Below, piece by piece: positions 1 to 36,318 of a stretch of DNA of 36,318 nt. This DNA is from Thermoplasmata archaeon (GTDB taxonomy: Archaea > Thermoplasmatota > Thermoplasmata > Lutacidiplasmatales > UBA184): the NCBI GenBank assembly GCA_030038095.1, contig JASHPK010000047.1, positions 1 to 36,318 on the forward strand. The letters are read 5' to 3'. The notes beneath the pieces are model-generated. The model saw only the letters and a list, made by a program, of their open reading frames with translations. It was not told the origin of the DNA and ran no database searches. The number at the start of each line of letters is the position of its first letter. Within the stretch, counting starts at the first letter, position 1. A program made the position numbers and the translations under genes.

Positions 1-432
1 AACCGTCGGGGCCGGCTGCACTCGATCGACCGACCGACGTTCCAGCAGGGTCCGAGCTTCCACCCGAAGGAGTCGCCGGTGACGTTGCCGCCCGGTGAGG
101 CGAGCGGGTGGGCGATCCCGCCGGTGTTGCGACGCGGCTGGGACCTGCGGCTCGGCGCGAGCGAAGCGCTCCTCCCGGGCCTGCTCGAGGAGCTCCCCTC
201 GGTGGGGATCTTCCTGCACGACAGTCTCCACACGCCCGCCCATCTGACCTTCGAGCTCGAGACGGTCCGGCCGAAGCTCGTTCCGGGGGCGGTCGTGCTC
301 GCGGACAACACCGCGTGGACCGGGACCTCCTTCCCCCGATTCGCCCGGAAGCTCGGGGTACCGGTCGTGCCCCGGGGAAGCAGCGATCTGGTCGGCCTCC
401 GGACGCCGAGGAGCCGTCCCCCGGGCTTATAG
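1..432 (+). CDS. Class I SAM-dependent methyltransferase, C-terminal part (5' truncated by window edge)
   Basis: The frame is open from base 1 and stops at TAG 430-432, so only the last 143 residues are present and the true start lies upstream. The visible part has a G-x-LHSID strand-2 acid motif near the edge, which in this fold binds the ribose of SAM, then a GWAIP segment, FLHDSLHT, and LVPGAVVLADN followed by a Trp and a FxxFA helix. This order (HDS-H-T, then pGG-like turn and DN) is the pattern of Methyltransf_24-type class I methyltransferases. The substrate cannot be told from the C-terminal half. It ends 24 bases before the mutase gene, and the TATA box of that gene overlaps its stop codon, so the two are probably separate transcripts. 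Confidence 0.7.
   Translation, partial: NRRGRLHSIDRPTFQQGPSFHPKESPVTLPPGEASGWAIPPVLRRGWDLRLGASEALLPGLLEELPSVGIFLHDSLHTPAHLTFELETVRPKLVPGAVVLADNTAWTGTSFPRFARKLGVPVVPRGSSDLVGLRTPRSRPPGL
426..432 (+). promoter_or_regulatory. TATA box of the acyl-CoA mutase gene
   Basis: CTTATAG is centred about 28 bases before the ATG at 457, the spacing expected for a leaderless archaeal transcript. It coincides with the stop codon of the upstream methyltransferase gene. Confidence 0.5.
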
Positions 433-456
433 CGCCCGGGGAGCTCTGAGCTGCCG

Positions 457-2169
457 ATGGCGAGCCGCTCGAGCGTCCCGCCGGCCTCGGGGCGAGCGCC
501 CCCCTCGGCCGACGACCCCGTCGAGGAGGCGAAGGCCCGCTGGGAGGCCGAGACGCTCACGCCGGCCCTCGCGAAGGGACCCGAGCGCAAGGAGAAGTTC
601 CGCACGCTTGGCGGCATCCCGATCGATCGGATCTATACCCCGCGCTCGCCCCGCTCGGGGTTCGACCGGATCGGCTACCCCGGCCAGTACCCGTTCACGC
701 GGGGGATCCACCCCACGATGTACCGGGGCCGCGTCTGGTCGATGCGGATGTTCTCGGGCTTCGGCTCGCCCGAGGACACCAACCGTCGGTTCCGCTACCT
801 CCTCAAGCACGGCGAGTCCGGCCTCTCGATCGCGTTCGACGACCCGACCCTCTACGGGATCGACGCGGACGACCCCGAGGCGCTCGGCGAGGTGGGAAAG
901 TGCGGCGTGAACGTGAGCTCGCTCGACGACATGACGCGGCTCCTCGCCGGGATCCCGCTCGACGAGGTGACGACGTCGATGACCATCAACGCGCCCGCGA
1001 ACATCCTCTGGGGGATGTACCTCCTCGCGGGGGACGCGTCGGGGGTCCCGTCCTCGAAGCTCGGAGGGACGACCCAGAACGACATCCTGAAGGAGTACAT
1101 CGCCCAGAAGGAGTTCCTCTATCCCCCGCGCCCGGCGCTCCGTCTCGTCATCGACACGATCGAGTACGGCACGAAGCACACGCCGCGCTGGAACCCGGTC
1201 TCGATCTCGGGCTACCACATCCGCGAGGCCGGTTCCACCGCGGCCCAGGAGCTCGCGTTCACGCTCGCGAACGGCCGGACCTACGTGGCGGAATCGAAGG
1301 CCCGGGGGCTCGATGTCGACGACTTCGCCCCCCGCCTCTCCTTCTTCTTCAATTCGCACAACGACTTCTTCGAGGAGATCGCGAAGTTCCGCGCCGCCCG
1401 GAGGATCTGGGCCCGCGTCATGCGCGACGAGTTCGGCGCGAAGCGGGAGCGGTCGATGTGGCTGCGCTTCCACACCCAGACGGCGGGTTGCTCCTGCACC
1501 GCCCAGCAGCCCGAGCTCAACGTCGTCCGCACGACCGTCCAGGCGCTCGCCGGGGTGCTCGGCGGCACGCAGTCGCTGCACACGAACTCCTACGATGAGG
1601 CGCTCCAGCTCCCGAGCGAGGACGCGGTGCGGATCGCGCTCCGGACCCAGCAGATCCTCGCCCACGAGACCGGGGTCGCCGACGCGGTCGACCCGTTCGG
1701 CGGGAGCTACTACGTCGAGTGGCTCACGGACGCGCTCGAGGAGGAGGCCCAGCGCTACTTCGACCGGATCGACGCGCTCGGCGGCGTGGTGGCCGGCATC
1801 GAGCGCGGGTTCTTCCAGCGCGAGATCCAGGAGGCGTCGTTCCGCTACCAGCGCGCGGTCGAGTCGGGCGAAGAGAAGATCGTCGGGGTGAACGCCTACA
1901 CGGTCGACGCCCCGATCAAGGTCCCCCGCCTCCGGATCTCCGAGGAGGCCCGCCGCCTCCAGTCGCGGCGCCTCCGGGTGCTGCGCGCCCGTCGGGATGC
2001 GAAGCGGCACGCGGTCGCCCTCGACCGGCTGCGCACCGTCGCGTCGACCGAGGAGAAGAACACCATGCCCGCGGTCTTGGACGCCCTCCGCGCGAAGGCG
2101 ACCCTCGGCGAGATCGTGCACGCCTTCCAGGACGTCTTCGGCCGGTACCGGGAGCGGTCGACCTACTGA
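457..2169 (+). CDS. mcmA1: Methylmalonyl-CoA mutase-type acyl-CoA mutase, large (catalytic) subunit
   Basis: Coenzyme B12-dependent carbon-skeleton mutase; the TIM-barrel subunit that interconverts methylmalonyl-CoA and succinyl-CoA in the archaeal/Bacillus-type two-subunit enzyme. At 570 residues it carries the barrel but no C-terminal B12-binding domain, which must come from a separate small subunit not present here. Diagnostic segments are MYRGRVWSMRMFSGFG (about 88-103), SISGYHIREAG, FAPRLSFFF, FHTQTAG (followed by TAQQ) and GGTQSLHTNS (about 368-377). Phe99 sits where classical bacterial methylmalonyl-CoA mutases have Tyr (RQYAGF); Phe is also found in isobutyryl-CoA mutases and in archaeal homologues, so the substrate is not certain. 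The ATG at 457 gives a Pro/Ser-rich N-terminal extension of about 20 residues. folC starts 30 bases downstream, probably in the same transcript. Confidence 0.88.
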   Translation: MASRSSVPPASGRAPPSADDPVEEAKARWEAETLTPALAKGPERKEKFRTLGGIPIDRIYTPRSPRSGFDRIGYPGQYPFTRGIHPTMYRGRVWSMRMFSGFGSPEDTNRRFRYLLKHGESGLSIAFDDPTLYGIDADDPEALGEVGKCGVNVSSLDDMTRLLAGIPLDEVTTSMTINAPANILWGMYLLAGDASGVPSSKLGGTTQNDILKEYIAQKEFLYPPRPALRLVIDTIEYGTKHTPRWNPVSISGYHIREAGSTAAQELAFTLANGRTYVAESKARGLDVDDFAPRLSFFFNSHNDFFEEIAKFRAARRIWARVMRDEFGAKRERSMWLRFHTQTAGCSCTAQQPELNVVRTTVQALAGVLGGTQSLHTNSYDEALQLPSEDAVRIALRTQQILAHETGVADAVDPFGGSYYVEWLTDALEEEAQRYFDRIDALGGVVAGIERGFFQREIQEASFRYQRAVESGEEKIVGVNAYTVDAPIKVPRLRISEEARRLQSRRLRVLRARRDAKRHAVALDRLRTVASTEEKNTMPAVLDALRAKATLGEIVHAFQDVFGRYRERSTY

Positions 2170-2199
2170 GCCCGAGGCGCTCGCCCCCGGAAGACGACG

Positions 2200-3615
2200 A
2201 TGGGAACGACCGGCTCCGCGCCCCCGCCGCCCCCGGTCCGCGACCGGTATCGCGAGACGCTCGAGGGGCTCTTTCGGCGCCGCCGCTTCGGCCTGCGGCC
2301 GGGGCTCGACGTGATCCAGGCGCTCCTCGCGGGGCTCGACCATCCCGAACGTCGCTATCCCTCGCTCCACGTCACGGGCAGCAAGGGCAAGGGCTCGGTC
2401 GGCGCGATGGCCCAGGCGATCCTCTCGGAGCACGGACTCCGGACCGGCCTCTTCACCTCCCCCCACCTCGCGAGCTTCCGGGAGCGGATCCGCCTCGACC
2501 GCCGGCTGATCGACCCCGAGTCGATCGTGGACGGCGTCGCCCGGATCGACGCGACGGCGGACCGGCTCGAGCGGGCGGGAACGATCGATCATCCCCCGAC
2601 GTTCTTCGAGACCACCACCGCGCTCGGCCTCGACTGGTTCGCTCGCGAGGGGGCCGACGCCGCGGTCGTCGAGGTCGGGATCGGCGGCCGCCTCGACGCG
2701 ACGAACGTGCTCGATGCCCGGGTCGGCGTCGTGACGACGATCGAGCTCGAGCACACCGACCTCCTCGGTCCCACCCTCGGGGCGATCGCGCGGGAGAAGT
2801 CCGGGATCCTCCACCCGGGGATGACCGGGGTCATCGGGGAGCTTCCGGAGGAGGCGCTCGCGGTCGTAACCGCCGAGGCGACGCGCGTGGGGGTCCCGCT
2901 CTGGAGATTCGGCACCGAGATCCGCGTCGAGGACCGAGCGCTCGCGCCCGACGGCCAGACGTTCACCGTGCGGATCCCGGGCGCCCGGTTCGACGGGCTG
3001 CATCTTCGCCTCCTCGGACGGTTCCAGCCCGCGAACGCGGCGCTCGCGATCGCCGCGACCGCTCGCTTCCTCGCCCACCTCGGGCGGGCGCTCGATCCCG
3101 AGGCGGTCGGCCGGGGCCTCGAGCGCGTCGAGTGGCCGGGCCGGCTCGAGCGGGTCGCCGAACGTCCCGAGCTCTACTACGACGTCGCGCACACTCCCGA
3201 GAGCGCCCGGGCGGTGGCGCAGAGCCTCGCGGAGATCAGCCCGCTCGCCGATCCGTCGGAGAGCGCGATCGTGTTCGGCTCGCTCGCCGGAAAGGAAGTG
3301 GAGCGGATCCTCGACGCCCTCGCCCCGCTCGCCCGCACCCTCGTGGTCGTGCCAATCCGCTCCGAGCGCGGCCTGCCCCCGGACGACATCCGGATCCGCG
3401 CCGCGGGCCGGTTCCCGAGGGTCGTTGTCGCGACCAACGCCCGCGAAGGTCTTCGGCTCGCGCGCGCGGCGACGGGACCCGACGGCCTCACCCTCGCGAT
3501 CGGGAGCGACTACCTCATCGGCGAGCTCGTCCGCGATCCCAATCGGGCGAGCGAAGAACCCGACCTTTCCGACCCCGGGGTGACCGGCCCCGTTCCGAAG
3601 GGGCGAGTCCCTTGA
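2200..3615 (+). CDS. folC: Folylpolyglutamate synthase / dihydrofolate synthase (Mur ligase family)
   Basis: ATP-dependent ligase adding glutamate to folates (and possibly making dihydrofolate from dihydropteroate). Mur-ligase features in order: P-loop TGSKGKGS (59-66), FTSPHLASFRERI, the central-domain strand VVEVGIGGRLDATN with the catalytic carboxylate, REKSGI (carbamylated-Lys region), and a C-terminal ligase domain with YDVAHTPES (His331), the position that is GAHNP in bacteria and DGAHTAES in eukaryotic FPGS. At 471 residues it is a little longer than bacterial FolC (about 420-440), with a short unconserved tail. The ATG at 2200 follows a weak GGAAGA ribosome-binding sequence; no TATA box is visible in the 30-base gap, so it is likely cotranscribed with the mutase gene. 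FolC is patchy in archaea and implies folate rather than only methanopterin-type cofactors. Confidence 0.9.
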   Translation: MGTTGSAPPPPPVRDRYRETLEGLFRRRRFGLRPGLDVIQALLAGLDHPERRYPSLHVTGSKGKGSVGAMAQAILSEHGLRTGLFTSPHLASFRERIRLDRRLIDPESIVDGVARIDATADRLERAGTIDHPPTFFETTTALGLDWFAREGADAAVVEVGIGGRLDATNVLDARVGVVTTIELEHTDLLGPTLGAIAREKSGILHPGMTGVIGELPEEALAVVTAEATRVGVPLWRFGTEIRVEDRALAPDGQTFTVRIPGARFDGLHLRLLGRFQPANAALAIAATARFLAHLGRALDPEAVGRGLERVEWPGRLERVAERPELYYDVAHTPESARAVAQSLAEISPLADPSESAIVFGSLAGKEVERILDALAPLARTLVVVPIRSERGLPPDDIRIRAAGRFPRVVVATNAREGLRLARAATGPDGLTLAIGSDYLIGELVRDPNRASEEPDLSDPGVTGPVPKGRVP

Positions 3616-3638
3616 GCCGATCCTCGGGCCGCGCGTCG

Positions 3639-4469
3639 ATGGACTGGGAGGCCGTCCTCGACCGGCTCTCGGCGTTCTACCGGACGGGGGACTGGCGCAC
3701 GCCGTACCTGCGCGACCATGCGGAGAACCCGTTCCAGGTGCTCGTCGGGACGATCCTCTCCCAGCGGACCCGGGACGAGAACACCGACGTCGCGAACGCG
3801 CGGCTCTTCGCCGCCTATCCCGACGCCCCGTCGCTGGCCCGCGCGTCGCCCGGCGAGATCGAGCCGCTCATCCGGGCGACGGGGTTCTACCGGACGAAGG
3901 CGCGCGCAATCCACGAGACCGCCCGCCAGATCCTGGACCGGTTCGCCGGCGAGGTGCCCCGGACCCTCGCGGAGCTCCTGAGCCTCCCCGGGGTCGGGCC
4001 GAAGACCGCGAACTGCGTCCTGGTCTTCGGCTACGGCCTCCCCGCGATCCCGGTCGACACCCACGTCCACCGGATCGCGAACCGCCTCGGCGTCGTGCGG
4101 ACCCGCACGCCCGAGGCGACCGAGCTCGCCCTCCGGGCGGCGGTCGACCCGAAGTACTGGATCCCCCTCAACCCGCTCCTCGTTCAGCACGGGCAGAACG
4201 TCTGCCGGCCGATCCGGCCGAAGTGCGGGGCGTGCCCGATCGCCGACCTCTGCGCGACCGGGATCGCGCTCAAGGAGGGCCGGAGGCCGCCGCGCGACGA
4301 GGATCGTCCCCGGCGGCGGCGCGCGAGGCCGGGAGCGCGAAGAGCGCGAGCAAGGTCGAGACCGCGACGAGCGGCAGGACCTCCCAGGCGAGGCCGTAGG
4401 ATCGCGTCTCCACGATCCAGCCGAACAGGAACGAGACCCCGGCGCCGCCCGCGAGCTGGATCGAGTTGA
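3639..4469 (+). CDS. nth: Endonuclease III-type DNA glycosylase/AP lyase, with an odd C-terminal tail
   Basis: HhH-GPD DNA glycosylase that removes oxidised pyrimidines and cleaves the abasic site. The helix-hairpin-helix LPGVGPKTAN contains the catalytic Lys122, and VDTHVHR contains the catalytic Asp140; their 18-residue spacing equals that of E. coli Lys120/Asp138. A [4Fe-4S] site follows as Cys189-x6-Cys196-x2-Cys199-x5-Cys205. The domain is complete by about residue 215, but the frame continues for about 60 Arg/Pro-rich residues to TGA 4467-4469, running 200 bases antisense into the MFS gene. That tail looks like shadow translation, so the original stop may be lost by mutation or sequence error near 4270. 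The start chosen is ATG 3639; a TTG at 3612 overlapping the folC stop (TTGA) is an alternative. Confidence 0.9.
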   Translation: MDWEAVLDRLSAFYRTGDWRTPYLRDHAENPFQVLVGTILSQRTRDENTDVANARLFAAYPDAPSLARASPGEIEPLIRATGFYRTKARAIHETARQILDRFAGEVPRTLAELLSLPGVGPKTANCVLVFGYGLPAIPVDTHVHRIANRLGVVRTRTPEATELALRAAVDPKYWIPLNPLLVQHGQNVCRPIRPKCGACPIADLCATGIALKEGRRPPRDEDRPRRRRARPGARRARARSRPRRAAGPPRRGRRIASPRSSRTGTRPRRRPRAGSS

Positions 4470-5544
4470 ACAGGCCGATCCCGAGCGGGATCTCCTCGGA
4501 GGGCAGCTCCCGCCAGTAGTGCGGGAGGACGTACATCACGGCGTAGACGATCCCGTACCCGAAGGAGAAGGCGCAGCCGATGGCGATCGCCGCGGCGAGC
4601 CCGGCGATGGGGAGCAGCGCGATCATCACCGCGCCCAGGACCGCCGCCAGGGCGAGCTGGGTCCGATGGTTGCGGAACCGCTCGGCGAAGTACCCGCCCA
4701 CGGGACCGCCCGCCACGCTCGGGAGGACGAACATCATCCCGACCACCCCCGCGAGGAGGATCGACCAGTCCCGTACGCTCTCCCCCCAGGGCACGATGAA
4801 CTGACCGGTCGCGAACGTCGCCCCCTCGTAGCCGATGAAGGCGATGCCGATCGCCCAGACGCCCCGGAAGCGGAGGGCGGTCGGGATCCCCGAACGACGC
4901 GGGCGCTCCGCCGGCGGGCCCCCGGCGGCGCGTGGGATCGCCGCGAGTCCGAGGAGGGTGAGGGCGCCGAGCAGGACGCCGCCGAACAGGATCGCCCCCC
5001 GCCACCCAAGCGGCGGCACGAGCACGGCGGTGCCGACGATCCCGAGGGCCGCCCCGAGGCTGAACGCCGAGCTGAAGGTGCCCACCGGCACGCCCCGGTG
5101 CCCTTGCGGGTAGAGACTGCCGACAAGGCCGATCGCCGGCGAGAAGAACAGGGCCGCCCCGACCCCGCTCGCGAGCCTCAAGGCAACGAGGATGGCGAAC
5201 GAGGGGCTGAGCGCGCTCGCGATGCCCCCGGCCGCGAGCAGCCCGACCCCCCAGAGCGAGACCGACCGGGGTCCGTAGTGGCGCGCGAGGAGACCGGCGG
5301 GGACCTGGAAGAGTCCCGCCCCGACCAGGAAGGCGGCGACGAGGATCCCCCAGTCCTCGGGGCCGACGTGGAACGTCGAGCCGATCTCGGGGAGCGCCGG
5401 GCCGACCGAGAACCAGTTGTACGCGTAGCCGACGCGGAGCGCGATCAGGACGAGCGTCGAGCGCGTGACGGCGCGGGGCCCGATCGCCGCGGCGACGGCG
5501 GGGACCCCGGATCCGTCTTGCTCGCGAGCTCCGCCTGACGACAA
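4270..5544 (-). CDS. Major facilitator superfamily permease
   Basis: Polytopic membrane transporter of about 424 residues with some 12 hydrophobic segments. The first helix (LIALRVGYAYNWFSVGPALP) and the loop GLLARHYGPRSVSLWG between helices 2 and 3, a variant of the MFS GxLaDrxGrr motif, identify the superfamily. A central Pro/Arg-rich loop (GGPPAERPRRSG) separates the two six-helix halves. The substrate is unknown. The start is uncertain: no ATG or GTG lies near the first helix, and TTG at 5544 is the nearest start codon compatible with the shared promoter at 5589-5596; the ATG at 5622 would overlap the first codon of alaS. The 3' end converges on and overlaps the nth gene by 200 bases. Confidence 0.82.
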   Translation of the reverse strand: MSSGGAREQDGSGVPAVAAAIGPRAVTRSTLVLIALRVGYAYNWFSVGPALPEIGSTFHVGPEDWGILVAAFLVGAGLFQVPAGLLARHYGPRSVSLWGVGLLAAGGIASALSPSFAILVALRLASGVGAALFFSPAIGLVGSLYPQGHRGVPVGTFSSAFSLGAALGIVGTAVLVPPLGWRGAILFGGVLLGALTLLGLAAIPRAAGGPPAERPRRSGIPTALRFRGVWAIGIAFIGYEGATFATGQFIVPWGESVRDWSILLAGVVGMMFVLPSVAGGPVGGYFAERFRNHRTQLALAAVLGAVMIALLPIAGLAAAIAIGCAFSFGYGIVYAVMYVLPHYWRELPSEEIPLGIGLFNSIQLAGGAGVSFLFGWIVETRSYGLAWEVLPLVAVSTLLALFALPASRAAAGDDPRRAAASGPP

Positions 5545-5588
5545 CGGACCACCGGCCCAGATCCGGCGGAGTTCACACCGCCCAAACG

Positions 5589-5596
5589 ACTTAAGT
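5589..5596. promoter_or_regulatory. Palindromic TATA box shared by alaS and the divergent MFS gene
   Basis: ACTTAAGT is a perfect palindrome centred 28 bases before the alaS ATG (leaderless spacing) and 49 bases before the proposed TTG of the MFS gene, where it would give a leader of about 20 nt. It is the only AT-rich element in the divergent gap. Confidence 0.5.
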
Positions 5597-5620
5597 CCGA
5601 AGGGGCGTCGGCGGCGCGAC

Positions 5621-8191
5621 ATGGACCCTTCGGAGTACGACCTCGCCTTCTTCCATCGAGAAGGGTTCCATCGCCGCGACTGCGCGGGATGCGGCCGGGC
5701 CTTTTGGACCCTCGGAGACCACGATCGTTGCCAGGAGGCTCCCTGCCGGGAGTACGGGTTCATCGGCCACCCGATCTTCGGCCGATCGTACGGACTTCGC
5801 GAGATGCGGGAAGCGTACCTGCGCTTCTTCGAGACCCGCGGCCACACCCGGCTGCGCCGCTACCCGACGGTCGCCCGCTGGCGGAACGACGTGTTCTTCA
5901 CGCAAGCGTCGATCTACGACTTCCAGCCGTGGGTCACGAGCGGGGCGATCCCCCCGCCCGCGAACCCCCTCACGATCAGCCAGCCGAGCCTCCGGTTCAT
6001 CGACCTCGAGGAGGTCGGCCGGAGCGGCCGTCATTTCACCCTCTTCGAAATGATGGCCCACCACGCCTTCAACCGCCCCGACCACGAGGTCTACTTCAAG
6101 GACCGGTGCACGGAGCTCTGCCACGAGCTCCTCGTCGGGGAGCTCCAGCTCGACCCGCGCGCGATCACCTACAAGGAGGAGGAGTGGGAAGGCGGGGGCA
6201 ACCTCGGCCCGTCGTTGAGCGTGGGCGCCTCGGGTGTCGAGCTCGCGACGCTCGTCTTCATGGAGTACATCCGCGACGGCGACCGCCTCAAGGCGATGCC
6301 CCTCACGGTCGTCGATACCGGCTACGGGCTCGAGCGGTTCACCTGGGCGAGCCAGGGAACGAAGACCGCGTACGAGGCGGTGTTCGGCTCGGCGTACGAC
6401 GAGCTCCGCCGGACCTTCCCGCCCCGCGAGGCGGCGATCCTGCTCGACCACGCCCGCGCGCTGAACTTCATGCTCACGGACGGCGTCGTGCCGTCCAACA
6501 GCAAGGAGGGGTACTTCGCCCGCCTGCTCGTCCGGCGAGCGCTCCGTCTCCTCGCGAAGGCCCCGGAGGCCCCCGAGCTCGTCGCGCTGCTCGACCGATC
6601 CGCGCGCGAGCTCGCCCACGACTTCCCCGAGCTCGGGATGCACCGGGAGGACCTCCACCGGGTCGTCGTGGCCGAGATCGAGCGGTTCGGGGAGGCGGTC
6701 GAACGCGCCCGTCAGACGATCCACCGGTACGACGAGCGCATGCGCTCGACCGGCGGGAAGGTCACGCCCGACGATCTCCTCCAGTGGTACGACTCCCTCG
6801 GCGTTCCGCCCGACCTGGCCGTCGAGGAGCTCTCCGATCCGCCCGCGATCCCGGACGACTTCTACCGGCAGGTCGCGGCCCGGCACGAGTGCGAGGCCCC
6901 GACCTCCGACTACGTGGAGGCGACCGAGGGGCTCCCCGACATCCCCGGCAGCGTCCCGCCGACGGAGGTCCTGTACTACCTCGATCCGTACACAGTCGCC
7001 TTCGACGCCCACGTGGTCTGGGCCGGCGGCCCGTTCGTCGTTCTCGACCGGACGTACTTCTATCCGACCGGCGGCGGGCAGGTCACCGACCGGGGCCACC
7101 TCGGCGATCTCGAGGTCGTGGAGGTCGACCGCCGGGGCCCTTGGGTCCTCCACCGCCTCGAGCGCCCGGCCCCGTTCCACGTCGGGGACCGGGTCCACGG
7201 CCGGATCGACCCGGCCCGGCGGACGCAACTGATGCAGCACCACACGGCGACCCATCTGCTCAACGGCGCGCTCCGAGAGGTCCTCGGTCCCCACGTCTGG
7301 CAGACCGGCGCGTACAAGGGCCCCGAGGCGGCCCGCATCGATGTCACCCACTATCGACCCCTCTCCAAGGAGGAGCTCCACAAGGTCGAGCGTCGGGTGA
7401 ACGAGATCGTCCGGGAAGACCGTCGGGTGAAGAGCTACTTCGAGGCCCGCGGCGAAGCGGAGCGACGCTTCGGCTTCACCCTCTACCAGGGGGGGGCCGT
7501 CCCGGGCCGGGAACTCAGGATCGTCGAGATCGAGGGCTTCGACGTCGAGGCGTGCGGCGGGACGCACTGCACCCACACGAGCGAGGTCGGCGCGATCGGG
7601 ATCCTCGAAGTCGATCGGATCCAGGACGGGGTCGTGCGCCTCACCTTCGTGAGCGGCGAGCGGGCCCTGGACGTTCGCGAGGAGCACGAGGAGATCCTGC
7701 GTGAGGCGGCCCGTCGGCTCGGGGTCCCCGTGCCGAAGCTCCCGGACGGGATCGACCGCCTCCTCGGCGAGGTCGAGGAGACCCGTCGGGTCGCCCGGGA
7801 ACGTCGGAAGGAGGACCTCGGGGCGATCGCCGCCCGGCTCGAGGCGACGGAGGGGGCCGGCGAGAAGGCCGGTGACGTGACCCTCTTCGTCGGGGAGTTC
7901 GAGCTCGACCGCAATGGGCTGATGGAGCTCTCGCGACTCCTGACGCGCTCGGCGAACCGGGTGGCGATCCTCGCCGGGGAGACGGAGGGACGCGGCACGC
8001 TGTTCATCGGCTCCACCGCCTCGGGGGTGCCGGCCCGGTCGGTCGCCGAGGCCGCCCGGCCGGCGTTCGACGGCAAGGGAGGCGGGAATCCCTCCGCCGC
8101 CACCGTCGTCGGTGAGCCCGGCGCCCCGCTCGCCGCGGCGCTCGAGGCCGCGCGGAAGGCCGCGCGGGGCCTCGCCCTGGCGACCGGGTAG
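5621..8191 (+). CDS. alaS: Alanyl-tRNA synthetase, archaeal type
   Basis: Charges tRNA-Ala with alanine and edits mischarged Ser/Gly. The 856-residue protein starts with the archaeal N-terminal zinc-ribbon-like extension (CAGCGRAFWTLGDHDRC, about 22-38), then the class II core (ARWRNDVFFTQASI, FQPWVTSGA, TISQPSLRF, FEMMAHHAFN, DTGYGLERFTW). The editing domain has both metal motifs, HTATH (541-545) and CGGTH (645-649), preceded by the TGGGQ loop of the beta-barrel domain. The C-terminal C-Ala domain ends with DGKGGGNPSAATVVG. ATG 5621 is chosen because it lies 28 bases after the TATA box and homologues begin shortly before the Cys-rich motif; the frame is open further upstream but without similarity. 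It is transcribed divergently from the MFS gene. Confidence 0.96.
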   Translation: MDPSEYDLAFFHREGFHRRDCAGCGRAFWTLGDHDRCQEAPCREYGFIGHPIFGRSYGLREMREAYLRFFETRGHTRLRRYPTVARWRNDVFFTQASIYDFQPWVTSGAIPPPANPLTISQPSLRFIDLEEVGRSGRHFTLFEMMAHHAFNRPDHEVYFKDRCTELCHELLVGELQLDPRAITYKEEEWEGGGNLGPSLSVGASGVELATLVFMEYIRDGDRLKAMPLTVVDTGYGLERFTWASQGTKTAYEAVFGSAYDELRRTFPPREAAILLDHARALNFMLTDGVVPSNSKEGYFARLLVRRALRLLAKAPEAPELVALLDRSARELAHDFPELGMHREDLHRVVVAEIERFGEAVERARQTIHRYDERMRSTGGKVTPDDLLQWYDSLGVPPDLAVEELSDPPAIPDDFYRQVAARHECEAPTSDYVEATEGLPDIPGSVPPTEVLYYLDPYTVAFDAHVVWAGGPFVVLDRTYFYPTGGGQVTDRGHLGDLEVVEVDRRGPWVLHRLERPAPFHVGDRVHGRIDPARRTQLMQHHTATHLLNGALREVLGPHVWQTGAYKGPEAARIDVTHYRPLSKEELHKVERRVNEIVREDRRVKSYFEARGEAERRFGFTLYQGGAVPGRELRIVEIEGFDVEACGGTHCTHTSEVGAIGILEVDRIQDGVVRLTFVSGERALDVREEHEEILREAARRLGVPVPKLPDGIDRLLGEVEETRRVARERRKEDLGAIAARLEATEGAGEKAGDVTLFVGEFELDRNGLMELSRLLTRSANRVAILAGETEGRGTLFIGSTASGVPARSVAEAARPAFDGKGGGNPSAATVVGEPGAPLAAALEAARKAARGLALATG

Positions 8192-8320
8192 GCCAGAGCG
8201 TCCGGGTCCGGGTCGGACCGCTCCTTCCCCCAGCTCCGGGCCGCCAGTGCGTGCGAAAGCTTTACTTTCCGAGCCTTCCCATCAAGGCCACGGGATACCA
8301 CATGGAACGGCGTTCACCGC

Positions 8321-8330
8321 ACTTTTTGCA
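8321..8330 (+). promoter_or_regulatory. Probable TATA box of the KaiC-like ATPase gene
   Basis: ACTTTTTGCA is centred about 29 bases before ATG 8355. A second AT-rich patch, CTTTACTTTCC near 8262, could be the alaS transcription end or an upstream promoter. The 163-base gap between alaS and this gene holds nothing else recognisable. Confidence 0.4.
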
Positions 8331-8354
8331 GGGTCCGCGCTCCATCGACTCAAC

Positions 8355-9896
8355 ATGACAGCGAACGAAGGCAGCACGGTGGGGGGCGTGCCCCCCGAGG
8401 TCGTGACCTTCCTGAGCGGCAAGGGCGGGCGGTCGCTGATCGTCAAGGGGGGAGCGGGTTCGGGGAAGACGACGTTCGGCCTCGAGCTCCTCGAGCGCGT
8501 CGGCCAGCCCAACCGGTCGTTCTACCTGTCGACCCGGGTCGGCGATGAAGCGCTCTACCGCCAGTTCCCGTGGCTCCGGACGACGGAGATGCGCACCCGG
8601 GTCCTCGATGCCGCAAAACTCTTCCTCGACGCCATCAACACCGGAAAGACCCGAGAGCCCGAGCTTCCCGAAACCGAGCAAAAGAAGATCCGCGCCGGGC
8701 GGGACGTGCTCGGCAGCTTCGGGCAGGAGCGCGGTCCGCCGACCCGGGTCGACCGCACGCACCTGCAGGCGCTCCTGAAGCGGAGCCCGATGCCCGAAAT
8801 GGAGAACGTCTACAACCGCATCGAGCGGGCCCTTCCGGAGAAGTCGCTCCTCGTCATCGACTCGCTCGAGGGAGTGACCCACAAGTACGGTCTCGAGATG
8901 GAAGAGATCGTCATGACCCTCCAGAAGGACCTCGTGGAGGGGTCGAGCACCGACGTCGTGATGATCCTCGAGAAGCCCGAGGCGGGCGGGATCGAGTATC
9001 TCGTCGACGGACTCATCTCCATCCAGCGGGAGGAGCTCGACGAGCGCCGGGTCCGCCACCTGCGCCTCGAGAAGCTGCGCGCGACCAACATCGGGCGGGC
9101 GCGGTACGCCGTGACGCTCAACGAGGGCCGCTTCGAGGCGCTCGGGATCGCCTCGGCCCGGACCACCCCGGCGACGCCGGCTCCCTGGAAGCCGATCTCC
9201 GACCCCGAGCGGTTCTATTCGACGGGGATCCCCGACTTCGACCGCCTGCTGGGCGGCGGGCTCCGCCGGGGGAGCTTCAACGCGTTCGAGGTCGACGTGA
9301 ACGTCGGGATCGACGACTACTACATGCTGTTCACTCCGACGTTCCTCAACTTCCTCGCCCAGGGCCGCGGGATCATCGCGGTGCTCGCGGCGGGCGAGTC
9401 GCCCGAGAAGCTCCGCGAGACGTTGATCCGCCACGTCCCGGCGAACCAGTTCGACACCCGCGTGCGGATCCCGGACTATACGGCCAACGAGACCGAGGAC
9501 CCGTACATCCTGCCGATGGCCCGGTTCGGCCGGGAGGATGCGATGCGGGCGATGGTCACGGCGGAGAAGGCGGTCTCGGGCGCCGAGCGCAAGCCGTTCA
9601 TCGAGTACACGGCGTTCGACACCTTCGAGAGCCTGATGGGCGACCAGGTGGCGATCCGGATGTACTTCCAGGGCGTGGCCCGCACGAAGCACGTCGGGAA
9701 CCTCGGGATCGGCCTGCTGAAACCCGGGCTCCTCGTGTCGAGCGAGATCCTGAACATGATGGACACGTACTTCCGGATCATCAACATCGACAACGCGCCG
9801 TGCATCTACGGGATCCGGCCCCGCACGACGATCTACGCGATCAGTCCGGACCCGGAGAAGGGCGCGCCGCACGCCATCCTGACCCCGATGGTGTGA
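8355..9896 (+). CDS. KaiC/GvpD/RAD55-family ATPase with an inactive second RecA-like domain
   Basis: A 513-residue protein made of two RecA-like domains. Domain 1 has an intact Walker A (GGAGSGKTT, 32-40) and Walker B (KSLLVIDSLEG), separated by a charged insertion of about 80 residues. Domain 2 opens with the typical family entry STGIPDFDRLLGGGLRRGS, but the place of the P-loop reads FEVDVNVGIDDYYML, with no GxxxxGKT, and the Walker B region (YTAFDTFES) is altered; this half should not hydrolyse ATP. The family includes clock protein KaiC, the gas-vesicle regulator GvpD and archaeal signalling ATPases; the cellular role here is unknown. No gas-vesicle, kaiA or kaiB genes are nearby. ATG 8355 follows a TATA-like element at leaderless spacing; the frame is open upstream but reads as low-complexity. 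Confidence 0.75.
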   Translation: MTANEGSTVGGVPPEVVTFLSGKGGRSLIVKGGAGSGKTTFGLELLERVGQPNRSFYLSTRVGDEALYRQFPWLRTTEMRTRVLDAAKLFLDAINTGKTREPELPETEQKKIRAGRDVLGSFGQERGPPTRVDRTHLQALLKRSPMPEMENVYNRIERALPEKSLLVIDSLEGVTHKYGLEMEEIVMTLQKDLVEGSSTDVVMILEKPEAGGIEYLVDGLISIQREELDERRVRHLRLEKLRATNIGRARYAVTLNEGRFEALGIASARTTPATPAPWKPISDPERFYSTGIPDFDRLLGGGLRRGSFNAFEVDVNVGIDDYYMLFTPTFLNFLAQGRGIIAVLAAGESPEKLRETLIRHVPANQFDTRVRIPDYTANETEDPYILPMARFGREDAMRAMVTAEKAVSGAERKPFIEYTAFDTFESLMGDQVAIRMYFQGVARTKHVGNLGIGLLKPGLLVSSEILNMMDTYFRIINIDNAPCIYGIRPRTTIYAISPDPEKGAPHAILTPMV

Positions 9897-9912
9897 GGGA
9901 CCGGCCCGCCCG

Positions 9913-10566
9913 CTAGCGGGCGAGGCCGAGGGCGACGACCCCGACGAGGTAGAGCGCGACCGCGGGGACGAACGTCATCACGAGGTCGTCGTCGAACCAT
10001 CCGTACTTCGGCCGCTCCGCCGCCACTCCGAGCGCCGCGGCGAGGACCGCGAGCGGCACCGCGTCGAGCGCTGGCCAGCCGCCGAGGACGGCGAGGCCGA
10101 GGAACGCGAGCCCGGCGTACACCGCGAGGGGGGCCGCCGGGTACCACCCACGGGCCGTCGCGCTCAGTCGAAGCTCTCCGGCCAGCGGGTCGACGAACGC
10201 CGTCCCGAGGACGACCGCCGCCCCGATCGGCTCGGGGAAGAGGACGACCGCGCCGACGAGGGCGATCGCGTAGAACACGTAGCTGCCGACGCGCTTCGAC
10301 TCGTACGGCCGGATCGTCGGGAGCTCGAGGGCCACCGCGTGGCGGAGGACCTCGAGCAGGAGGATCGCGGCGAGCGCGGCGAGCAGGACGTCGAGCTTGG
10401 GCAGGACGAGGAAGAACCCGTTCGGGAGCGGGTAATAGACGAGGATGGCCGCCCCCGCGGCGTGGAGGATCCGCCGCCAGGCGCGGTCCCCCGCCTCGAA
10501 CCCTCCTCCGAGACGGGCCCCGAGCCACCGGCGGAAACGCCCCTCCGAGTGGAGCTTCACCCCCAT
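9913..10566 (-). CDS. Polytopic membrane protein, possibly related to dolichol/phytol kinases
   Basis: Protein of 217 residues with about six to seven hydrophobic segments and no signal peptide. After a basic cytoplasmic start (GRFRRWLGARLGG) comes RRILHAAGAAILVYYPLP, then PYESKRVGSYVFY and LGTAFVDPLAGELR. The combination of an Arg-x-x-His-x-x-Gly first helix, a Glu-x-x-Arg-x-Gly segment and an (A)xxDPxAG motif is reminiscent of CTP-dependent dolichol/diacylglycerol/phytol kinases (SEC59/DGK1/VTE5 group), but the match is partial and the function is not established. ATG 10566 is preferred over the upstream TTG 10599 because the TATA-like CTTGATAGTC (10591-10600) lies 29 bases before it. It is transcribed divergently from purE, with the 3' end 16 bases from the KaiC-like gene. 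Confidence 0.55.
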   Translation of the reverse strand: MGVKLHSEGRFRRWLGARLGGGFEAGDRAWRRILHAAGAAILVYYPLPNGFFLVLPKLDVLLAALAAILLLEVLRHAVALELPTIRPYESKRVGSYVFYAIALVGAVVLFPEPIGAAVVLGTAFVDPLAGELRLSATARGWYPAAPLAVYAGLAFLGLAVLGGWPALDAVPLAVLAAALGVAAERPKYGWFDDDLVMTFVPAVALYLVGVVALGLAR

Positions 10567-10621
10567 GCGGGGCCGAGGAGGGCGCGTTCGGACTATCAAG
10601 CTGCGGGCCGCGCCCGAGAAA

Positions 10622-10629
10622 GGTTTTCT
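10622..10629 (+). promoter_or_regulatory. TATA box of the purE-guaAb operon
   Basis: GGTTTTCT lies about 27 bases before GTG 10653 in an otherwise GC-rich stretch, giving a leaderless mRNA. Confidence 0.4.
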
Positions 10630-10652
10630 CCCGCCCGGCCTCGCTCCCGGGC

Positions 10653-11114
10653 GTGAAGGTCACGGTGCTGGTCGGAAGCAAGTCGGATCTCGAGATCGCC
10701 GAGAAGGTTCGCAGCCGGCTCACCGCCTTCCACGTCCCGTGCGACGTCCAGGTCGCGAGCGCGCACCGGACCCCGGAGAAGGTCGACCGGCTCGTGCAGG
10801 ACCCCGAGACCGACGTCTTCGTCGCGATGGCCGGGCTTTCCGCGGCCCTTCCGGGGGTCGTCGCCGCGCGCACCCTGAAGCCGGTGATCGGCGTCCCGCT
10901 CCACCGGGGTCTCGGCCTCGACAGCCTCCTCTCCGTGGTCCAGATGCCGCCCGGCATCCCCGTCGCGTCGGTCGGCCTCGATGCCGCCGAGAACGCGGCC
11001 CTCCTCGCGACGGCGATCCTCGCCCTCAAGTACCCCGAGCTCGAGGAAGCGTTGCGCGGCTACCGCGCCCAGTGGCGTGAGGAGCCGCCCCCGGCGCCGG
11101 GGAGCGCGCCGTGA
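10653..11114 (+). CDS. purE: AIR carboxylase / N5-CAIR mutase (PurE)
   Basis: Purine biosynthesis enzyme making 4-carboxy-AIR, 153 residues, usual length for PurE. It has the phosphate-binding VGSKSD (7-12) and the catalytic His38 in SAHRTP. The third signature, AAHLPG in bacterial class I PurE, reads SAALPG (63-68) with Ala65 in place of His, a region that differs between class I (N5-CAIR mutase) and class II (direct CO2 user). No purK, which class I requires, is in the window. The start is GTG 10653, just after a TATA-like element. The TGA stop overlaps the GTG start of guaAb (GTGA at 11111-11114), so the two purine genes are translationally coupled. A Pro-rich tail of about 10 residues ends the protein. 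Confidence 0.9.
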   Translation: MKVTVLVGSKSDLEIAEKVRSRLTAFHVPCDVQVASAHRTPEKVDRLVQDPETDVFVAMAGLSAALPGVVAARTLKPVIGVPLHRGLGLDSLLSVVQMPPGIPVASVGLDAAENAALLATAILALKYPELEEALRGYRAQWREEPPPAPGSAP

Positions 11115-12058
11115 TCGATCCGGCGGCGTTCTGCGAGGAAGCGGTCGCGCGCCTCCGCCACGACGTGCCCGGCAAGGTGATCGTCGCGGCGTCGGGCGGT
11201 ATCGACAGCACCACGGCGGCGCTCCTCACGGAGCAGGCGCTCGGCGACCGCGCCCGCTCGATCTTCGTCGACACCGGCCTCCTCCGCGCGGGCGAGGTCG
11301 CGCGGGTCTCCGAGTTCTTCCGGGCGAGCGGCCTCACCTTCGAGGTCGTACCGGCCGCCGAACGATTCCTGAAGGTCCTTGACGGGGTCGCCGACCCTGA
11401 GGAGAAGCGCCGACGGATCGGGGAGACGTTCATCCGGCTCTTCGAAGCGGAGGCCGACCGGTTCGGCACCGATCGCCTCGTCCAGGGGACGATCGCGCCC
11501 GACTGGATCGAGAGCGGTGGCGCGCTCCGCGACACGATCAAGACGCACCACAACGTCGGCGGCCTCCCGAAGGACATGCGCCTCAAGCTCGTCGAGCCGC
11601 TCCGGGACCTCTACAAGGACGAGGTGCGGGCGGTCGCCCGCCACCTCGGAATCCCCGCGGCGGAGCGCCAGCCGTTCCCGGGGCCCGGGCTCGCGGTGCG
11701 GGTCAGCGGCCCCGTGACCGCCGACCGCGTCCGCCAGGTGCGGGTCGCGAACGCGATCGTGGAGGAGGAGGTCGAGCGCGCGGTCGCCGCCGGGACCCTC
11801 GGGCGTCCCTGGCAGTACTTCGCGGTCCTCCTCCCGGTCCGGACGGTCGGGGTGACGGGCGACAACCGCGTCCACGGGGCGGCCGTGAGCGTCCGCATCG
11901 TCGAGTCGGTCGATGCGATGACCGCGACCGCGATGGAGGTCCCGCGCGCCCTGCTCGCCCGGATCTCCGAGCGGATCACGCGCGAGCTCACGGGCGAGGT
12001 CGTGCGGGTCCTCTACGACGTGACGGACAAGCCGCCCGCGACGATCGAGTGGGAATGA
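11111..12058 (+). CDS. guaAb: GMP synthase, PP-ATPase subunit (subunit B)
   Basis: ATP pyrophosphatase half of the archaeal two-subunit GMP synthase; adenylates XMP so that ammonia from a separate glutamine amidotransferase can convert it to GMP. The PP-loop SGGIDS is at residues 28-33. Further signatures are DTGLLR, QGTIAPDWIESGG, KTHHNVGGLP, PFPGPGLAVR and the C-terminal dimerisation part ending YDVTDKPPATIEWE, the conserved GuaA terminus. It has 315 residues, close to the usual length for the stand-alone subunit, with no amidotransferase domain; the partner gene guaAa is not in the window. GTG 11111 overlaps the purE stop by four bases. Confidence 0.94.
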   Translation: MIDPAAFCEEAVARLRHDVPGKVIVAASGGIDSTTAALLTEQALGDRARSIFVDTGLLRAGEVARVSEFFRASGLTFEVVPAAERFLKVLDGVADPEEKRRRIGETFIRLFEAEADRFGTDRLVQGTIAPDWIESGGALRDTIKTHHNVGGLPKDMRLKLVEPLRDLYKDEVRAVARHLGIPAAERQPFPGPGLAVRVSGPVTADRVRQVRVANAIVEEEVERAVAAGTLGRPWQYFAVLLPVRTVGVTGDNRVHGAAVSVRIVESVDAMTATAMEVPRALLARISERITRELTGEVVRVLYDVTDKPPATIEWE

Positions 12059-12089
12059 CGGCCCGCCCGGGGGCCCGTCCTCGAAGAGC

Positions 12090-12097
12090 CTATGTAG
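12090..12097 (+). promoter_or_regulatory. TATA box of the small RHH-like gene
   Basis: CTATGTAG lies about 30 bases before ATG 12123, showing that this small gene probably has its own promoter after guaAb. Confidence 0.4.
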
Positions 12098-12122
12098 GCT
12101 CCCGCCACGACTGGGGGCTCGC

Positions 12123-12347
12123 ATGACCCCGCCCCCGTCCTCGACCGGCAAGCGCCGCGTGGAGCTCCCCGAGGACGTCGTCCTGGGCCTCGAGGACCGG
12201 ATGAAGGGATCGTCGTTCGAGTCGGTCGACGTCTTCATCGCGTTCGTCCTCGCGCGCCTGCTCGAATCCCCGGGACCGGGGGCCTTCAGCGAGGAGGACG
12301 AGCGGCTCCTCAAGGAGCGGCTCCGGTCCCTCGGCTACATCGATTGA
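12123..12347 (+). CDS. Small protein with a ribbon-helix-helix-like N-terminus and RLRSLGYID tail
   Basis: A 74-residue protein of unknown function. Residues 11-16 (RRVELP) followed by a helix, an FESVDVFIAF turn and a second helix FVLARLLE resemble the ribbon-helix-helix pattern of CopG-type DNA-binding proteins. After a Pro/Gly linker the acidic helix EEDERLLKERLRSLGYID ends the protein; a tail of this kind (e-RLrsLGYi) is common at the ends of unrelated archaeal and bacterial proteins such as sulfatases. It has its own TATA box and a purine-rich GGGGGCTC before the ATG, so it is likely a genuine expressed gene. A regulatory role is only a suggestion. Low confidence in fold, moderate in the gene being real. 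Confidence 0.55.
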   Translation: MTPPPSSTGKRRVELPEDVVLGLEDRMKGSSFESVDVFIAFVLARLLESPGPGAFSEEDERLLKERLRSLGYID

Positions 12348-12367
12348 TCCCCGGCGGAGCCGACAAC

Positions 12368-12375
12368 GACTAATC
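12368..12375 (+). promoter_or_regulatory. TATA-like element before the Cys-containing small gene
   Basis: GACTAATC is centred 27 bases before GTG 12398. Confidence 0.35.
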
Positions 12376-12397
12376 GGGGCCGCGACCTTCGCTCCCC

Positions 12398-12685
12398 GTG
12401 CTCAGTTGTCCCTTCTGCGGCATCCCCGAGACCGAGCGGCTCGAGATCGACGGGGCGCGCTACGTCCTCTTTCCCTGCATGTTCACTCCGAAGGTCGAGG
12501 AAGGGCTCACTGACGCCGAGATCGCCGAGCGGCTCGCTCGGCTCGTCGGGCCGGACCGGTCCGCGTACTTCCGCCGCACCTGCGACGCCCTCCACGTGTA
12601 CGTGACGAAGGGGGAGGGCGCCCGGGTGCTGACCGGCCGGGACCCCGAGGTCCCGCCGCCGGCGAGCGCTCACGACGTGCCGTAG
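12398..12685 (+). CDS. Small CPxCG-type putative zinc-binding protein
   Basis: A 95-residue protein of unknown function. It begins MLSCPFCGIPE, a CPxCG zinc-knuckle, and has a third Cys in FPCMFTP (about residue 28) and a fourth in RRTCDALHVYV (about 63), so a metal site is possible but not the usual paired zinc ribbon. The middle is a regular amphipathic helix (GLTDAEIAERLARLVG). The C-terminal 25 residues are Pro/Ala-rich. The start is GTG 12398, 27 bases after a TATA-like element. Its 3' end overlaps the convergent TMEM175-like gene by 16 bases. No confident family assignment. Confidence 0.5.
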   Translation: MLSCPFCGIPETERLEIDGARYVLFPCMFTPKVEEGLTDAEIAERLARLVGPDRSAYFRRTCDALHVYVTKGEGARVLTGRDPEVPPPASAHDVP

Positions 12686-13353
12686 CGTGCGGTGAACCGC
12701 TGCGAGACGATCGCCGCGATCCACACGAGCTCCGCCCCGCTCACGCTGATGAAGGTGACGCCGAGCGCGGCCACGAAGAACAGGGGCACGATGGCCCCCC
12801 GCCGTCGGAAGTACCGGACGATGCGGGGATCGAGCTTTGGATCCGTGAGGTGGGTGTGCGTCGCGTACCACCAGATCCCGCCGAGGGTGAACCCGCAGCT
12901 CGCCTGGATCGCGGAGAAGAGCCCGACCGCGGTCTGGGTGTCGTCGTAGTGGGTGTAGACGCTCAGGACGAACGGCATCACCGCGATCTGCATGAGCAGG
13001 ATGAGGTTCAGCCAGATCAGCACCGTGTCGTAGCGCTCGATGAACCGGAAGGTCCGGTGGTGGTTCACCCACCAGAGCGCGATCATGACGAACGCGAAGA
13101 CGTAGCCGACGAAGATCGTCCAGTCCCCCTGGAGCACGCTCGCGAGCTTGCCCGAGACCGCCGAGTTCGGCGTGCCGCCCGGCAGGCTCAGCGCGGGGAC
13201 GGCGAGGGAAAGGGCGAGGAGCGTGAGGGCGAAGGCGAAGACCCCGTCGCTCAGGGAGATGATCCGGCTGAGGTCGGTGCCCGGTGGCTCGCGCCCCTGG
13301 AACGAGGTCGACGGAGCCGGGGGCTTCGATCCCGCTCGTTCGTCCTCGTACAC
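12670..13353 (-). CDS. TMEM175-family (DUF1211) potassium channel-like protein
   Basis: Membrane protein of 227 residues with six hydrophobic segments, one TMEM175 repeat as in prokaryotic homologues that assemble as tetramers. The first helix carries the family signature: Arg30, then LSDGVFAFALTLL with Ser35-Asp36-Gly37 (the FSDGVFAI motif). The other hallmark, WWVNHHRTF, follows the third helix. Prokaryotic members conduct K+; ion selectivity here is inferred from the family. The N-terminal 28 residues are polar and unconserved-looking. GTG 13353 is used because CTATTTGG (13376-13383, minus strand CCAAATAG) lies 26 bases upstream. Its 3' end overlaps the convergent small CPxCG gene by 16 bases. 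Confidence 0.85.
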   Translation of the reverse strand: MYEDERAGSKPPAPSTSFQGREPPGTDLSRIISLSDGVFAFALTLLALSLAVPALSLPGGTPNSAVSGKLASVLQGDWTIFVGYVFAFVMIALWWVNHHRTFRFIERYDTVLIWLNLILLMQIAVMPFVLSVYTHYDDTQTAVGLFSAIQASCGFTLGGIWWYATHTHLTDPKLDPRIVRYFRRRGAIVPLFFVAALGVTFISVSGAELVWIAAIVSQRFTARYGTS

Positions 13354-13375
13354 GCCGAGAACCCGAGCGGTCGCC

Positions 13376-13383
13376 CTATTTGG
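13376..13383 (-). promoter_or_regulatory. TATA box of the TMEM175-like gene
   Basis: On the minus strand CCAAATAG lies 26 bases before GTG 13353. It overlaps the stop codon of ridA, so the channel gene is probably transcribed separately from the sdh operon despite the same orientation. Confidence 0.45.
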
Positions 13384-13861
13384 AACCTCGGGTCGGGCGA
13401 CGGCGCGGCGTCGCGGACAGGTCCTCCGCGTCGGCCTCGATCTCGATCAGCATCTCGGGGTCGACGAGCGCGCGCACCTCGACCAGGGTCATCGCGGGCC
13501 GGACCGGACGGAACCGCTCGGAGAGCGCCCGTGCGATCTCGTCGAACTTCCCGAGATCGGTGGTGAACATGCGCAGGCGCACGATCGCCTCCCGCGAGCT
13601 CCCGAGCGCCGAAAGGGCGCGCTCGATGTTGTCGAGGGTCTGTACGGTCTGGCGGTACGCATCGCCCGCGCCGACGATCGACCCGTCGGGGGCGGTCGCG
13701 GTCGTCCCCGAGACGTGCACGTGCGAGCCGACCCGCACCGCGCGCGAGTAGCCGACGCGCGGCTCCCACGGCGTCCCGCTGGAGTAGCGGGTCCGCTCGA
13801 GCCGGGCCGCGGCGGCCCCGCTACGCGACCGCCGGCGGACGGATCTTCGCGATCGCGCCAT
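13376..13861 (-). CDS. ridA: RidA/YjgF/YER057c family protein
   Basis: Trimeric deaminase-family protein; RidA members hydrolyse reactive enamine/imine intermediates, others have different small-molecule roles. The domain starts at [21 protein letters not shown] and continues [34 protein letters not shown] and [24 protein letters not shown]. The segment RPAMTLVEV holds the position of the conserved Arg of active RidA proteins (R-P-A), here shifted as in the archaeal/actinobacterial subgroup, so the activity is not certain. The only start codon in frame is ATG 13861, which overlaps the end of sdhE by 41 bases and adds a basic stretch of about 23 residues before the fold. It is the last gene of the sdhA-sdhB-sdhE cluster. 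Confidence 0.83.
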
Positions 13862-14705
13862 CGGTCGACACGAGGTGGCGGTCGAGCCCGAGCTCCTCGG
13901 GGGAGGCGCCGAACGCGAGCCCCACGACCTGCGGAAGGTGGAAGACCGGCAGGTCGAGCGGATGGCCGACCGCCCGGGCCGCCTTGTTCTGGTAGGAGTC
14001 GAGCGAGATGTGGCAGAGCGGGCACGGCGTCGCCATCGCGTCGGCCCCGTGAGCCTTCGCGTCGTCGATCTGGCGGCCGGCGATCTTCATCGCGGTCGGC
14101 TCCTTGACGAACTGGATCGGGAAGCCGCAGCACATGACCCGGCCCCGGTAGTAGACGGGGGTCGCGCCGAGCGCCGAGAGGAGGTCCTCGAACGCGTGGG
14201 GCTCCTCGGGGCTCTCCCACTGGAGCTCGTCCGCCGGGCGCAGCAGGTGGCAGCCGTAGAACGCGCCGACCTTGAGGCCCCCGAGCGGGCGGCGGACCCG
14301 GGCCTTGATCGTCTCGAGCCCGACGTCCTCGGTGAGCACGCGGAGGAGGTGCTTGACCTTCACCGTCCCGTGGTACTGGATGCCGAGCGGCTTCAACGCC
14401 GCATCGACCCGGGCCTTCACCTTCGCGTCGCCGAGCCTCAGGTTCGCGAGGCTGAGCATCCCCTGACAGGTCGAGCAGATCGTCAGGATGTCGAGTCCGG
14501 CCTTCTCCGCGATCGCGAGGTTGCGGGCGTTCAGCGCGACGTTCAGCACCTCGTTCGCCTCATCGACGAACCCCGAACCGCAGCAGGAGAAGTTCGCGAA
14601 GTCGACGAGCTCGATCCCGAGCGCCTTCGCGACCCAGCGGGTGGCCATGTCGAGCTCGCGTCCGGACTCCTGGGCGACGCAGCCGGGATAGTAGGCGAGC
14701 TTCAT
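13821..14705 (-). CDS. sdhE: Succinate dehydrogenase subunit E, HdrB-like with two CCG domains
   Basis: Cysteine-rich subunit of type-E succinate:quinone oxidoreductases, related to HdrB of heterodisulfide reductase; in this family two CCG domains bind unusual Fe-S clusters and the subunit replaces a classical heme-b anchor. The first CCG set is Cys9, Cys41-Cys42 and Cys77-x2-Cys80; the second comprises [15 protein letters not shown] and CPLCH. All expected cysteines are present in both. The protein has 294 residues and no transmembrane helix. Its ATG overlaps the sdhB stop (ATGA), so it is translationally coupled. Alternative reading as a stand-alone HdrB or glycolate-oxidase GlcF-type protein is unlikely given the sdhAB context. 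Confidence 0.88.
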
Positions 14706-15682
14706 TTCGCGCCTCCCTCCGCTTCGGGCCGATCGAGCGCCGCGTAGATCCCCTCGACCTCTTCGACGCCGGGGATCGGGTGGGGCTTCTTGAGGAGCTC
14801 CGGCTTCTTGCGATAGATCTTGATCCCCTGGCCGAGCTGGCCCATCATCCCCGACACTCCGTAGGTCTTGCGGACGAGGAGCATCTCGTCGAGCAGGCCC
14901 CGATCGCGGATGCTCTCCTTGAACCCGACCGCGTGGCGCGATCCGAACTCGGTCGCCCCCTGGGCGCCGATCGCGAGCTCCTTGAGGTCGCGGATCCGTT
15001 CACTCGGGCGCACGTCCTTCGGGCAGGCCTCGGTGCACAGGTGGCACCGCAGGCACAGCCAGAGCCCGTCCGGCTGGATCCGCACGAGCCGGTCCTGAGC
15101 GGCCGTGTCGCGCGGATCGACGACGAACCGGTACAGCTTCGCGAGGGCCATCGGTCCCGGGAACGCGGGATCCGCCTCGACGGCCGGGCACGCCGAATAG
15201 CAGGCGGCGCAGGCGATGCAGCGGGGGGTCTCCTTGAACCGGTCGACCTGCTCCGGGCTCATCGGGTTCTCGCGGCCCTTCGGCATCGGGCGGCGCGGGT
15301 CGAGAATGAGGTGGGGCTGGATCCGGTCGTAGTTCCGCCAGAACGGCTTCTGGTCGACCACGAGGTCGCGGACCACCGGCATGTTCCGCATCGGCTCGAC
15401 GACGATGCGGCCGTGGCGGGCGATCTCGGGGCCGATCTGCGTCTGGCAGGCGAGCCGGCTCTTCGAGTTCACCTGCATCGCGCAGGAGCCGCAGATCGCG
15501 CTCCGGCAGGAGTACTTCAGGGTGAGCGTCGGATCGAGCTCGGCCCGAATCCTGAGGAGTCCCGTAAGCACCGGGGTGTGCGGGGTGAGCTCGAGGGTGT
15601 ACCGCTGGTACCGGGCCGGCTCGGCCCGCGAGGGATCGTGGCGGTACACATCGAACGTAGCGGAGATCGTGCCTTCGGTCAT
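14702..15682 (-). CDS. sdhB: Succinate dehydrogenase / fumarate reductase iron-sulfur subunit
   Basis: Electron-transfer subunit passing electrons from SdhA flavin to the quinone site. It has 326 residues with a plant-type [2Fe-2S] site (Cys59, 64, 67, 79), then two bacterial-ferredoxin motifs: Cys155-x2-158-x2-161-x3-165-Pro and Cys210-x2-213-x2-216-x3-220-Pro. In classical SdhB the last motif lacks its second Cys (Ile/Val there) and binds [3Fe-4S]; here the fourth ligand is present, as described for type-E enzymes of Sulfolobales and other archaea, so two [4Fe-4S] clusters are expected. An extra C-terminal stretch of about 80 residues after the last cluster is longer than in bacterial SdhB. 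The start is ATG 15682, overlapping the sdhA TGA by four bases. Confidence 0.95.
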
Positions 15683-17364
15683 CAGTACACCCGCTCCTTC
15701 GGTTCCCACCGAGTGAACCCGACCGCCGCGTAGGAGAGCTGCGGTCCCTCGGGCCCCCGTTTCGCGAGCGTGTGCTTCATCCACTTCGCGTCGTCCCGCT
15801 TCGGGTAGTCCGTGCGCGAGTGGGCCCCGCGGCTCTCGGTGCGGGCGTACGCGCCCACGATGATCACCTCGGCGAGATCGAGCATGTGACCGGTCTCGAT
15901 CGCGTCGATCAGGTTCATGTTGAACACCTTCGACTGATCGACGACGCGCACCCGGTCGAAGCGCTCGCGCACCGCGCGCAGCTGCTTCAGCCCTTCGAGG
16001 AGGTCTCCCTCGTTCCGGTAGACCCCGACATACCGCTCCATGATCCGCTGCATCTCGGTGCGGAGCGTCGACGGGTCCTCGCCCTCCCCGCGGGCCATCC
16101 AGCCCCGAAGCGGGGCGACCGCGGGCTCGAGATCGGACTCGTGCAGGGCGGGCTTGGCGGCGCTCGCGGCGAAGGCGGCGGCGGCGACCCCCGCCTCCTT
16201 CCCGAAGACGAGGGTCTCGAGGAGCGAGTTGCCGCCGAGGCGGTTCGCTCCGTGGATCGAGACGCAGGCGCACTCCCCGGCGGCGAAGAGGCCGGGCACG
16301 TTGGTCGCGCCGTGGATGTCGGTCCCGACGCCCCCCATCATGTAGTGCTGGGCCGGGTAGACCGGGATCGGCTCCGTGACCGGATCGATCCCCGCGAAGT
16401 TCCGGCAGAAGTCGCAGATCTCCTGGAGCCGACTCTCCACCTTCTCCTTGCCGAGGTGCATCAGCTCGAGATGCACGTACCCGCCGTACGGGCCGGTGAA
16501 CCCCCGGCCCTCGAGGACCTCGGTCACGATCGCTCGAGAGACGACGTCGCGCGAGGCGAGCTCAAGGACGTGGGGCGCGTACTGGCTCATGAACCGGTCG
16601 CCGCTCGCGTTCTTCAGGTACCCGCCCTCGCCCCGCGCCCCCTCCGTGATCAGGATGCTCGTTTCGAGGAGGGCGGTCGGGTGGAACTGGACGAACTCCA
16701 TGTCCTTGAGGTAGCCCCCGGCGGAGTACGCGGCGGCCACGCCGTCCCCCGTGCAGCTGTGCGCGTTCGTCGTTCGGCCGTAGATCCGCCCGGCGGGCCC
16801 GGTGGCGAGGACGATCGCCTTCGCGGCGATCTCCTGGAACTCCCCGCCCTTCCGATCGAGGGCGACGAGGCCCTGCACCCGGCCGTCGCGCACCACGAGA
16901 TCGATGAGGTCCCATTCGTCGTAGAGGGTGAATCGCTCGGTGCCGAGCCGCTCCCAGAGCGCCTGCAGCAGGGCGAGGCCGGTGCGGTCGGCCGCGTAGA
17001 TCGTGCGCGGGAATCCCGCGCCGCCGAACGGCCGGCGGGCGAGCGAACCGTCCGGGCCCCGGCTGAAGATGGTGCCGAAGTGTTCCATCTCGACGACCGT
17101 CGGACCCGCCTCGCGGCAGAAGAACTCGATCGCGTCCTGGTCGCCGAGGTAGTCGGACCCCTTCACCGTGTCGTAGATGTGGGTGTCGACGGAGTCCTCC
17201 GCCCCGACCGCGGCGTTGATGCCCCCCTGCGCGGCGCCGGAGTGCGACCGCAGGGGGTGGAGCTTCGTGACGATCGCCACGTCCCTCCCCGCTTCGACGG
17301 CGGCGAGGGCCGCGCGCTGTCCGGCGAGACCGGCACCGACCACGACGACGTCGTGCTGCTGCAT
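15682..17364 (-). CDS. sdhA: Succinate dehydrogenase / fumarate reductase flavoprotein subunit
   Basis: Catalytic flavoprotein oxidising succinate to fumarate. The 560-residue protein has the dinucleotide fold [10 protein letters not shown] (about 7-16), the covalent FAD ligand His41 in [11 protein letters not shown], the substrate-binding FHPTAL, the [13 protein letters not shown] loop, SRAIVTE with the active-site Arg region, the capping-domain GGVGTDIHG, and the C-terminal [16 protein letters not shown] contact. ATG 17364 sits right at the start of the dinucleotide fold, 30 bases after a minus-strand TATA box; the frame stays open upstream but crosses that promoter. It heads the overlapping set sdhA-sdhB-sdhE-ridA. 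No gene for a hydrophobic anchor (SdhC/D or SdhF) is visible in the operon. Confidence 0.96.
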
Positions 17365-17390
17365 GGAACGAGGGCCCGAGGCCGCTCGAG

Positions 17391-17398
17391 GGTTAAGC
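17391..17398 (-). promoter_or_regulatory. TATA box of the sdhA operon
   Basis: Minus-strand GCTTAACC is centred 30 bases before ATG 17364. Confidence 0.5.
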
Positions 17399-17424
17399 GG
17401 TGACGCCCCGAGCGCTCGCCCGGC

Positions 17425-17482
17425 GTGGTCCCAACAGACCCGAAGGGGACCACGAGGTGCGGTTCGGTTCCTCGGTGGTCCC
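17425..17482. promoter_or_regulatory. Three GTGGTCCC boxes in the sdhA-psmB divergent promoter region
   Basis: GTGGTCCC occurs at 17425-17432 (+), as its complement GGGACCAC at 17446-17453, and again at 17475-17482 (+). The second and third copies are arms of a larger imperfect inverted repeat (about 17441-17457 against 17470-17486, one extra base in each arm). They lie between the sdhA TATA box (17391-17398) and the psmB TATA box (17505-17512), a position fit for a regulator acting on either gene. The binding protein is unknown. Confidence 0.5.
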
Positions 17483-17504
17483 TTCGTAATCGCCGCGTGA
17501 GCCC

Positions 17505-17512
17505 TTATATAG
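17505..17512 (+). promoter_or_regulatory. TATA box of psmB
   Basis: TTATATAG is the best TATA match in the window. The ATG is 46 bases downstream, so a leader of about 20-25 nt is expected; it contains GGAG at about 17546, a ribosome-binding sequence 9 bases before the ATG. Confidence 0.65.
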
Positions 17513-17557
17513 CGAACCCGAGTCGGGCGGGCCATCTCGACAACCGGAGATCATCGC

Positions 17558-18238
17558 ATGCAGGGAGCTGGGGCGATCAGCGCGATCGATGAGGAGCGCC
17601 TGCTCAAGGGAACGACGACCATCGGACTCGTCGGCAAGGACGGCGTGGTCCTCGCGACCGAGCGCCGGGCCACCGCCGGGACCCTGATCTCGAACAAGCA
17701 GACCCAGAAGCTGTTCAAGATCGACCAAAACGTCGGGATCACGATCGCGGGACTCGTGGGCGACGCCCAGGTCCTCGCCCGGTACCTGAAGGCGGAGGTC
17801 GCGCTCTACCGGCTGCGGCGGAACGCCCCGCTGAGCGCGGAGGGGGCGGCCACCCTCCTCGCCAACATCCTTTCGGGGAACCGGTTCTACCCGTACTACG
17901 CCTGGCTCATCCTAGGCGGCGTCGACGCGAAGGGCGGCCACATCTTCTCGGTCGATCCGGCCGGCGGCTGCATCGAGGACCGGTTCGTATCGGTCGGATC
18001 CGGTTCGACCTTCGCCTACGGTCTCCTCGAAGAGGGGTACTCGCGGGACATGAGCACCGCCGACGGGGTCGATCTCGCCCTCCGGGGGCTCACGGCGGCG
18101 ATGAAGCGCGACAGCGCGAGCGGGGACGGGTACCTCGTCCACGTCATTTCGCCCAAGGAGTACCGGGAGCTCACGGACGACGAAATTAATAAACGTCTGA
18201 AGGCCCTCAAGATTCCGTTGCCTCCGGCCCTGCCCTAA
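17558..18238 (+). CDS. psmB: 20S proteasome beta subunit
   Basis: Ntn-hydrolase protease subunit of the archaeal 20S proteasome. A propeptide of 18 residues ends in LLKG, and autocleavage before TTTIGLV makes Thr19 the catalytic N-terminal nucleophile. Counting from that Thr, Glu17 and Lys33 of the catalytic set are present (ATERRATAG and QTQKLF), and Asp166-type and Ser129-type residues fit in the DGVDLAL and SVGSGS segments (SVGSGSTFAYGLLE). It has 226 residues, the usual length plus a Pro-rich end. It has its own strong TATA box and ribosome-binding site. psmA and a PAN ATPase are not in the window; Cdc48 with a proteasome-docking tail is encoded at 33870-36095. fttA follows after 53 bases. 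Confidence 0.96.
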   Translation: MQGAGAISAIDEERLLKGTTTIGLVGKDGVVLATERRATAGTLISNKQTQKLFKIDQNVGITIAGLVGDAQVLARYLKAEVALYRLRRNAPLSAEGAATLLANILSGNRFYPYYAWLILGGVDAKGGHIFSVDPAGGCIEDRFVSVGSGSTFAYGLLEEGYSRDMSTADGVDLALRGLTAAMKRDSASGDGYLVHVISPKEYRELTDDEINKRLKALKIPLPPALP

Positions 18239-18291
18239 GAAGTTCGGCCGGTCGCACCCGAACCCTTTCCACGGAACCTCTTCCCACGTAC

Positions 18292-20196
18292 ATGAGTTTC
18301 GACTCGCTCATAGCGCAAACCCGGGAAGCCCTCAAGGAAGTGCTCCCGGAAACGATCGAGGTCACCGACATCGAGCTTGAGGGCCCGCACATCGTCCTGT
18401 ACACGAAGCAGCTCGACTCGTTCCTCTCGGGCGGCGACCTCCTCCGGCAGGTCGCCCAGCGCCTCCACCGCCGGGTCGTGGTCCGCTCCGACCCCGAGAC
18501 CCTGATCGACCCCAAGGAGGCGGAGAAGCTGATCCGCGAGACGATCCCGCCCGAGGCGGAGATCAACCAGCTGTTCTTCGAACCCGAGACCGGCGAGGTC
18601 ACGATCGAGGCCGCGAACCCGGGGGCGGCGATCGGCCGAGGCGGCTCGGTCCTCAACGACCTGAAGCGCCGGATCGGCTGGGTGCCGACGGTCGTCCGGA
18701 CCCCCCCGATCCCCTCGAAGACGGTCGAGGAGGTCCGGGTCCACTTGAGGAACTCCTTCGACGACCGCCGCTCGTTCCTGAAGAAGGTCGGCATCCGGAT
18801 CGCCCGCGACCCGCTCCCCGAGAAGCTATGGGCGCGGAACACGGCGCTCGGGGGGTACCGGGAGGTCGGCCGGAGCGCTCACCTGTTGACGACCCAGAAC
18901 TCGAAGGTCCTCATCGACTGTGGGATCGATCCGGGCTCCGATCGTACCCCGTTCTTCAACGCCCCCGAGCTCCTCCCCCTCGACTCGCTCGACGCCGTGG
19001 TCGTGACGCACGCCCACCTCGACCACTGCGGGCTCGTCCCGGTGCTCCTCAAGTACGGGTACAAGGGCCCGATCTACTGCACCGCCCCGACGCGCGACCT
19101 GATGACGCTCATGCTGCTCGACGCGATCAAGGTCGTCAACCAGGAGGCCCGACGGGGCCTCTACGACTCCTCCCACGTCCGCGACCTCGTCACGCGCACG
19201 ATCCCGCTTCGCTGGGGCGAGACCACCGATGTGGCGCCCGACATCCGGCTCACGATGCACAACGCGGGCCACATCCTCGGCTCGTCGATCTGCCACTTCC
19301 ACCTGGGCGAGGGAGACCACAACCTCGCCTACTCCGGGGACATCAAGTTCGAGCGCAGCTGGCTGTTCAACCCGGCGACGAACCGCTTCCCGCGCCTCGA
19401 GACCCTCGTGCTCGAGTCGACGTACGGCGGCTACCGCGACGTGCAGCCGAGCCGCCAGCAGGCGACCGAGGAGTTCACGAGCCTCGCGACCAAGATCGTC
19501 TCGCGCGGCGGGCATCTCATCGTGCCCGTCTTCGCGGTCGGGCGGTCGCAGGAGGTGATGCTGGTCCTGGAGGAGCGGATGCGCGAAGGGAAGATCCCCC
19601 GCGTTCCCGTCTATCTCGACGGAATGATCTTCGAGGCGACCGCGATCCACACGGCGTACCCCGAGTTCCTGAACAGCCAGCTGCGCACGCAGATCTTCCA
19701 GCAGGGCGACAACCCGTTCCTCTCCGACGTCTTCCGCCGCGTCGACTCCTCGCAGATGCGCAACGGCATCCTCGACTCGAAGGAGCCGTGCATCGCCCTC
19801 GCGACCTCGGGGATGATGAGCGGCGGTCCGGTGATGGAGTACTTCCGGGCCTGGGCCCCCGACGAGAAGAACGGTCTCCTGTTCGTCGGCTACCAGGCGG
19901 AGGGCACCTTCGGAAAGCGGTTGCAGCGGGGCCTGTCGGAGGCCACCTTCCTGGACGGCCCGCGCCAGGCGGCGGTCCCCGTCCGGCTCGACATCGCGAC
20001 CATCGAGGGGTTCAGCGGCCACTCCGATCGGGTGCAGTTGATGAACTACGTGGCGTCCTTGGATCCCCGGCCCCAGCGCATCATCCTGAACCACGGGGAG
20101 GAGTCGAAGACCGTCGACCTCTCTTCGAGCCTCCATAAGCGGTTCAACGTCGACTCCCGAGCGCCGTTCAACCTCGAGGCGATCCGGCTGCTGTAG
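18292..20196 (+). CDS. fttA: aCPSF1/FttA: KH-domain beta-CASP ribonuclease, transcription termination factor
   Basis: Archaeal homologue of eukaryotic CPSF73; cuts nascent RNA at U-rich sites and terminates transcription by 5'-3' action. The N-terminal about 180 residues hold two KH-like RNA-binding domains, the second with the GxxG-type loop AIGRGGSVLND. The metallo-beta-lactamase part begins near GGYREVGRSAHLL and has motif 2 THAHLDH (239-245), NAGHILGSS, YSGDIKFE, and the beta-CASP motifs ESTYGG (A), SGHSD (B region) and the C-terminal LNHGEE (C). The total of 634 residues matches archaeal aCPSF1. The adjacency to psmB is the same as in Methanocaldococcus (MJ1236/MJ1237). A weak AACCCTTTCC at about -27 may be its own promoter; otherwise it is cotranscribed with psmB. 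Confidence 0.95.
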   Translation: MSFDSLIAQTREALKEVLPETIEVTDIELEGPHIVLYTKQLDSFLSGGDLLRQVAQRLHRRVVVRSDPETLIDPKEAEKLIRETIPPEAEINQLFFEPETGEVTIEAANPGAAIGRGGSVLNDLKRRIGWVPTVVRTPPIPSKTVEEVRVHLRNSFDDRRSFLKKVGIRIARDPLPEKLWARNTALGGYREVGRSAHLLTTQNSKVLIDCGIDPGSDRTPFFNAPELLPLDSLDAVVVTHAHLDHCGLVPVLLKYGYKGPIYCTAPTRDLMTLMLLDAIKVVNQEARRGLYDSSHVRDLVTRTIPLRWGETTDVAPDIRLTMHNAGHILGSSICHFHLGEGDHNLAYSGDIKFERSWLFNPATNRFPRLETLVLESTYGGYRDVQPSRQQATEEFTSLATKIVSRGGHLIVPVFAVGRSQEVMLVLEERMREGKIPRVPVYLDGMIFEATAIHTAYPEFLNSQLRTQIFQQGDNPFLSDVFRRVDSSQMRNGILDSKEPCIALATSGMMSGGPVMEYFRAWAPDEKNGLLFVGYQAEGTFGKRLQRGLSEATFLDGPRQAAVPVRLDIATIEGFSGHSDRVQLMNYVASLDPRPQRIILNHGEESKTVDLSSSLHKRFNVDSRAPFNLEAIRLL

Positions 20197-20312
20197 GACC
20201 CGGCCCCGGGCCCGGCCCGACGGTGGGACCAGAGGTCTGCCCGGAGAGGGATCGACCCGGAGCTCCACCCGAGACCGGTCCGTCGTCGAGGAGGTTCCCG
20301 GTCCTCCTTCGC

Positions 20313-21239
20313 CTACTCGATGAGGTCCGCGGTCGTCTCCGCGAGCACCTGCGCGCGACGGGCGATGCGGACCGCCTTGTTCTTGTCGCGCACGATCTCC
20401 GCGAGTCGGTCGATCGGCGCTTCGGCGATCGCCTTCACGTCGAGGAACCCGGCGGCGACCAAGCGGTCCACGATCTTGTCCGACAGCGACAACGCCGTCC
20501 GCAGCGTCCGCCGCTGGTCCTCTTGCCGGGCGATCTCCTTGGACTCCTGCTCGCTCGTGACCCGGCCGTCCCGGATGGTAAAGGTGCGGTCGCAGAGCGG
20601 GAGGATCCGGCTCGAGTGGGTGACGATGACCACGGTCGTGCCCTTCTTCTTGTTGAGATCGTCGAGGAGGTGCAGCACCGTGTCGCCCGACGTGGTGTCG
20701 AGATTCCCCGTCGGCTCGTCGGCGAGGATGATCGACGGTTCGTTCGCGAGGGCGCGCGCGATGGCCACCCGTTGCGCCTCGCCTCCGCTCAGCTTGGACG
20801 GTCGGGCGTCCGCCCGCTCCTCCATCCCCACCTCCTCGAGCAACCCCATCGCTCGCTTCCGACGGTCGGCGGCCGGCACGCGGAGGATCTCCATCGGCAG
20901 CGCCACGTTCTCGCGGGCGGTGAGGTTCGGAATCAAGTGGTAGGCCTGGAAGACGAACCCGATCGTCCGCGCCCGATAGTCGGTGAGCTGGAGCTCGGAC
21001 ATCTCGGTCAGCTCCTCGCCGTCGACCAGGACCGCGCCCGACGTCGGTACATCGAGCGCGCCGATCATGTGCAACAGGGTCGTCTTTCCGCTGCCGCTCG
21101 GTCCCTTGATCGCCACCATCGCGCCACGCGAGATGGAGAGGTTCACCCCGCGCAGCGCCTCGATCGGGGGCTTGCCCCGGGCCCGGAACTCCTTCTTCAC
21201 GTCGGTCAACGCGATGACCGGGGACGGGGCCTCACTCAT
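20313..21239 (-). CDS. ABC transporter ATP-binding protein (LolD/MacB type) with a C-terminal HhH-like extension
   Basis: ATPase of a mechanotransmission-type (type VII) ABC system partnered by the overlapping permease. It has Walker A GPSGSGKTT (46-54), the Q-loop in FVFQAYHLIPNLT, signature LSGGEAQRVAIARAL, Walker B IILADEPTGNLD and H-loop VTHSSR. The ATPase domain ends near residue 225; another 80 residues follow, a charged linker (QESKEIARQEDQRR) and a segment SDKIVDRLVAAGFLDVKAIA with DRLAEIVRDKNKAVRIARRA that reads like a helix-hairpin-helix pair. Such an extension is not part of LolD or MacB ATPases. Its start overlaps the permease stop by eight bases. Confidence 0.9.
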   Translation of the reverse strand: MSEAPSPVIALTDVKKEFRARGKPPIEALRGVNLSISRGAMVAIKGPSGSGKTTLLHMIGALDVPTSGAVLVDGEELTEMSELQLTDYRARTIGFVFQAYHLIPNLTARENVALPMEILRVPAADRRKRAMGLLEEVGMEERADARPSKLSGGEAQRVAIARALANEPSIILADEPTGNLDTTSGDTVLHLLDDLNKKKGTTVVIVTHSSRILPLCDRTFTIRDGRVTSEQESKEIARQEDQRRTLRTALSLSDKIVDRLVAAGFLDVKAIAEAPIDRLAEIVRDKNKAVRIARRAQVLAETTADLIE

Positions 21240-22458
21240 ACCGGAGCGCCTCCGCCGGGCGGAGCCGAACCGCGCGAACGATCGGGTACAGGGCTCCGAG
21301 GACCCCGAGGCCGACCGCGAGCACGAACGTGGCGGCGATCAGCTCCGGGGAGGCGGACAGCGACAAGGACGGGCCGAAGAACAGGAACCGACCCCCGCCT
21401 CCCGGTCCCGCTCCGCCGCCCTGCTCCAACACCAGCTGGCCGATGGTGGGGGACAAGAGTTCCGCGAGGCCCACCCCGATCCCGAACCCCACCACCGCGA
21501 ACACCATCGACTCGGTCAGGAACTGGGTCACGACGGTGTCGTTGCGGAACCCGATCGCCTTCATCACGCCGATCTCCTTCGTCCGCTCGCGCGTGGCCAG
21601 GACCATCACGAAGACCATCACCGCGGCCCCGGTGATCAGCGCCAGGTACAGCCCGGTCTGGCTGCTATCGTAGATGCTGTTGAGTGAGCTCTGGATCTCG
21701 CTCGCGATCGAGGAGAGCGGTACCACGTCGTACCCGTCGCCGACCTCGTTCTGGAGGGTCGACGTCACGCTGTCCACGTCGCCCGCGCTGTTGGCTGTCA
21801 CGTAGATTTCTCGGAGGTCGCTCGTCCCCGCGATCGCCTGTCCGGTGGACAAGGGGACGACGACGCTCGACGAAGCGAACGACTGTCCCGTGGAATAGAT
21901 CCCCACGACCGTGAGCGTCGTTCCGTTGAACTGGATGGTGCTCCCGAGGGTCACGGAATTGTCGCTCGCGTACGTGCTCCCCACCTCGGCCACCATCGAC
22001 GAGCTGTCGCCCGAGTTGAGGGCCCGACCCGACACCACCGTGGGGTTGACCTCCGTCCCCACCACGAGCGGGGACCCGGGATCCTCGCCGTAGACGATGG
22101 TGGGGAACGAGGTCGGCGGACCCCCGCCCGACCCGGGGCTGAAAGTGCCGTTCGTGTATTGGACCACGGGCTGGATGAACGCGGCACCCGGGGTGCCCTG
22201 GACCTCGGACACCACGCTGGGGCTCATCGTGTTCCCTCCCCCGAAGAAGAATCCTCCGCCTCCGGACTCCCCCGCCGGAGTGATCGTGATCAGGGTCGCC
22301 GCGTCGGCCGAGAGGAAGTTCGTTCGGCCGGAGATCGAGTTGCTCACCAGCGTCATGGTGAGAAAGATCGCGATGCAGAACCCGATGATCACGACCACGG
22401 CGACGGTCCGTGCCGGCTTGCGGACGACGTTCAGGACCGCTCGTTGCGCGACGCCCAC
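21232..22458 (-). CDS. ABC transporter permease, FtsX/MacB family
   Basis: Membrane subunit with the MacB/FtsX architecture: one N-terminal helix (about TVAVVVIIGFCIAIFLTMTL), a large extracytoplasmic domain of some 230 residues rich in Ser/Thr/Val/Gly, and three C-terminal helices containing the signature ATRERTKEIGVMKAIGF and ending VRAVRLRPAEALRYE. Two glycine-rich loops stand out (ESGGGGFFFGGGN and GGGAGPGGGGRF). The start is ambiguous: GTG 22458 follows a minus-strand TATA box at 22489-22498 and is preferred; GTG 22506 and ATG 22554 extend the frame but across the promoter. Its last bases overlap the ATPase gene, so the pair is an operon. The substrate is unknown; lipoprotein, peptide or lipid handling are known for relatives. 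Confidence 0.87.
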   Translation of the reverse strand: MGVAQRAVLNVVRKPARTVAVVVIIGFCIAIFLTMTLVSNSISGRTNFLSADAATLITITPAGESGGGGFFFGGGNTMSPSVVSEVQGTPGAAFIQPVVQYTNGTFSPGSGGGPPTSFPTIVYGEDPGSPLVVGTEVNPTVVSGRALNSGDSSSMVAEVGSTYASDNSVTLGSTIQFNGTTLTVVGIYSTGQSFASSSVVVPLSTGQAIAGTSDLREIYVTANSAGDVDSVTSTLQNEVGDGYDVVPLSSIASEIQSSLNSIYDSSQTGLYLALITGAAVMVFVMVLATRERTKEIGVMKAIGFRNDTVVTQFLTESMVFAVVGFGIGVGLAELLSPTIGQLVLEQGGGAGPGGGGRFLFFGPSLSLSASPELIAATFVLAVGLGVLGALYPIVRAVRLRPAEALRYE

Positions 22459-22488
22459 CGAGGCTCCCCGGGCGGCGAGCCGGGGGGT

Positions 22489-22498
22489 GTTATTTATC
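22489..22498 (-). promoter_or_regulatory. TATA box of the ABC permease-ATPase operon
   Basis: Minus-strand GATAAATAAC, centred 36 bases before GTG 22458. Another minus-strand match, CTATAAAG at 22571-22578, overlaps the forward promoter of the next gene and could serve both directions. Confidence 0.5.
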
Positions 22499-22570
22499 GG
22501 TTTCACGACGCCGCGAGGCGTCGCTTCGCACCCCGGTCGACGTTCGAAGAACAAATCGATAGACGAAAGA

Positions 22571-22578
22571 CTTTATAG
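22571..22578 (+). promoter_or_regulatory. TATA box of the phosphodiesterase gene
   Basis: CTTTATAG lies 52-59 bases before ATG 22630, predicting a leader of about 30 nt that contains AGGGTGA, complementary to the 16S 3' end, 6 bases before the ATG. Confidence 0.5.
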
Positions 22579-22629
22579 ACCGCACGGGCTCGAAGGCCTC
22601 AAGCCCTGCGTCTCCTGTAGGGTGACACG

Positions 22630-24132
22630 ATGTCCACGACCTCCCGTCGCTTTCTGGTGCTGGGCCTCGACGGGGGTACGTTCGACCTGCTCGACCCGCT
22701 CATGCGGGCCGGCGAGCTCCCGTTCCTCCGCTCGCTCGTCCAGAGCGGCGTGCGGGCCCCGCTGACGTCGGTCTATCCGGCCAAGACGATCCCGGCCTGG
22801 TACTCGTTCGCGACGGGCAAGGACCCGGGCGAGCTCGGGATCTTCGGCTTCACCGAGCCCGAAGGCGCGCCCGGCCACTCGAAGATCGTCCAGACGTTCC
22901 GGCCGTCGGACGCGATCTGGGACCGGCTCTCGCGCATCGGGCGGAAGGTCGGCGTGCTCAACCTGCCCCTCCGCTCCGGTTACCCCCTTCACGGATTCGT
23001 CGTCCCGGGCTTCTTCAGCGAGGCCGGCGACACGTTCCCCCGGGAGATCCGCAGCGAGATCGAGGGAGCCCTCGGCTGCCCGTATCCGGGTGAGCTGCCC
23101 GTGTACCGCGAGTCCGACCGCAAGCCCTGGATGGACGCCGCGACGCGCGCGGTCGTCCAGCGGGGCCGGGCCGCCTCGGCGCTGATCGAGCACTACCGGC
23201 CCGAGTTCCTCTTCGTGCTCTTCCGCGAGACCGACCGGATCGAGCACCAGCACTGGAACGAGCTCGCCCGCACCCCGTCCGAGATCCCCCACGACCTCCT
23301 CGAGTTCTGGCGCACGGTCGACGCGGCGTGCCGCGAGGTCGACACCTCGTTCCGGTCCGCCGGCGGTCCCGCGATCACGCTCGTGCTGAGCGACCACGGC
23401 CACGGGCCGGTCCGCTCCGACTTCCTGACGAACCGCTGGCTCGAGCAGGAGAAGTTCCTCGTCTTCAAGGACGGGGACGGCCTCGGCGGCCGGGATCTGT
23501 TCGCCCGGCTCATCCTGTTCAGCCAGCGCTTCGAGGCGGGCCGCCGGCTCGGAAAGCCGGTCGCCGATCTGCTCCGCTGGCGGCACACCCAGGCGATCTC
23601 GCGCCTCGTGAGCGGCCCGACCTCCTTCGAGCAGATGGCGGACCGCATCGACTGGGAGCGCACGACCGCCTTCTCCTACCCCGTCCCCGAGGGGATCTAC
23701 CTCAACCCGCGCAACCCCTCGCTGACGCCCGAACGCCGGGCCGAGGTGCTCCGCGAGCTCACGGCCCGCCTCGAGGCGTACCCCGAAGCGAAGATCGAGG
23801 TGTTCAACCCCCGCGAGATCTACCACGGCCGCAACCTCGAGCGGGCCCCGGCGCTCCTGATCCGGGTCGACGGGATGACCACCGAGCCGTGGATGGACTT
23901 CCGCTACCCCACGCCGCTGATCCGCGATCGGCCGGAGTTCTTCTACGGGTCGGGCACGCACCGGATGGACGGGATCCTGATCGCTTCGGGTGACGGGGTC
24001 GAGCGCGGGGCCCTGAACGGTTCCCTCAACCTGATCGACGTCGCGCCGACGATCCTCGAGGGGATGGGCCTCGAGCCGCCGGCCGAGATGTCGGGCCGCT
24101 CCTTCGGCGCCCGGCTCGGGCTCTCGGCCTAG
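22630..24132 (+). CDS. Alkaline phosphatase superfamily phosphodiesterase (type I nucleotide pyrophosphatase-like)
   Basis: Metal-dependent phosphodiesterase/phosphatase family protein of 500 residues, predicted cytoplasmic because no signal peptide is seen. The metal site is complete: LGLDGGTFD with Asp14, the nucleophile Thr53 in PAKTIPAW, FRETDRIEHQHW (Asp and His), LSDHGHGP (Asp-His) and a late His in GSGTHRMDGI. The C-terminal GSLNLIDVAPTILEGMGL is the usual end of this family. Homologues in archaea often sit beside glycosyltransferase and sulfatase-like genes involved in surface polysaccharide, and a GT-like gene follows here after 51 bases. The exact substrate cannot be read from the sequence. 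Confidence 0.88.
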   Translation: MSTTSRRFLVLGLDGGTFDLLDPLMRAGELPFLRSLVQSGVRAPLTSVYPAKTIPAWYSFATGKDPGELGIFGFTEPEGAPGHSKIVQTFRPSDAIWDRLSRIGRKVGVLNLPLRSGYPLHGFVVPGFFSEAGDTFPREIRSEIEGALGCPYPGELPVYRESDRKPWMDAATRAVVQRGRAASALIEHYRPEFLFVLFRETDRIEHQHWNELARTPSEIPHDLLEFWRTVDAACREVDTSFRSAGGPAITLVLSDHGHGPVRSDFLTNRWLEQEKFLVFKDGDGLGGRDLFARLILFSQRFEAGRRLGKPVADLLRWRHTQAISRLVSGPTSFEQMADRIDWERTTAFSYPVPEGIYLNPRNPSLTPERRAEVLRELTARLEAYPEAKIEVFNPREIYHGRNLERAPALLIRVDGMTTEPWMDFRYPTPLIRDRPEFFYGSGTHRMDGILIASGDGVERGALNGSLNLIDVAPTILEGMGLEPPAEMSGRSFGARLGLSA

Positions 24133-24152
24133 GGCCGCGGGACGAGCGGAAC

Positions 24153-24160
24153 GCTTTTCG
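24153..24160 (+). promoter_or_regulatory. TATA-like element before the GT-like gene
   Basis: GCTTTTCG is centred about 27 bases before ATG 24184. Confidence 0.3.
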
Positions 24161-24183
24161 ACTCCCTCCCCTAAAACCGCCGG

Positions 24184-25332
24184 ATGCGCTCCCGCTCGGT
24201 CGACGTGGTCGCCGACGGCCCCCCGTCGGCCGACCCGTACGACCCCGCCGCCCCGGCTTGGGCCCTCGCGGGCGCGTTCGCCGCCCGGGGGGCGACGGTC
24301 CGGGTCCTCCATCCGACCGGCCCGAACCCGACGGCCACTCCCGAGGGCGTGACGAGCGTTCCGCTCGAGCCGCCCCACCGTCACCCGGGGGCCGCCATCG
24401 AACCGGCGGAGCTCGCCCGCGCGGCCGGCCACCGGATCGCCCCGGGGGCGGAGCTCGTCGTGCGCGACCCCTCCGGTCTCGGCCCGCTCGGCGTCGCCCG
24501 GAAATCGAGCGGGCCCCCGACGATCGTCGGGCTCGTCCGCCGCGTCGAGCTCGCCGCGTTCGATCGAGAGCGCTCCGGCCGCCCGCCGGTCGGGTTCGTC
24601 GACCGGATCGACACGTGGCGCGACCGTCGCTCGGTCCGTCGGCTCGAGCGGCTCGCCCTCGCGGAGGCGGACCGGCTGTTCTGCGATGAGGCCGGCCTCG
24701 CGACCTCGATCGCGAAGGAGTACGCCGTCCCCGAACGGAAGATCCGTCCGGTGCCGACCGCGGTCGCCCTCCCGCCCGGCCTACCCAGCCGGGAGGCGGC
24801 CCGCGCGCGGTTCAAGCTCCCGCTCGACGTCCCGGTGGTGGTCGCCCCGGCCGCGGTCGACCGGGCCGAGCTCGCGGGGATCGACCGGGCCCGCGAGGCG
24901 TTCCGGCGCGTCCGCTCCCTCTTCGTGGGCGTGCGTCTCGTGATCGTCGGCGCGGGGGCCCCGGTCGAGCCCGGAGTCCAGGCGCACCCGGAGCGGGACC
25001 TCGCCACGTTCGCGAGCGCTCTCGTGGCCGGCGACGTCGCGCTCCTCCTGGGCCGGATCCCCGGGTTCGACCCGGGGGTCGCGCTCGCCCAGGCGACCGG
25101 CTGTCCCGTGCTCGCGCTGCCGGGGGCCCCGTTCCCGAGCCCGCCCGGCGAAGCGGCACGGATCGCCCCGAGCGACGACGCGGGCGACGTGGCGAGCGTC
25201 CTCGCGGAGCTCCTGGCGGACCCCGCGCTCCGACGGACGATCGCGGGCGCCGGGCGCGAGTACTCGGTCCAGTTCGCCCCCGAACGGGTCGCCGAACAGA
25301 TCGAGTCCGGGGCGTCGCGACGGGCCGGCTAA
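24184..25332 (+). CDS. GT-B fold glycosyltransferase-like protein
   Basis: A 382-residue protein with the outline of a family 4-type glycosyltransferase. The N-terminal half has a start like a Rossmann domain (VDVVADGPP, then ALAGAFAARGATVRVLHPTGP), a linker with RRLERLALAEADRLFCDEAGLATSIAKEY-type segment and VPERKIRPVPTAV, the familiar GT4 inter-domain connection (v-p-k-i-v-i-p-n-G). The second domain has VRLVIVGAGAPVEPGV, a short loop and ATGCPVLALPGAPFPS. The E-x7-E donor-binding motif of GT4 enzymes is not clear: the segment reads DPGVALAQATGCPVL with Asp for the first Glu, so catalysis is uncertain. Likely cotranscribed with or just after the phosphodiesterase. It ends 4 bases into the convergent nuclease-like gene. 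Confidence 0.6.
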   Translation: MRSRSVDVVADGPPSADPYDPAAPAWALAGAFAARGATVRVLHPTGPNPTATPEGVTSVPLEPPHRHPGAAIEPAELARAAGHRIAPGAELVVRDPSGLGPLGVARKSSGPPTIVGLVRRVELAAFDRERSGRPPVGFVDRIDTWRDRRSVRRLERLALAEADRLFCDEAGLATSIAKEYAVPERKIRPVPTAVALPPGLPSREAARARFKLPLDVPVVVAPAAVDRAELAGIDRAREAFRRVRSLFVGVRLVIVGAGAPVEPGVQAHPERDLATFASALVAGDVALLLGRIPGFDPGVALAQATGCPVLALPGAPFPSPPGEAARIAPSDDAGDVASVLAELLADPALRRTIAGAGREYSVQFAPERVAEQIESGASRRAG

Positions 25333-25895
25333 GGGGGCGGGGCGTCGTTCGGGGGCTCGTCGAGCCGCCATTCGGCGAAGCCGCGACCTCCCGACGCGCG
25401 GCGCACCTCGCGCACCACGCCGTCCCAGGGGAGACCGGCCGGGAGGTCGCCGGTCTCGAGCGCCTCGAGGATCGCCCGGAAGCGGGCCTTGAGGTCGGCG
25501 AACGGGTCCTCCTGACCCTCGGTGACCCACGGCCGGGCCTCGCGCACCACCTCCACCCGCCCGTCCTCCACGAACCAGACGCCCACCGGTGCCGCCCGTC
25601 CGCGCGCCGTCCGGTCGGCCAGCCGCTGCGCCGACCGCGCCCCGGCGAGAGCGACCGCGCACCAGTCCGCCCACGCGCGTCGCTTCAGGGCCTGCCCGAG
25701 GACGGCCCGGGCGTCCGACACCTTCGCCTCCACGAGGCCCACCTCGTCCCCTCGCCGGGCGACGAGGTCGAAGTAGTCGATCCCGTCGAGGTTGACCCGG
25801 ACCCGGTAGCCGAGCCCGCGCAGATGGTCCGCGACCGCGCCGACGATCTCGGCCTCGCTCGGCCGGGCCCGCGACGACCGCCGGGGCGCCGTCAT
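25329..25895 (-). CDS. PD-(D/E)XK nuclease-like protein, third gene of the mutS-mutL operon
   Basis: A 188-residue protein with the core of a PD-(D/E)XK restriction-endonuclease fold: Glu16 in the first helix (SEAEIVGAVADHL), Asp43 in IDYFDLVARRG, Glu56-x-Lys58 in VGLVEAKV, and Gln68 in GQALKRRAWAD, followed by the strand WCAVALAG. This acid-acid-Lys-Gln spacing is typical of metal-dependent DNA nucleases of the superfamily. The C-terminal 90 residues (VGVWFVEDGRVEVVREA, then an amphipathic part) are not recognised. The start ATG 25895 overlaps the mutL stop (ATGA 25892-25895), which ties its expression to mismatch repair. It is not MutH by visible sequence. The role (strand incision, strand degradation or unrelated defence) is unknown. 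Confidence 0.68.
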   Translation of the reverse strand: MTAPRRSSRARPSEAEIVGAVADHLRGLGYRVRVNLDGIDYFDLVARRGDEVGLVEAKVSDARAVLGQALKRRAWADWCAVALAGARSAQRLADRTARGRAAPVGVWFVEDGRVEVVREARPWVTEGQEDPFADLKARFRAILEALETGDLPAGLPWDGVVREVRRASGGRGFAEWRLDEPPNDAPPP

Positions 25896-27667
25896 GTTCC
25901 CGATCGGAGGAACCAGCGGTCGAGCCGGGAGCGGGGGATCCGCAATAGGATCGGCCGACCGTGCGGACACGCGTAGGCCGCCTCGGGCAGCGCGTAGAGC
26001 GCCGCGAGGACCCCGGCAAACTCCTCGCGCGCGACCGGGTCCCCGGCCCGGATCGCCGCGTGGCACGCGATCGTCGCCGTCGTCCGTTCCGCGAGGCCAT
26101 CGGGGACCGTCGGGCGTCCTCCCTCGGAGAGTTCGTCGAGGAGCTCGGCGACCGCCGCCGCGGGGGCCCGCCGGCCCCGGAACGTCGGCACCGCGCGCAC
26201 CCGGTGCTCGTCGGGGCCGAACGGCTCGATCTCGAAGCCGGCGGAACGGACCTCCTCCGCGTGCGCGTCGAGCGCGGATCGCTGCGCGCCCGCGAGGCGG
26301 ACCACGATCGGATCGACGAGCTCCTGCCGGGCGAGCGACCCGGACCGGCGGAGACGTTCATAGAGGACCCGTTCGCTCGCCGCGTGCTGGTCGATCAGCA
26401 CGAGGTCGTCCCCCGACACCGCCACCCAGTAGAGCTCGTCGAGGCAGCCCAGCAGCGAGAGCCCCGGATGGCCGGTCGCCGCCGGCACCCCGGTCGGCGC
26501 GGGGAGCTCCGTCCCGCTCCCGAGCCTCCGCTGGACCGGTACCGCGCGGGCCACGACGCCCGGGGGCGTCCCGGGCGCCGGGGAGGCCGGACGCGCGCCA
26601 TCGCGGGGTCCCGCGGGGGCGAGACCCGTGCGCTCGGCGAGGTCGGCGACCTGCGGGGCGGCGAGGAGTCCTTCCCGGACCCGCCGCCGGATCGCCTCCG
26701 AAAGCTCCCGTTCCCGGACGAAGCGGACCTCGCGCTTGGTGGGGTGCACGTTCACGTCCACCGCCTCGGGCGCGAGCTCGAGGTGCACGACGCCCACCGG
26801 GAACCGGGTCCGCGGCAGGTAGTCGCCGAAGGCGGCGCGCACGGCCTGGGCGATCGGCCGAGACGCGATCGACCGGCCGTTCACCGCGAGGTAGAGCCCC
26901 CGCGAGCTCGCGGCGGAGATCGCGGGGCGTCCGATCACCCCGCGAACCCGGCCGCCGGGCACCTCCCCCGTGAGGGCGAAGGACGCGCGAAGGATCTCGG
27001 GACCGAGCACCCGGGCCGCCGCGTCGCGCAGGTCCGAGGCGGGCGGGTAGTTGGCGATCTCCCGTCCCTCCGCTTCGATGCGCAGGGCGACGCGCGGCGC
27101 CGCGAGGTACAGACGCTCGACCGCCTGCATCAGCTCGACCTGCTCGGCCGGCGGGGATTTCAGGAACTTGCGGCGCGCCGGGGTGTTGAAGAAGAGGTCC
27201 TCGACCTCGACCGTCGTCCCCGGGGCCCGGGGCGCGGTGAACCGGCCGACGATCTCCCCGCCGACGACGCTCAAGCCCTCGGCCGCTTCGCGATCCGGGG
27301 GGCGGGAGGCGAGGCGAAGCCGCGCGACGCTCGCGATCGCCGCGAGGGCTTCCCCCCGGAACCCGAGGGAGCCGATCCGGTCGATCGGCCCGTCCGGCGG
27401 GATCTTGCTGGTCGCGTGGCGCGCGACGGCGAGCTCGAGCTCGTCCGACGGGATCCCGAAGCCGTCGTCGGCGACCTCGAGCCGCTCGAGCCCGCCCTCC
27501 TCGATCCGGATCGTGATCGTGCCGGCCTCCGCGTCGATCGCGTTCTCGACGAGCTCCTTGACCACCGACGCCGGCCGTTCGACGACCTCTCCCGCGGCGA
27601 TCCGCTCGACCGTCGCCGGGTCGAGCCGCCGGATCGGGGGCCGGGCGTCGGGACCGGGCGGCGTCAC
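25892..27667 (-). CDS. mutL: DNA mismatch repair protein MutL with endonuclease site
   Basis: GHKL ATPase coordinating mismatch repair after MutS binding. N-terminal motifs: ELVENAIDA (Mg/ATP), VADDGFGI, ATSKI and GFRGEAL; transducer domain with VDVNVHPTKREVRF. A Pro/Ala-rich linker of about 70 residues leads to the C-terminal dimerisation/endonuclease domain, which has the nicking motif DQHAASERVLYE (about 426-437), ACHAAIRAGD and CPHGRP near the end. All three match the metal-dependent MutL nickase of organisms lacking MutH. The GTG start at 27667 overlaps the mutS TGA (GTGA 27664-27667); the frame is open far upstream inside mutS, but the conserved N-terminus (IRRLDPATVERIAAGEVV) begins about 11 residues after this GTG. 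Predicted size 591 residues. Confidence 0.95.
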   Translation of the reverse strand: MTPPGPDARPPIRRLDPATVERIAAGEVVERPASVVKELVENAIDAEAGTITIRIEEGGLERLEVADDGFGIPSDELELAVARHATSKIPPDGPIDRIGSLGFRGEALAAIASVARLRLASRPPDREAAEGLSVVGGEIVGRFTAPRAPGTTVEVEDLFFNTPARRKFLKSPPAEQVELMQAVERLYLAAPRVALRIEAEGREIANYPPASDLRDAAARVLGPEILRASFALTGEVPGGRVRGVIGRPAISAASSRGLYLAVNGRSIASRPIAQAVRAAFGDYLPRTRFPVGVVHLELAPEAVDVNVHPTKREVRFVRERELSEAIRRRVREGLLAAPQVADLAERTGLAPAGPRDGARPASPAPGTPPGVVARAVPVQRRLGSGTELPAPTGVPAATGHPGLSLLGCLDELYWVAVSGDDLVLIDQHAASERVLYERLRRSGSLARQELVDPIVVRLAGAQRSALDAHAEEVRSAGFEIEPFGPDEHRVRAVPTFRGRRAPAAAVAELLDELSEGGRPTVPDGLAERTTATIACHAAIRAGDPVAREEFAGVLAALYALPEAAYACPHGRPILLRIPRSRLDRWFLRSGT

Positions 27668-30294
27668 GGCGGCGGTTCCTCCGGCCGGTGACCGCGGCGG
27701 GCCCGATCGGCGAGGTCGCGGAGCTTCGTCGCGGCCTCCTCGGCCGAGAGCCGGTCCACCTCGATCCGGCGGAGCTCCTCCTCGAGGACGGAGCCGTTCT
27801 CCCGCGATTCGGTGAGCAGGACCGCCTGCGTGTAGCGGGGCGCCCGGGCCCGCCCGCGGCGGGCGCTCGGAAGCGCGACCCCCTCCGACTCGAGCGCCGT
27901 CAACAACCGCTCGGCCTCCTGGAGCACGTCGTCCGGCAGGCCCGCGAGCCGCGCGACGTGCACGCCGTAGCTTCGGTCGGTGCTCCCCGGGACGAGACGG
28001 TGCAGGAAGACGATCCCGCCCGCCTCCTCCTTCACCGCGAAGTGGGCGTTCCGGGCCCCCGGTAGCCCTCCGATGAGATCGGTGAGCTGGTGGTAGTGGG
28101 TCGCGAGGATCGCCCGGGCGCGCGTGCGGTCGTGAAGGTGGCGGAGCGTCGCCCACGCGATCGCGAGCCCGTCGAACGTACTCGTACCGCGTCCGACCTC
28201 GTCGAGGAGGACGAGCGAGCGCTCGTCGCCGGCGCGCAGAATGTCGGCGACCTCCGTCATCTCGACCATGAAGCTCGACTTGCCCCGGCCGATCTCGTCG
28301 GTGAACCCCATCCGGGTGAACAGCTTCGTCACGAGCCCGATGCGGGCGAACTTCGCGGGGACGAACGCGCCGGCCTGGGCCAGCACGACGAGGAGGCCCA
28401 CCTGACGCATGTACGTCGACTTCCCCGACATGTTCGGGCCCGTGAGGACGAGGAGACGCTCCTTCGCCGCATCGAGCTCCGTGTCGTTCGGCACGAACTC
28501 CGCCCCGAGCTTCGGTCCGAGGATCGGGTGGCGCCCCTCGCGGACCACGAGGAGCGTGGAGTCGTCCACGATCGGCCGCACGAGACCTTGGGCCCCGGCG
28601 AGGTGCGCGAAGGTGGCGAGGACGTCCAGCTCGCCGACCGCGCGGGCGAGCCGGTAGACCGCGGGGACCTCCCGCTCCACCCCCTCGAGGATTTCCTCCC
28701 AGGCCGCGCCCTCCGCCCGATGGGCCTCCTCGCGGGCCTCCCGGATCCGGTGCTCGAGGTCCTCGAGCGCCTCGGAGGTGAACCGCTCCGCCTGCGCCAC
28801 GGTCTGCCGTCGGCGGAAGTGCGGCGGCACGCGAGCGAGGTGGGGTTTCGTGACCTCGAAGTAGTACCCGAAGACCTGGTTGTAGCCGATCTTGAGCGAG
28901 CGGATGCCGCTCGCCGCCTGTTCGCGGCGCTCGAGCTCCTGGAGCGCCCTGAGGGCCTCACGCTCGGCCGCGCGCCATCGATCGACCTCGGGGGCGTGCC
29001 CCGAGCGGAAGAGGTCCCCGGCGTCCTCCGTCACGGGCAGGGTCTCGGGAAGGGCGGAGCTCAGGCGCTCGAGGAGCCCGGCGGGCGGCGCGAGGGCGTC
29101 CGAGAGCCGCTCGAGCCGCGGGCTGATCGTCCCCTCGGCGAGCGTCTCGCGCACCCGCCGGCTCGCCTCGAGGCTCGCGCGGAGGACGCCGAGCTCGGGC
29201 GGCCGCACGCGCCGACCCGCGATGCGCGAAGCGATCCGCGCCAGGTCGGCGATCTCGTGGAGCCGGCCCCGGAGCTCGTCGAGGGCCGCCCCGCGGCTTC
29301 GGAGCGCCTCGACCGCGTCCTGGCGCTCGAGGATCTCGGCGACCTCGGCGAGCGGGTGGGCGAGCCAGAAGGACAGGGTGCGGCGCCCCGGGGCGGTGAC
29401 CGTGAAATCGGTGACGTCGAGCAGCGTGGTCCCCTTCGGGTCGTCCGGGTTCATCGGACGGTTGATCTCGAGATGGCGCAGGGTCCGCGGATCGAGGACG
29501 AGCCGGCGACGGGTCCCCCCGGGCTCGACGAGCTCCAGATACGGAAGGAGCCGGGGCTGGGTCGACCGGAGGTACGCGGCGAGACGGAGGTCGGCCTCCC
29601 CGGCGCCGGGGGCGGCGCCGGCGACGCTCGCGAGCGACCGGGGGAGCTCCGACGGGGCGAGCCCGGGAGGAGCGGGCTCGAGTCGGGCGGAGGGGAACTC
29701 GCGGCGGAGGATCGAAGCGAGGCGGGACGGCTCCCCGCGGCCTGCCGCGACATAGAGGATCTCGCGGGGCTGGAACGGGGCCAGGGCAGATACGAGCCCC
29801 TCGGGTCCCGGACCGTCGGCGGGTCCGTGGAACCACTCTCCCGTCGTGATGTCGACGACAGCGTACGCGCCGCCCTCGGGCCCCCCCTCCACGAGACTGG
29901 CGAGGAAGCTGTGGTCCGGTCCGCCGAGGAGCCGGTCCTCGACGATCGTCCCCGGCGTGACGACCCGGGTGACCTCGCGGCGGACGAGGCCTTTCGCGAA
30001 CCGCGCGTCCTCGACCTGATCGCAGAGCGCGACCTTGAACCCCTTGCGGACGAGCCGGCCGAGATAGGTCTCGACGGCGTGGTGGGGCACGCCGGCCATC
30101 GGGGTCCGCTCGCCCCGAGCGTCCGCCCCGCGGGCCGTCAGCACGACATCGAGCTCCCGGGAAAGGAGACGCGCGTCCTCGCCGAACGTCTCGTAAAAGT
30201 CCCCGACGCGGAAGAGGACGAGATGGCCGGGGTAGCGCGCCTTCACGCCCTCGTACTGCTCGAGGAGCGGGGTGACGGCGCTCGCTTCCGACAT
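27664..30294 (-). CDS. mutS: DNA mismatch repair protein MutS (MutS1 type)
   Basis: Mismatch-binding ATPase of 876 residues, full bacterial MutS1 length. Domain I has the mismatch-wedge motif Phe33-Tyr34-Glu35 in RVGDFYETFG; then TPMAGVPHHA, the lever/clamp region with GYNQVFGYYFEVTKPH, and the ATPase with LTGPNMSGKSTYMRQVG (Walker A), SSFMVEM, VLLDEVGRGTSTFDG (Walker B) and ATHYHQL. The C-terminal end after the HTH helix (EEAATKLRDLADRARRG) is basic and Pro-rich. ATG 30294 is chosen from the TATA box 30 bases upstream and the usual MutS start; a longer frame runs into the tRNA gene. MutS1/MutL pairs occur only in some archaea, commonly explained by transfer from bacteria; base composition here matches the neighbours, so a transfer would be old. 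Confidence 0.96.
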   Translation of the reverse strand: MSEASAVTPLLEQYEGVKARYPGHLVLFRVGDFYETFGEDARLLSRELDVVLTARGADARGERTPMAGVPHHAVETYLGRLVRKGFKVALCDQVEDARFAKGLVRREVTRVVTPGTIVEDRLLGGPDHSFLASLVEGGPEGGAYAVVDITTGEWFHGPADGPGPEGLVSALAPFQPREILYVAAGRGEPSRLASILRREFPSARLEPAPPGLAPSELPRSLASVAGAAPGAGEADLRLAAYLRSTQPRLLPYLELVEPGGTRRRLVLDPRTLRHLEINRPMNPDDPKGTTLLDVTDFTVTAPGRRTLSFWLAHPLAEVAEILERQDAVEALRSRGAALDELRGRLHEIADLARIASRIAGRRVRPPELGVLRASLEASRRVRETLAEGTISPRLERLSDALAPPAGLLERLSSALPETLPVTEDAGDLFRSGHAPEVDRWRAAEREALRALQELERREQAASGIRSLKIGYNQVFGYYFEVTKPHLARVPPHFRRRQTVAQAERFTSEALEDLEHRIREAREEAHRAEGAAWEEILEGVEREVPAVYRLARAVGELDVLATFAHLAGAQGLVRPIVDDSTLLVVREGRHPILGPKLGAEFVPNDTELDAAKERLLVLTGPNMSGKSTYMRQVGLLVVLAQAGAFVPAKFARIGLVTKLFTRMGFTDEIGRGKSSFMVEMTEVADILRAGDERSLVLLDEVGRGTSTFDGLAIAWATLRHLHDRTRARAILATHYHQLTDLIGGLPGARNAHFAVKEEAGGIVFLHRLVPGSTDRSYGVHVARLAGLPDDVLQEAERLLTALESEGVALPSARRGRARAPRYTQAVLLTESRENGSVLEEELRRIEVDRLSAEEAATKLRDLADRARRGHRPEEPPP

Positions 30295-30319
30295 CGGGAC
30301 CGGCGCGAGCGGGCCGCGA

Positions 30320-30327
30320 GATATAAT
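30320..30327 (-). promoter_or_regulatory. TATA box of the mutS-mutL-nuclease operon
   Basis: Minus-strand ATTATATC, centred 30 bases before ATG 30294, one of the strongest TATA matches in the window. Confidence 0.6.
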
Positions 30328-30358
30328 TGCGCGGGAGAGGCCGCGGGACGGCGGCGAG

Positions 30359-30442
30359 CGCTGAGGGGGAGATTTGAACTCCCGCGGCGTCGCCGCCACC
30401 AGCTTTCAAGGCTGGCGCCTTGCCGGACTAGGCTACCTCAGC
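30359..30442 (-). tRNA. tRNA-Ser (anticodon UGA)
   Basis: Minus-strand cloverleaf of 84 nt. The acceptor arm GCTGAGG (30442-30436) pairs with CCTCAGC (30366-30360), with discriminator G at 30359. The anticodon arm is CCAGC-CTTGAAA-GCTGG with anticodon TGA; a long variable arm (GGCG/CGCC stem), the class II feature of tRNA-Ser, follows, then the T arm GGGAG-TTCAAAT-CTCCC. CCA is not encoded, as is common in archaea. No intron. A TATA-like TTTATT (30470-30475, minus) lies about 30 bases upstream. Confidence 0.95.
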
Positions 30443-30469
30443 GCGGGGAGGGAGAGCGGGCCCGGTGGG

Positions 30470-30475
30470 AATAAA
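30470..30475 (-). promoter_or_regulatory. TATA element of tRNA-Ser
   Basis: Minus-strand TTTATT centred about 30 bases before the mature 5' end of tRNA-Ser, in the only AT-rich part of the gap between the two tRNA genes. Confidence 0.4.
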
Positions 30476-30508
30476 TCCTCCCCTGCCCGGGGTCCGCGGG
30501 TGGGACGA

Positions 30509-30609
30509 TGCAGGCGCCGGGATGCCCGCGAGGGGCCTTCGGGACCCCTCGATTCGAACCCGGGTAGTCAGCTTGGAAGGCTGACATCCTGCCGCTAGAT
30601 TACGCCTGC
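30509..30609 (-). tRNA. tRNA-Gly (anticodon UCC) split by a T-loop intron
   Basis: Minus strand, 101 nt precursor, 71 nt when spliced. Exon 1 is 30609-30553, exon 2 is 30522-30509. Acceptor GCAGGCG (30609-30603) pairs with CGCCTGC (30516-30510), discriminator A at 30509. The anticodon arm is GTCAGC-CTTCCAA-GCTGAC with anticodon TCC. The T-stem 5' strand CCGGG (30563-30559) has its partner CCCGG only at 30521-30517, after a 30-nt insertion; removing it restores the T arm CCGGG-TTCGAAT-CCCGG exactly. CCA is not encoded. A TATA-like GCATAAGG (30648-30655, minus) lies about 40 bases upstream. Confidence 0.92.
30523..30552 (-). other. tRNA-Gly intron at position 59/60 with a bulge-helix-bulge motif
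   Basis: A 30-nt archaeal-type intron. Its own hairpin is CGAGGGG (30551-30545) pairing with CCCCTCG (30535-30529) around a 9-nt loop. The exon strand TTCG (30558-30555) pairs with intron CGGG (30528-30525) to give the 4-bp central helix (two U-G wobbles, two G-C). It is flanked by two 3-nt bulges, AAT (30554-30552) and CAT (30524-30522). Cutting after the second base of each bulge gives exactly the exon ends that rebuild a standard T-loop. The outer helix is the T-stem itself. Confidence 0.88.
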
Positions 30610-30705
30610 ACCGCGAGCCCGCGGACGGGCGCGGACCGACCCCTGCGCCTTATGCTTTTCTTCGGGACGGGCGGCGGGCGGACGCGGGTCGTCCCGCCGG
30701 ACGAG

Positions 30706-31272
30706 CTAGTGCCGCTTGCCCCCGACCCGGCCGACGGACGCCGAGAGGTCGACGAGCGCGACCCGTTCGAGCACGAGCCCTTCCCACGCGGACTCGGGCA
30801 CCGCGGCGCGTTCGGCGGCGTCGATCCCGAGCCGATCGAGCGTGGAGGCCCCCACGGGCCGGGGATAGGCGCCCGGATCCGGCTCGAGCCCGAACCGGCG
30901 GACCAGCGCCTCGGGCTCGAGGGGCCGCTCGCTGACGACCACGAACGACTCGGTCGCGTCCGTCACGCCGACCTTCTCGAGGGCCCGGGGGAGCTGGTCG
31001 TCGCCCGCGACGTAGAGCGCGAACTCGGCGCCGCGATCGCGCAGGCGGGGCTCGCCGCGGCTCCGGGATCGACCGAGGTGGGCCCAGGCGGAGAGCAGGT
31101 GGCGCTCACCGGCGATCGCGCGCGCGTCGAAGAGGGCGGCGAGCGCCTCCGATTCGCGGCCGATGGTCCGGAGCGTCTCGATGAGCGCGGTCGTCGACGG
31201 CGCGCCGGGGGACGGTCGACGGGCCCCGAGCGCGCGGAGCGGTCGCTCCCCCTCGGGCGGCAACGGAGGCAT
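30706..31272 (-). CDS. cgi121: KEOPS complex subunit Cgi121-like protein
   Basis: Small subunit of the KEOPS complex, which makes the t6A base of ANN-decoding tRNAs; Cgi121 binds tRNA and contacts Bud32. In the 188-residue protein the family pattern runs DARAIAGERHLLSAWAH, then EFALYVAGDDQLPRALEKVGV followed by FVVVSE: an invariant-like His in the first helix, the (L/F)xxYxxGxxQ(I/L) strand-helix and the a-x-x-GV turn are as in archaeal Cgi121. The N-terminal about 28 residues and the C-terminal 45 residues are less conserved. It is 12 bases downstream of the MBL-fold gene in the same direction, so probably the second gene of that transcript. The other KEOPS genes (kae1-bud32, pcc1) are not in the window. 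Confidence 0.72.
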   Translation of the reverse strand: MPPLPPEGERPLRALGARRPSPGAPSTTALIETLRTIGRESEALAALFDARAIAGERHLLSAWAHLGRSRSRGEPRLRDRGAEFALYVAGDDQLPRALEKVGVTDATESFVVVSERPLEPEALVRRFGLEPDPGAYPRPVGASTLDRLGIDAAERAAVPESAWEGLVLERVALVDLSASVGRVGGKRH

Positions 31273-31284
31273 TCGCGACCCCGA

Positions 31285-31896
31285 TCACTCCGCGAGGAAG
31301 CGGAGAAACTCCTCGCGGGTGCGTGGCTGCAGGGTGTAGTTCTCCGCCCGCTCCCGGCCGATCGTCGAGGTCGGCGTCGTGCCGTAGTCATGGCCCGGAA
31401 GGACCACGAGCCCGTCCTCGAGCGCGAGGAGCCGGTGGAGGAGGCTGTCGTACATCTCGGAGGGATCTCCGCCCGGGAGGTCGGTCCGGCCGCACTCGCC
31501 GACGAAGAGGGTGTCCCCCGTGGCGACCTGGCCCTCGAACAGATAGAGCACGCTGTCCTTCGTGTGCCCCGGCGTGTGGACGACGCGGAAGCGGAGCCGC
31601 CCTGCGGCGAACTCGTCGCCGTCGTCGACGGAGACGTCCTGGTGAAGCGGCGCGACGCGGTGGGCGACGACCTTCGCGCCCGTTCGGTCCCGGACGTCCT
31701 GGTTCCCCGCGACGTGGTCCTGGTGGCTGTGGGTGTTGAGGATGTAGCGGACCTTGACTCCCCGCTCGTCGATCCGCTCGAGGACCGGGTCGATCCCGAA
31801 CGACGGATCGATCACCACCCCGGCTCCGCCGTCCGCCTCGGCGACGAGGTAGGTGAAGTTGAGGTAGGGCCCGATGCGGAACTGGTCGAGGATCAC
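31285..31896 (-). CDS. MBL-fold metallohydrolase, glyoxalase II / persulfide dioxygenase-like
   Basis: A 203-residue metallo-beta-lactamase fold hydrolase. Metal ligands: THSHQDH (HxHxDH) after the strand VKVRYILN, HTPGHTKDSV, GDTLFVGECGRTDLPGGDP with the bridging Asp, and VLPGHDYG. The string GECGRTDLPGGDP and the ending PGHDYG-x-x-x-STIG-x-E resemble ETHE1-type persulfide dioxygenases as well as hydroxyacylglutathione hydrolases; archaea mostly lack glutathione, so another thiol or a general thioesterase role is possible. GTG 31896 is chosen because the minus-strand TATA CTCAAATACC lies 26 bases upstream. Cgi121 follows 12 bases downstream. Confidence 0.88.
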   Translation of the reverse strand: MILDQFRIGPYLNFTYLVAEADGGAGVVIDPSFGIDPVLERIDERGVKVRYILNTHSHQDHVAGNQDVRDRTGAKVVAHRVAPLHQDVSVDDGDEFAAGRLRFRVVHTPGHTKDSVLYLFEGQVATGDTLFVGECGRTDLPGGDPSEMYDSLLHRLLALEDGLVVLPGHDYGTTPTSTIGRERAENYTLQPRTREEFLRFLAE

Positions 31897-31916
31897 GCCT
31901 CCGCCAGTCTGCGGTC

Positions 31917-31926
31917 GGTATTTGAG
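31917..31926 (-). promoter_or_regulatory. TATA box of the MBL hydrolase-Cgi121 transcript
   Basis: Minus-strand CTCAAATACC, centred about 26 bases before GTG 31896. Confidence 0.45.
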
Positions 31927-31940
31927 CGCCGAGGGGGGCC

Positions 31941-32852
31941 CTAGCCCGACCCGTTCTCCGCCCCGGCGGTGCGGCGCCCCGTCACCGCGTCGAGCACGAC
32001 CCGACCCTCAGAGCCTTCGGCGTACCAGTGGGGGACGAACAGGAGGGCGAACGGGCCGACCCGCACGTCCTCGGGCGACGGAGGGATCCGGCGCGTCTCG
32101 ATGACGAGCGCCCCTCCGTGCTGCTCGGTGTGGTCGACGTGGACCGTGTGGTGGCGCCGGATCGTCTCGATCGCGATCGGCATCGCCTGGGCCTCCGTGA
32201 GCTGGGGCGCGAGTCGCTGGTGCGGCTCGTCGAGCTCGGTCACGAGCTCGCGGTCCGCCTCCCCCCACACCTCCGCCCGACGGGTCACGGCGTTCACCGC
32301 CACCAGCTGGTGCTGGACCGGACCGGACTGGCCGTGCGGGGAGGCGGGTCGGACCCGGTACGCGGCAACGAAGAACGGCACGAGCCTCAGGGTGAACCGG
32401 GGGGCCTCCACGCCGGCGAGCACTTCCGCTTCCGTCCGCCCGAGCCGGGGCCGCACGGTGCGGGCCTCGGTGGGGGCGATCGCGAACGGTGGCTCGAGGA
32501 GGCCGGGGTCGGCCGCCTCGGGTCCGGGGGCGGGGGCGAGGGGAGAGGGGAGCAAGAGCTCGCCGAGCGCCGGCCCGAGGGTCGTGGGATCCAGGACCTC
32601 GATCCCCCGGTCGGCGGCGAGGCCCCGGGCGACCTCCCCGGGCTCATCGTCGTAGATGATCGTCCGCTGGATGGAGTCCGTCGGGAACCACGCCTCGATC
32701 TCCGCCGGAGAACGCGCCGTCGGAACGATCGCGACCGCGCGCCGGTCCCGGACGCGTACGGCGACCGTGACCTCGGGGCGGAGCTCGACCCGGTACCCCG
32801 CCGCTTCGAGAAGCCGCGCAAGGGTCGACGAGGGAGGCGGTACGCGCGCCAT
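31941..32852 (-). CDS. Unrecognised two-part protein (possible PepSY-like C-terminal repeats)
   Basis: A soluble 303-residue protein with no confident family. Part 1 (about 1-105) reads like an alpha/beta domain: LARLLEAAGYRVELRPEVTV, then VAVRVRDRRAVAIVPTA, RTIIYDDEPG and AADRGIEVLDPTTLGPALGELLLP; the layout recalls degenerate restriction-endonuclease-like domains that bind but do not cut, without a convincing catalytic set. A Pro/Ala linker follows. Part 2 has two strand-turn repeats, FFVAAYRV with VAVNAVTRRAEVW and LLFVPHWYAEGSEG with VVLDAVTGRR, separated by the helix LTEAQAMPIAIETIRRHH; this resembles PepSY-type halves. ATG 32852 lies 27 bases after minus-strand GATAATCC; a GTG at 32855 is an alternative. 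Function unknown. Confidence 0.55.
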   Translation of the reverse strand: MARVPPPSSTLARLLEAAGYRVELRPEVTVAVRVRDRRAVAIVPTARSPAEIEAWFPTDSIQRTIIYDDEPGEVARGLAADRGIEVLDPTTLGPALGELLLPSPLAPAPGPEAADPGLLEPPFAIAPTEARTVRPRLGRTEAEVLAGVEAPRFTLRLVPFFVAAYRVRPASPHGQSGPVQHQLVAVNAVTRRAEVWGEADRELVTELDEPHQRLAPQLTEAQAMPIAIETIRRHHTVHVDHTEQHGGALVIETRRIPPSPEDVRVGPFALLFVPHWYAEGSEGRVVLDAVTGRRTAGAENGSG

Positions 32853-32874
32853 CACCGACAGATGTGCCCCGCCG

Positions 32875-32882
32875 GGATTATC
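32875..32882 (-). promoter_or_regulatory. TATA box of the unrecognised 303-residue protein gene
   Basis: Minus-strand GATAATCC, centred 27 bases before ATG 32852. Confidence 0.45.
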
Positions 32883-32958
32883 TCGGTTCCGCTCGTGAGG
32901 AGGCGCGCGCCCCGTCGGCGACGGAAACCTCTTCGGGAGGGTCGCGCCCTCCCGGGGC

Positions 32959-33768
32959 GTGTCCCGGTACTGGCTCGGGTGCTCCGGCTGGGCCTACGAC
33001 GATTGGGTCGGCCCGTTCTATCCCGCAGGCACCCCGCCGGGCGAGTTCCTCGAGCGGTACGCCCGGGTCTTTCGGACGGTCGAGGTCGATTCGAGCTTCT
33101 ACCGGCCGCCCACTCCCTTCCTCCTGAAGCGGTGGGCGGACCGCACTCCGGAAGGCTTCCGGTTCGCCCTGAAGGTCCCCCGGGAGGTCACCCACGAGCG
33201 CTCGACGGCGAGTTCCGAGGTCCTGGCGCGATTCCTCGGGAGCCTGTCGATCCTCCGCGACCGCGGCAAGCTCGGGCCGATCGTGCTGCAGTTCCCGGGG
33301 TCGTTCCGGGGGGACCGGAACTTCCCGGCCCTCGAGAGGCTCCTCGCCGAGATCCCGGAGGAGTTCTCGCTCGCCGTGGAGCTGCGGCACCGCTCCTGGT
33401 GGACCGACGCGACCCGGCGGGCGCTCGAGGCCCGGCGCGCGGCGCTGGTCTGGGCGGTCCAGCCAGACGCCGAGGCGCCCCCCTGGGTGACGGGCGCCTT
33501 CCTCTACGCCCGCTTCCTCGGGGACCGCGCCCTCGAGCGGTTCGATCGCATCCAGCGCGACGGACGGGCCGAGATCGTCGCGATGCACGAGCGCTTCGAA
33601 GAGGAAGGGCGACCGGCCGAGGTGGTCTTCGCCTTCTCGAACAATCACTACATGGGCTTCGGCCCGGGCACGACCGCGGTCGTCGCCGAGGTCCTCGGCG
33701 AGCCGATCCCCGATCTGAAGGCCGCCGCACGCACCGGCGGCCAGACGACCCTCGACGTCAGCCCCTGA
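32959..33768 (+). CDS. DUF72 (YecE-like) family protein
   Basis: TIM-barrel-like protein of 269 residues belonging to the widespread DUF72 family, whose biochemical function is not established. Hallmarks: YWLGCSGWAYDDW at the N-terminus, the YARVFRTVEVDSSFYRPP segment, WADRTPEGFRFALKVPREVTH, LGPIVLQFPGSF, VELRHRSWW, LYARFLGD (usually YxRxHG) and VVFAFSNNHYMGFGPGTT (usually the FNN-H--G/A-A segment). The GTG start at 32959 follows a weak TATA-like GAAACCTC at about -33. It is divergent from the unrecognised gene at 31941-32852 and lies 101 bases before cdc48, which has its own promoter. Confidence 0.9.
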   Translation: MSRYWLGCSGWAYDDWVGPFYPAGTPPGEFLERYARVFRTVEVDSSFYRPPTPFLLKRWADRTPEGFRFALKVPREVTHERSTASSEVLARFLGSLSILRDRGKLGPIVLQFPGSFRGDRNFPALERLLAEIPEEFSLAVELRHRSWWTDATRRALEARRAALVWAVQPDAEAPPWVTGAFLYARFLGDRALERFDRIQRDGRAEIVAMHERFEEEGRPAEVVFAFSNNHYMGFGPGTTAVVAEVLGEPIPDLKAAARTGGQTTLDVSP

Positions 33769-33835
33769 CCGGGAGGACCGGCGCGCGGCACGGAGCCCGC
33801 CGCGTCTCCCCGAAAACCCTCCGCTCCGGGACAAC

Positions 33836-33843
33836 GCTTATCC
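33836..33843 (+). promoter_or_regulatory. TATA box of cdc48
   Basis: GCTTATCC, centred 30 bases before ATG 33870, predicting a leaderless mRNA. Confidence 0.5.
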
Positions 33844-33869
33844 CTCGCCTCGAGGTCCAACGGCCGTCG

Positions 33870-36095
33870 ATGGGAGAGGCGATCACCCTCCGGGTGGCCG
33901 AGGCGTTCCAGCAGGACATCGGGCTTGGCACGTCCCGCCTCGACGTCCAGACCCGCCAGCGGCTCAAGGTGGGGCTCGGGGACATCGTCGAGATCCGGGG
34001 TCGCAAGGCGACGCCGGCGATCGTGAGCCGGGCGCAACCGGACGACGAGGCGAAGGGCCTCGTCCGCATCGAGGCGGTCGTCCGCCGCAACGCGGGGGTC
34101 AGCATCGGGGACCGGGTCTCCGTCCAGCGCGTCGACGCGCCGAACGCGGACGCGATCACCATCGCCCCGATCTACGCCGGGTCGGCGCGGATGGACCTCG
34201 GGCCCGGCCTCGAGAGCTTCGTCGCGAAGGCCCTCGCCCGCCGCCCGTTCGTGCGCGGCGACGTCTTCGTGATCCCGGGGGTCTTCCTGATGGGGGGCTC
34301 GCTCCCGTTCATGGTCGTCGCGACCCAGCCGAAGGGGATCGTCCAGGTCGCCCCGGCGACCCTCATCACGATCAAGGAAGAGACGGTCAGCGAGACCGAG
34401 GTCGCCGCCCCCCGGGTGTCGTACGAGGACATCGGGGGCCTCAAGGAGAAGCTGGGGCGCGTGCGCGAGATGATCGAGCTCCCGCTCAAGCACCCCGAGC
34501 TGTTCGACCGGCTCGCGATCACCCCGCCGAAGGGGGTGCTCCTCTACGGACCCCCGGGGACGGGAAAGACGCTGATCGCGAAGGCGGTCGCGAACGAGGC
34601 CGGCGCCCACTTCATCGGCATCCAGGGCCCCGAGATCATCTCGAAGTACTACGGCGAGAGCGAGAAGGAGCTCCGGGAGAAGTTCGAGGAGGCCGAGAAG
34701 AACGCTCCGAGCGTGATCTTCATCGACGAGCTCGATTCCATCGCCCCGCGCCGCGACGAGGTCGTCGGCGAGGTCGAGCGGCGCGTGGTGGCGCAGCTCC
34801 TGACGCTGATGGACGGCCTCTCCGGCCGCGGCAACGTCATCGTGATCGCGGCGACGAACCGGGAGGAGGCGATCGATCCGGCGCTGCGTCGGCCCGGGCG
34901 CTTCGACCGCGAGATCGAGATCGGCGTCCCGACGATGGAGGGGCGCCTCGAGATCCTCCAGATCCACACCCGCGGGATGCCGATCGACGGGACCGAGCGG
35001 GACCGCGAGCGGGTGCTGAAGGAGCTCGCGGCCCAGAGCCACGGCTTCGTCGGTGCCGACCTCTCCTCGCTCGCCCGCGAGGCCGCGATGCGGGCCCTCC
35101 GACGCTACCTGCCCGAAATCGACTTCGACCAGCCGATCCCGCTCTCGCTCCTCGAGCGGATGAAGGTCACCGAGCACGACTTCCGCGAGGCGCTGAAGCA
35201 GATCGAACCGTCGAGCCTGCGGGACGTCGCCGTGGAGGTCCCGACGACCCGGTGGGAGGAGGTCGGCGGCCTCGATCGGGTGCGGAAGATCCTCGAGGAA
35301 TCGGTCGAGCTCCCGTTCAAGAACCCTCAGGCGTACCGGCACGTCGGCATCGAGCCGCCCCGGGGGATCCTCCTCTACGGGCCCCCGGGCGTCGGGAAGA
35401 CCCTGCTCGCGAAGGCGGCCGCGACCGAGAGCCAGGCGAACTTCATCTCGGTGAAGGGACCCGAGGTGATGAGCAAGTGGGTCGGCGAGAGCGAGAAGGC
35501 GATCCGGATGATCTTCAAGAAGGCCCGGCAGGCCTCGCCGTCGATCGTCTTCATCGACGAGATCGACTCGATCGCCCCGCGGCGCGGCCTTCAGACGTCG
35601 AGCGGCGTCACCGAACGGATAGTGAACCAGCTGCTCACGTCGATCGACGGGCTCGAGACGCTCGAGCGCGTGCTGGTGATCGCCGCGACGAACCGACCCG
35701 ACATCATCGACGAAGCGCTCCTCCGGACGGGACGGTTCGACCGCCTCCTCTACGTCGAGCCTCCGACGGTGGCGGGGCGGAAGGAGATCCTCAAGGTCCA
35801 CACGCGCAAGATGCCGCTCGCGGACGACGTGAGCCTGGACGACCTCGCCGCCCGGACCGAGGGGTACGTCGGCAGCGACCTCGCCGCGCTCTGCCGCGAG
35901 GCCGGACTCACCGCGATCCGGGAGAACCTCAAGGCGTCGCGCGTCACGCGCGCTCATTTCGACGCCGCGCTCAAACAGGTGCACGCGTCGGTCGACGCCG
36001 AGAACGTGCGGTTCTACGAGGAGTTCGAGAAGCACGTGCTGCGCGAGCGGGCGGGCCGCCGCGCGGTCGAGTCCGCGCAGGTTATCTATCGGTGA
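33870..36095 (+). CDS. cdc48: Cdc48/VAT-type AAA+ ATPase with C-terminal HbYX motif
   Basis: Hexameric unfoldase of 741 residues, usual for archaeal VAT. The N-terminal double-psi barrel domain ([17 protein letters not shown], about 1-180) recognises substrates. D1 has Walker A GPPGTGKT (227-234), Walker [11 protein letters not shown] and the arginine-finger region [12 protein letters not shown]2 has GPPGVGKT (504-511), [10 protein letters not shown] and [13 protein letters not shown]; the D2 pore loop is KWVGESEK and the D1 loop is KYYGESEK. The C-terminus ends VIYR, so the last three residues Ile-Tyr-Arg form a hydrophobic-Tyr-X motif, which in PAN and archaeal Cdc48 docks into the 20S alpha ring and opens its gate. 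The ATG at 33870 matches the VAT start; the frame is open upstream but through the DUF72 gene. Confidence 0.97.
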
Positions 36096-36097
36096 AA

Positions 36098-36120
36098 TCG
36101 AGGAGGACCTCTCTCCTCGA
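36098..36120. repeat. 8-bp inverted repeat just after cdc48
   Basis: TCGAGGAG (36098-36105) and CTCCTCGA (36113-36120) are perfect complements around a 7-base loop, 3 bases after the cdc48 stop. It could form an RNA hairpin at the transcript end; no T-rich run follows, so a terminator role is only possible. Confidence 0.3.
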
Positions 36121-36137
36121 GAGTCGTCCCGGGCAAG

Positions 36138-36144
36138 CTATAAG
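36138..36144 (+). promoter_or_regulatory. TATA box of the gene at the right edge
   Basis: CTATAAG lies 57-63 bases before the proposed GTG 36201, predicting a leader of about 30-35 nt with GGGAGA immediately before the start as ribosome-binding sequence. Confidence 0.5.
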
Positions 36145-36200
36145 TAGCACGGCCAAGTTCGCGCCGCCGCTCTCCCCTACGGGGAGACCGTACGGGAGAA

Positions 36201-36318
36201 GTGAAGCAGTTGGCCCGCGACCTGTATCGACCCGCCCTCTGGGCCGTGGTGGTCGTGATGCTGGTGGCAACACTGGCGTCGATCGCCTCGGGGGCCCAGG
36301 CGACCTCGAGCACCAATA
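36201..36318 (+). CDS. Start of a secreted or membrane-anchored protein (3' truncated by window edge)
   Basis: Only the first 39 codons are present. From GTG 36201 the translation begins MKQLARDLYRPAL, then WAVVVVMLVATLASIASGAQA and SSTN: a basic start, a hydrophobic core of about 18 residues and an Ala-x-Ala-like end, the layout of a Sec signal peptide or an N-terminal anchor. GGGAGA precedes the GTG and a TATA box stands further upstream, both supporting a real start. No function can be given from this fragment. Confidence 0.55.
   Translation, partial: MKQLARDLYRPALWAVVVVMLVATLASIASGAQATSSTN

Follow-up and report, generated by a model that had tools for sequence, protein, structure and literature searches.

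The bulge–helix–bulge (BHB) type of archaeal tRNA intron is already known, as is its T-loop position 59/60, which is listed among the sites of introns in archaeal tRNAs (PMC4090602). Reviews tie introns at noncanonical positions to heteromeric or ε2 EndA enzymes that carry a special loop, and credit Euryarchaeota with α4 or α′2 enzymes with few introns, located at 37/38 (PMC4090602, PMC4033280, PMC6379350). Where euryarchaeal tRNAs contain introns, they are described as carrying a single, canonically placed one (PMC4090602). The ASL/CSL loop is tied to broad EndA specificity, and relaxed BHB motifs, said to be poorly handled by α′2 enzymes, are assigned to the (αβ)2 and ε2 classes (PMC6379350). 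The α4 and α2 enzymes are reported to cleave canonical BHB motifs only (PMC4033280). The EndA of A. fulgidus is rated narrow, and that of M. kandleri, which is loop-less, is given a constrained broad specificity (PMC6379350).

The 59/60 introns of Crenarchaeota, and above all of Thermoproteales, share with those described here the site, a BHB-type motif and their presence in several isoacceptors per genome. Crenarchaeota, however, have an (αβ)2 EndA with CSL, whereas the present genome belongs to the Thermoplasmata and encodes a fused two-domain α′2-type EndA, and a single site holds most of its noncanonical introns (13 at 59/60 versus 2 in the D-loop). The euryarchaeal 37/38 introns, found with α4 or α′2 EndA, have in common with the intron studied here the strict hBHBh′ motif and presumably the same enzyme and ligase, and three genes of this genome carry introns of that kind; their central helix, however, is built from anticodon-loop bases rather than from T-loop bases 54–57. 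The Asgard Atabeyarchaeia and Freyarchaeia resemble the present case in having unexpectedly many noncanonical introns outside the Crenarchaeota, but they belong to another phylum, have introns, often multiple, in 92–95% of their tRNA genes, and the T-loop is not singled out, as far as the accessible part of that report goes (PMC11291895). For Thermoplasmatota, Methanomassiliicoccales or Lutacidiplasmatales, none of the accessible papers was found to describe introns in the T-loop, and automatic annotations of such introns may exist. Judged by the accessible literature, the lineage, the enzyme background and the abundance at a single site are new, and the kind of intron is not.

The window, that is, the whole stretch of DNA analysed, is one contig of 36,318 bases from a 1.84-Mb genome in 67 contigs that is 91.9% complete. 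The earlier note had read it as Thermoplasmatota-like, and this holds: by FttA its closest relatives that bear a name are MAGs of Thermoplasmata, among them UBA184 and the AcS/SubAcS soil MAGs. The genome belongs to the Lutacidiplasmatales and shares its genus with UBA184, which together with the AcS MAGs falls into a single order and family within that name (PMC9287336). The placement in the genus follows from the tRNA coordinates of UBA184, which coincide with those of a genome of the window's genus (G408 and G030).

The tRNA-Gly(UCC) gene of the window (Table 1) has a 7-bp acceptor stem, a D-arm, the anticodon arm TCAGC-CTTCCAA-GCTGA and a complete T-stem, with a T-loop of 37 bases instead of 7, that is, 30 extra. 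Excision of these 30 nt gives CCGGG-TTCGAAT-CCCGG, and on folding the 70-nt product (71 with the discriminator) forms a cloverleaf with a 7-nt T-loop. In the unspliced gene, a strict BHB consisting of a 3-nt bulge, a 4-bp helix and a second 3-nt bulge sits on the T-stem, and the 7-bp intron hairpin extends to nine pairs on folding, including one U-G. The fold of the whole gene reaches −48 kcal/mol (z = −2.6 against shuffles), and none of 5,000 shuffles of the intron produced an equally good central helix with adjoining hairpin. The cut of 3-nt BHB bulges after the second base is an established rule. For tRNA-Gly(UCC) alone, cuts at 58/59, 59/60 or 60/61 would yield an identical mature sequence. 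The position is fixed unambiguously by sister genes, among them tRNA-Glu(CUC), that are compatible with 59/60 only. The earlier note had proposed the isotype, the 30-nt length, the 3-4-3 BHB (AAT / TTCG:CGGG / CAT) with its 7-bp hairpin, position 59/60 and exact restoration of the T-arm in a 71-nt tRNA; sequence and folding bear out each of these.

Table 1. Features of the tRNA-Gly(UCC) locus in the window
Feature	Coordinates	Strand	Remarks
tRNA-Gly(UCC) gene	30609..30509	minus	100 nt + discriminator A73 (30509)
Exon 1	30609-30553	minus	
Exon 2	30522-30509	minus	
Acceptor stem, GCAGGCG/CGCCTGC	30609-30603/30516-30510	minus	7 bp
Anticodon UCC	30577-30575	minus	
T-stem, CCGGG/CCCGG	30563-30559/30521-30517	minus	
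Intron, 30 nt, T-loop position 59/60, TCGAGGGGTCCCGAAGGCCCCTCGCGGGCA	30552..30523	minus	present, with diverged sequence, in 50/50 orthologues read
Central BHB helix, exon strand TTCG	30558-30555	minus	tRNA positions 54-57
Central BHB helix, intron strand CGGG	30528-30525	minus	
5′ bulge, AA/T	30554-30552	minus	putative 5′ splice site at 30553/30552
3′ bulge, CA/T	30524-30522	minus	putative 3′ splice site at 30523/30522
Intron hairpin, CGAGGGG(TCCCGAAGG)CCCCTCG	30529..30551	minus	7 bp; compensatory changes in orthologues
Promoter-like element, AAAAGCATAA	30650..30659	minus	~41-50 bases upstream of the tRNA-Gly(UCC) 5′ end

The promoter-like element is of the form AAA-N-TTA/ATA, a pattern picked after the sequences had been seen, and 37 of 49 orthologues carry a similar element between −38 and −52, compared with 0.3% of shuffles. 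Because this upstream element is conserved, the gene is probably transcribed. As the earlier note had anticipated, standard gene finders miss the gene: ARAGORN and Rfam at the gathering score both call the tRNA-Ser(UGA) next to it and nothing else, and tRNA-Gly(UCC) scored 25.6 bits in the genome search, where the cut-off was 29. A second, intact tRNA-Gly(UCC), which the earlier note had named as a finding that would speak against splicing, was not detected elsewhere in the assembly of this approximately 92% complete genome. The window's gene has U33, a base that is near-universal in tRNAs. Many tRNA-Gly(UCC) of the genus (L126, L127, L129, L130 and others) have C33 instead, in the loop CCTCCAA.

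The intron is conserved in place across the order, nearly all of the genomes compared being MAGs. A search of 106 order genomes returned matches in 100, and together with a covariance-model search it placed a Gly-UCC gene of 95–108 nt in 94 of the 106; full-length Gly-UCC was absent from the results for 12. An intronless gene would be about 70 nt long, and none such was seen in the order genomes searched. All 50 orthologues that were read, from seven genera, have an intron of 25–38 nt between 59 and 60; their exons are near-invariant and their introns diverged, with four central-helix pairs in 44 and three in 6. Across 14 of these introns, hand-picked from the 50 for a common architecture, 96.9% of cells are paired compared with 29–57% in slid controls, and in five of the seven hairpin pairs both partners have changed. 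In a mixed alignment of several isoacceptors, 92.2% of cells are paired against 33–50% when slid, rows with a longer variable loop having been excluded before modelling on account of a one-column shift in the MAFFT alignments.

The pair formed by base 57 and its intron partner also covaries. Over all sets it is G57-C (81 introns), G57-U (1), A57-U (15) or A57-G (13) and nothing else, in counts drawn from related and so not independent sequences. The same association is seen from one isoacceptor to another, from family to family and also within Gly-UCC, where in genus g5 G57 has changed to A57 together with a change of the intron base from C to G.

The arrangement is not confined to one gene. 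Among the 43 tRNA genes found in the window's genome, 25 are intronless, 3 have an intron at 37/38, at least 13 have one at 59/60 and 2 have one in the D-loop. The other 59/60 carriers are Glu-CUC (two genes), Ala-GGC, Gln-CUG, Asp-GUC, Arg-UCG, Asn-GUU, Arg-UCU, Ser-GCU, Ser-GGA, Ser-CGA and His-GUG. The 59/60 introns of the genome are 27–34 nt long, and after their removal the acceptor and T-stems pair fully, with a few G-U pairs. For Ser-GGA, Arg-UCG, Ser-CGA and Asp-GUC, the fixed-register helix with its hairpin is individually not strong against shuffles. Genes for tRNA-Trp, Lys-UUU, Leu-UAG and Pro-UGG were not found in this incomplete genome. A single-gene oddity is ruled out, the weak tRNA matches of the genome having the identical arrangement; the earlier note had overlooked that the intron is one of 13. 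Its statement that a T-loop intron in such a genome would be unusual agrees with the literature (PMC4090602, PMC4033280) and is too modest in view of the 13 tRNAs here and the use of the site throughout the class.

Nine of these 13 introns face A57, and its intron partner is G in eight of the nine. The central helix of those eight consists of three standard pairs and an A-G mismatch, and is not strict because A57 stands opposite G. The partner of A57 is G also in the Gly genes of genus g5, and U in other orders.

Typing of EndA, which the earlier note had suggested as a check, gives a fused two-domain α′2 type. The one EndA found in the genome is a protein of 354 aa with both PF01974 domains in one frame, both N-terminal domains and the catalytic Tyr-His-Lys in the C-terminal unit; it is homologous to A. 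fulgidus EndA and, judged by its two units in one chain, is of the α′2 type. The best matches of its structural model (pLDDT 91.7) are the EndA of M. kandleri (5x89), which is nearest, and the α′2 enzyme of A. fulgidus; it shares fold and domain order with both (TM-scores by query length of 0.86 and 0.76, respectively). No CSL/ASL-like insertion was found before the LSLIEA segment, and the stretch YGSRVGRRLELSL aligns gap-free with A. fulgidus and M. jannaschii, as do other Thermoplasmata EndAs. The region corresponding to the specific loop of ARMAN EndA, which contains Y160 and K161 (PMC12397907), is of equal length in the window's EndA, A. fulgidus, M. jannaschii and other Thermoplasmata. 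In relatives, too, the one EndA found is fused. With a fused α′2 EndA that lacks ASL/CSL, the lineage therefore has an enzyme type that is rated narrow (PMC6379350). RtcB is also present in the genome (E=1.9e-171).

The gene anatomy, the BHB, its conservation and covariation, and the presence of EndA and RtcB indicate that tRNA-Gly(UCC) is functional and that its T-loop intron at 59/60 is spliced, a reading of which we are highly confident; cleavage, ligation and use of the tRNA are what we infer from the sequence. T-loop bases 54–57 would base-pair with the intron's 3′ part, and the BHB so formed would stack on the T-stem, and an α′2 EndA dimer would cut both 3-nt bulges after the second base. 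RtcB would then join the exons, the 30-nt piece would leave and TTCGAAT would close. The EndA of Ferroplasma, a member of the Thermoplasmata, is homodimeric and cleaves a minimal BHB RNA at 30 °C (PMC8707768), so that EndA would read the BHB rather than the tRNA body. At least 12 further tRNAs of the genome have their intron at this site, as do many Thermoplasmata. The probable reason is that the T-loop, through its invariant TTCRA, contributes one half of the BHB; given this half-site, a fitting intron could sit in almost any tRNA.

The mismatched helices bear on which enzyme acts. As a refinement of the splicing reading, the intron might be cut by another factor, in place of an ordinary, narrow α′2 EndA or alongside it, for example by an α′2 EndA whose specificity has broadened without an ASL/CSL insertion. 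A57 stands opposite G in eight introns of the genome and relaxed motifs are assigned to (αβ)2 and ε2 enzymes, and the nearest solved structure is that of the loop-less, constrained broad EndA of M. kandleri (PMC6379350). We nevertheless consider such a factor unlikely, as only one EndA gene, with both domains in one frame, was found in the genome, and likewise in its relatives, and the 59/60 introns read in other orders and that of Gly-UCC itself have the full 4-bp helix. The insertion might alternatively be kept as a stable extra T-loop hairpin in a mature, unusual tRNA, an idea with which the stability of the hairpin and the untouched anticodon and acceptor agree. A mere extension of the T-arm would not, however, need the conserved central helix, the covariation at base 57 or the two retained 3-nt bulges, the contact between D-loop and T-loop would be lost, and EndA and RtcB are present, all of which makes retention very improbable. 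Least probable of all is a pseudogene, in which a 30-bp insertion would have disrupted one tRNA-Gly gene while another, intact one lies elsewhere: although neither ARAGORN nor Rfam at the gathering score calls the gene and an assembly about 92% complete could lack an intact copy, there is no other Gly-UCC in the assembly, every orthologue read has the insertion at one place with compensated helices, the intron has diverged between exons that hardly vary, and 12 other tRNA genes of the genome are arranged alike.

Introns at 59/60 extend beyond the family and the order. Ala, Arg and Ser genes in three genomes from two other families of the order carry them, some only 13–15 nt long. In genome G001 the 13–15-nt introns (L181, L184, L189) have no proper hairpin, and its Arg-UCG gene (L189) has an apparent insertion in the anticodon region too. 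With a covariance model, another 41 introns at 59/60 were read in other orders of the Thermoplasmata (19 genomes), most of them in Arg-CCG, Arg-UCU, Lys-UUU, Glu and His genes, and all 41 have four standard central-helix pairs. The carriers include Methanomassiliicoccus sp. UBA6, Methanomassiliicoccales PtaU1.Bin030 and Ca. Halarchaeoplasma; in a MAG of the genus Methanomassiliicoccus, Lys-UUU and Arg-UCU are among the interrupted genes. Restriction of the introns to the genus or order is thereby rejected. In 149 genomes of another euryarchaeal class, none of the matches listed has a 59/60 intron (all 70–71 nt), and those listed for eight named controls outside the Thermoplasmata are only about 69–74 nt. 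A trait of all Euryarchaeota is thus unsupported, the listed matches outside the Thermoplasmata being of intronless size, although rare cases may lie beyond those listed.

We think it likely on balance that 59/60 is an old, recurrent intron site across the Thermoplasmata, that its introns have multiplied to about 30% of tRNA genes in the Lutacidiplasmatales, and that they are removed by an α′2 EndA that lacks ASL/CSL and also accepts the A57-G mismatch in the central helix. If so, the rule that α′2 lineages have essentially only 37/38 introns would be broken, and noncanonical introns could multiply even where EndA lacks the loop to which their increase is attributed; an entire archaeal class that combines a loop-less α′2 EndA with many T-loop introns would be a direct counter-example to that rule or at least a large refinement of it. 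The strict G57-C and A57-U helices, set against A57-G, offer a natural series for what α′2 enzymes accept. About a third of the tRNA genes in this genome are overlooked or wrongly scored by gene finders that are not tuned for such introns, and estimates of completeness from tRNAs and of codon reading are consequently distorted for abundant soil archaea.

The copying of introns between tRNA genes has been described for Thermoproteales (PMC4033280), where near-identical introns occur in different tRNAs of one genome. This is matched in MAG WOFA06 (G421; L246, L253, L255, L256), whose Glu, Asp, Arg and Ala genes have T-loop introns of 36–42 nt that are 77–94% identical, which suggests recent copying between tRNA genes in that genome. 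In the window's genome the best intron–intron identity is about 70–74%, between short GC-rich sequences, and such copying is not visible because the introns have diverged too far. Its two tRNA-Glu(CUC) genes (L028, L033) have identical exons and differing 59/60 introns of 31 and 29 nt; either the intron changed fast after duplication or gene conversion was confined to the exons.

Other Thermoplasmata have D-loop introns as well, in their Arg-CCG and Lys-UUU genes (L195, L203, L243, L261). The tRNA-Arg(GCG) of the window's genome (L305, G000:C17:36866-36973) has a D-loop intron of roughly 35 nt. The D-loop intron of its initiator tRNA-Met (L034, G000:C13:30300-30800, minus strand) has the helix CAGG/CCTG with bulges AAA/AAA, and its splicing would restore GGGTAGTCAGGAAATCCC.
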